39,099 bases of DNA from Candidatus Neomarinimicrobiota bacterium. GTDB lineage: Bacteria > Fidelibacterota > Marinisomatia > Marinisomatales > S15-B10. A program made the position numbers and the translations under genes. Within the stretch, counting starts at the first letter, position 1; every line of letters starts with the position of its first letter. The notes beneath the pieces are model-generated. The model searched no databases. It was not told where the DNA came from and saw only the letters and a program-made list of their open reading frames with translations. Location of the stretch: contig JAZGBI010000046.1 in NCBI GenBank assembly GCA_036476315.1, forward strand, positions 1 to 39,099, read 5' to 3'. This document shows positions 1-39,099 of the stretch, in pieces.

Positions 1-153
1 ACCGAATAGCAGAAGCGCGATGATGAAACTGAGGAAAACGAGAGTTGATGCAACTAATCCCGAAAGGCGCTCGCTCAAACGTTTTCCCCCTAGGCCGTTC
101 ACGAGGAACCCGGTGAGAGGGAGAAAGGGGATCAACCAGATCAAGGAATCCAT
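1..153 (-). CDS. nuoL: NADH-quinone oxidoreductase subunit L, N-terminal part (second cluster, runs off left edge)
   Basis: This is the first 51 codons of an antiporter-like membrane subunit of complex I. The ATG at 153 reads MDSLIWLIPFLPLTGFLVNG, a hydrophobic first helix typical of NuoL, followed by a short basic loop and a second hydrophobic segment. It begins one base after the nuoK stop, in the standard K-L order, so the identity rests on context as well as on the start. The rest of the gene, and probably nuoM and nuoN, lie beyond the window. A full-length nuoL also exists at 12769-14817, so this is the second copy. Confidence 0.85.
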   Translation of the reverse strand, partial: MDSLIWLIPFLPLTGFLVNGLGGKRLSERLSGLVASTLVFLSFIIALLLFG

Positions 154-154
154 G

Positions 155-460
155 TCAATTCCGCATGAGGTTTATCTCGTCGATGTTCATCGTCGGGCGG
201 TTTCTGAACAAGGCGACGATTATGGCGAGTCCCACGGCGACTTCGGCCGCCGCCAGAGTCATAACCAGAAAGACGAAGACCTGACCGCCCACATCGTTAT
301 GGTAGCTGGAGAAACCGACGAGGGCCAGATTCACGGCATTCAGCATAAGTTCGATTGACATGAATATGATGATAGCATTTCGGCGAAACAGCACACCCAT
401 AACGCCAATGGAAAAGATGGCGCCGCTCAGTATCACAACATGTTCTACGGGAACGGCCAT
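155..460 (-). CDS. nuoK: NADH-quinone oxidoreductase subunit K (second cluster)
   Basis: A 101-residue membrane subunit of complex I, of the usual NuoK length, with three predicted helices. It has the family pattern of a conserved glutamate in the second helix ([16 protein letters not shown]) and a further acidic residue in the third helix region ([17 protein letters not shown]). These buried acids form part of the proton path. Its start overlaps the nuoJ stop by one base, and it ends just before the nuoL start, so it is translationally coupled on both sides. A second NuoK is encoded at 14818-15123. Confidence 0.95.
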
Positions 461-960
461 CAGATCTTCCTCTTGGCCAGATACACCGTGCCAATCAGGG
501 CAACGAACAGGAGGAGCGAAGCCACTTCGAACGGGAACAAGTATTTGGAGAACAGGGCCTCTCCGAGGGCAGCCACGCTACCATGGGTGCCCACGACCCG
601 TGGACCGGGATGGATGGGTGTGCCTTGAATGATTATCAGAGTCAGACCGAGAAAGAACACAATAATGAGGAGCAGGGAGAGTCCTCGCTTGAGCTGCACT
701 AGTCTGGGGAGCGCGTCTTCCCTGCTAACATTCAGGAGCATGATTACAAAAAGGAACAGAACCATAATGGCCCCGGCGTATATGAGAATCTCAAGAACGG
801 CGAGAAAATAGGCCCCGAGGAGCAGGAACAAGGATGCGAGGGAAAAAAAAGTCAATATCAGAAAAATGACACTGTACACCGCGTTCCGATTAAGAACAAC
901 CAGAAGGGCGGATGCAACAGCAATAAAGGAAATTATGTAGAAGATCAGGGTCAGTGACAT
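460..960 (-). CDS. nuoJ: NADH-quinone oxidoreductase subunit J (second cluster)
   Basis: A 166-residue integral membrane subunit of complex I. The N-terminal helices are followed by the characteristic NuoJ stretch [20 protein letters not shown] (about residues 53-72), corresponding to the third helix with its pi-bulge that gates the proton channel next to the quinone site. Five hydrophobic segments are visible, as expected. It lies 23 bases after nuoI and overlaps nuoK by one base. The upstream-cluster paralogue is at 15123-15617. Confidence 0.95.
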
Positions 961-983
961 AGCTTAATACGAGAACGGCAGCT

Positions 984-1517
984 CTATTCCACCCTTGATC
1001 CTATTCCTGAACTGGTTTTTTCAGAACCCGGGCGGTAATAGCTTGTGCTTTTGGTTGCCTCATAGACTTCCAGAAGACCTTCCTTGTCAATCCAGAGTCC
1101 CTCACGTGTGAAATCCGAGAAGTCATAGATTTCCGTCAATTCGATCGCCTCCTCAGGACAAGCCATTTCGCAGAATCCGCAAAAGATACATCTCAGAAGG
1201 TCAATGTCAAACCGTACGGGATACCTTTCTTCGTCCCCTTCCCAGGGTGAGGAGCCGGGCACGATGTGAATACAGTTGGCAGGACATGCCGCCACACACA
1301 TTTCACAGGCCACACACCTAATCCGTTCATCAGGATACTTGTTGAGACGGTGCAAACCTCGATACCCCTCCGGGGGCACATGCTTTTCGTCGGGGTATTC
1401 CACAGTTATTTTTTTTCGATACATGTGTCGTAATGTGACCATCAGTCCCTTGATCATGGCCGGGAGATAGAGCTTATCCCACAAGGTTGGTTCGTATGAT
1501 GTTATGATTGTACCCAC
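984..1517 (-). CDS. nuoI: NADH-quinone oxidoreductase subunit I (second cluster)
   Basis: The peripheral-arm subunit carrying two [4Fe-4S] clusters (N6a and N6b), which pass electrons from NuoG to NuoB. Two ferredoxin motifs are visible: CVACEMCVAACP (Cys68, 71, 74, 78) and CIFCGFCEMACP (Cys110, 113, 116, 120), in a protein of about 177 residues. The reading frame is open as far as 1643, but that would overlap the conserved end of nuoH. A GTG at 1517, 8 bases after the nuoH stop, gives a family-like N-terminus (…YLPAMIKGLMVTLRHMYRK). An internal ATG at 1457 is a second option, and no clear Shine-Dalgarno decides between them. Confidence 0.93.
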   Translation of the reverse strand: MGTIITSYEPTLWDKLYLPAMIKGLMVTLRHMYRKKITVEYPDEKHVPPEGYRGLHRLNKYPDERIRCVACEMCVAACPANCIHIVPGSSPWEGDEERYPVRFDIDLLRCIFCGFCEMACPEEAIELTEIYDFSDFTREGLWIDKEGLLEVYEATKSTSYYRPGSEKTSSGIGSRVE

Positions 1518-1525
1518 GAATGCTG

Positions 1526-2554
1526 CTAAGTCACGAGAACCAGGTAACCACCGGTGAAGAATATGTTCAGAATTGCCAGAGGAAGCATAACTTTCCATCC
1601 CAGTGTCATTAGTTGGTCGTACCGAAAGCGGGGAAATGTCCATCTAACCCATATGTAGAGAAACAGGAAAAAGGCAGTCTTTGCGGCGAAGACCAGGGCG
1701 GATGCTAACCAACCCCAGTTTCCCAACACAGTTTCATCGATTCCCGGTATGTCCCAGCCGCCAAAGAAGAGGGTCACGGTGAGGGCTGAGGCGGTCACCA
1801 TATTGGCATACTCTGCCAGAAAAAACATGGCAAACTTCATGCTGCTGTATTCCGTATGATAACCCCCGACGAGTTCCTGTTCCGCCTCGGCAAGATCGAA
1901 GGGAAGCCGGTTTGTTTCGGCATAGGTCGCGATGAGGAAAATGAGGAATGCCAGAGGCTGCTTGAATATATTCCAGGAGAGCAGATGCCCCTGCTGATCG
2001 GCGACGATGTCTCCCAATCTGAGAGATCCGGATAGAAGAACGATACTCACGATGGCCAGTCCCATCGCAAGTTCATAGCTGATGAGCTGGGCAGAGGAAC
2101 GCAATCCCCCCAGAAGAGGATATTTACTGTTAGAAGACCACCCTGCCAGGACAATTCCGTACACACCAACACTGGTGAGGGCCAGAATGTACAGGATTCC
2201 TATATTGACATCAGCAACCTGAAGGGCGATATCACGACCAAAAAGGTGCAGTGGAGCTCCAAACGGGATGACGGCAAACGTCATTAAAGCAGGAATCAGG
2301 AGCATGGCAGGGGCGAGAATGAAGATAGGTTTGTCCACACCGGCAGGCACAAGGTCCTCCTTCATTAAGAATTTGATTCCGTCAGCCAGGGGTTGAAACA
2401 TCCCCTTGGGCCCCACTCGGTTGGGCCCGAGGCGATCCTGAATGAAAGCGGACAGACGCCTCTCGCCGTACATCATGCCCATGACAGCGAGCATGGTTGC
2501 CCCGAAGACGGCCACCACCTTCACGGTAATAATCGCAGTTCCGAGCAGATCCAT
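1526..2554 (-). CDS. nuoH: NADH-quinone oxidoreductase subunit H (second cluster)
   Basis: The membrane subunit that forms the quinone-binding chamber together with NuoB and NuoD. NuoH signatures include GERRLSAFIQDRLGPNRVGP near the start, the acidic loop FDLAEAEQELVGGYHTEYSS and WVRWTFPRFRYDQLMTLGWK near the end. The frame is open to 2617, but the family start fits the ATG at 2554 (MDLLGTAIITVKVVAVF), 10 bases after the nuoG stop. From there the product is about 342 residues, normal for NuoH. Its paralogue is at 16199-17284; the two differ clearly in the first cytoplasmic loop (here GPNRVGPKGMFQPLADGIKF). Confidence 0.95.
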   Translation of the reverse strand: MDLLGTAIITVKVVAVFGATMLAVMGMMYGERRLSAFIQDRLGPNRVGPKGMFQPLADGIKFLMKEDLVPAGVDKPIFILAPAMLLIPALMTFAVIPFGAPLHLFGRDIALQVADVNIGILYILALTSVGVYGIVLAGWSSNSKYPLLGGLRSSAQLISYELAMGLAIVSIVLLSGSLRLGDIVADQQGHLLSWNIFKQPLAFLIFLIATYAETNRLPFDLAEAEQELVGGYHTEYSSMKFAMFFLAEYANMVTASALTVTLFFGGWDIPGIDETVLGNWGWLASALVFAAKTAFFLFLYIWVRWTFPRFRYDQLMTLGWKVMLPLAILNIFFTGGYLVLVT

Positions 2555-2564
2555 CACGCCGTCC

Positions 2565-4175
2565 CTATCCGTCCGTGGGGAGTCCCTGATCTCCCAGACG
2601 AAAAAGAGAGATCTCACTGTAGGCCGGAAAATCGTCTCCTATTTCTCTCAAGATATCGGCCACATCGCCATATTTGAGCTCCCGCTTGCCCACTGTATTC
2701 ATCACCTCCATGACAATGGCCCAATCGTGTCTGATGCTCCCGCTCAAAGGAAGAGAAGGGCGGAGCCATTGAACTCTCCCTCGATCACTGGTGAGGGTCC
2801 CTTCTCGCTCCAGGGGGGCGGGCCCGGGAAGAACAAGATGAGCAGAACGAGCCATGGGTGTCATGGCATAGGTTTGAACCACCGCGAAGCGTAAGTTTCG
2901 AAAAACATCACCCCACCCTTCCCCGAGTCCTCTGTCAATACCATCATCCAACACATACATCAATTTGATTTTCTTCTCTCTTATGGTGTCCAGAATATCA
3001 TCCACGAGATCAGGACAGAGATCGACAACTCCTCTACGATTCGGAGATCGGTCCCCGCTAATCCGAAATCCGGAGGAGTAAACCAGATCTTTCTCCTCTT
3101 CGATGGGAGGTAACATACCCAGGGCACTCCGTCCTCTGAATACCTTTTTCATGAGACGCCCCAGAAGGAAATTGGACTCGTTAGTATGGAATGGGGAGAC
3201 AATCCCAGCTACAAAGGGTTTTTCCTTTTCGGTCCCTCTGGTGAAGTGATCGAACACTTCCTTCAGCGCCCCCTCCCAGCTAATCTCTGAGAATTCACCA
3301 TTTTTCCTGATGAGTGGTTGCGTAACACGCTCAATATCCTCATACCGATGAAATCCGTAACGTCCTATGTCGCACATGAAATAGCCGTTTACTTCATGAT
3401 TCTCCCTTGGAGTTATCCGGTAGATCCTGTCATCCTGATAGCATACGTCGATATTGCACCCCACGCTGCAGTCAGTGCAGACTGACGACTGGTTAGATAG
3501 ATTCCAGATTCGATTCTTGTGGATGTAGTCAGTACTCAAGAGGGCTCCCACCGGGCAGATGTCCGCTGCATTCCCTGCGAGAAAATTGTCCAGGGGATGA
3601 TCCTCAAGCACCGCTATCTTGGAAGGGTTGCCCCGGAACTTTATAAACAACTCCTTTGTTCCAGAAATCTGTTCGGTGAATCGGACACACCGGGTACACA
3701 TGATGCACCGGTTGTGATTGATCACAATTCTTGAGCCTAAGTACTCATTGGGTCGAACCCTTTTGTTCTCCTCAAACCGGCTGTGAGCGCGGCCATATCT
3801 GAAAGAATAGTCCTGCAGGAGACATTCCCCCGCCTGGTCGCAGACGGGACAGTCAAGGGGATGATTGATGAGGAGAAATTCGAGGATATTCTCCTGCTCC
3901 TTTTTCACGAGGTCATTTTGAGTATGAATGACCGCATCATACTTCCCGTCAACCTTTTTCTCCTTGGATACCTCTTCGATGAATGTGTTGCATGAAATCT
4001 GGAGCTTGTCCATCCCCTCAACCTGAACCAGGCACATTCGGCAGCTTCCTACGATATCAAGAGCCGGATGATAGCAGTAATGGGGGATCTCAATTCCTCC
4101 GGCCAAGGCTGCTTCCAAGACACTCGTTTCCTGCTCAACCTCAAGTTCCTTGTCATCTATTCTGATGAAGGCCAC
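2565..4175 (-). CDS. nuoG: NADH-quinone oxidoreductase subunit G, short form
   Basis: The iron-sulfur subunit of the NADH-input module. Ligands for four clusters can be read: N1b [2Fe-2S] Cys34, 45, 48, 62; N5 His105, Cys109, 112, 118; N4 Cys157, 160, 163, 207; and the extra N7 [4Fe-4S] Cys233, 236, 240, 268, which only some bacteria keep. The protein has 536 residues, whereas E. coli NuoG has about 900, so the molybdopterin-oxidoreductase-like domain after N7 is strongly shortened. The remnant still shows LVLPGPAPLEREGTLTSDRG, typical of that fold. It lies 18 bases after nuoF. Only one NuoG is encoded in the window, in the second cluster. Confidence 0.95.
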   Translation of the reverse strand: MAFIRIDDKELEVEQETSVLEAALAGGIEIPHYCYHPALDIVGSCRMCLVQVEGMDKLQISCNTFIEEVSKEKKVDGKYDAVIHTQNDLVKKEQENILEFLLINHPLDCPVCDQAGECLLQDYSFRYGRAHSRFEENKRVRPNEYLGSRIVINHNRCIMCTRCVRFTEQISGTKELFIKFRGNPSKIAVLEDHPLDNFLAGNAADICPVGALLSTDYIHKNRIWNLSNQSSVCTDCSVGCNIDVCYQDDRIYRITPRENHEVNGYFMCDIGRYGFHRYEDIERVTQPLIRKNGEFSEISWEGALKEVFDHFTRGTEKEKPFVAGIVSPFHTNESNFLLGRLMKKVFRGRSALGMLPPIEEEKDLVYSSGFRISGDRSPNRRGVVDLCPDLVDDILDTIREKKIKLMYVLDDGIDRGLGEGWGDVFRNLRFAVVQTYAMTPMARSAHLVLPGPAPLEREGTLTSDRGRVQWLRPSLPLSGSIRHDWAIVMEVMNTVGKRELKYGDVADILREIGDDFPAYSEISLFRLGDQGLPTDG

Positions 4176-4193
4176 GCGATCCCCATCCCAGTC

Positions 4194-5492
4194 TCAAAAC
4201 GTCGCGGCGAATTCGTCCTGGAATTTCTCAACGAAACTTCTCACAGGCCAGGCGACGGCTTCGCCGAAGGGGCAGAGAGTCTTGCCGTAGCTCCCCTGGG
4301 ACAAATCACTCAGACCTCCTATATTCTCGGTAACATCGAGAATCAAATCTATGTCTTTGCGTTGAGCATTGCCCCGGAAAAGGCGGGTCAAGATTTGTAC
4401 GAGCCAAACCGTCCCCTCCCTGCAAGGAGTGCACTGGCCACATGATTCCTGGGCGAAAAACCGGGCGAGATTAAGGCATGCGTTCACCATGTTGACCGAT
4501 TCATCCATCACAATGATTCCAGCTGAACCGAGAATTGTATGCCTGGCAGCGAGAGATTCGAAGTCCATGTTTAACCCCTCGATCCCTTCCGCGGTGAGAA
4601 CGGCTGATGAGACTCCTCCGGGAAGCACTGCCTTAAGAGCTTTTCCACCGTCAATTCCGCCCCCAAAATCATAAATCAACTCAGACAGAGGAACTCCCAT
4701 GGGAGCCTCGTAGACACCCGGATTGTTCACGCTGCCGGAGAGACAAAATAGCTTGGGACCCGGTCCCTGCTCCGGTCCAATGGACTTGAACCACCCCGAG
4801 CCCCGGTCGATAATGTCCGGTAGACATGCAAGGGTCTCCACATTTTGCACGACGGTAGGGCATGCCAGATATCCCGCAACAGCGGGAAAAGGCGGTCTTA
4901 TCCTTGGCCACCCTCGCTTACCTTCCAGCGATTCGAGAAGACCTGTCTCCTCACCGCAAATGTACGCCCCTGCGCCCCGGTGTATGACTACATCCAGGTG
5001 GTAGTCCGAGCCAGAGATATTCTCACCCAGGAGATTGGCTTCGTAGGCCTCTCCGACGGCCCCTTCGAGAATCTTGTACTCCTTGTAGAATTCCCCTCGT
5101 ATGTAGATAAAGGCCTTATGGCAATCGATGGCATATGACGCGATGATCATCCCTTCCAGCATCCTGTGGGGAGCCTTGTTCATGATCAGGCGATCCTTGA
5201 AAGTTCCCGGCTCACTCTCGTCCGCATTGCAGATGAGATACTTGGGTTTCGGAGAATCCTTTGGTACAAATTCCCATTTCTTGCCTGTGGGGAATCCAGC
5301 TCCCCCGCGCCCCCTCAGGTTTGAAGCCTTGATTTCCTGGGTAACGTCGTCGGGTCCCCCACCTTTGAGAATCTTGTTCAGAGACGCGTAACCACCGCCC
5401 TTTACGTAGGTTCTCAGAGTGTGGGAATCCTGAAGATGCACGTCTCGTGTCAAAACCGGTTCGAAGCGGGCTGGATCTGAATGGCCTGTCAC
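4194..5492 (-). CDS. nuoF: NADH-quinone oxidoreductase subunit F (NADH- and FMN-binding)
   Basis: The NADH dehydrogenase flavoprotein, which oxidises NADH and passes electrons through FMN to cluster N3. The glycine-rich NADH/FMN site is GRGGAGFPTGKKW (residues 61-73), followed by the FMN-contacting NADESEPGTFKDR and CGEETGLLESLEGKRG. The N3 [4Fe-4S] ligands are ESCGQCTPCREG (Cys351, 354, 357) and Cys407. The length of 432 residues is standard. Its start overlaps the nuoE stop by four bases. This is the only nuoF here, so only the second cluster carries its own NADH-oxidising module. Confidence 0.97.
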   Translation of the reverse strand: MTGHSDPARFEPVLTRDVHLQDSHTLRTYVKGGGYASLNKILKGGGPDDVTQEIKASNLRGRGGAGFPTGKKWEFVPKDSPKPKYLICNADESEPGTFKDRLIMNKAPHRMLEGMIIASYAIDCHKAFIYIRGEFYKEYKILEGAVGEAYEANLLGENISGSDYHLDVVIHRGAGAYICGEETGLLESLEGKRGWPRIRPPFPAVAGYLACPTVVQNVETLACLPDIIDRGSGWFKSIGPEQGPGPKLFCLSGSVNNPGVYEAPMGVPLSELIYDFGGGIDGGKALKAVLPGGVSSAVLTAEGIEGLNMDFESLAARHTILGSAGIIVMDESVNMVNACLNLARFFAQESCGQCTPCREGTVWLVQILTRLFRGNAQRKDIDLILDVTENIGGLSDLSQGSYGKTLCPFGEAVAWPVRSFVEKFQDEFAATF

Positions 5493-5980
5493 GAGAGCGA
5501 TTTCAGCAACTTATCCAGTTTTTCTACGGTCATTTTCTCGTGATGGTCATTGTTCACCTGAACCAGAGGAGCGATGTCACAAGCACCGAGGCACTCCACC
5601 TTCATGACTGTGAACTTTCCGTCTTTCGTTGTCTCCCCCGGTTGAATGCTCAATCTCTCGCACAGATGATCCACCAGATTATCAGCCCCCCTTATGCTGC
5701 AGGGCAGTGTTTGACAGATCTGAAGGATGAATTCCCCTTTCGGTGCTGTGTGGAGCATGGAGTAAAACGATACCGTTTCCATGATTTCACTGGGGTGAGC
5801 TTCGACAATTCTGGCCACGGCATTTATGATCGGTTGGGTAATATATCCAGCCTCAGCCGTGGCCATGTGAAGAAGGGGTAGCAAGGCCGAGCGCCTGTCC
5901 GGGTATTGGGAAAGTATGTTCTCTACCTGAGAAGGATTTCTGAATCTGAATGTCTGATCGTTTGCACCCTTCTCGTTCAC
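5489..5980 (-). CDS. nuoE: NADH-quinone oxidoreductase subunit E (24 kDa)
   Basis: A thioredoxin-fold [2Fe-2S] subunit (cluster N1a) that binds NuoF. The four cysteine ligands are in the family spacing, C-x4-C then C-x3-C: Cys89 and Cys94 (QICQTLPCSIRGA), then Cys130 and Cys134 (VECLGACDIAPLVQVN). At 163 residues it has the normal size, with the usual helical N-terminal region (LLPLLHMATAEAGYI). It overlaps both nuoD and nuoF by four bases, so D, E and F are translationally coupled. The upstream cluster has no counterpart. Confidence 0.96.
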   Translation of the reverse strand: MNEKGANDQTFRFRNPSQVENILSQYPDRRSALLPLLHMATAEAGYITQPIINAVARIVEAHPSEIMETVSFYSMLHTAPKGEFILQICQTLPCSIRGADNLVDHLCERLSIQPGETTKDGKFTVMKVECLGACDIAPLVQVNNDHHEKMTVEKLDKLLKSLS

Positions 5981-7194
5981 CGGTCCAATTCTCCCGCAAT
6001 AATGTTGAGGCCACCCAATATGGCCACCGCGTCTGACAGCATATGTCCTTTCATGATCTTGGAGAACACTGAATAATTGATGAATGATGGAGGCCTTGTT
6101 CTTACCTTATAGGGAACGCTACTGCCGTCGCTCACGATATAGAACCCCAGCTCTCCATTCGGAGATTCCGTAGGGACATACGCTTCACCCACCGGAGGTT
6201 TCATTCCCCGGTTTGGCATCGTGATCTCGAAATGATATATCAATCCTTCAATGGAGTTGTAAACCTCATCCTTGGGGGGAAGAATGACTTTTGAACTGCT
6301 GTCGACATTTACCTCACCCGGCGGCATTTTGTCTATTGCCTGCCTGCACAGCAGGGCACTCTGCCGAATCTCCTCCATGCGAACGAGATAACGGTCAAAG
6401 ACATCACCATTCAAACCGATCGCAACGTCGAACTCAAAGTCATCGTAGCTTGAATACGGTTCTTTCACCCGGATATCCCAGTCGACCCCGGCTGCCCGTG
6501 CCATGGGTCCGGTAATTCCGTAGGAGATAGCATCTTCCTTCGTGATGACACCCACACCTTTGGTCCGGTTTTGCCAGATACGGTTCTTATTGAGGAGTGT
6601 TTGAACGTCATTCGTAACCTCATCCACCTGGCCCAAAACTTTGATCACGGCGTCGTTGAAGCCGTGGGGAATATCTCTCGTCAAACCACCCACCACCGTA
6701 TAGCTGGTCGTGAGGCGGGTTCCGGTAGCGGATTCGAAAAGATCGTAAATCGCTTCCCTGAGACGAAAACAGTAGAGAAATACCGTCATTGCTCCCAAGT
6801 CGACCGCCTGCATGCCAACACAAACGAGATGATCCGCAATTCGGCTCAGTTCACACATGAGTAGACGGATATACTGAGCGCGCCTGGGAACCTCAATGCC
6901 CATCAGCTTCTCCGCCGAAAGGGCGTAGGCAACGTTGTTACAGAGAGGGGACATATAATTCATCCGGTCCGTGATGGTGATGTATTGATTATAATTGAGA
7001 TATTCTCCCAGCTTTTCGAAACCAGAATGGAGAAAACCGATTTCCGGCCGAACACCTACCACCGTCTCCCCGTCTAATTCCATGATAATGCGGAGAGTGC
7101 CGTGAGTGGCTGGGTGAGAAGGCCCGAAGTTGAGGACCATCCGCTCCGTTTCCAGGGACTTTTCTTCCGTAACCATCAGATTCTCTTGACGCAT
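5977..7194 (-). CDS. nuoD: NADH-quinone oxidoreductase subunit D (second cluster)
   Basis: The 49-kDa subunit, related to [NiFe] hydrogenase large subunits, which forms the quinone-reduction site with NuoB. Family blocks include LNFGPSHPATHGTLRIIMELDGE (start of the quinone-site loop, containing the conserved histidines), GFLHSGFEKLGEYLNYNQ, and the C-terminal ADAVAILGGLNIIAGELDR-type end (here SDAVAILGGLNIIAGELDR). The length is 405 residues. Either Met1 or Met7 (ATG at 7176, preceded by an AAGAGAA sequence) could be the start. It lies 13 bases after nuoC. Its paralogue is at 17284-18429. Confidence 0.96.
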   Translation of the reverse strand: MRQENLMVTEEKSLETERMVLNFGPSHPATHGTLRIIMELDGETVVGVRPEIGFLHSGFEKLGEYLNYNQYITITDRMNYMSPLCNNVAYALSAEKLMGIEVPRRAQYIRLLMCELSRIADHLVCVGMQAVDLGAMTVFLYCFRLREAIYDLFESATGTRLTTSYTVVGGLTRDIPHGFNDAVIKVLGQVDEVTNDVQTLLNKNRIWQNRTKGVGVITKEDAISYGITGPMARAAGVDWDIRVKEPYSSYDDFEFDVAIGLNGDVFDRYLVRMEEIRQSALLCRQAIDKMPPGEVNVDSSSKVILPPKDEVYNSIEGLIYHFEITMPNRGMKPPVGEAYVPTESPNGELGFYIVSDGSSVPYKVRTRPPSFINYSVFSKIMKGHMLSDAVAILGGLNIIAGELDR

Positions 7195-7207
7195 CTGGTC
7201 CGTCCAG

Positions 7208-7723
7208 TCATTTCCGAGGCGATTTGGATCCTATCTTTCGTTCCACCACAGGGAAATCCTTCCTCTCCCCTCTGCCCACCCTGGGATAATCCTTCCGCAA
7301 GGGATAACCTTCATAGTCATGAGGATTGAGAATCCGTGTGAGATCCGGATGACCTTCGAACCGGATACCGTACAAATCATAGACCTCCCTCTCCTGCCAG
7401 TCAGCTGTTCTCCAGAGCGATTCCACCGATGCCAGCGAAGGGTCATCCTCCGGTACATGCGCTTTCACGGTCAAACGCTCCACTTTCTCATGTGAAAGTA
7501 GATGATAGACCACAACAAACCGTTCAAATCCCCCCAAAGTCAAGTTATCCACGGCCGTAAGGTCAGCCAGAAAGTTGAAACCTTCTCCTTTTAGCTCTTT
7601 TAAGACCTGAAGGATGGCGTCCCCTTTGACGTGAAGAGTGGTATCTCCCGCAAATTGTGTGACGTCCAGAATTGCGTCTGAATGTCCTTCCTTGATGCGG
7701 GAGATAATACGAGGGACGGACAT
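7208..7723 (-). CDS. nuoC: NADH-quinone oxidoreductase subunit C (second cluster)
   Basis: The 30-kDa peripheral-arm subunit. It carries the NuoC hallmark ADWQEREVYDLYGIRFEGHP followed by LTRILNPHDYEGYPLRKDYP, in a 171-residue protein of normal size. The subunit has no cofactor and helps join the quinone module to the rest of the arm. It starts immediately after the nuoB stop and is not fused to nuoD, unlike in E. coli. The same signature is present in the paralogue at 18420-18920. Confidence 0.95.
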   Translation of the reverse strand: MSVPRIISRIKEGHSDAILDVTQFAGDTTLHVKGDAILQVLKELKGEGFNFLADLTAVDNLTLGGFERFVVVYHLLSHEKVERLTVKAHVPEDDPSLASVESLWRTADWQEREVYDLYGIRFEGHPDLTRILNPHDYEGYPLRKDYPRVGRGERKDFPVVERKIGSKSPRK

Positions 7724-8215
7724 CTACACGGGCGTGGAGACTGAGTAGTCCGACAGTCTTTCTCTCTCCACAAGATCCTGCAGCTTCATGAGTCCATCCA
7801 GAACTCCCTCCGGACGTGGAGGACAGCCCGGAACGTAGACGTCAACGGGAATGAACTGGTCCACGCCCTGAATTACGCTGTAGGTATCGAAAACCCCTCC
7901 GCTGGAAGCACAGGCGCCCATGGATATCACCCATTTAGGCTCTGGCATTTGTTCGTAAATGCGAGTGAGAACGGGCATCATCTTAATGGTAATGCGCCCA
8001 GCAACGAGCAGGAGATCAGATTGGCGGGGGGAGAATCGTATCGCCTCCGCCCCGAACCGGGCGATGTCCGTGCGTGCAGCCAGGGCCGCCATCATTTCGA
8101 TGCCACAGCAGGCGGTTCCGAACGGCATGGGCCACAGGGAGTTCTTGCGGCTCCAGTTGATGGCACTTTCCACGGTCGTGGTCAGAATGTTCGATTTGAT
8201 TTCCTGGCTGGTCAC
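7724..8215 (-). CDS. nuoB: NADH-quinone oxidoreductase subunit B (only copy in the window)
   Basis: The 20-kDa (PSST) subunit holding cluster N2, the last [4Fe-4S] cluster before quinone. The four ligands are visible: the tandem Cys36-Cys37 in [11 protein letters not shown], Cys102 in [12 protein letters not shown] and Cys131 in [10 protein letters not shown]. At 163 residues it has the standard size. It is separated from nuoA of its own cluster by an unusual 560-bp repeat-rich island, and is followed directly by nuoC. Because the upstream nuo cluster has no nuoB, this may be the sole NuoB for both sets unless another lies elsewhere in the genome. Confidence 0.97.
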
Positions 8216-8775
8216 CTTGTTATGAAATTTGCGGTTATATTCCTCATCTTGTTCTTTGTTAGTTGTCCGTTGTCAGTTGTTCTTGGATCTTTGCCAATTG
8301 ATTTCAAATATGCGTTTGATCTTGGTGCCAGCTCATCTACAAGCTGTCTGAATTTGTTCACCTCTTCACCATCTAAACTATTCATTAGCCACATCCCGAT
8401 TTGATCGGGACAGTGTGAACAGAGAGTAAATCAATTTGATAGTAAAAACTTATGATGATTCACTTCAAATCTATTTATGAGAGTATTCTAGACACGTCAT
8501 CTTTCTCTAAACTTATGTTAATTATAATTATACTTGTCTGTGACCTCTGCCTGTCCCGCCTGCCTGCCGGCAGGCAGGTTGAATGCGAAGCAATTCAATC
8601 GGGGTGGCTTCGTGGTGAATCTCATCTCAAGATCCTTTGGAAGATCCTGTGAATAATTGAGGTTAGGTTTTCGAAATTTGTTCTCGCTCTTGCTCCTCTC
8701 CGTGCATATTCCTTATCCAAGTTATTCACACTTCCCTACTCATATCTCCAACGGACAACTGACCACGATCCGGGG
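8216..8775. repeat. Gene-free repeat island between nuoB and nuoA
   Basis: No recognisable gene was found in this 560-bp stretch. A 12-bp perfect inverted repeat, AGTTGTCCGTTG (8261-8272) and CAACGGACAACT (8749-8760), brackets most of it. Inside are a 7-bp hairpin with a 3-base loop, TCCCGAT-TTG-ATCGGGA (8394-8410), and a 20-bp perfect palindrome of CCTG/CAGG units at 8559-8578. Words such as 'caacggacaactgac' recur. Such palindromic phrase repeats are, as I recall, widespread in the intergenic regions of some FCB and uncultured bacteria. The island lacks a transposase. It may be a non-autonomous insertion or a site of intergenic repeat accumulation. Confidence 0.7.
8559..8578. repeat. 20-bp perfect palindrome (CCTGCCTGCC / GGCAGGCAGG)
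   Basis: The ten bases CCTGCCTGCC are followed directly by their reverse complement. With no loop this would form a cruciform in DNA or a strong hairpin in RNA on either strand, although the central bases must open. There is no T-run on either side, so it is not a standard intrinsic terminator. The same motif is familiar to me as a dispersed repeat in many metagenome-assembled genomes. Confidence 0.8.
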
Positions 8776-9141
8776 TCATTCCCACTCGAGAGCGCCCTTC
8801 CTCCAGACAAACAGGTAGCCGAACATGAGTATGGAAAGGAAGATTACCATTTCCAGGAAAATGAAGGACCCCGCCGAAAGAAATTCCTTGAACACCACCG
8901 CCCAGGGAAAGAGGTAGACAATCTCAATGTCGAATATGATGAAAAGGAGTCCAACAAGAAAGTACTTCACGGAAAAACGGATGCGGGACGCTGCAATGGG
9001 GTCGACTCCGGATTCGTAGGCCATTGATTTCGCAGGACTCTTCGCCCTGGGCCCAAGAAAATGGGTTAATCCCAGCACAACGAGAACAAAGGTCACTGCT
9101 AACACAAAAACGAAGAATATGGGAACGTAGTCTTCAATCAT
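8776..9141 (-). CDS. nuoA: NADH-quinone oxidoreductase subunit A (second cluster)
   Basis: A small membrane subunit of complex I, 121 residues with three hydrophobic helices, the standard form. Family landmarks are the loop after helix 1 containing YESGVDPI (the conserved acidic/cysteine-type loop, here with Ser where many have Cys), RIRFSVKYFLVGLLFIIFDIEIVYLFPWAVV, and the C-terminal FGYLFVWRKGALEWE. It begins 39 bases after nuoN of the upstream cluster and thus opens the second cluster, with no room for a long promoter region. The paralogue at 18940-19419 has a 37-residue tail that this one lacks. Confidence 0.95.
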   Translation of the reverse strand: MIEDYVPIFFVFVLAVTFVLVVLGLTHFLGPRAKSPAKSMAYESGVDPIAASRIRFSVKYFLVGLLFIIFDIEIVYLFPWAVVFKEFLSAGSFIFLEMVIFLSILMFGYLFVWRKGALEWE

Positions 9142-9180
9142 GATCGGATTGCCAGGAAACGTTTTTCAGGAACGAAAAAT

Positions 9181-10674
9181 TTACATCCTTGCTACGAAGA
9201 ACATCAAGGAATTGTGGACCCAGCTGGCGATGGGGGACCAGTAAACGCCGAAGAGAATTGTCGGAATACCGAGCACAAGAAGTAATGAGCTGGACGGTCT
9301 GGGAGGCAGATAGAGTTCCTGTTGAGATTCTCCTTCGAAGAACATGACTTTCACGACCCGCATATAGTAGTAGAGAGACACGACACTGTTGATGGCCCCA
9401 ACGACAGCGAGCCAATAGAATTGAGGACCCCCGTTAATGAGCGCTGCGAACAGATAAAATTTCCCGATAAAGCCTGCCGTAGGGGGAATTCCCGTTAGGG
9501 AAAACATGAACACCGCCATGAGAACTCCCAGGAAGGGGGATTTGAATCCCATGCCGCTGTATTCGTCGATGAGTTCGGTCTTGTATTGATTGGAAATGAG
9601 GATGGCCACGAGAAAGGCGCCCAGCTGCATAAACAGATAGATGACTATGTAGAAAATCATTGCATAGATCCCATCCTGGGACATCACCGGAATCCCCATC
9701 ATAATGTAGCCGGCGTGAGCTATGCTGGAATAGGCCAGGAGTCGTTTGATATTCGATTGTTGAATGGCCACCAGATTGCCCAGAATCATTGTAGCAGCCG
9801 ACACGGCTGCCATAATATGCTGCCATGGAATCCCTTCCAGGGATTGCCATGCCGCCGCGTTCAAGAACTCCCCGGTGCCAAAAAGGGAGTTGAAAAACCG
9901 GATGAGAAGCGCAAAGCCCGCAGCTTTCGGAGCCACTGACAGATAGGCTGTGATGGGCGTGGGAGCACCTTCGTACACGTCAGGGGTCCAGAAATGGAAC
10001 GGGACAGCAGAAATCTTGTAACCAAATCCAGCCATTATGAAAATTGTGGCGATCATCAGTGCAAGGTTTGCCTCCTCTCCCAGGAGGGACACGGCCTCTC
10101 TGATTTCAAAGAGTTTTGTGGTGCCCGTAAGACCGAACAGCAGGCTCAGACCGTAAAGCATGATTCCCGAAGAAAAGGCACCGTAGATGACGTATTTCAG
10201 AGACGCCTCATTCGATCTGACCTGTACCTTCAGATACCCGGCGAGGATGAAAGAGACAATGCTCACAACTTCTATGGACAGGTATACCATAATCAGATCT
10301 ACGCTTGACGCCATTAGAAACATACCGAGTACCATCGTCGCCAGAAGACCGTAGTATTCACCCATTCTTACTTCCGCCAATTCGTCGCTCCTCAGGGACA
10401 TGAGAATCACGATACCGGTAGCCAGCAGGAATACAAACTTGAAAATTCTTGCAAAGGGATCGAGGGCAAGGGAACCGAGGAAAAGACTGGTTATCTCTCC
10501 GGATGAAGAGAGCCACAGGGCGACAAGTGCAAAAGCGAGTCCACCCAGCACCCAGTAGCCGACTCTCGAAGATTTTTCCCTGGGATAGATGAGATCGGCG
10601 ATAATGGCAACAAGAATTGTGCCGAGGACGGCCAATTCAGGAACGAACAGCCTCAGGCTCTGGAAATTATCCAC
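9181..10674 (-). CDS. nuoN: NADH-quinone oxidoreductase subunit N (upstream cluster)
   Basis: An antiporter-like proton-pumping subunit with about 14 helices and close to 497 residues. The conserved glutamate helix is MVYLSIEVVSIVSFILAGYLK. The lysine-bearing region is FHFWTPDVYEGAPTPITAYLSVAPKAAGF, and the later NIKRLLAYSSIAHAGYIMMG is a signature of the family. The frame is open to 10722 inside nuoM, but a GTG at 10674, 7 bases after the nuoM stop, gives a normal NuoN start (…DNFQSLRLFVPELAVLG). It is the last gene of the upstream cluster, and nuoA of the second cluster follows directly. Confidence 0.94.
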   Translation of the reverse strand: MDNFQSLRLFVPELAVLGTILVAIIADLIYPREKSSRVGYWVLGGLAFALVALWLSSSGEITSLFLGSLALDPFARIFKFVFLLATGIVILMSLRSDELAEVRMGEYYGLLATMVLGMFLMASSVDLIMVYLSIEVVSIVSFILAGYLKVQVRSNEASLKYVIYGAFSSGIMLYGLSLLFGLTGTTKLFEIREAVSLLGEEANLALMIATIFIMAGFGYKISAVPFHFWTPDVYEGAPTPITAYLSVAPKAAGFALLIRFFNSLFGTGEFLNAAAWQSLEGIPWQHIMAAVSAATMILGNLVAIQQSNIKRLLAYSSIAHAGYIMMGIPVMSQDGIYAMIFYIVIYLFMQLGAFLVAILISNQYKTELIDEYSGMGFKSPFLGVLMAVFMFSLTGIPPTAGFIGKFYLFAALINGGPQFYWLAVVGAINSVVSLYYYMRVVKVMFFEGESQQELYLPPRPSSSLLLVLGIPTILFGVYWSPIASWVHNSLMFFVARM

Positions 10675-10681
10675 TGATCCG

Positions 10682-12229
10682 TTAATGAAGAGCCATGAGC
10701 GGACTCGATTGCACAATTTCAATCAGATGAGCCATGGTCGAACCGAGAACATTCAGGACAGGCGCAGGATAGACACCAAGAAGCACCACTAGCACGCCGA
10801 GGGGAGCGAGAGTAAAGATTTCCCGGCCATTAATCTCAGGGATTTCGGCGTACTTCGTATTCAGTTTTCCCATGAAGATACGCTGATATGACCAGAGGAA
10901 ATATGAAGCGTTCAGCAGGATCCCAAGGGTAGACACGATGACGATCAGTCTATATACGGGGAATGCTCCTATGAAGCACATGGCTTCGCTGATAAAACCT
11001 GAGAGTCCCGGGAGTCCCAATCCGGCGAAAAATGCAAGCCCAACGATCCCCGCAAAGATAGGCATTTTCACAGCCAGTCCTCCAAATCCATCGATATTTC
11101 GGTGATGGGCCCGGTCGTAAATAACGCCGACGAGAATAAACAGCATGGCAGTGATGATACCGTGGTTGAACATTTGAAGGACCGCCCCATTCATTCCGAA
11201 TTGAGCCGCAGTGACATTCGAATCGTACTCGGCTCCGGCCGCCACAACGGCAGCCATGCCCAGAAGAACGTAGCCCATGTGATTGATACTGGAATAAGCA
11301 ATCAGTTTCTTGAGATCGGATTGAGCAAGAGCACAGAGAGCCCCCCAGATGATATTAATCATGGCCAGGACGGCCAGGGCGCCCGCAAACCATATCGCCC
11401 CATCCGGAATCATGGGATAGCTGATTCGGAGCATCCCGTAGGTCCCCATTTTCAGTAGGACCCCTGCAAGAATGACGGAAACAGCGGTGGGAGCCTCAAC
11501 ATGGGCCAGGGGAAGCCACGTATGAAATGGAAAAATCGGCACCTTGATGGCGAAAGCGATGAAAAGCAGGATCCATATCACCTTGAGGGCGTCCAGACCC
11601 CACCACACAATTCCGACGAGCATCGTGGGGGCAGTGGCCATCAATTCCACCATATCGAAGGTCCTCCCGCAGGTGAAATAGAGGGCCAGCATGGCAATCA
11701 GCATAAGGACGGATCCGAAAAGGGTGTACAAAAAGAATTTGATGGCGGCATATTCCTTCTGAGGACCTCCCCAGATGCCGATAAGGAAGTACATGGGCAG
11801 AAGCATGACCTCCCAGAATACGTAGAATAAGAAGAAATCGAGAGAGAGAAATACACCCACCATCCCTGTATCCAGAAGTAGAAATAGCGCAAAATAGCCT
11901 TTCACTGCTTTTGCCGTTTTCCAGCTCACAAACACACCGACGAAACAGAGCAGAGATGCAAGGACAACCATGGGCAGGCTCAAACCATCCACGCCAAGGT
12001 AGTAGTGAATGTTGAAGGATGGAATCCAGTCAGCCCTTTCCTGAAACTGGAAACCAACGTACGAAGAATCGAACTGGATCCAGAGAACCACCGTCAGCCA
12101 CAGCTGCAATCCGGTGGCCACCGCGGCGGTGATTTTTATGACGTGCTCTTTCCCTCTGGGTATTAGAATAATGGCAATCATACCCACGACCGGCATCCAC
12201 ACAATCCAACTCAAGATGTTCAAGTCCAT
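10682..12229 (-). CDS. nuoM: NADH-quinone oxidoreductase subunit M (upstream cluster)
   Basis: An antiporter-like proton-pumping subunit of 515 residues and about 14 helices. It has the conserved glutamate in YVFWEVMLLPMYFLIGIWGG, the lysine/histidine region AFAIKVPIFPFHTWLPLAHVEAPTAVSVILAGVLLKMG, and LKKLIAYSSINHMGYVLLG. These residues form the half-channels for proton transfer. It is separated from nuoL by a 540-bp island of repeats, while its stop is only 7 bases from the nuoN start. Confidence 0.96.
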   Translation of the reverse strand: MDLNILSWIVWMPVVGMIAIILIPRGKEHVIKITAAVATGLQLWLTVVLWIQFDSSYVGFQFQERADWIPSFNIHYYLGVDGLSLPMVVLASLLCFVGVFVSWKTAKAVKGYFALFLLLDTGMVGVFLSLDFFLFYVFWEVMLLPMYFLIGIWGGPQKEYAAIKFFLYTLFGSVLMLIAMLALYFTCGRTFDMVELMATAPTMLVGIVWWGLDALKVIWILLFIAFAIKVPIFPFHTWLPLAHVEAPTAVSVILAGVLLKMGTYGMLRISYPMIPDGAIWFAGALAVLAMINIIWGALCALAQSDLKKLIAYSSINHMGYVLLGMAAVVAAGAEYDSNVTAAQFGMNGAVLQMFNHGIITAMLFILVGVIYDRAHHRNIDGFGGLAVKMPIFAGIVGLAFFAGLGLPGLSGFISEAMCFIGAFPVYRLIVIVSTLGILLNASYFLWSYQRIFMGKLNTKYAEIPEINGREIFTLAPLGVLVVLLGVYPAPVLNVLGSTMAHLIEIVQSSPLMALH

Positions 12230-12282
12230 AGCCTGCTATTCCTTACTTTCTAATGTCCAATCGCGCATCAAGAACCAAGAGC

Positions 12283-12345
12283 CAAGGATCAAGTAACAAG
12301 GATCAAGTAACAAGGATCAAGGATCAAGTAACAAGGATCAAGTAA
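12283..12345. repeat. 14-bp tandem repeat, four full units plus one half unit
   Basis: The unit CAAGGATCAAGTAA occurs at 12283-12296, 12297-12310, 12318-12331 and 12332-12345. A 7-base half unit (CAAGGAT) lies between the second and third. The copies are identical, which suggests recent expansion by slippage. There are no spacers, so this is not a CRISPR array. Confidence 0.88.
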
Positions 12346-12383
12346 CCAGTTAACCAGTCAACACTCACCACTTACCAATTCTC

Positions 12384-12681
12384 CATTTCTCCATTAATCC
12401 ATTTTTCATTAATCAATTATCAATAGTCAATAATCAATTGATATCACGCACGACGAATTACGAATCCCGGTCCATTTACCCGGTTCTCCTCCTCCGCAGG
12501 AGACCCTGCGGTTCAAAGGAGTTCCTTCGGAACATTTCTCCATTAATCCATTTTTCATTAATCAATTATCAATAGTCAATAATCAATTGATATCACGCAC
12601 GACGAATTACGAATCACGGTCCATTTACCCAGTTCTCCTCCTCCGCAGGAGACCCTATGGGTCAAAGGAGTTCCTACGGAA
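12384..12681. repeat. 149-bp direct tandem duplication with conserved mini-hairpins
   Basis: Copy 1 (12384-12532) and copy 2 (12533-12681) abut exactly and differ at about six positions by eye. Each carries CTCCT-CCGC-AGGAG (12489-12502; 12638-12651) and GTTCC-NNC-GGAAC (12521-12533; 12670-12682). In the second hairpin only the loop differs (TTC versus TAC). Copy 2 also has a perfect GACCC-TAT-GGGTC hairpin (12651-12663), which is imperfect in copy 1. Each copy starts with an AT-rich half and ends with this chain of palindromes. Confidence 0.88.
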
Positions 12682-12768
12682 CATCTCTCCAATTCTCCTG
12701 TTATCCATATCGCTGCTTTCCATTTTTCAATTGTCAATACTCAATAGTCAATTTTCAATTCGCACTTA

Positions 12769-14817
12769 CTACATTGCCTGAATGACAAAAATGACAATAA
12801 TTCCTGCAAGGACCAGGATCAGATAATTCTGCACCTTACCCGTTTGAACAAGACGAAGGCCCGAGCCAAGCATGCGAGTGCCTCTTCCCAAACCATCCAC
12901 AACCTGTTGATCGAGCAGATCAAAATCCAGTCGAATGCCAACAATTCTTGAAATCTTTTCCGTAATTCTGCCAAACCCGTTGATGAAGTACCTGTCGTAC
13001 AACTCCCAGTCGAAGAATCCCACAATCTTTGCCAGAATAAGGAGGGGAGCGACGATAAACCTGTGATAAATCTCATCGACGAAAAACTTGTTAAACGACA
13101 GTTTATAGGGAATGGCAAACCTCTGGGCCAGCTTCTGGGCGGAAAAGCGCTTTCGCAGATAGATCGCCACGGCAACGACAATTCCAGTTATGGCCATGAG
13201 CAGGGAAAGTCCCATGGCGGGTGTGTGGGCACGATGCATACCCTCTTGGATAGTATGAGCCGGTGGGTTGACGTGTCCTGGAACGGCGGAATCCCTTGCC
13301 ACTACGAGGTCTGTGAACCAACCTTGATCCGAGAAGGGATTCACTCCTTGGGGCAACGTATAGAGGAAGAACAGGCACAGTCCCGCCAGAACAACGAGAG
13401 GCACCGTCATTACTGGCGGTGATTCATGGACATGATCCAGAACCTCCCGCTTTGCAGGCTTGCCGTGGAAGGTCATGAATATGAGGCGAAACATGTAAAG
13501 TGCCGTCAGGAATGCCGCCCCGAATCCGAATACGGCGAGGAGGAAATGCTGTGGATACTTGGACGACAATGAGAGAGTACCCGCAAGTATCGCATCTTTC
13601 GAAAGGAATCCGGAAGTGAGGGGAATGCCTGTGATAGCCACTGTGCAAACTACCATGGTCCAGTAGGTGATTCTCATCCTTTCCTTCAGACCGCCCATGT
13701 TTCTCATATCCTGCGCATCGGACAGGCGGTCATCGAGTTTGTGATAAGCATGGTGCATCGCGTGGATGACGCTGCCGCTACAGAGGAAAAGACCCGCCTT
13801 GAATGCAGCGTGGGTAACGAGATGAAACAGTCCAGCAATATAAGCTCCCGTCCCCACAGCCATTATCATATATCCGAGTTGACTCACGGTGGAATAGGCA
13901 AGGACTCTCTTAATATCGTTTTGGGTGACGGCAATGATGGCAGAGAAGATGGCGGTGAATCCCCCAACGTAGGCCATGGCCGTCAAAGCTTCGGGGGTGA
14001 AAATGGGAAAAAGTCTAACGGTTAGATAGACTCCTGCAGCAACCATAGTAGCCGCGTGAATCAATGCACTCACGGGAGTCGGCCCTTCCATCGCGTCGGG
14101 GAGCCATACGTGAAGAGGAAACTGAGCGGATTTTCCAACGGCCCCCGCGAATAGACAAAGACCCGCCACGGTAAGAAGTCCTGGTGAAATCAGGCCGGCT
14201 GCAATCCCAGAGAAAATGTCCTTGTACAAGAATGACCCGGTTGCTGTGAAAATGAGCATGATACCGATAAACATACCGATATCCCCTATCCGGTTCACTA
14301 TGAAAGCTTTCTTACCGGCATTGGCAGCAGAGTCCTTTTCGAACCAGAATCCGATGAGAAGATAAGAACTCAAGCCCACCAGTTCCCAAAACATATAGAT
14401 ACTGAAAAGGTTGTTGGAAAGTACAATCCCATTCATTGAAAAGGTGAACAGAGAAAGGTATGCAAAATACCTGGAATACCTGGGATCGCCTTTCATGTAT
14501 CCGATGGAATAGACGTGTACTACGCTTGAGACAACCGCCACCACCAGTAGCATAACAACCGTGATATTGTCTATTAGAATCCCCAGGTGTACCTGAACTC
14601 TCCCCACGTCAATCCATTCCCATGTCTTCTCCACCTCAAAATCCCGGTCATATAACACCAGCATGACGGCAAACATGGCAAGGGTCAGACAGAACGTGAT
14701 GAGCACAGCTGACACTGACACCCAGTCGCCTTGACGAGGGAGTCGCTTGCCAAGAAAGATCTGAACGGCAAAAGCCAGAAGGGGAAGGAAGAGAATAAGT
14801 ATTCCGTAGGCAGCCAT
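12769..14817 (-). CDS. nuoL: NADH-quinone oxidoreductase subunit L (upstream cluster)
   Basis: The largest antiporter-like membrane subunit of complex I, 682 residues. The core shows FWELVGLSSYLLIGFWFEKDSA (conserved glutamate helix), VWLPDAMEGPTPVSALIHAATMVAAGVYL and DIKRVLAYSTVSQLGYMIMAVG. After about residue 500 come the long loop and the C-terminal lateral helix region that clamps the membrane arm. The length is in the normal range for bacterial NuoL. Its ATG follows the nuoK stop directly. Downstream is a repeat island before nuoM. Confidence 0.96.
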   Translation of the reverse strand: MAAYGILILFLPLLAFAVQIFLGKRLPRQGDWVSVSAVLITFCLTLAMFAVMLVLYDRDFEVEKTWEWIDVGRVQVHLGILIDNITVVMLLVVAVVSSVVHVYSIGYMKGDPRYSRYFAYLSLFTFSMNGIVLSNNLFSIYMFWELVGLSSYLLIGFWFEKDSAANAGKKAFIVNRIGDIGMFIGIMLIFTATGSFLYKDIFSGIAAGLISPGLLTVAGLCLFAGAVGKSAQFPLHVWLPDAMEGPTPVSALIHAATMVAAGVYLTVRLFPIFTPEALTAMAYVGGFTAIFSAIIAVTQNDIKRVLAYSTVSQLGYMIMAVGTGAYIAGLFHLVTHAAFKAGLFLCSGSVIHAMHHAYHKLDDRLSDAQDMRNMGGLKERMRITYWTMVVCTVAITGIPLTSGFLSKDAILAGTLSLSSKYPQHFLLAVFGFGAAFLTALYMFRLIFMTFHGKPAKREVLDHVHESPPVMTVPLVVLAGLCLFFLYTLPQGVNPFSDQGWFTDLVVARDSAVPGHVNPPAHTIQEGMHRAHTPAMGLSLLMAITGIVVAVAIYLRKRFSAQKLAQRFAIPYKLSFNKFFVDEIYHRFIVAPLLILAKIVGFFDWELYDRYFINGFGRITEKISRIVGIRLDFDLLDQQVVDGLGRGTRMLGSGLRLVQTGKVQNYLILVLAGIIVIFVIQAM

Positions 14818-15123
14818 TTAGTGCCTCAGACTGGCGGCATCATCGATGTTCACCGTTCCCAGATTATTATAGATATTGATGATAATGGCGAGTGCCACCA
14901 CTACTTCAGCGGCGGCCATTACTATCACAAATAGAGAAAAAACGTGACCCCCCAGATTCATTCCCCCGAACCGTGCGAACGCGATAAAGTTTACATTCGC
15001 GGAATTCAAGATCAGCTCCACACCCATAAGGACAGCCACTCCGTTTCTCCGGGTGATGACTCCGTAGAGACCCAGCGCAAAAAGAACAGCTCCGATGCTG
15101 AGATAGGTTGACAGACTCCCCAT
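14818..15123 (-). CDS. nuoK: NADH-quinone oxidoreductase subunit K (upstream cluster)
   Basis: A 101-residue, three-helix membrane subunit. The conserved buried glutamates are visible in GVELILNSANVNFIAFARF and in the third helix region AAAEVVVALAIIINIY. The start codon shares one base with the nuoJ stop (TGATG), and the stop is followed directly by nuoL. It is the same length as the paralogue at 155-460 but diverged in sequence, so the two clusters are not a recent duplication. Confidence 0.95.
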   Translation of the reverse strand: MGSLSTYLSIGAVLFALGLYGVITRRNGVAVLMGVELILNSANVNFIAFARFGGMNLGGHVFSLFVIVMAAAEVVVALAIIINIYNNLGTVNIDDAASLRH

Positions 15124-15617
15124 CAGCGTACCTTTCTGGACAGCATGGCGGCACCTATCAGGGCCGCCAGGAGAAGGACAGACGCCACTTCAAAGGGAAG
15201 TAGATAGTCAATCATCAAGAGTCTCCCAATACCATCCACAGTACTTTCAGGTTCAGGAGCATCCTCCAGATGCCAGGGCGAGGTCGAAATCATGTAGATC
15301 AACCCCGCGAGAATGAACAGTACCACTGTCCCTCCGGCACCCCGCTGAACACTCGTATGGGAAATCCGGATATCGGCGATCCGGTGTGTTAGCATGATCC
15401 CAAAAATGAGAAGGACAAGTATGCCACCCACGTAAATGACTATCTGGACTGCAGCGATGAAATCGGCCATCATGAAAACGTAAAGTCCCGCCACGCCTAC
15501 AAAAGTGAACAAAAGAGCCAGGGCGGAATAGAGGAGTTTTTGTGACTGGACAACAAAGAAAGCAGACACCACGGTGACGGCAATAACAGACCAGAAGATC
15601 AGAGTTGCACCGGTCAC
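15123..15617 (-). CDS. nuoJ: NADH-quinone oxidoreductase subunit J (upstream cluster)
   Basis: A membrane subunit of about 164 residues with five hydrophobic segments. The NuoJ hallmark around the third helix reads ADFIAAVQIVIYVGGILVLLIFGIML. The frame is open to 15644, but a GTG at 15617 overlaps the nuoI stop as GTGA. That four-base overlap is typical of coupled genes and gives a start at TGATLIFWSVIAV. It overlaps nuoK by one base at its end. Confidence 0.94.
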   Translation of the reverse strand: MTGATLIFWSVIAVTVVSAFFVVQSQKLLYSALALLFTFVGVAGLYVFMMADFIAAVQIVIYVGGILVLLIFGIMLTHRIADIRISHTSVQRGAGGTVVLFILAGLIYMISTSPWHLEDAPEPESTVDGIGRLLMIDYLLPFEVASVLLLAALIGAAMLSRKVR

Positions 15618-16186
15618 CGGGTTGCTTCCTGCTTCTCCTTCCACTCTGCCGCCTCAACAGGAGGAACCTTGGAAAACCGGTAGATCATGCGGCTTCTGTC
15701 GTACTCTGAGAACTCGTAATCGATCTCATGTTTCGGTGAATTCGGTCCCCCTACCATGTAAATACACTCTTCCGGGCATGGATAGACACACAAATTACAG
15801 TAGCAGCACTCGGTCATATCGATATCGAAGCGTTCCACCAATAACCGCTTCTGTGTCCCGTGAGAGGTGACACCTACGTGATTCAACTCAGGTATGTCAA
15901 CTCCCTTGTCAACCTTTGACGTTCGAATGGTGATGCAACCCACGGGGCAGGCGCGCTCACATTTCAGGCAGCCGATGCAGTCATCCATGTCAACATGGAG
16001 CCTGCTTCTGATAACGTTGTACCGGTCAAGGTCAAAACCGATGTTCCGCTCGGGTCTGGGCCACCGTTCCACCGGGTACTGGAGCGTAACGATCCCTCTG
16101 CGCGCCTTGAAGAAGTGGAGGATGGTCACTCTGAGACTCACCAGAAGTGTGGTAATTGCCTGCCAGATGTTTGAGAAATACCTCAC
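15614..16186 (-). CDS. nuoI: NADH-quinone oxidoreductase subunit I (upstream cluster)
   Basis: An iron-sulfur subunit with two ferredoxin motifs: CIGCLKCERACP (Cys70, 73, 76, 80) and CCYCNLCVYPCP (Cys127, 130, 133, 137). The segment between them is about 46 residues, longer than in the paralogue at 984-1517. It includes SHGTQKRLLVERFDIDMTE, a form I associate with Bacteroidota-like complex I. A strong Shine-Dalgarno (GGGAGG) lies 6 bases before a GTG at 16186. The TTG at 16192 overlaps that site, so GTG is chosen. The product is 190 residues. Confidence 0.95.
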   Translation of the reverse strand: MRYFSNIWQAITTLLVSLRVTILHFFKARRGIVTLQYPVERWPRPERNIGFDLDRYNVIRSRLHVDMDDCIGCLKCERACPVGCITIRTSKVDKGVDIPELNHVGVTSHGTQKRLLVERFDIDMTECCYCNLCVYPCPEECIYMVGGPNSPKHEIDYEFSEYDRSRMIYRFSKVPPVEAAEWKEKQEATR

Positions 16187-16199
16187 GCTCAACCTCCCT
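16187..16199 (-). promoter_or_regulatory. Ribosome binding site of upstream-cluster nuoI
   Basis: On the minus strand the sequence GAGGGAGGTTGAGC precedes the GTG start at 16186. GGAGG is six bases from the GTG, an ideal spacing, and it overlaps the end of nuoH. This site decides for GTG 16186 over TTG 16192, and shows that this organism does use Shine-Dalgarno pairing for at least some genes. Confidence 0.7.
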
Positions 16200-17284
16200 C
16201 AAGCGATAAACAAATCCCAGAGTCCCACTCCCAAGATATTGAAAAGGGCCAGAGGTATGAAATACTTCCAGCACATAACCATCAGCTGGTCGGTCCTCAA
16301 CCGGGGGAACGTCCAACGGAACCAGATCATGACAAAAATGAGAAAAGCTGCCTTGCCCATGAACCAGATGAATCCCCAAATGGGTCCATCCATCACACCT
16401 TCAATAGGACTCTGCCACCCCCCCAGAAACAGAATGGCCGCCAATGCCGCCACGATAAACATGTTGGCATATTCCGTAAGGAAGAAGAACGCCCACCTCA
16501 TACCGGAATATTCGGTGTGAAACCCCGCAACCAGTTCTGATTCTGCCTCAGGGAGGTCAAATGGGGTTCGATTCACCTCAGCGATTCCGGAGATGAAGAG
16601 GACAAAGAAGGCTATGAAACAAAATGGGTTATCGAAAACAAACCAGTTGGGTAGAAATCCCCACATTGTCCCGGACTGGGCCCGGATAATCTCCTGCATC
16701 TGCAGACTTCCAACCAGCATGACAACAGTAAGGACAGAAAGCCCAACCGGAATTTCATAGCTGATAATCTGGGCCGCAGAACGCATGGCGCCGTAAAGAG
16801 ACCATTTGTTATTGGAGCTGTAGCCGGCAAGAATAATGCCCACAACACCAATGGAACCGACGGCGATAATGTAGAGTATGCCGATATTGAAATCGGCCGC
16901 CATTATATGCTGATTGAAAGGGAGGGCAACAAATGTTATGAACGACGCGATAAAAAGGATGAACGGTGCCACGATGAACAGTCTCCTGTCCGCACTCGCA
17001 GGAATTATGTCTTCCTTAAGAAGGAGCTTGATGGCATCAGCCACGGTCTGCAGGAGTCCCCACTTTCCCGCATGGAGTCCCACACCCTGTCCCATGGGGC
17101 CGAGTCTGTCCTGCATAAAGGCGGACACCTTACGCTCAACATAAACAGCCACCATGGCATTCACGGCGATGAACAGGAAAATCGGGAGAGCCACCAGCAC
17201 TGCGGCAAAGGAAAACTGAAGTCCATCCGGCATCCCTTCCAGCCAGGGAATCCGGGAAAACCGGTCAAGCAAGAAGTCGACCAT
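16199..17284 (-). CDS. nuoH: NADH-quinone oxidoreductase subunit H (upstream cluster)
   Basis: A quinone-chamber membrane subunit of 361 residues. NuoH landmarks are VYVERKVSAFMQDRLGP near the N-terminus, the acidic loop FDLPEAESELVAGFHTEYSG and the C-terminal WFRWTFPRLRTDQLMVMCWK. The first loop (GQGVGLHAGKWGLLQTVADAIKLL) is longer than in the second-cluster NuoH, another sign that the clusters have different origins. The start overlaps the nuoD stop as TAATG. Confidence 0.96.
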   Translation of the reverse strand: MVDFLLDRFSRIPWLEGMPDGLQFSFAAVLVALPIFLFIAVNAMVAVYVERKVSAFMQDRLGPMGQGVGLHAGKWGLLQTVADAIKLLLKEDIIPASADRRLFIVAPFILFIASFITFVALPFNQHIMAADFNIGILYIIAVGSIGVVGIILAGYSSNNKWSLYGAMRSAAQIISYEIPVGLSVLTVVMLVGSLQMQEIIRAQSGTMWGFLPNWFVFDNPFCFIAFFVLFISGIAEVNRTPFDLPEAESELVAGFHTEYSGMRWAFFFLTEYANMFIVAALAAILFLGGWQSPIEGVMDGPIWGFIWFMGKAAFLIFVMIWFRWTFPRLRTDQLMVMCWKYFIPLALFNILGVGLWDLFIA

Positions 17285-18429
17285 TAGCGATCAATCTCCC
17301 CAAGGACAATATCGAGACTCCCCAGGACGGCAATGACATCAGCGATCATCCACCCACGAGCAATTTCATCGATGCAACTCAGCGCCGTAAACGCCGGTGA
17401 TCTGAGCTTGACCCTGAAAGGTATGGGTGAACCGTCACTTATTATGTAGAACCCGAGATCCCCGCGGGGCGTTTCACTCCTCCTGTACACCTGTCCCTCG
17501 GGTGGTCGGATCTTCCTGGGTAGGGCAGCATGAACATCCCCTTCCCGGGGCATCTGGTCGAGGGCTTGCCGAACGATTTTCGCACTCTCTTCCATCTCTC
17601 TTATCCGGACATAATACCGATCCCAGCAATCTCCCACTGAACCCATAGCCCCTGTGCCGAGGGGGATGTCAAATTCAAAGCGGTCGTAGATGCTATAAGG
17701 GTCGTCCCTGCGGAGGTCCCACCGCACTCCTGATCCCCGGAGGTTGGGTCCCGATACACCGTAGCTGATTGCAACCTCTTCAGGAAGTACTCCGACGTCC
17801 GCCGTCCGCTCAATGAAAATCTTATTGTAGGTGAGCAGTTCATTGTATTCGCGTATTTGCGGTTCGAAATAATCGAGGAATTCGTAGGCCTTTTCCACCC
17901 AACCCACGGGAAAATCGTGGGAAACTCCTCCCACCCAGATGTAGTTGTACAACAGACGTGCCCCGCAAAGCATTTCAAAGAGGTCCAGAATTCTCTCCCG
18001 ATCGCGAAAACAGTAAAGAAACGGCGTGAACGCCCCCACATCGAGACCGAAAGTCCCGATCGAAAGCAGATGGCTGGCAATGCGGTTCACCTCCGCAACG
18101 ATCACCCGCACGTACTGCACTTTCTCGGGAACTTCAATCTCCATCAGTTCCTCCACAGCAAGGGCGAAGCCAAAGTTGTTGTTCATGGACGCGATGTAAT
18201 CGCAGCGATCTGTAAAAGGGATACACTGATCGTAAGTCAAATTCTCACAGTGTTTCTCAAAACAGCGGTGGAGGTAACCGATATAAGGTGTAATCCTGGT
18301 GACAATTTCTCCATCGGTTCGGACTTTTAACCGGAGAACACCATGGGTGCTGGGATGCTGTGGTCCTATGTTAAGAACCATCTCTTCAGCGTGAACAGTC
18401 CCTAGCTCCTGATCGTACTCTACTCCCAT
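17284..18429 (-). CDS. nuoD: NADH-quinone oxidoreductase subunit D (upstream cluster)
   Basis: A 49-kDa-type subunit of about 381 residues forming the quinone site. It has the block LNIGPQHPSTHGVLRLKVRT with the conserved histidines, GYLHRCFEKHCENLTYDQC, and the C-terminal ADVIAVLGSLDIVLGEIDR. The frame is open to 18465, but the ATG at 18429 (MGVEYDQEL) overlaps the nuoC stop by ten bases and gives a family-like start. Because NuoD and NuoB form the quinone pocket together, the absence of nuoB beside this gene is notable. Confidence 0.95.
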   Translation of the reverse strand: MGVEYDQELGTVHAEEMVLNIGPQHPSTHGVLRLKVRTDGEIVTRITPYIGYLHRCFEKHCENLTYDQCIPFTDRCDYIASMNNNFGFALAVEELMEIEVPEKVQYVRVIVAEVNRIASHLLSIGTFGLDVGAFTPFLYCFRDRERILDLFEMLCGARLLYNYIWVGGVSHDFPVGWVEKAYEFLDYFEPQIREYNELLTYNKIFIERTADVGVLPEEVAISYGVSGPNLRGSGVRWDLRRDDPYSIYDRFEFDIPLGTGAMGSVGDCWDRYYVRIREMEESAKIVRQALDQMPREGDVHAALPRKIRPPEGQVYRRSETPRGDLGFYIISDGSPIPFRVKLRSPAFTALSCIDEIARGWMIADVIAVLGSLDIVLGEIDR

Positions 18430-18920
18430 CCTTCCTTCACTTTTGGCACCACAATTCCATGCCACGTGTCGGGAAATACATAATCTTTTCTTAAGGGATA
18501 TCCCTCCCAGTCGTCCGGGAGAAGAATCCTTCTCAAATCCCTGTGCCCTTCAAACTTGATACCGTACATGTCGTACACTTCGCGCTCAAACCAATCGGCA
18601 ATCCTCCAGATTTGCTCGACGGAAGGGACAACAGGATTCGATTTACGTACCCGAATACGAACCTCCACTTTGTGACCATGCGTCATTGAATGAAGATTGT
18701 ATATGACCCCTAGGTTTTCTTCCTCAGGCCCCTCGTCGATCCCGGTGATACACATGAGTGAATCGAACTTCAACGTCTCCTCGTGCCGAAGAAAAGCCGC
18801 CAGGCCGTCCCACACGCCATATGGAACGCGAATGTGGTCCCGTGGGACGTCTTCTCCCGTGGGAATCAGACCACGCTTGAAATTCGTATTGATCGTATCG
18901 ATGATTTCGACGAATTGCAT
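18420..18920 (-). CDS. nuoC: NADH-quinone oxidoreductase subunit C (upstream cluster)
   Basis: A 30-kDa subunit with the signature ADWFEREVYDMYGIKFEGHR followed by LRRILLPDDWEGYPLRKDYV, about 166 residues. Two starts are possible. An ATG at 18920 (MQFVEIIDTINTNF) matches how NuoC proteins begin and lies 19 bases after the nuoA stop. A GTG at 18965 would overlap nuoA and add a 15-residue arginine-rich extension. A GGGGAGGAGG run sits just at that GTG, not in position to serve either start well. The gene follows nuoA directly where nuoB would be expected. Confidence 0.93.
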   Translation of the reverse strand: MQFVEIIDTINTNFKRGLIPTGEDVPRDHIRVPYGVWDGLAAFLRHEETLKFDSLMCITGIDEGPEEENLGVIYNLHSMTHGHKVEVRIRVRKSNPVVPSVEQIWRIADWFEREVYDMYGIKFEGHRDLRRILLPDDWEGYPLRKDYVFPDTWHGIVVPKVKEGWE

Positions 18921-18939
18921 GGAAGTGTGGAAATCCGCT

Positions 18940-19419
18940 CTAAATGGCGGGGACCTCCTCCCCACCAGACGGATGTCGGGAATGAATCGGTTCCTGAGGA
19001 GTGGGGAACGTCTTGTCCACTTGCAGCTTTCGGTATCGACCTTTTCCGTAAGAGACTGAATGCTTGACCCAATCCAGATCGCCCTTTCTCCATACGTACG
19101 CCAGTCCCACGGCGAGAATGAAGAGGAAAATCATCATCTCAACAAATGCAAAAAGACCGAGTTCCCCGAAAACAACTGCCCACGGAAAGAGGAAGATTAC
19201 CTCCACCTCAAAGATGATGAAAACAAGGGCGACAACATAGAATCGGATATTAAACTGCACCCAGCCCGTCCCCTCGACATCTTCACCGCACTCATAAGTG
19301 GACAACTTCTCAGGGGTCTTTCTTCCGGGGGAGACAATCCTTTGCAGTACCAGGGCGACCGCAAGAAGGACGATTCCGATGAGGACGAACATGAAAGTGG
19401 TGCCGAAGTTTCTATACAT
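18940..19419 (-). CDS. nuoA: NADH-quinone oxidoreductase subunit A with C-terminal extension (upstream cluster)
   Basis: A three-helix membrane subunit. The first 120 or so residues are a normal Nuo[21 protein letters not shown] with the conserved Cys-containing loop, [14 protein letters not shown] and the usual end [10 protein letters not shown]. About 37 further residues follow (from [13 protein letters not shown]), a basic and proline-rich tail that is not part of ordinary NuoA; the paralogue at 8776-9141 stops at this point. The tail occupies the place where nuoB should lie, so it may be the scar of a deletion, but no NuoB motif is seen in any frame. It is the first gene of the upstream cluster. 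Confidence 0.93.
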
Positions 19420-19565
19420 GTAATTATGGCCGATCAGAGGTGGACAAAAAGTTAATCCCAGTGGTGCTTTCTTTGCAAGGCATTTGCCTTCGGGATCTCA
19501 GTCAGTTTCCTGTACAGAGGAGTGTTGAAGTTACATCCCCAAAAGGGTAAATTGAGAATCCTACC

Positions 19566-20468
19566 ATGTCTTCTGTTCACAAGTCCGTTCTCTCTTTACT
19601 GTCCGTATTTCCAAAACCCTTCGTTGAGCAATTCGCGGCACGATACGTGGCGGGCGAGACATGGAGAGAGGCGGTTCAGGAGGTCCGAAAACTCAATACG
19701 CTCGGCCTTTCTGCCACCCTTGATATTCTTGGGGAACAGTCCAGGTCAGTCGGAGAAATTGAGAAAGTTAAAGGGTCGTATCTCCAACTCTATGACGCAA
19801 TAGAGCAGGAGGGACTGGACTGTAATATCTCTCTCAAGCTCTCCCATCTGGGGCTCGGACACGAGGATCGCCTCGCGGTAAAATCGCTCCGGGAAATCTT
19901 AGAGCAGGCCAAACAACTGAACAACTTTTTGCGTATCGATATGGAAAATTCCCGCTACACAGATGCCACCATTCGCAACTTCCGGGAGTGCCTTGAACGT
20001 TACAAGGGAGTGGGGATCGTTCTGCAATCCTACCTGAGACGCAGCAGGAGTGATCTGGCCAATCTCATGGGAAAAAGAGTCAACGTGAGGGTATGCAAGG
20101 GCATTTACCGAGAGTCGCGTGAAATCGCCTTTCAGGATCGCGATGGCATTCGTCAGAGCTTCATACAACTTGTCCAGGAGGGACTTTTGGGGGACGCCTA
20201 TATTGCCATTGCTACCCACGACCGGTACCTCATGGACACCCTGGAAACATGGATTGGGAACAAGGGGATTTCAAGGGATCGTTACGAATTCCAGGTGCTG
20301 TATGGTGTTCCTGTGGGAGGTCGCCTGGAGTCACTCGTTAAACGAGGACACAAGGTTCGTGTCTACGTCCCCTTCGGTGAAGACTGGTACCCCTATGCCA
20401 TGCGCAGGTTGACAGAGAATCCCCGTATGGTGGGATACATTCTGAAGAATTTCTTCTCAAAAATGTAA
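19566..20468 (+). CDS. Proline dehydrogenase (stand-alone)
   Basis: An FAD-dependent enzyme oxidising proline to pyrroline-5-carboxylate and reducing membrane quinone; first step of proline catabolism. It has 300 residues, the size of single-function bacterial enzymes, not of bifunctional PutA. Barrel motifs are RIDME (123-127), VLQSYLRR (152-159), RVCKGIY (175-181), ATHD (216-219), FQVLYGV (242-248) and the C-terminal substrate/FAD signature VPFGEDWYPYAMRRLTENP (268-286). The partner pyrroline-5-carboxylate dehydrogenase is not in this window. It is the only plus-strand gene and diverges from nuoA across 146 bases. Confidence 0.93.
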   Translation: MSSVHKSVLSLLSVFPKPFVEQFAARYVAGETWREAVQEVRKLNTLGLSATLDILGEQSRSVGEIEKVKGSYLQLYDAIEQEGLDCNISLKLSHLGLGHEDRLAVKSLREILEQAKQLNNFLRIDMENSRYTDATIRNFRECLERYKGVGIVLQSYLRRSRSDLANLMGKRVNVRVCKGIYRESREIAFQDRDGIRQSFIQLVQEGLLGDAYIAIATHDRYLMDTLETWIGNKGISRDRYEFQVLYGVPVGGRLESLVKRGHKVRVYVPFGEDWYPYAMRRLTENPRMVGYILKNFFSKM

Positions 20469-20510
20469 TCTTATGGCCGGTTGTGTATTACCAAGCTGAG
20501 GTTCGCGCTC

Positions 20511-20547
20511 TTCCCTTGAAAGGTTGCCACACCCTGGGTCAAGGGAA
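20511..20547. terminator. Inverted repeat between convergent genes, possible bidirectional terminator
   Basis: TTCCCTTGA (20511-20519) pairs perfectly with TCAAGGGAA (20539-20547) across a 19-base loop. It lies between the ends of the proline dehydrogenase gene and nadK, which converge. Its position fits a shared terminator, but the T-run is weak on both sides (TTT on plus, none clear on minus), so the assignment is tentative. Confidence 0.4.
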
Positions 20548-20548
20548 T

Positions 20549-21424
20549 TTAGGAAGTCAGTTCGTCGCTCTGTCCCCAACCCATTTTTGTTCTTAGAGTG
20601 TGGAAATAGTTCCTGTCTTCAAACGTAATCATCTGTACATCATACGGTGCTCTTCGAACATAGATAATTTCTTTCGACCCCACTCTTTCCTGAATCTGGC
20701 CGTCCATAGCCACTCTGAGTTCTGACTCCCCGTGCGGGAAGGAGATCGCCAGTTCTTCCTGGGAAGGCAAAACGATAGGACGTGACGAAAGGGAGTGGGG
20801 GCAGATAGGCGTCACGGTGAACAACGACAACCAGGGAGCTATAATGGGACCGCCGGCTGAAAGATTGTAAGCGGTGGATCCTGTGGGAGTAGAAATAATG
20901 AGCCCATCGGCGGAGTACGAGGTGATCAACCGTTCGTTCATGGTGAGAGTGCACCTCATCAACCGCGAGCTTTCACCTCGATCGATCACCAGATCGTTCA
21001 GGGAGTGAAATACCCTTTTATCACTGTCTCCGACCTGGACCTCAAGAACCATCCTGGAAAAGATAATATACTCATCGCTGATGATGGATTTGAGACGACC
21101 GAAAAGGTTGCCCACCGATCCTTCTGCCAGAAAGCCGAATCCACCAAGATGAACTCCCAGAATTGGAATCTGCATGTGGCCGACAGCTCTGGCCCCTGAG
21201 AGGATGGTACCATCTCCACCCATAGCTAGGACGAAGTCAACTTGAGAAAATTCCTGCAAGGAGCTGATCACGGAAAAATCAAACCGGGACTTATCCTCCA
21301 GCATTCCCACAATTCTGGTTGTGAGAAACACCTCCTGTTTATTCTCCTGGAACCAAGTCATGAGCTTCGGAAAGAGCTTCCAGAATTCCTCCTTGGCAGT
21401 GTTCGCCCAGATAGCAACTTTCAT
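20549..21424 (-). CDS. nadK: NAD kinase
   Basis: Phosphorylates NAD to NADP. The kinase signature GGDGT lies at 69-73 with the catalytic aspartate at 71. The adenine-site motif LNDLVIDRG (142-150) and the glycine-rich YSADGLIISTPTGSTAYNLSAGGP (170-193) follow in order. The length of 291 residues is typical. The motif GGFGFLA (94-100) replaces the commoner GxLGFLA. It lies 4 bases after xseB, at the end of a co-directional run, and is followed by an inverted repeat. Confidence 0.96.
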   Translation of the reverse strand: MKVAIWANTAKEEFWKLFPKLMTWFQENKQEVFLTTRIVGMLEDKSRFDFSVISSLQEFSQVDFVLAMGGDGTILSGARAVGHMQIPILGVHLGGFGFLAEGSVGNLFGRLKSIISDEYIIFSRMVLEVQVGDSDKRVFHSLNDLVIDRGESSRLMRCTLTMNERLITSYSADGLIISTPTGSTAYNLSAGGPIIAPWLSLFTVTPICPHSLSSRPIVLPSQEELAISFPHGESELRVAMDGQIQERVGSKEIIYVRRAPYDVQMITFEDRNYFHTLRTKMGWGQSDELTS

Positions 21425-21428
21425 GCAA

Positions 21429-21659
21429 TCAGTCCTCGGATGTCAGTTTCAGTTTTCCCGAATCATTTCTTGCAAGTTTCTTAATCTTCAGTTCCGCTTC
21501 ATCCAACCTTTCGCGACATAACTCGGTTAGCTCGATCCCCTCTTCGAAGAGTCTCAGGCTCTCTTCCAGGGAGACGGCCTCATCCTCCAGTTTTCGCACA
21601 ATCTCCTCCAGTCTTACAGTCGCTTCTTCGAAGCTGAGTGATTTCTTGCTTTCAGCCAT
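21429..21659 (-). CDS. xseB: Exodeoxyribonuclease VII small subunit
   Basis: A 76-residue helical subunit that forms the multi-copy stalk of exonuclease VII. The family pattern SFEEATVRLEEIVRKLEDEAVSLEESLRLFEEGIEL is clear: two helices with a conserved L-E-x-I-V-x-x-L and S-L-E-x-x-L-x-x-F-E-x-G. It lies between xseA and nadK, the usual partner on one side, and encodes a normal-length product. Confidence 0.95.
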   Translation of the reverse strand: MAESKKSLSFEEATVRLEEIVRKLEDEAVSLEESLRLFEEGIELTELCRERLDEAELKIKKLARNDSGKLKLTSED

Positions 21660-21691
21660 CTTCCTCCACCGAATCCGCTAGATCATGGAAA

Positions 21692-22939
21692 CTATTCTTC
21701 ACGGATTTCCTTTGTCTCCACGGTCGTTTCCCCATCTGACATGATCAGAGCGAATCTCTTGCCAATCTCGAGAAGTTTTACGCTCTTGATAATGTGCTTG
21801 TTATGGGGATTGTAAGCAATTGAATATCCTCTCCTCAGGATTCCCATGGGACTTGCTCCGAGGAGCCTTTTTTCGAGTCCTTCAAATGCGGAGAGATGAA
21901 GACCCACCACAAATGTCATCCGCTGCCCCATTCTCTCACGTAAATCGTCCACCCTCTGCTTTTTTTGATCTACAAGAACCTGCGGCTGCCTGAAACCGTA
22001 CCTCCCCATCAGAGAATCCAGTCGCTGCCATGCCATCTTAAGCATGGTGAGGAGTGCCTCCCGCTGCCGTCTCTCCGATTCTTCCAGAAAAACCTGAATC
22101 TCCTGTCGGGACGGAGAAACCAATTCTGCCGCTGCTGAGGGTGTGGGCGCTCTCAGGTCGGCTACCATGTCAGCAATGGTGAAATCGCTTTCATGGCCCA
22201 CTGCTGAAATGATAGGGATGGAACAGTCAAACATGGCACGAGCGACCTTTTCCTCATTGAATGGCCAGAGATCCTCCAAGGATCCGCCGCCCCTTCCCAA
22301 GATAAGTGTATCGATGCCTCCAAATTCCCCGAAATCCCTGATGGCATCTACAATATCATCTGCCGCGTCGTCGCCCTGGACAAGGGCGGGACGAATGATA
22401 ATTCTCACATGAGGTGCCCGCCTGGCAAGAATGTTTTTTATGTCCTGAATAGCTGCACCAGTGGGTGAGGTTACAACGCCCACCATTGATGGATAGCGGG
22501 GGATGGGCCGCTTTCTTTCGTCTGCAAAAAGGCCCTCCTCTGCAAGTTTTTTCTTAAGTGCCTCAAATGCAAGATAGAGCGTCCCCAACCCAGCCGGCTC
22601 CATCCGCCTGACCACCAACTGGTAAATCCCCCTCGCCTCGTAGACAGTCACGGCACCCTCTGCCAGGACTTTCATGCCATCCTCCACGGAAAACCTCAGG
22701 AATTGATTGTCTCTCCTGAACATGACGGCCTTCAGTTCGGAGCGATCATCTTTTAGGGTGAAATACATGTGACCAGACGTGTGGTGTTTGAAGTTGGAAA
22801 TCTCCCCTTCCACCCATATGGAAGGAAATGAAGTCTCCAGAATAGCCCTAACCTGCGAAGTGATCTGTGATACCGTGAACACCCGAGATCTCCCACCCTG
22901 AGAGGGTCCGGAAGTGTGGGCTGATGCTTTTTCAACCAT
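21692..22939 (-). CDS. xseA: Exodeoxyribonuclease VII large subunit
   Basis: The catalytic subunit of exonuclease VII, which degrades single-stranded DNA. The N-terminal OB-fold (about residues 18-115) begins FTVSQITSQVRAILE and includes WVEGEISNFKHHTSGHMYFTLKD. The catalytic domain contains GVVTSPTGAAIQDI, the glycine-rich ILGRGGGSLEDLWPFNEE and ISAVGHESDFTIADMVADLRAPTPSAAAE. A coiled-coil-rich region follows. The length of 415 residues is normal. It is separated from xseB by 32 bases and follows the S1/P1-type nuclease gene by 18. Confidence 0.96.
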   Translation of the reverse strand: MVEKASAHTSGPSQGGRSRVFTVSQITSQVRAILETSFPSIWVEGEISNFKHHTSGHMYFTLKDDRSELKAVMFRRDNQFLRFSVEDGMKVLAEGAVTVYEARGIYQLVVRRMEPAGLGTLYLAFEALKKKLAEEGLFADERKRPIPRYPSMVGVVTSPTGAAIQDIKNILARRAPHVRIIIRPALVQGDDAADDIVDAIRDFGEFGGIDTLILGRGGGSLEDLWPFNEEKVARAMFDCSIPIISAVGHESDFTIADMVADLRAPTPSAAAELVSPSRQEIQVFLEESERRQREALLTMLKMAWQRLDSLMGRYGFRQPQVLVDQKKQRVDDLRERMGQRMTFVVGLHLSAFEGLEKRLLGASPMGILRRGYSIAYNPHNKHIIKSVKLLEIGKRFALIMSDGETTVETKEIREE

Positions 22940-22957
22940 CGGTTCGATGTTTTGGTC

Positions 22958-23842
22958 TCATTGAAATGGGTTGGGGCGACCGGCGAGAATCCAGGCTGAA
23001 TACCAGAATGAGGCCACCCCGATCGCAGCCTGCTCCATTCTCAGCTTTGCAAGATCACCCGTCTCCGCGTGCAAAACTTCGAGATACCCTGAGCCTGCCA
23101 TTGATTGCCCCCGATCGGCGATAGTCAGCCTCTCTTCAGGTGAAAGGTTCTTTCGAGCAAGGGAATCTGCTTTGAGAATCGTGGCATGAACTGGATAGGA
23201 TTCCGCAATGATTCTGAAAGCCTGCTCCACGGGATCAGAAAGCTGTGTGAGCTGTCCCTTCGGATGGATGTTGCCAAGGAGATACCGGTCTACCATATCT
23301 TCCTCCCAGCGCATATGGACACCTTCGTTGCCTGACAATTGACCGTTGTAGTTTTCAACCACATGCAGCGGCATGTGAAGGTCGGAAACATAATGCCCGA
23401 GCGCAGCCGCGGTCAATCTCGCCTCATCCCATTTCCCCAAATGGAACTCTCCAACAAGCCTGTTGAAATAGCGCTCGATTCTCCACGGAGCAGTTCCCCA
23501 GTCGTCAATCTTCTCTTCGCTGTAGGTTGAAATGAGGTCTTCCCGGGACCGGGGAATCTTTCTGAAGGGATAGTCGTCATACAGATCCACGTCGATATAG
23601 TGTCCTCTCCCCTCCTTGGGATGCATGAGCGTGTCATCACGCCACAGGTCGGGATCGACCGCGTGCTCTGCAATGTACTCGATGTGAAAGAGGAAATATC
23701 TCCCCAGCTCATCGGGAAGCATCCTCACTGCCTCTCGATTGATCGCTTGATGAGCTTTGAAACCCCACGAAGCCACAAAAGAGAGGGGGGCCAGAGAAAC
23801 CGCGACCAAAGTGGGGATAAAGAGGTGACGCCGGAGTTTCAT
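22958..23842 (-). CDS. Secreted S1/P1-type zinc nuclease
   Basis: Predicted to be exported and to cleave single-stranded nucleic acids (3'-nucleotidase/nuclease) using three zinc ions. A signal peptide spans about residues 1-25, so the mature protein would begin at Trp26, the family's N-terminal zinc ligand. The ligand pattern of S1/P1 nucleases is reproduced: Trp26, His31, an Asp near 63, His81, His150, Asp154, His160, His176 and Glu180 (the last usually Asp). Motifs are WGFKAHQAIN and GHYVSDLHMPLHVVENYNG. The zinc phospholipase C family shares this fold and is the main alternative. It lies between the mS38-like gene and xseA. Confidence 0.85.
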   Translation of the reverse strand: MKLRRHLFIPTLVAVSLAPLSFVASWGFKAHQAINREAVRMLPDELGRYFLFHIEYIAEHAVDPDLWRDDTLMHPKEGRGHYIDVDLYDDYPFRKIPRSREDLISTYSEEKIDDWGTAPWRIERYFNRLVGEFHLGKWDEARLTAAALGHYVSDLHMPLHVVENYNGQLSGNEGVHMRWEEDMVDRYLLGNIHPKGQLTQLSDPVEQAFRIIAESYPVHATILKADSLARKNLSPEERLTIADRGQSMAGSGYLEVLHAETGDLAKLRMEQAAIGVASFWYSAWILAGRPNPFQ

Positions 23843-23853
23843 GCTCCGCGTGA

Positions 23854-23877
23854 AAGCCGAGATAGCTATCTCGGCTT
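23854..23877 (-). terminator. 24-bp perfect palindrome at the end of the mS38-like gene, possible weak terminator
   Basis: A perfect palindrome (half AAGCCGAGATAG) spans the last codons and the stop of the mini-protein gene. In minus-strand RNA it forms a GC-rich hairpin followed by UUUC, a short U-run. It could be a partial terminator or an RNA-stabilising hairpin. It would let the HU and mini-protein part of the transcript accumulate above the downstream nuclease genes. Confidence 0.5.
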
Positions 23878-23961
23878 CTTCTTGTGCCTGTTCTGACGTA
23901 AGCGTTTCTTACGTTTGTGAGTCGATATTTTTCGTCTTTTGCGTTTCTTGCCACACGGCAT
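23866..23961 (-). CDS. COX24/AURKAIP1-domain (mS38-like) ribosomal mini-protein
   Basis: A 31-residue, extremely basic protein beginning MPCGKKRKRRKISTHKRKKR. This matches the short bacterial members of the COX24 C-terminal (DUF1713) family, relatives of the mitochondrial small-subunit ribosomal protein mS38 (AURKAIP1), with the pattern GKKRKR-K-x-THKRKKR-R-NRHKKK. It probably binds rRNA. A GGAG sequence lies 8 bases before the ATG, and the gene is 11 bases after HU, so they are likely cotranscribed. It is easily missed because of its size. The stop lies inside a 24-bp palindrome. Confidence 0.85.
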   Translation of the reverse strand: MPCGKKRKRRKISTHKRKKRLRQNRHKKKPR

Positions 23962-23972
23962 TTGAACGGCTC

Positions 23973-24260
23973 CTAGCCCATAAGGGCGTCATTAACGATG
24001 GTCCGAAGCAATCTGGAAGCCTTAAAAGTGGGAACGTACCGTTCAGGTAGATGCACGACTTCACCGGTACCGGGATTCCTTGCCCTTCGGGGATCTCGCC
24101 TTTTCACTCCAAATGTACCAAATCCTCTCAGTTCGACGCGATCATTCTCTTTAAGAGCTGATATGATCGTCGAGACTATTCCGCTCATGACGGCTTCGGT
24201 TTCCACCTTCGTCAATCCCGTTGCCTCGGCCACCCTGTCGATAATATCGGCCTTTGTCAC
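23973..24260 (-). CDS. HU/IHF-family DNA-binding protein
   Basis: A nucleoid-associated DNA-bending protein, 95 residues, forming dimers. It has the N-terminal helices MTKADIIDRVAEATGLTKVE, the core VELRGFGTFGVKRRDPRRARNPGTGE (family signature GFGTF plus the DNA-inserting arm with the R-N-P tip), and a C-terminal helix. An AGGAGG lies 8 bases before a GTG at 24260, so that is the start, and not the TTG at 24266 that the open frame also allows. It is followed by the mS38-like mini-gene. HU and the IHF subunits cannot be told apart with certainty here. Confidence 0.95.
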   Translation of the reverse strand: MTKADIIDRVAEATGLTKVETEAVMSGIVSTIISALKENDRVELRGFGTFGVKRRDPRRARNPGTGEVVHLPERYVPTFKASRLLRTIVNDALMG

Positions 24261-24307
24261 ACCCAAATCCTCCTACGAGACTGTAAAACGGTTACCAACA
24301 GACAAAA

Positions 24308-26089
24308 TTAGCTCTCATTTACATAGATTACCAGCTTCTGTCCCGGATAAATGAAATCCCCGCGTCCGATGCCATTCCACTTTCTCATCTTTCCTACCGA
24401 AACTCGATAGCGAACAGCGATATGACTCAGTGTGTCCCCGGTTCGGACCTTGTAGACTTCTTTGGAGTAGCCATCTGTACCACCGGATGACAATGAAGTG
24501 AGAGGGACGGTCAATTTTTGGCCCGGATAGATGTACCCGCCATACCTCAACCCATTCCACGTCCTGATAGTCCTTGCAGTCGTGCCGTAAAGCATGGCAA
24601 TGTGCCCCAATGTGTCCCCTTTTCTAACAATGTGGACTTCTGAGTTCTTGCCTCGATCTGAGGAGGAAGCGAGGATCGGGCCACGGCCCGAGGAAGGCGT
24701 GGGGATCGTTAGCCTCTGGCCGATCTGCAATCGGTGATAGTTCCGTATCTTATTCACGGACGCAATTTCATGAATGGAAACCCTGTATTTTCTCGCGATG
24801 AGCGAGAGACTCTCCCCTCTTCTCACCCGATGGACAAGATACTGGGGAGAAAATCTCCGGTCATCCGGCAGGGAAGCAAAGGCCGTTTCAAACCTTTCCT
24901 TCCGCCCCCGAGGAATCTTGAGTGAATATGGCTCTTCAGGAGGTGTGGCAAATTGCCGCAGTTCGGGATTGTACAATCTCACGGCATCTACCGTTATACC
25001 CGCGCAACTGGCAAGAACGGACAGATCGGCACTTCTTTCAATTACAACCTCATCAAAAACAAAGGGGTCAGCCTCCACTCGCTTGAAACCGTATTCCTCA
25101 GGGTTCCGGGTGATAATAGCAGTGGCCAGAAATGTGGGAACGTGATTCCGAGTCTCCCTCGGCAGGGAGTTCAATCGCCAGAAATCGCGTGTCTGATGCA
25201 AACGGATCGCTCGATGGATTCTCCCTTCCCCGGCATTGTAAGCCGCCAGTGCAAGATACCAATCGTCAAACTCAATAAAGAGATCCTTCAAGTAGTCTGC
25301 CGCGGCTTTCGTGGATTTTATGGGATCCCTCCGCTCATCAACCCACCAGTTACGCATCAGCCCATACAGCTTCGCAGTGGAGGAGATAAATTGCCATAGT
25401 CCTGCGGCCCGAGCCCGCGAATACGCTCTTGGATTCAGACCGCTCTCAACCATGGCGTGAAATACAAGTTCTTCGGGCAGTTCGTTTTCGGTGAGAATGT
25501 CCGTTAGAAGATCCGAGTAGACGGGGTATCTCGAAAGCCATTGTTCGAAATTCTCCCGGCCTTTGGTCTGGAAGAATTTGATCGCCCGGTCCACTCTCTT
25601 GTTCATCACCAGAGGAATGTGTCCCTCACGGTCGTCTATGACCCGGAACTTGGATCCATTGATTTCAATTTCGATCGATTCCAGGTATTCAGACATTTCT
25701 TGCTTCAGGCTCGCCGTGGCGATGGGCGTTTCCAATTTGTTCACAGTCTTGAAAAAATGTTCGTAACTGTGGAGAAATGTATGTTCAAAACGGTCATATT
25801 CCATCCGGTCATCTTCTGACATCTCCCCAAGTTGTTCGGCTTCCGTCATCAACTCTACGATCTTATCAATCAAATAGATGACCTCAAGCGTATCGCCATG
25901 GTGATCAGCAATCATGGCTTCCCCCAGGAGACCCTTGGCGTCTGATAGGATCAGCGGAAATCTGTTGGGACCGCTGTCCTGAGAAACAGCCCCTTGATCA
26001 TCCAACTGGGAATCTCCCCGCACTCCCGCAACGATCTGGCACAAGACACCCAAAAGGAGAACCGTGATAGCCAAATGGAAACTCCTCAT
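24308..26089 (-). CDS. mltD: MltD-like membrane-bound lytic transglycosylase with three LysM domains
   Basis: Predicted to be a periplasmic or outer-membrane enzyme that cleaves peptidoglycan glycan strands. A signal peptide occupies residues 1-25, with a cysteine near 17 but no clear lipobox. The helical N-terminal region is followed by the SLT domain with catalytic Glu215 in MVESGLNPRAYSRARAAGLWQF and AAYNAGEGR (282-290). Three LysM domains sit at about 418-463, 484-529 and 544-589, each with the (R/K)xGDTL/GESL start. The length of 593 residues is at the upper end for this type. A candidate promoter lies just upstream. Confidence 0.93.
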   Translation of the reverse strand: MRSFHLAITVLLLGVLCQIVAGVRGDSQLDDQGAVSQDSGPNRFPLILSDAKGLLGEAMIADHHGDTLEVIYLIDKIVELMTEAEQLGEMSEDDRMEYDRFEHTFLHSYEHFFKTVNKLETPIATASLKQEMSEYLESIEIEINGSKFRVIDDREGHIPLVMNKRVDRAIKFFQTKGRENFEQWLSRYPVYSDLLTDILTENELPEELVFHAMVESGLNPRAYSRARAAGLWQFISSTAKLYGLMRNWWVDERRDPIKSTKAAADYLKDLFIEFDDWYLALAAYNAGEGRIHRAIRLHQTRDFWRLNSLPRETRNHVPTFLATAIITRNPEEYGFKRVEADPFVFDEVVIERSADLSVLASCAGITVDAVRLYNPELRQFATPPEEPYSLKIPRGRKERFETAFASLPDDRRFSPQYLVHRVRRGESLSLIARKYRVSIHEIASVNKIRNYHRLQIGQRLTIPTPSSGRGPILASSSDRGKNSEVHIVRKGDTLGHIAMLYGTTARTIRTWNGLRYGGYIYPGQKLTVPLTSLSSGGTDGYSKEVYKVRTGDTLSHIAVRYRVSVGKMRKWNGIGRGDFIYPGQKLVIYVNES

Positions 26090-26138
26090 CTCAATCCCTG
26101 GACATCATATTGAATCTTTCCCCATAAAAGAAGTCGCC

Positions 26139-26168
26139 AAATTAGTGGCAAATCTGAAGTACAGTCAA
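26139..26168 (-). promoter_or_regulatory. Candidate sigma-70-type promoter for mltD
   Basis: On the minus strand, TTGACT (26168-26163) is followed after 18 bases by TAATTT (26144-26139), close to the -35 and -10 consensus. It lies about 50 bases upstream of the mltD start. The -35 box overlaps the end of the rfaE2-like gene. If real, it makes the mltD to nadK genes a separate transcription unit. It was read by eye only. Confidence 0.35.
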
Positions 26169-26650
26169 GGTATTTCCCGTCGAGCACCGGCCAGAATCCT
26201 CTCCACGATCTGCTGGGTCCCTCTATTCTCTACCAGTGAAACGCGCACGACTCGACCTCCCCACGAACGAACCAGATTGGCACCCACCACCTCATCTTCT
26301 TTGTAGTCTTTCCCTTTCACCAGTACGTGGGGTCTTATCATGTGGATCAGGTCTTCAGGTGTATTCTCCTCGAAGATTGTCACATGACTCACGGTTGCGA
26401 GGGAGTCGAGTATGATCGCCCTGTCCTCGGCCGGTTGGATGGGGCGACCGATTCCTTTGAGGCGGCAGACGGAATCGTCACTGTTTATTCCCACGAACAG
26501 ATGGTCTCCTTCCTCTCTGGCCCGGTTGAGCAACTCCACGTGCCCAAGGTGTATCAGATCAAAGCAGCCGTTTGTAAATACGACAGTCTTACCCTCTTTT
26601 CGAATCGTCGCAGATCGCTCCGCCATCTTTTCCTGAGTGAGAACCGCCAT
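26165..26650 (-). CDS. rfaE2: D-glycero-beta-D-manno-heptose 1-phosphate nucleotidyltransferase (RfaE2-like)
   Basis: The nucleotidyltransferase of ADP-heptose synthesis for the lipopolysaccharide inner core. It is a stand-alone 161-residue domain, whereas E. coli HldE fuses it to a kinase. The signature FTNGCFDLIHLGHV (25-38) holds the HxGH nucleotide site (34-37). VKGKDYKEDEVVGA and the C-terminal NRGTQQIVERI follow; the usual STT triplet of the last motif is replaced by GTQ. It directly precedes mltD and follows DUF2851 with no gap. No kinase partner is encoded nearby, so a related cytidylyltransferase role is not excluded. Confidence 0.88.
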   Translation of the reverse strand: MAVLTQEKMAERSATIRKEGKTVVFTNGCFDLIHLGHVELLNRAREEGDHLFVGINSDDSVCRLKGIGRPIQPAEDRAIILDSLATVSHVTIFEENTPEDLIHMIRPHVLVKGKDYKEDEVVGANLVRSWGGRVVRVSLVENRGTQQIVERILAGARREIP

Positions 26651-27865
26651 CTATTCCCTCAAAGGACAGGCACCGCACAGATCCATCTCACAATACCTTT
26701 CAGAAAGGGCGAGAAGCCCCTGCTGAACTCCAAAAGAAGTCAGTTGCCTCTGCCTGAGATGGGGAGAGAATTGACGGGACAGTCGACCGTACGTATAGCC
26801 AAGATCCAGTCCAAACCATATCTCATATCTTTTGCTATTCCCGCGTCCTTTACTGAACTCATCCCACGCCTCACGGAAAGGAATGATAACATTCCCAAGC
26901 CACTCTCCTTGCCAACCTTTGCCTCCACTCTTCTCATCAAGAACGGTGTCTAAGCGTGACAGTGTCTCCTCCGCTTTATCTCTCCAGGGCTCCCAGCCGC
27001 TAACAAGTGACCAGGCTAGTCTCGCTCCCCATCCCAGCCGGCGTTCCGGGAAGGCATTGGGTCGAATACCCTTTCTCCTCCAATCATCGGAAGCGATGAC
27101 CTCTTTAACCAAAAGTGTCCTCGAGAGAGATCGCCACAGGCGACGATAGTCCCCGTTGCCGAAATCTTTATCAGTTGGTGCGAAGTCCAGCAGCCCGGAC
27201 GTTCCCAGAAGAACGGCCAGCACTTCTCCCGGCTCAGCCAGGTTCAGAAATGTGGAAAGAGGCACACTTCTCGAAAGGCGCTCGAAGGCATTTTCGTTTC
27301 CCTTGAGTCCCAGTGACCGGAAAGACTCCACGTAAAATGCCTCACGTGCATCACCCGTTTCCCTGATCGAGTTTCGAATTCGAGATACTTTTCGCATCCA
27401 CCTGATCTTTGCCAGCCGACGAAGTTTCCTTGTAGACTTCTCCTCGTCACATTCTCCTGTCAACTGGCAGAATTTTTCCTGTCGGGAGAAGACATTGCCC
27501 GGCCTTACTGGCACAAGGGTCACACTTTTTCCTGAACGGGTGACCGTCCTTTTCGATCCCGGCTTTACCACAATGTGCAGAACGACATTGTTGTATCGCG
27601 GATCTCTGTCGTGATGATGGGAGAACCAGTCCCGTTCGCGCACATGGAATTCAATATCACCCTTCAAAGTTTTGCCATCCAGCAGAAATTGTGCATTCAG
27701 AAAATCCGGTCCATCGTGGACGTTCCGGTGACCCTGTTCAAACAGATACACGTCTTCTCCATCCGACGCTGATATCCGGCTGCCCTGCTCGAGGCTCAGC
27801 CACCACCTGATCAACTCTGATTCGGACGGGCCTGTTTCTTGCCTCTCAATTGTAGACTCCGTCAT
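26651..27865 (-). CDS. DUF2851 family protein
   Basis: A 404-residue cytoplasmic protein of unknown function, found mainly in Bacteroidota and their relatives. The family block GHRNVHDGPDFLNAQFLLDGKTLKGDIEFHVRERDWFSHHHDRDPRYNNVVLHIV (near residues 45-102) is recognisable, with conserved G-x-D-F, G-D-I-E-x-H and D-W-x-x-H. The C-terminus ends CDLCGACPLRE-like (MDLCGACPLRE) with a C-x2-C pair. It overlaps the acyltransferase gene by four bases and abuts the rfaE2-like gene, suggesting one operon. No function can be assigned from the sequence. Confidence 0.85.
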   Translation of the reverse strand: MTESTIERQETGPSESELIRWWLSLEQGSRISASDGEDVYLFEQGHRNVHDGPDFLNAQFLLDGKTLKGDIEFHVRERDWFSHHHDRDPRYNNVVLHIVVKPGSKRTVTRSGKSVTLVPVRPGNVFSRQEKFCQLTGECDEEKSTRKLRRLAKIRWMRKVSRIRNSIRETGDAREAFYVESFRSLGLKGNENAFERLSRSVPLSTFLNLAEPGEVLAVLLGTSGLLDFAPTDKDFGNGDYRRLWRSLSRTLLVKEVIASDDWRRKGIRPNAFPERRLGWGARLAWSLVSGWEPWRDKAEETLSRLDTVLDEKSGGKGWQGEWLGNVIIPFREAWDEFSKGRGNSKRYEIWFGLDLGYTYGRLSRQFSPHLRQRQLTSFGVQQGLLALSERYCEMDLCGACPLRE

Positions 27866-28608
27866 GCCGGCGCCATTTCGGCGTTCCCCCGTTTTTCAGA
27901 CAACCAGGTGGCCTTGAGAGACGCCACTTGTTCCCTCACATATTCCGCAAACTTCGATTTCGTAGATTCTGCCCAGTCACTCGTCTCGATAGGTGAGCCG
28001 ATTCTCAGTTCAATCGTTCCCGGCCTCAACCTGGGCGAATGCGGGGACAAGATGTCCCTCGTTCCGCAAACGGCCATGGGGACCACCGGAATACCGAGAT
28101 CAACAGCCAGACCCAGGCCCCCCTTCTTAAACCGGTGAATTTCGCCATCGGTGCTTCTGGTCCCCTCCGGGAAAACAATGACGGACCTTGGGTATTCTTT
28201 CAGAGATTCAACTGCCTGTGCGAGAGATTCAACGGCACGCCGGTGATTTTTTCTGTCCACAAAAACATGCCGTGCCCTGGTCATAGCCCATCCCAGTATG
28301 GGGATCTTTTTGAGCTCTTTCTTTGCCATGGATACCACTTGAAAAGGCAATGCCGCGAAGACGAGTGGGATATCTATGGCGCTTTCATGATTGGCGGCAA
28401 AGATGTAATACTTGCCGCGGTCAAGTTTCTCCAATCCCCTAACCCGGAATGGGACACCGCAGCCTTTCAACAAGAAATATGCCCACAAACGTGTCACCGT
28501 CGCGATCATTTTCCCACGGGTGTCCAAAGGACTGACAAGAATTGCTATCGTACCCATCAGCCCTGTCCAGAACAGGTGGTTGATGAAGGCAAAAACGGTG
28601 CGTATCAT
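27862..28608 (-). CDS. plsC: 1-acyl-sn-glycerol-3-phosphate acyltransferase (PlsC type)
   Basis: Transfers an acyl chain to lysophosphatidic acid in phospholipid synthesis. The catalytic motif NHESAID (His74 and Asp79) and the substrate-binding FPEGTRS (146-152) are correctly spaced. An N-terminal hydrophobic segment (FAFINHLFWTGLMGTIAILV) anchors it in the inner membrane. At 248 residues it is normal. The ATGA overlap with DUF2851 and the 24-base gap to serS place it in the same run of genes. A role in acylating another lipid cannot be ruled out. Confidence 0.93.
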   Translation of the reverse strand: MIRTVFAFINHLFWTGLMGTIAILVSPLDTRGKMIATVTRLWAYFLLKGCGVPFRVRGLEKLDRGKYYIFAANHESAIDIPLVFAALPFQVVSMAKKELKKIPILGWAMTRARHVFVDRKNHRRAVESLAQAVESLKEYPRSVIVFPEGTRSTDGEIHRFKKGGLGLAVDLGIPVVPMAVCGTRDILSPHSPRLRPGTIELRIGSPIETSDWAESTKSKFAEYVREQVASLKATWLSEKRGNAEMAPA

Positions 28609-28632
28609 GATCTGAAGGCGGTGAACACAGGT

Positions 28633-29895
28633 TTACTTCAACACTGCGGTGCCGGTATAGGGGTGAAGAACCTCCGGCACCATTATGGTTCCCTCTTCCG
28701 TCTGATAACTTTCCAGAAGGGCAACCATCAATCGCGCCGTGGCCACGGCAGAGCCGTTGAGAGTGTGCACGAAGTCAAGTTTGCCATCTGCCCTTCGATA
28801 CCGGATGTTGGCACGTCTCGCCTGAAAAGACTCGAAATTGCTGCAACTTGATACTTCCAACCATCTCTTCTCAGCAGGGGCCCACACCTCCAGATCGTAA
28901 CACTTTGATGCGGCAAAACTGATCTCCCCGGTGGCTAAGGCCACCACCCGGTAATGCAGCCCGAGGGCCTGAAGAACCGATTCCGCATCCTGGGTAAGGG
29001 ATTCCAGCTCATCGTACGATGTCTCGGGAGCCACAAGTTTTACAAGCTCCACCTTATTGAATTGATGAACCCTTATGAGGCCACGAGTCTCCCTCCCGTA
29101 AGAACCGGCCTCCCGACGAAAACACGGGGTATAAGAGACGTAACGTACCGGAAGATCATCCTCGGTGAGGATTTCACCCCTGTGGATATTCGTTACGGGT
29201 ACCTCCGCTGTGGGAACAAGAAACAGTTGGTCCTGCTCCACCGCGTACATGTCTTCTTCCATTTTGGGCAGCTGGCCCGTTGCCTCGTTGGCAGAACGAA
29301 GGGAGAGAAAAGGGGGAGCAACCTCCACATATCCCCTGCCGGTGTTATGCTCCAACATGAAATTGATCAAGGCTCTTTCCAGCATGGCACCTTTCCCGGT
29401 GTAAAGGGGAAAGCCCGATCCCGAGATCTTGGCCGACCGCTCAAAATCGAGCAGGCTAAGTAAGTTCGCGAGTTCCAGATGATCGAGAAGATCGAAATCT
29501 AATTCGGGAGGATCACCCCATTTCCTGAGTTCAACATTGGCCGATTCATCATTGCCTACCGGGACTGATTCATGTGGAATATTGGGCACCCACATCAGCA
29601 GTTCGTTCAACATCTCCTTCTGCTCAGACAGGCGAATGTCCCTTTCCCTGATAGTCTCAGACAAGGTTTTCATTTCTTCCATGAGATCATCCGGATTTTG
29701 GCCACCCTTTTTCATCTCACTGATTGTCTCACTCGACCGGTTCTTCCGGGCCTTAAGTTCCTCAACATCACGGATTGTCTGTCTCACCTTTTCGTCGAGG
29801 CTAAGAATTCTGTCCACATCAACCGTCTCGCCTCTCCGGGTAACTGCGGCTTTCAGTTGATCGGGGTGTTCACGAATGTATTTTAGCGGAAGCAT
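28633..29895 (-). CDS. serS: Seryl-tRNA synthetase
   Basis: A class II aminoacyl-tRNA synthetase charging tRNA-Ser, 420 residues. The N-terminal coiled-coil arm (about 30-110) follows MLPLKYIREHPDQLKAAVTRRG. The core has TAEVPVTNIHRGEIL, motif 2 (CFRREAGSYGRETRGLIRVHQF) and motif 3 (LNGSAVATARLMVALLE near the end). No gene lies in the 282 bases upstream, so it probably has its own promoter there. Confidence 0.97.
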   Translation of the reverse strand: MLPLKYIREHPDQLKAAVTRRGETVDVDRILSLDEKVRQTIRDVEELKARKNRSSETISEMKKGGQNPDDLMEEMKTLSETIRERDIRLSEQKEMLNELLMWVPNIPHESVPVGNDESANVELRKWGDPPELDFDLLDHLELANLLSLLDFERSAKISGSGFPLYTGKGAMLERALINFMLEHNTGRGYVEVAPPFLSLRSANEATGQLPKMEEDMYAVEQDQLFLVPTAEVPVTNIHRGEILTEDDLPVRYVSYTPCFRREAGSYGRETRGLIRVHQFNKVELVKLVAPETSYDELESLTQDAESVLQALGLHYRVVALATGEISFAASKCYDLEVWAPAEKRWLEVSSCSNFESFQARRANIRYRRADGKLDFVHTLNGSAVATARLMVALLESYQTEEGTIMVPEVLHPYTGTAVLK

Positions 29896-30177
29896 GAAAC
29901 CGACACTATGTAGCCATGATCTCCATGGAAAAGGTTAGACATTGAAAAAATTACAATGACGGTATCGAAATTGCCATCCCATTCCCTTGGAAAAACTTCG
30001 CCCGCTTTTCTCAACATAAATCGTACCGAAACGCAGGAGATGTTTATGAATACAAGGCCTGCGCAGAAAAATTGATGGAGACCTACTAGACAGTACGTCG
30101 AATACAGTTTTCAAGCAGAACGCGGTAGTCGTAGGCATATACTTCGTTGCAGTAGATTTGGTGGTGAGAAATGCGGG
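29896..30177. other. Intergenic region upstream of serS, nothing recognised
   Basis: A 282-bp stretch between the start of serS and the end of the glycosyltransferase gene. A 67-codon open frame on the minus strand (29935-30138) has an arginine- and cysteine-rich, unconvincing product. No tRNA cloverleaf was found, and no convincing promoter boxes were read, although the serS promoter should be here. A small CCATG-GAGAT-CATGG inverted repeat lies near 29919. Confidence 0.5.
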
Positions 30178-31323
30178 TTAGCCGATCCTGAGGCTCTTTC
30201 TTCGTCCTTTCCAGGAGATGGGAAGTAGAGGTCCAAGTATACCAAAAACTACAACATAGAGGCTGTGCCAGATTTCATCCAGCAAGAAAGCTGCTGGTTC
30301 AAACGGTCGAGATAGTAAGGAAGTGTATTTGGCGATGAGGATGCCATCTCCAATCATTTTGACAAACCATGGAAGCAGCCACGTGGAATCCAGGCTTACG
30401 ACAAAGGCGGCCATGCCAGCGACTACTGCAAGGTTGGCGAGGAAAATTGCGGAAACAATCCATCTGAAGACACTTCTGACAAAAGGAAGCTCGTAATAGA
30501 TTTTGCCTTTTGAGGCAAATCTCAGCCTCTGACGAACAAACGAGGCAAAGTCGGGGGGAGGAGGGCTCTTAACCTGAGCCTCTGGATTGACGCAGAATTC
30601 GATCTCCCACCCGGCGTCGATGATTTTATGCATGATGAGCGTATCATCGCCTGAAAAGAAGGAATTGATTTCTTCATAACCCCTCACCGAGTCGAAGGCC
30701 GAACGTCTGATGGCCAGGTTTCGTCCGCTTACGGTCAGGGGAAATCCACGGGCAAATCCCCCGGCCGCCAGTGAATCCTGACCCAGTGAATCCAGAAGCA
30801 GTGCGCGCCTCCACAGTCCTCCACCATTCTCCAGGGGGCTCGGTCCCCCGACCATGCCAACCCTGGTATCCTTAAAGAGCATTGCCATGGTCGAAATCCA
30901 GGACGCCCCCATGGTACAGTCGGCATCGGTGAAGACAAGTATCTCTCCTTCCGAGGATTGAACTGCTTTTGAGAGAGCCCACATCTTGGGAGACCAGTTG
31001 TCGGGGGTATCATCCACCAACAAATGTGTCACACGGGAATCGTTCTCAGAGAACTTTCTCACAATATCACCTGTCGAGTCAGCGGAGTCATCATTTGCGA
31101 TGACAACCTCCAACTGACTGCCAGGATAGTCCTGGCACAGGACATGTTGCAGAAGGTTGCCAATATTATCCTCTTCATTCCGAGCCGCCACGATGACCGA
31201 GACAAGAGGGAGCCGATTACGTTTCTTTGAGGTCTGCTGCTGCGGCGTGCCCGTTATGCCATTCCTCAGCCAGAGAAGGAAAGAGAGATACGCGAAAGCA
31301 ACAAGTGTGAACAGAATAATCAC
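30178..31323 (-). CDS. Membrane-anchored family 2 glycosyltransferase
   Basis: Predicted to be a processive or single-addition sugar transferase at the inner membrane. One N-terminal helix precedes the GT-A domain, which shows VSVIVAARNEEDNIG (41-55), the acidic NDDSADST (77-84), the metal-binding TDAD (132-135), the catalytic-base region FSGDD (223-227) and RQRLRF (264-269, the Q/RxxRW-type motif). Three or four helices close the C-terminus (285-370). The length is 381 residues. It ends the polysaccharide locus and lies 52 bases after the Wzi-like gene. The substrate cannot be read from the sequence. Confidence 0.88.
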   Translation of the reverse strand: MIILFTLVAFAYLSFLLWLRNGITGTPQQQTSKKRNRLPLVSVIVAARNEEDNIGNLLQHVLCQDYPGSQLEVVIANDDSADSTGDIVRKFSENDSRVTHLLVDDTPDNWSPKMWALSKAVQSSEGEILVFTDADCTMGASWISTMAMLFKDTRVGMVGGPSPLENGGGLWRRALLLDSLGQDSLAAGGFARGFPLTVSGRNLAIRRSAFDSVRGYEEINSFFSGDDTLIMHKIIDAGWEIEFCVNPEAQVKSPPPPDFASFVRQRLRFASKGKIYYELPFVRSVFRWIVSAIFLANLAVVAGMAAFVVSLDSTWLLPWFVKMIGDGILIAKYTSLLSRPFEPAAFLLDEIWHSLYVVVFGILGPLLPISWKGRRKSLRIG

Positions 31324-31375
31324 TGAATAAGAACTCTCAACTTAGGACTATCTCGGCGAACCTTCAAATAGCTGA

Positions 31376-32956
31376 TTACAGCCCAATTGAAAGTTGGATC
31401 ATGGCATCGAACTTTTGTGAGTTGACCCTTTTTCCGCTCTGAGGGTCCACGCGCCGCAGCCAATGGTCATAGTAAAGATCGAAAGAGAAACGCATAAAGG
31501 AAAAAAGGAGAAGTTCTCCCCGAAAGCCGGCCAGAATCCTCGTCTCCGGGTTTAATTCAAAGGGAAACAGAAATGGGATTTTTTCACGATCATATTGCAT
31601 TTCAACAGTTTCATCACTCACTTCTCCACGCCTCGTTCTCTGGACATAGATCTGTACCCACCACGCCTCACCCGGAGCTCCCTCTGCCGCGAGAAACATA
31701 TTGTCGGAATTGGGACCGGACCAGAAACCCAGATACTGGCCGTAGTGCTGAAATGTATTTACTCTGCTCCGGTGGACATAAACATAGGGGGTCATATGAG
31801 AGGCTTCGAATCGTAGAATGGATTTCCAGTCACGAAGAAATGGAAGCAGATAGGCGAAGCCAGCCTGGTAGGCCATCCAATTCCTACTCTTCCTTTTGTT
31901 GAATGTGTCTACAAAGTCCCATTCATCAATATATAGTGATCCATAGAATCGGCCAAAAGACTTTACCGCAATTTGGAGATCCCCGAACATCTGGAGATTA
32001 TCAGAGTCACTAAGGTTATGCTGGGTTGACCAATAGAAGAGTACCGGGAGTGCGTAGGCCATTTCCACTCCTCGTGCACCGTAGACGACAGATTCGCCGA
32101 AACCAATGTTGATGTTTTCGCGCGGTGAAAAATCGAGACGATGGGCCACCACGAATTTACGCACTAGAGGCAATCCGCCTTTAAGATAGAGTCTTGAGTT
32201 AGTGGAATCGCGAAATGTCGAGTTTAGACTGCCATGCAGATAAGTAAACGTCCACCTATCCGAGAAGCGGTGTTTCCAACTCAGGAAAGGGAAACTGGGT
32301 GCCTTCTCGGATAGCCATGTCTGGCCGGCATAACCGGGTCCCCACACGGGGTTAGACTGTGCGAACGTGAATTCTCCGTAGGGATAGGCGAGAACAATGC
32401 CGCCGTCTCCGATGCTGTATTCAACCCAGGTGGAATCGTTACTCTGATATGCCCGGCGCCCTATCTCTTTCTGCCAGGTGAAGTCATATGAAAGATCAGA
32501 AATCTTGCTTTTACTCACCACTGAGTGTTTCTCGATCCGCCCCCACAGGATCAGTCCAAATCCTCTTATGGGCAGCAACCGGTATTTGGTAAACAGATTC
32601 ACCGCGGGGGCAATATCCGCGAAGAAACCTTCCCTGTTCACCCGGCCGCCATTGGGATAAAATGTGGAAGTGAAATCTGGAAAAAACTTTATCCTCTCAT
32701 TCCGAAACAAGGAATCCCCGGCTTGGGATCTGAGCAAGTCGTCGCTCCCCGGGGGCGTGTCCACTCGCCACTCATGATTGAGGCGGTTCGAAAGGTAGGG
32801 TTCTATTTCCCCTTCCTCGATAGATCTGACCTCAAAAAAATGTAGATTTAATCCCGTGGGGCGCACCAAGGTCTGGCCGGAAAGAAAGAGGGGAAGAAGG
32901 AGCAAATTGACCAGACTTATGATCCGGCCTCGACGGTCTTGTGTCTCAATAGTCAA
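31376..32956 (-). CDS. Wzi-family capsule assembly outer-membrane protein
   Basis: A 526-residue predicted outer-membrane beta-barrel. An N-terminal signal segment (ISLVNLLLLPLFLSGQTLV) is followed by alternating amphipathic strands rich in Tyr, Trp and Phe. Wzi-family patterns include a conserved region around FTFAQSNPVWGPGYAGQTWLSEKAPSFPFLSWKHRFS, followed by INIGFGESVVYGARGVEMAYALPVLFYW. In enterobacteria, Wzi is a lectin that holds capsule to the cell surface; in the FCB group the role of this family is inferred. It sits within a glycan locus between two glycosyltransferase-type genes. Confidence 0.8.
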   Translation of the reverse strand: MTIETQDRRGRIISLVNLLLLPLFLSGQTLVRPTGLNLHFFEVRSIEEGEIEPYLSNRLNHEWRVDTPPGSDDLLRSQAGDSLFRNERIKFFPDFTSTFYPNGGRVNREGFFADIAPAVNLFTKYRLLPIRGFGLILWGRIEKHSVVSKSKISDLSYDFTWQKEIGRRAYQSNDSTWVEYSIGDGGIVLAYPYGEFTFAQSNPVWGPGYAGQTWLSEKAPSFPFLSWKHRFSDRWTFTYLHGSLNSTFRDSTNSRLYLKGGLPLVRKFVVAHRLDFSPRENINIGFGESVVYGARGVEMAYALPVLFYWSTQHNLSDSDNLQMFGDLQIAVKSFGRFYGSLYIDEWDFVDTFNKRKSRNWMAYQAGFAYLLPFLRDWKSILRFEASHMTPYVYVHRSRVNTFQHYGQYLGFWSGPNSDNMFLAAEGAPGEAWWVQIYVQRTRRGEVSDETVEMQYDREKIPFLFPFELNPETRILAGFRGELLLFSFMRFSFDLYYDHWLRRVDPQSGKRVNSQKFDAMIQLSIGL

Positions 32957-33050
32957 GACTTGATGTTTGCAGGTTAGAAAAGTACCTGAGTCAGAATGTC
33001 GACGGGAAAGCTATTGAGGAATGGGGATATTTCAAAGCCCCCACTGACCT

Positions 33051-34457
33051 TTACTGACCTTTGCCTGACATCATAACGGCGGCGGTTCTGAACATGATCA
33101 TAAAGTCGAGCGAGAGGCTCAAGTTCTCAATGTAAAAGAAATCGTATTTCAGTTTTTGTCTTACATCTTCCACGGTGGAGTCATAGGAATGCTTGATCTG
33201 AGCCCAGCCTGTAATTCCCGGCCGGATCTTGTATCTCCGATAGTAGAATGGAAATTGCTCCATCAATTTTTCAACGAAGTAGGGACGTTCAGGTCTCGGT
33301 CCCACAACACTCATATCCCCTTTCAGAACATTGATGAATTGAGGCATCTCGTCCAGTCTAAACCGCCTGAGAAACTTACCCACCTTTGTGATTCTCGGGT
33401 CATCCTCCATTGCCCAGATAGGTCCTGTATGGGATTCGGCATTGTGCACCATGGATCGAAACTTACTCACAATGAACCGTCGGCCGTTCTGTCCCATTCT
33501 CTCCTGTCGGTAAAAAATGGGCCCTTTTGAGTTAATCTTGATGGCAGCCGCAACGACCAACCAGACAGGAAACAGGGGTACCAGCACAAGAAACGACATG
33601 ACCAGGTCAATGAGGCGCTTGAGATACCTCTGCTGGCTGGTCATAATCTCAGGATTGATCTGAACGAGAGGAATCCCATAAATGTGTTCCGTCCTGGCCA
33701 GGCCGCTGACCACTTCGTACATATCGGGAATTATTTTCAGGGATACGGGAGATCCGTTTGCAATGGTCATGATGTCCAGCAGTCTGTCGTGATCTGGCTT
33801 TTCCAGGACTACTATCACTTCACTGACGTGACGTTCGTCAACTGCCTCCTTGAGATTACCCAGTGATCCCAGGACCGGTTTCCCATCAATTTCCTCAATC
33901 CCATCCGTTGAGAACTGTGGCGTGAAGTAACCCAGGAAATTATAGCCCATAAGGGGGTCGTTCAGTCGTTGAGCCAGATTCCGGGCCCTTTCATTTGTCC
34001 CTACGATAACCGCATTCTTCCTTCCATATCCCCGTCGGAGGAAGAACTTCTGCACTTGCCTCACCACCAGTCTTCCAGATGACACAGAGGCCACGAAAAC
34101 TATCCAGTACTGAAGAAGCATTCCACTGGGTATGACGAAGGGAAGTTTCAACAGCTCATTGCACATTACGCCAACCAGAGTTGTCGCGAGGGTGATTTTG
34201 AAAAGGGTTTGCAATTCATCAAACCTGGAGAGGGTAGGATCCACACGATACCGTCCGTTGACATAGAACAACGTGAACCATAACAATTGAATGGACGCAA
34301 CGGACAGCAGGACAAATCCGGGAAATATGATTGCGGTGTCATAGAGCGGGAGGAAGATGGCCGAAAAAGCTACCCATCCCGCGATGGTATCTGTGACAAT
34401 GAGAACGGCCACAACCATCCAATACTTCCAATTCCTTTTGAAGTTCACTCTCGACAT
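33051..34457 (-). CDS. Undecaprenyl-phosphate sugar-1-phosphate transferase (WcaJ/WbaP type)
   Basis: Initiates glycan assembly by moving a sugar phosphate from a nucleotide sugar to the polyprenyl-phosphate carrier. Four or five N-terminal helices and a central Rossmann-like domain (NAVIVGTNERARNLAQRL) precede the conserved transferase domain from KRLIDLVMSFLVLVPLFP to the end. That domain contains GPIFYRQERMGQNG, FRRFRLDEMPQFINVLKGDMSVVGPRPE and IRPGITGWAQI. The open frame begins at a TTG (34472), but the ATG at 34457 (MSRVNFKRNWKYW) is preferred. Glucose-, galactose- and other sugar-specific members look alike. Confidence 0.94.
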   Translation of the reverse strand: MSRVNFKRNWKYWMVVAVLIVTDTIAGWVAFSAIFLPLYDTAIIFPGFVLLSVASIQLLWFTLFYVNGRYRVDPTLSRFDELQTLFKITLATTLVGVMCNELLKLPFVIPSGMLLQYWIVFVASVSSGRLVVRQVQKFFLRRGYGRKNAVIVGTNERARNLAQRLNDPLMGYNFLGYFTPQFSTDGIEEIDGKPVLGSLGNLKEAVDERHVSEVIVVLEKPDHDRLLDIMTIANGSPVSLKIIPDMYEVVSGLARTEHIYGIPLVQINPEIMTSQQRYLKRLIDLVMSFLVLVPLFPVWLVVAAAIKINSKGPIFYRQERMGQNGRRFIVSKFRSMVHNAESHTGPIWAMEDDPRITKVGKFLRRFRLDEMPQFINVLKGDMSVVGPRPERPYFVEKLMEQFPFYYRRYKIRPGITGWAQIKHSYDSTVEDVRQKLKYDFFYIENLSLSLDFMIMFRTAAVMMSGKGQ

Positions 34458-34495
34458 GGTCACACAGTACAATCAATACATAAGGTATGTAGGGG

Positions 34496-34531
34496 AAAGA
34501 AAAAACCGAATGCTCTGGATCACATTCGGTT
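34496..34531 (-). terminator. Intrinsic terminator downstream of wecB
   Basis: On the minus strand AACCGAATG (34531-34523), a 10-base loop and CATTCGGTT (34512-34504) form a perfect 9-bp stem, followed at once by TTTTTCTTTCC. This is a textbook rho-independent terminator. It should end transcripts coming from the epimerase gene, so the sugar-transferase gene at 34457 must have its own promoter in the roughly 40 bases in between, or rely on readthrough. Confidence 0.8.
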
Positions 34532-34734
34532 CATTGGGTCGGAGTCGGTCCATCTGCAAAAGGTTTCCTGCTTTTACTTTACTTCGCTACTGAAATGACG
34601 TTTCAGGCTAAACCTTTAACAAATTTCGATACGTGCTCCTTTTTTTACAATTTATTGCCTCGATTTTCGGATGTCAAGCATTATTGCAACCGTATTGCAA
34701 CCCCGTCTCGCCAGAAAATTCGACTGTTCCTGTT
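34532..34734. other. Intergenic region after wecB, no gene seen
   Basis: About 200 AT-rich bases between wecB and the terminator. A short inverted repeat, CTGAAA-TGACG-TTTCAG, lies near 34589-34605. A run of seven T on the plus strand is near 34642. Nothing else was recognised. Confidence 0.45.
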
Positions 34735-35814
34735 TCAATTCAAGAAATCGTGCAGGACGTTTGCGATTCTCTCTGCCGAGTGTCCATCCCATAACGGCGG
34801 AATTTTGCCCTCTTTTTGATCTCCTTCTAAAATCTGATCCACTTTCCTGCAAAGGAGGTTCATGTCCTTCCCGACGAGTTGATTTGTGCCATCTGTAACG
34901 GTGACGGGTCTTTCGGTGTTTTCCCTCAATGTGAGGCACGGCACACCGAGAAATGTGGTCTCTTCCTGAATACCACCGGAATCTGTGATTGCAACGGTCG
35001 AAGATTGCAGCAGGGAGATAAATCCGAGGTAACCCATGGGCTCTCTGAGCTGGAAGGATTCGCTCCCCGGAAGTCGCAAATCGAAATCAGCGATGCGCTG
35101 TCGCGTTCGCGGATGGATGGGGAAAACGACCTTTAGTCGCTCACTTATTTGAGCAAGCATTTCCACAATCCGTCTGAGCATGGTAAGGTCATCCACATTT
35201 GATGGACGGTGAAGTGTGACCAGGGCGTATTTCTCCGGTAAGCCGAAAGACCCTGGGTCCTTCGCTTTGGGAAGGAGTTGAACCAGAGTATCAATCATCA
35301 CATTACCCACCAGGTGAATTTTAGCCGGATTCACTCCCTCTCTTATCAGATTCTCATTTCCATCGGATGAGGGGGTAAAAAGGAGATCGGAAATCTGATC
35401 GGTAAGAAGCCGATTGATCTCTTCGGGCATGGTTCGGTCGAGGGATCGCAATCCAGCCTCCACGTGCCCGACGGGGATGAGCAGTTTGGCACATACCAGC
35501 GCCGCCGCGACCGTCGAGTTTACGTCCCCGTAGACAAGTACAAGGTCGGGTTTCACTCTGGAAACGACACCGTGGAAACCGGTCATGATGGAGGCCGTCT
35601 GTTCGGCGTGAGACCCTGAACCCACATCCAGGTAATGGTCCGGCTCGGGAAGACCCAAATCCGTGAAGAAAACTTCTGACATATTCACGTCATAATGCTG
35701 TCCCGTATGGACCAGAATCTGGCGAGTGGAAAGTCTCTTTGAAATGGCTCTCCACACTGGAGTAACCTTCATGAAATTGGGACGAGCCCCGACGACATGA
35801 ACAAGCTTCATCAT
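34735..35814 (-). CDS. wecB: Non-hydrolysing UDP-N-acetylglucosamine 2-epimerase (WecB family)
   Basis: Interconverts UDP-GlcNAc and UDP-ManNAc, or a related 2-epimerisation, for surface glycan precursors. The start HVVGARPNFMKVTPVWRAI, then HTGQHYD, GDVNSTVAAALVCAKLLIPVGHVEAGLRS, EINRLLTDQISDLLFTPS and the UDP-binding AITDSGGIQEETTFLGVPCLTLRENTERPVT are all present. The length is 359 residues. It overlaps the glycosyltransferase gene by four bases. FnlC of the L-FucNAc pathway belongs to the same family, and no WecC-type dehydrogenase is visible, so the exact product is open. Confidence 0.93.
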   Translation of the reverse strand: MMKLVHVVGARPNFMKVTPVWRAISKRLSTRQILVHTGQHYDVNMSEVFFTDLGLPEPDHYLDVGSGSHAEQTASIMTGFHGVVSRVKPDLVLVYGDVNSTVAAALVCAKLLIPVGHVEAGLRSLDRTMPEEINRLLTDQISDLLFTPSSDGNENLIREGVNPAKIHLVGNVMIDTLVQLLPKAKDPGSFGLPEKYALVTLHRPSNVDDLTMLRRIVEMLAQISERLKVVFPIHPRTRQRIADFDLRLPGSESFQLREPMGYLGFISLLQSSTVAITDSGGIQEETTFLGVPCLTLRENTERPVTVTDGTNQLVGKDMNLLCRKVDQILEGDQKEGKIPPLWDGHSAERIANVLHDFLN

Positions 35815-37064
35815 TCTTTCCTCCGGCAGACTGTCATCAAAACGTCTTCCATACTTCTTGCCAGGTCTTTCCGGTCGAAGTGGGTTTTGACGAATTCATA
35901 GCCATTTTCTGCGTATCTGAAAAGTGCATCAGAGTCCTTTGAAAGTGAGACGACCGTGTCGGCAAGCCGTTTCGGGTCTTGCGGCGGGACCACCACTCCT
36001 CCCCCAGCGGCGTCCACGAGCCGGGCCGCTTCACCGCTGGCAACAAGAACCACAGGTTTTTGACAAGCCCACGCCTCCATCAGTTTGGAGGGGACGGCAT
36101 CCAGTAAGTTCTTGCTCACCAAAGGAACAAGGACCACATCCGCCAAAGCGAGAATAGAGGCAACTTCTTCTCTGGGCTGAGACGGTACAAAGGTCACGTT
36201 ATTCAAATTCAGATATTTGGCCTTCTGCATTAGCCTTTTCCTTTCAACACCGTCGCCCACAATGAGGAAGTGAATCCCTCTATCATGGTGCAGAAAATTG
36301 GCAGCATCCACAATCGTTTCAACTCCTTGGGCGATACCTATCAAACCCGTATATGCCGCCACAAAAGGCCCAGCGGGCTTGAGGACCCTCCGCCACTTCT
36401 CGACGTTTTCGTTTCCTAACCGATCGAAATCAACGCCATTGGGAACAACGGTAACTTTCTCATCTCCGGCACCTTCAGCCACGATTTTGTCATACTTGGC
36501 TTCAGTGACAGGGGTGATGTGGTCAGCTCGCGCGTAAAGCCGCCTCGCCAAATACCTACCCAACCTGACCAGAATATCTCCCGAATGAAATGCACCCGCA
36601 TCGACGGCCACATCGGGCCATATATCACGTACGTCGAAAACAAAGGGGATTCCGCGGATCCGGGATAGAACCCGGCCCACAATGCCAATCAAGAGAGGGG
36701 GTGATGACGCCAACACGACGTCGTACTCGCCCCTGATCGAGAGTCCAGTTATCACAGATGACAACATGAAAGATGAGTAATTCGACAGTCGTCCTATCCC
36801 GCTGCGGTGAGAAGTGGCATAGACCCATGTGCGGATTATGTCCACGTCGTCTTTCCTTTCCTTCATTCGAAATCGGCCCCGATATCCACGCGGAATAAAG
36901 CCCGTCGGATAGTTCGGAAACCCTGTTATTACCGTTACCTTGTGACCAAAACTCACAAGCCAGCGGGATAGACCGTGAACTCTCGCCGCGGCACCACCCA
37001 TTTCAGGAGGATAATAGTGTGTGACAACGAGGATTTTCAATCTGTTATTGGTTTCTTGATTCAC
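35811..37064 (-). CDS. Family 4 glycosyltransferase (WbuB/WcaI-like)
   Basis: A 417-residue GT-B fold enzyme that adds a sugar to a lipid-linked or surface glycan. The N-terminal domain begins KILVVTHYYPPEMGGAAARVHGLSRWL and includes TGFPNYPTGFIPRGY, a pattern of the WbuB/WcaI subgroup. The C-terminal nucleotide-sugar domain has VPNGVDFDRLG, GLIGIAQGVETIVDAA and the E-x7-E-type region SKLMEAWACQKPVVLVASGEAARLVDAAGGG. It overlaps wecB by four bases, so the pair may act on the same sugar. WbuB transfers L-FucNAc in some O antigens; whether that holds here is not known. Confidence 0.9.
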   Translation of the reverse strand: MNQETNNRLKILVVTHYYPPEMGGAAARVHGLSRWLVSFGHKVTVITGFPNYPTGFIPRGYRGRFRMKERKDDVDIIRTWVYATSHRSGIGRLSNYSSFMLSSVITGLSIRGEYDVVLASSPPLLIGIVGRVLSRIRGIPFVFDVRDIWPDVAVDAGAFHSGDILVRLGRYLARRLYARADHITPVTEAKYDKIVAEGAGDEKVTVVPNGVDFDRLGNENVEKWRRVLKPAGPFVAAYTGLIGIAQGVETIVDAANFLHHDRGIHFLIVGDGVERKRLMQKAKYLNLNNVTFVPSQPREEVASILALADVVLVPLVSKNLLDAVPSKLMEAWACQKPVVLVASGEAARLVDAAGGGVVVPPQDPKRLADTVVSLSKDSDALFRYAENGYEFVKTHFDRKDLARSMEDVLMTVCRRKE

Positions 37065-37085
37065 CTGAAAAGAGAAAGGCGTGCC

Positions 37086-38327
37086 TCAATAGGGATGCAA
37101 TTCCAACGTGCATAGAGCTCGGACACCAGTATGGGCAGAGTCAAAACATATCATCGTTCCCTTCCTATCCCACCGTGGATGCAAATCGCACCTCAATTCG
37201 CGTCTGTAGCGGAAAGGTGAATGAATCCTGGCCAGATCGATTCGGCGGTTATTCTCGATATCGCAGAGGATGAGAAATTGAATCCTCGACCTGTTGGGAT
37301 AAGTATCGGTGACGAATCTCGTCCTGTCGTGTGAATATTGAGGATGACCGTCCGAGGTGAATAAATCTTCCCCGAAGATCGAAAACTCTCCCGTCCTGTC
37401 TTCAAAGAGATAGTAATGATCTCCCAACTTCTCCGTCGAGGCGTAGGCAAGAACGGTATCTTCGTCGCGCCAGGTCGTATGAGTCACCGTCCCTGAAGTT
37501 GGGAAAACGAAAAGATCATTCCCATTAAGGTCACACGAAATCATCCGCGTCCAGGTTAGACCCTTTCCAGTCAGCCACCGGTGGAAGAAAATGAACCGCT
37601 CACCGGAAGGAGAAAACAGACAGTGAGTGAAATAGTGGTAGGAATCTTCCATAGATGATTCAGGTTCAACAGACGCAATTTCCTTCAGCGAGAAGACTTT
37701 GTCGATGTCTCCCGATTTCGTATTCATCAGGAATAAACCGTCCGATTCCGGTACGGACAGTTCTTCTTCCGGGTCTTCTCCGTTCGCATAGCCGTACTCG
37801 GGAGCGCACCTCCTCAACCTGGCAAAACTGTGACTCAGAGCATACCCGCCGTCAGGATTTATGGCACATATCGGTCGAGGCAAGGACCTGACAGTCTCTC
37901 CGTCACTATCGACAATCTTAGACACATGTTGAACACCATCCAGGTCGTTATGAATAATCAGTTGGGATTGTCCCACCCATTGGAGCATTGATCCCGTCTG
38001 CCAGTTCCACGTTCCTGTCGTACTCACGGGGACGAACCTGGAAAGATCCCGACCCTGAAAATAGCCAATTTCCACCTCGTCGTGCGGTCCGGGCCTCTTA
38101 AGAGAATCGTGATACTTATGCGCAAGTAGCATACGATTGTCCGGCGACCAGGGGCATTTATCGTGAAATCCAAAGAAATACCCTTCGCGAACACGGATGG
38201 AAAACGCCGAATGAAGGTCATCCACCGGAATTATGGAGAACGCCCGCTGGTATACACGAACAATAAGCCTCTTCAAAGCGGGACGATTCTTGATGCGATC
38301 GTAGACGAATCGCTCGAACCGCTTCAC
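37086..38327 (-). CDS. Unknown protein with TolB-like beta-propeller repeats
   Basis: A 413-residue protein I do not recognise by name. A basic, helical N-terminus (MKRFERFVYDRIKNRPALKRL) is followed by about six repeats in the style of TolB/WD40-like propellers: CPWSPDNRMLLAHKY, CAINPDGGYALSHSF, CLFSPSGERFIFFHRW, TTWRDEDTVLAYAS, PQYSHDRTRFVTDTYP and HPRWDRKGTMICFDSAHTG. No signal peptide is evident, so a cytoplasmic location is likely. It lies 21 bases before the glycosyltransferase gene and overlaps its upstream neighbour, so it belongs to the glycan operon. A glycan-modifying or scaffolding role is a guess. Confidence 0.6.
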   Translation of the reverse strand: MKRFERFVYDRIKNRPALKRLIVRVYQRAFSIIPVDDLHSAFSIRVREGYFFGFHDKCPWSPDNRMLLAHKYHDSLKRPGPHDEVEIGYFQGRDLSRFVPVSTTGTWNWQTGSMLQWVGQSQLIIHNDLDGVQHVSKIVDSDGETVRSLPRPICAINPDGGYALSHSFARLRRCAPEYGYANGEDPEEELSVPESDGLFLMNTKSGDIDKVFSLKEIASVEPESSMEDSYHYFTHCLFSPSGERFIFFHRWLTGKGLTWTRMISCDLNGNDLFVFPTSGTVTHTTWRDEDTVLAYASTEKLGDHYYLFEDRTGEFSIFGEDLFTSDGHPQYSHDRTRFVTDTYPNRSRIQFLILCDIENNRRIDLARIHSPFRYRRELRCDLHPRWDRKGTMICFDSAHTGVRALCTLELHPY

Positions 38328-39099
38328 TACAGGAATTCCCTCAATTGGGAGTCTCGATATATAAGAACTCGGGATCCGCCCTTAACACTTCTCGTTGAGA
38401 AATAGTAAAAATCCCCCTGATAGTCTTCTGCATAATAGGGAATCTTGACCACGGGATACTGAAAGTACCTAACCGGGAGAAAATCCTTTTTGAAGGACAG
38501 CAACTGCTTCCAGTCCCCTGTCTCTTTCGCTCCCCATAACTCGGCAAATTTGTGTTTGTTGATACGGCTCGGTTCATAGGCAGTGCTCAAAAAGATCCAG
38601 TTTTTCACTTTTGAACAATAAAGCGCACTTCCGTTCAATTCTTCCAGAGGCTCCAATCGTTCCCTTTCGAACGAGTAGTATTGAACATAATTCCTCTGAC
38701 TCGGTGTGTCCGTCGGAATAATCAGGCCAGTTGGAGTCGGTATGATCGAAACGGCCCGGTATTCCTGTTTTCCCGTAAGAAAGGGAAGGACCTCTGAAAA
38801 ATCTTCCGTTTTCCAAATTCCCGCCTCGTTGTTCCTATCCCCCGTCAAAACCCAGAAAAGATCTCTAAAAGGATCGAATACGATATTGTGGACATGACGT
38901 ATTGCGCCGGCTTTGAAGCAGTATACCCTGTTCCAGGATTCTCCAAGATCCGTTGAAAGGTAAACGTTGACTCCCCTCGGGGTCTTGGGTCTGGCATAGT
39001 CTCCCCAGATGATCCATTCCCTCGATTGAGTGTAGCAGACGTTCAAGGGGTACCGGGCATTCTGGATGCGGTACTCATGGGTTATTCTATCATTTGCTA
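38327..39099 (-). CDS. Unknown Asp-box (sialidase-like) propeller protein, N-terminus outside window
   Basis: The frame is open through the right edge, so the start lies outside; the visible part is 257 residues. It has a clear Asp-box, YLSTDLGESWNRV (S/T-x-D-x-G-x-x-W), and related repeats such as GDRNNEAGIWKTEDFSE, VRHVHN-type turns and SIIPTPTGLIIPTDTP. Asp-boxes occur in sialidases, other glycosidases and non-catalytic propellers. The catalytic residues of sialidases cannot be judged from this fragment. It overlaps the next propeller gene at the stop/start, so both are likely coexpressed with the glycosyltransferase and epimerase. Confidence 0.6.
   Translation of the reverse strand, partial: ANDRITHEYRIQNARYPLNVCYTQSREWIIWGDYARPKTPRGVNVYLSTDLGESWNRVYCFKAGAIRHVHNIVFDPFRDLFWVLTGDRNNEAGIWKTEDFSEVLPFLTGKQEYRAVSIIPTPTGLIIPTDTPSQRNYVQYYSFERERLEPLEELNGSALYCSKVKNWIFLSTAYEPSRINKHKFAELWGAKETGDWKQLLSFKKDFLPVRYFQYPVVKIPYYAEDYQGDFYYFSTRSVKGGSRVLIYRDSQLREFL

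Follow-up and report, generated by a model that had tools for sequence, protein, structure and literature searches.

The window (the whole 39,099-nt stretch of DNA analysed) was the entire contig C46 of a 2.6-Mb Fidelibacterota (Neomarinimicrobiota) genome (G000). It ended in a cluster of genes on the minus strand, read in the order Asp-box protein, propeller A, GT4 glycosyltransferase, UDP-N-acetylglucosamine 2-epimerase, sugar transferase and Wzi-like protein:

38327–39097, minus strand: Asp-box protein (P0002), C-terminal 256 aa, reading frame running off the contig end
38325–38329, minus strand: TAGTG, in which the Asp-box stop and the propeller A start overlap
37086–38327, minus strand: propeller A (P0001), 413 aa, GTG start, PL22-like predicted fold, member of the WbgV family
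35811–37064, minus strand: GT4 glycosyltransferase, 417 aa
34735–35814, minus strand: UDP-N-acetylglucosamine 2-epimerase (WecB type), 359 aa (PF02350, E = 3.4e-106)
33051–34472, minus strand: sugar transferase (Bac_transf), 473 aa, the probable initiating transferase of the propeller A locus
31376–32956, minus strand: capsule assembly protein, Wzi-like, 526 aa

The Asp-box and propeller A genes shared a single base (stop TAG at 38329–38327, start GTG at 38327–38325). The ORFs, the TAGTG sequence and the GT4 and PF02350 genes confirmed the arrangement described in the first-pass annotation, i.e. two genes overlapping at stop/start and leading into a glycosyltransferase-epimerase pair.

Since the window was an entire contig, the Asp-box gene had been cut by the assembly. 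With a family profile search, its N-terminus (about the first 80 residues, beginning MLSPEIVLEHYSVHF) was traced to the extreme end of another contig of this genome, C58. About six residues fell between C58 and C46, as estimated from the G008 homologue, and the full protein was estimated from homologues to be about 348 aa. The recovered piece, in which a signal peptide was to be looked for, lacked any hydrophobic stretch resembling a signal (mean hydropathy over 15 residues peaked at 0.71). C58 carried, upstream of this start, two sulfotransferases (PF13469, E = 1.7e-38 and 3.4e-15), a UDP-sugar dehydrogenase (E = 4.3e-62), a GT4, a GNVR chain-length protein, an export protein and dTDP-sugar genes. 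The C58/C46 gene order was that of G004 and G008, barring an additional sulfotransferase and an additional 498-aa gene; this order and the split Asp-box gene tied the C58 dehydrogenase to the window. The context sought for a member of the WbgV family was thus found in two parts: the window supplied the GT4 and the sugar transferase, and C58 the UDP-sugar dehydrogenase. Side by side and identically ordered, the Asp-box and propeller A genes recurred in G004, G008 and G021 (43–57% identity), and because adjacency and order were kept, their pairing was not due to chance: it is real and no artefact.

No Pfam or NCBIfam model (E up to 10) and no PHROG family matched propeller A. Searches of viral contigs with exact peptide patterns found no relative of propeller A or of the Asp-box protein, and tblastn of phage records found none of propeller A. 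The TolB profiles (Pfam TolB_N/PD40 and NCBIfam TIGR02800) did not match propeller A either. PD40 was weakly matched in four of 15 relatives (best E = 0.0011), and one distant family member scored 33 bits against a TIGR02800 cut-off of 343. The earlier description “TolB-like” therefore held as a fold class and failed as a family. The PL22 model PF14583 matched neither propeller A (E up to 10) nor any of 15 members (E up to 1), and PDB sequence searches with propeller A, the Asp-box protein and the family profiles gave only weak matches or matches at the Asp-box motif.

An AlphaFold2 model of propeller A, computed from ten sequences (the window protein and relatives), had a pLDDT of 89.4 and a pTM of 0.90. 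With VIA-align, the model was closest to the oligogalacturonate lyases 3c5m (Z 28.3, rmsd 3.3, 326 residues) and 3pe7 (Z 28.2, rmsd 3.6, 330 residues), followed by an S9 peptidase chain (Z 24.9) and WD40 proteins (about 22–24). Foldseek also placed 3c5m at the top (E = 4.8e-10, TM 0.57) and 3pe7 at rank 6 (E = 2.0e-9, TM 0.60); ODA16 and TolB chains interleaved or trailed with near-equal E-values and lower TM scores (0.38–0.45). When a profile of 40 propeller A members was compared with a lyase set (3pe7, 3c5m and three PL22-like proteins), 247 columns aligned at E = 5.5e-12; as controls, E was 0.056 when the profile was reversed, 0.082 with a PQQ propeller and 0.07 with the Asp-box family. 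With 15 members and four PL22-like proteins, a smaller comparison covered 198 columns at E = 1.4e-6. The predicted fold of propeller A is best matched by PL22 oligogalacturonate lyases. The protein had two N-terminal helices (residues 3–12 and 16–29) and no clear signal peptide, as judged by eye and with a crude hydropathy measure. This measure gave 1.22 for the window protein, 1.62 for the L031 member, 1.87 for WbgV and 1.70 for a Tat-like member in L103; as it separates members poorly, an intracellular location of propeller A is a judgement.

In 3pe7, we take His242 and Arg217 to be the catalytic residues, with His242 as catalytic base, and His287, Gln350, His353 and His355 to be the metal (Mn) ligands; these residue letters stood at the stated indices in the 3pe7 sequence. 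The lyase site was mapped onto propeller A through two alignments (hhalign and a MAFFT merge), both based on sequence and made without coordinate superposition. The aligned codons, with conservation among 40 family sequences, were:

37479–37481, minus strand: His283, aligned with 3pe7 His242 (40/40)
37545–37547, minus strand: Arg261, aligned with 3pe7 Arg217 (30/40)
37344–37346, minus strand: His328, aligned with 3pe7 His287 (39/40)
37185–37187, minus strand: Asp381, aligned with 3pe7 His353 (40/40)
37179–37181, minus strand: His383, aligned with 3pe7 His355 (39/40)

Two of the four lyase metal-ligand positions were thus identical in propeller A, one was changed (His to Asp) and one was lost, Gln350 mapping to Leu378 at an unconserved position; the three retained or changed positions (H328, D381 and H383) were near-invariant. 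Other invariant residues were H235, R250 and R403 (40/40 each). Sixteen of the 413 columns were conserved at ≥93%, and four of the six lyase-site positions were among them (hypergeometric 2e-5, a value not independent of the alignment, since conserved residues help to drive it). The 40-sequence alignment excluded three members that were short or broken (L009, L010 and L032); all three are in the 43-gene context count given below.

The best-known relative of propeller A, among the 30 listed of 39 matching plasmid records, was wbgV of Shigella sonnei. Its product (WP_000923778.1) bears the RefSeq name “UDP-GalNAcA C5 epimerase WbgV”, and other records call it “glycosyl transferase”. WbgV was about 25% identical to the window protein (28.3% over 88% of the length in the tblastn match, E = 1e-32), was found by the family profile at E = 2.2e-70 (profile positions 15–409) and carried H235, R250, R261, H283, H328, D341, D381, H383 and R403 of propeller A. 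Neither NCBIfam (E 0.001) nor Pfam (E 0.01) had a model that matched it. The statement in the first-pass annotation that neither protein resembles a known glycan-assembly component was therefore wrong for propeller A, which is homologous to this O-antigen gene product over most of its length. In a 48-row tree, propeller A and WbgV fell within one clade of 33 rows (96/90), all with glycosyltransferase genes nearby (WbgV and Parabacteroides were judged by annotation). A clade of seven rows (100/100) comprised Bradyrhizobium, Pacificitalea, Thioclava, Caballeronia, Cupriavidus, L033 and L057. Its three members with annotated context adjoined amino-acid or organic-acid genes; L033 and L057 were judged by eye, and Caballeronia and Cupriavidus came without annotated context.

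The S. sonnei WbgV locus also held a UDP-GlcNAc C6-dehydrogenase, an NAD epimerase/dehydratase, one GT2, an aminotransferase, a sugar transferase and a second epimerase/dehydratase. Because of these other genes, WbgV is a candidate for the C5 step toward L-altruronate, which it presumably performs. L-Altruronate is given as a constituent of the S. sonnei O-antigen in excerpts of PMC8048667 and PMC10732612. An excerpt of PMC9723277 puts the C-5 epimerase label on WbgZ, not WbgV, and one of PMC6467956 says of wbgVX and wbgZ only that they indicate FucNAc4N and AltNAcA. Passages from two Plesiomonas papers that name WbgV contained no enzyme assay, and excerpts of PMC7198725 and PMC8048667 contained nothing on WbgV under the terms sought. 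No paper linking WbgV to PL22 was found in the non-subscription literature that was searched.

The propeller A family occurred in at least 20 of 245 genomes of the window's phylum, at least eight of 395 sampled Bacteroidota (phylum of L008) and at least six of 398 sampled Bacillota (phylum of L005), the centre genome being included in each of the last two counts. L005 is the propeller A homologue of Alkalibacterium olivapovliticus DSM 13175, a cultured relative. Of 43 family genes, of which three were fragments, 35 had a glycosyltransferase no more than three genes away, as called with models built from the same neighbours, of which representatives were checked in Pfam. The eight without one were in L033, L057, L099, L101, L103 (two), L113 and L115. 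Homologues were thus found mostly within glycan loci, in line with the placement made in the first-pass annotation. A UDP-uronate-type dehydrogenase was present in 14 of the 43 stretches, many of which were incomplete. In L003, a sulfotransferase immediately preceded propeller A. In Palleronia, the propeller formed the C-terminal portion of a 965-aa protein that also had a GT2-like domain (27.2 bits against a Pfam cut-off of 27.5), and a sulfotransferase gene lay ~2.6 kb from the fusion. Two distant relatives in L103 fell outside the glycan clade and had Tat-like N-termini, as judged by eye; a neighbouring 459-aa protein was a homologue of pectate lyase 9buj (PDB search, E = 2.1e-55) and matched no Pfam model at E 1e-5. 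Among the scanned family members, WbgV included, no Pfam or NCBIfam model scored above its cut-off, and the public labels were “hypothetical protein”, “glycosyl transferase” or “C5 epimerase”.

The Asp-box protein contained one strict S-x-D-x-G-x-x-W motif. Its Sortilin match was weak (E = 0.065) and BNR matches in its relatives were sub-threshold (in L028, BNR_6 at 13.6 bits against 27); these three observations are the basis of the label “Asp-box”. Folding from the single sequence gave a pLDDT of 37.5, too low to use. The family was present in 10 of 245 genomes of the window's phylum and six of 395 Bacteroidota. Within the phylum, a sulfotransferase of the same type directly preceded all seven single-domain copies (L028, L029, L031, L080, L082, L083 and L084), and propeller A was next to four of them: the tighter partner of the Asp-box protein there is the sulfotransferase, not propeller A. 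The remaining three copies, without a preceding sulfotransferase, were L035 (489 aa), L081 (fused to an acetyltransferase domain) and L085 (a weak match). Glycosyltransferases lay near all six Bacteroidota copies, one of which (L145) had a sulfotransferase directly before it; the L146 stretch had one elsewhere. A Segatella plasmid copy was in a glycan locus, and a distant haloarchaeal copy adjoined a sulfatase gene.

The gene following 13 single-domain Asp-box copies in the two phyla was propeller A in four (the window, L028, L029 and L031), a heparinase II/III-family protein in five (L082, L083, L084, L144 and L145) and something else in four (L146–L149). As both alternatives for this slot come from families that include uronate lyases, the genes appear to form a module of sulfotransferase, Asp-box protein, uronate-modifying enzyme and transferase, in which the Asp-box protein would be a partner of the sulfotransferase and the uronate-modifying step, catalytic or as a scaffold. 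Eight of its residues were invariant among nine sequences (R161, H162, H164, D169, D181, R208, D224 and E269 in L028 numbering), and this conserved Arg/His/Asp/Glu set suggests a real pocket. That the Asp-box protein is itself a hydrolase, of sialidase or GH74/GH93 type, with the growing glycan as its substrate seems quite unlikely. The set does look catalytic, profiles weakly matched GH74-type and exo-arabinanase chains at the Asp-box (6p2k, E = 0.0022) and haloarchaeal plasmid relatives are annotated “glycosyl hydrolase”, but the PDB matches spanned just 15–38 residues at the motif, the Pfam BNR/Sortilin scores were far under cut-off, the N-terminus had no signal-like stretch and most copies were in biosynthetic loci.

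From the fold match, the residue conservation, the membership of the WbgV family, the gene context and the UDP-sugar dehydrogenase gene of the locus, we propose with moderate confidence that propeller A is a metal-dependent uronate C5-epimerase on a PL22 lyase scaffold, intracellular and probably membrane-associated. A divalent metal at His328, Asp381 and His383 would grip the uronate carboxylate, and His283, aided by Arg261, would abstract the C5 proton adjoining it. The proton would then be re-added on the opposite face, without elimination of the neighbouring bond. The net result would be conversion of a D-uronate to an L-uronate while an exopolysaccharide, sulfated as well, is being assembled, with UDP-uronate or a lipid-linked oligosaccharide as the putative substrate. 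Part of what had been supposed at first is supported, namely a common locus and operon of the two genes and a part in modifying the glycan, whereas extracellular trimming or recognition is disfavoured by the lack of a clear signal peptide in either protein. The functional guesses of the first-pass annotation were mostly replaced, and its “modifying” part was supported.

Several observations count against the epimerase reading. The wbgV label “glycosyl transferase” in other records is one, and the assignment of the C-5 epimerase label to WbgZ in the excerpt of PMC9723277 is another; the substrate, moreover, need not carry over from WbgV, which is only about 25% identical. Others are the replacement of the fourth lyase ligand, Gln350, by the unconserved Leu378, the closeness of TolB and other propellers behind 3c5m in Foldseek E-value, the presence of a uronate-type dehydrogenase in just 14 of 43 (many incomplete) stretches, and the clade of seven relatives with amino- or organic-acid gene neighbours in three.

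Propeller A might instead be a true lyase, carrying out intracellular beta-elimination of uronate intermediates or mis-assembled chains for editing or recycling. We regard this as unlikely, although the best fold and most active-site positions are a lyase's, Foldseek also listed the rhamnose-glucuronate lyase 7esl and related entries, and the gene slot is common to propeller A and heparinase II/III-family proteins. The two L103 relatives with Tat-like N-termini next to a 9buj homologue point the same way, but they lie outside the glycan clade. WbgV, moreover, is named an epimerase and its O-antigen, in the excerpts cited above, contains an L-uronic acid; the loss of the fourth metal ligand and the change of one His to Asp might fit a changed chemistry.

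The coincidence of near-invariant His, Asp and Arg residues with the lyase active site would be needless for a non-catalytic scaffold or glycan-binding protein of an assembly complex. Propellers are common scaffolds, and most high fold ranks after the lyases were WD40 proteins and S9 peptidases, yet we consider such a role very unlikely. It is highly improbable that the family represents an unrecognised fold of glycosyltransferase or glycosidase, along the lines of the first-pass annotation, since the best fold match is to uronate lyases and most active-site positions are kept. Several plasmid records do label wbgV “glycosyl transferase”, and a glycosyltransferase lay within three genes each time in the clade of the window. 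However, no glycosyltransferase Pfam model was among the matches of 15 members (E up to 1), the Palleronia propeller is fused to a separate GT2-like domain, and some relatives adjoin amino-acid catabolism genes.

The analysis supplies the family with a predicted fold, a likely active site and a chemistry that can be tested, and it offers a proposal for how rare L-uronic acids arise in bacterial glycans. It adds a possible case of epimerase and lyase on a common scaffold, and marks a bacterial locus that may produce a sulfated glycan like animal glycosaminoglycans. A wider scheme, which we put forward as speculation and consider rather unlikely in full, is that Fidelibacterota make a sulfated exopolysaccharide with L-uronate (iduronate-like), resembling animal glycosaminoglycans, by means of a C5-epimerase derived from a lyase propeller and swappable with heparinase II/III-family proteins. 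The same scaffold would serve altruronate in the Shigella/Plesiomonas O-antigen and amino or organic acids in the sister clade. The heparinase II/III fold is, we assume, also that of animal dermatan sulfate epimerase.

Among known systems, WbgV (Shigella sonnei/Plesiomonas shigelloides O17) resembled propeller A in homology over most of the length, in having every tested active-site residue and in lying in a glycan locus with an adjoining glycosyltransferase. Unlike that of WbgV, the propeller A locus had sulfotransferases, a GT4 and WecB, and because the loci differ, propeller A probably acts on another uronate. WbgV further differed in having no Asp-box gene in its annotated stretch and a more hydrophobic N-terminus (the first residues were missing in the piece used). 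The PL22 lyases 3pe7 and 3c5m (PF14583) shared with propeller A the predicted fold over 326–330 residues and equivalents of His242, Arg217, His287 and His355, whereas propeller A had no Pfam match, Asp in place of His353, no Gln350, extra N-terminal helices and a biosynthetic locus. Heparinase II/III-family proteins (PF07940/PF16889), which presumably act on uronates, filled the same slot after the Asp-box gene but belong to different Pfam families and, we assume, have a different fold. The Asp-box protein shared one strict Asp-box motif with the BNR/Asp-box repeat proteins (sialidases, GH74 and Vps10) and differed from them in scoring below every curated cut-off, in having no signal-like stretch and in its linkage to a sulfotransferase.

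At four loci, a two-domain oxidoreductase of 708–719 aa (zinc alcohol dehydrogenase plus GFO/IDH/MocA) was located immediately before the homologue of propeller A, the putative uronate C5-epimerase, or one gene further off. Its domains were assigned by Pfam on L030 only, and the L002, L003 and L032 proteins were grouped with it by clustering. No Asp-box match was found in the genomes of these four loci. In genome G031, a CDP-alcohol phosphatidyltransferase, unusual for a sugar locus, immediately preceded propeller A.

Genes before propeller A
L002:367-2493, two-domain oxidoreductase
L003:6780-8906, two-domain oxidoreductase
L030:15419-17545, two-domain oxidoreductase
L032:15468-17627, two-domain oxidoreductase
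L032:17731-18558, CDP-alcohol phosphatidyltransferase (G031)

The slot directly 3′ of the Asp-box gene was occupied at five loci by a heparinase II/III-family protein instead of propeller A, as called by Pfam for L084 and, for L082, L083, L144 and L145, by a profile built from the L084 protein's cluster.

Heparinase II/III-family proteins
L082:5246-6820, profile
L083:4902-6476, profile
L084:9497-11071, Pfam (E=4.6e-39)
L144:7217-8839, profile
L145:7512-9176, profile

The propeller and Asp-box domains also occurred in fusions. A 965-aa Palleronia plasmid protein joined a GT2-like domain and the propeller in one chain, with a sulfotransferase gene ~2.6 kb away, and in genome G223 an Acetyltransf_6 (GNAT) domain preceded the Asp-box domain.

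Fused proteins
L134:6126-9023, GT2-like/propeller
L081:3913-6036, Acetyltransf_6 (GNAT)/Asp-box

For three members of the propeller family's sister clade (L131, L136 and L137), the annotated neighbours were genes for an aminotransferase, an amino-acid dehydrogenase or a tricarboxylate transporter, and two others adjoined a gene that looked racemase-like by eye.

Sister-clade members beside a racemase-like gene
L033:8967-10250
L057:9308-10690

Given these neighbours, a small carboxylic acid may be the substrate of the scaffold in this clade.

The product of Shigella sonnei wbgV, a propeller A homologue, carried conflicting names in plasmid records, “UDP-GalNAcA C5 epimerase” versus “glycosyl transferase”; PMC9723277 assigns the C-5 step to WbgZ, not WbgV.
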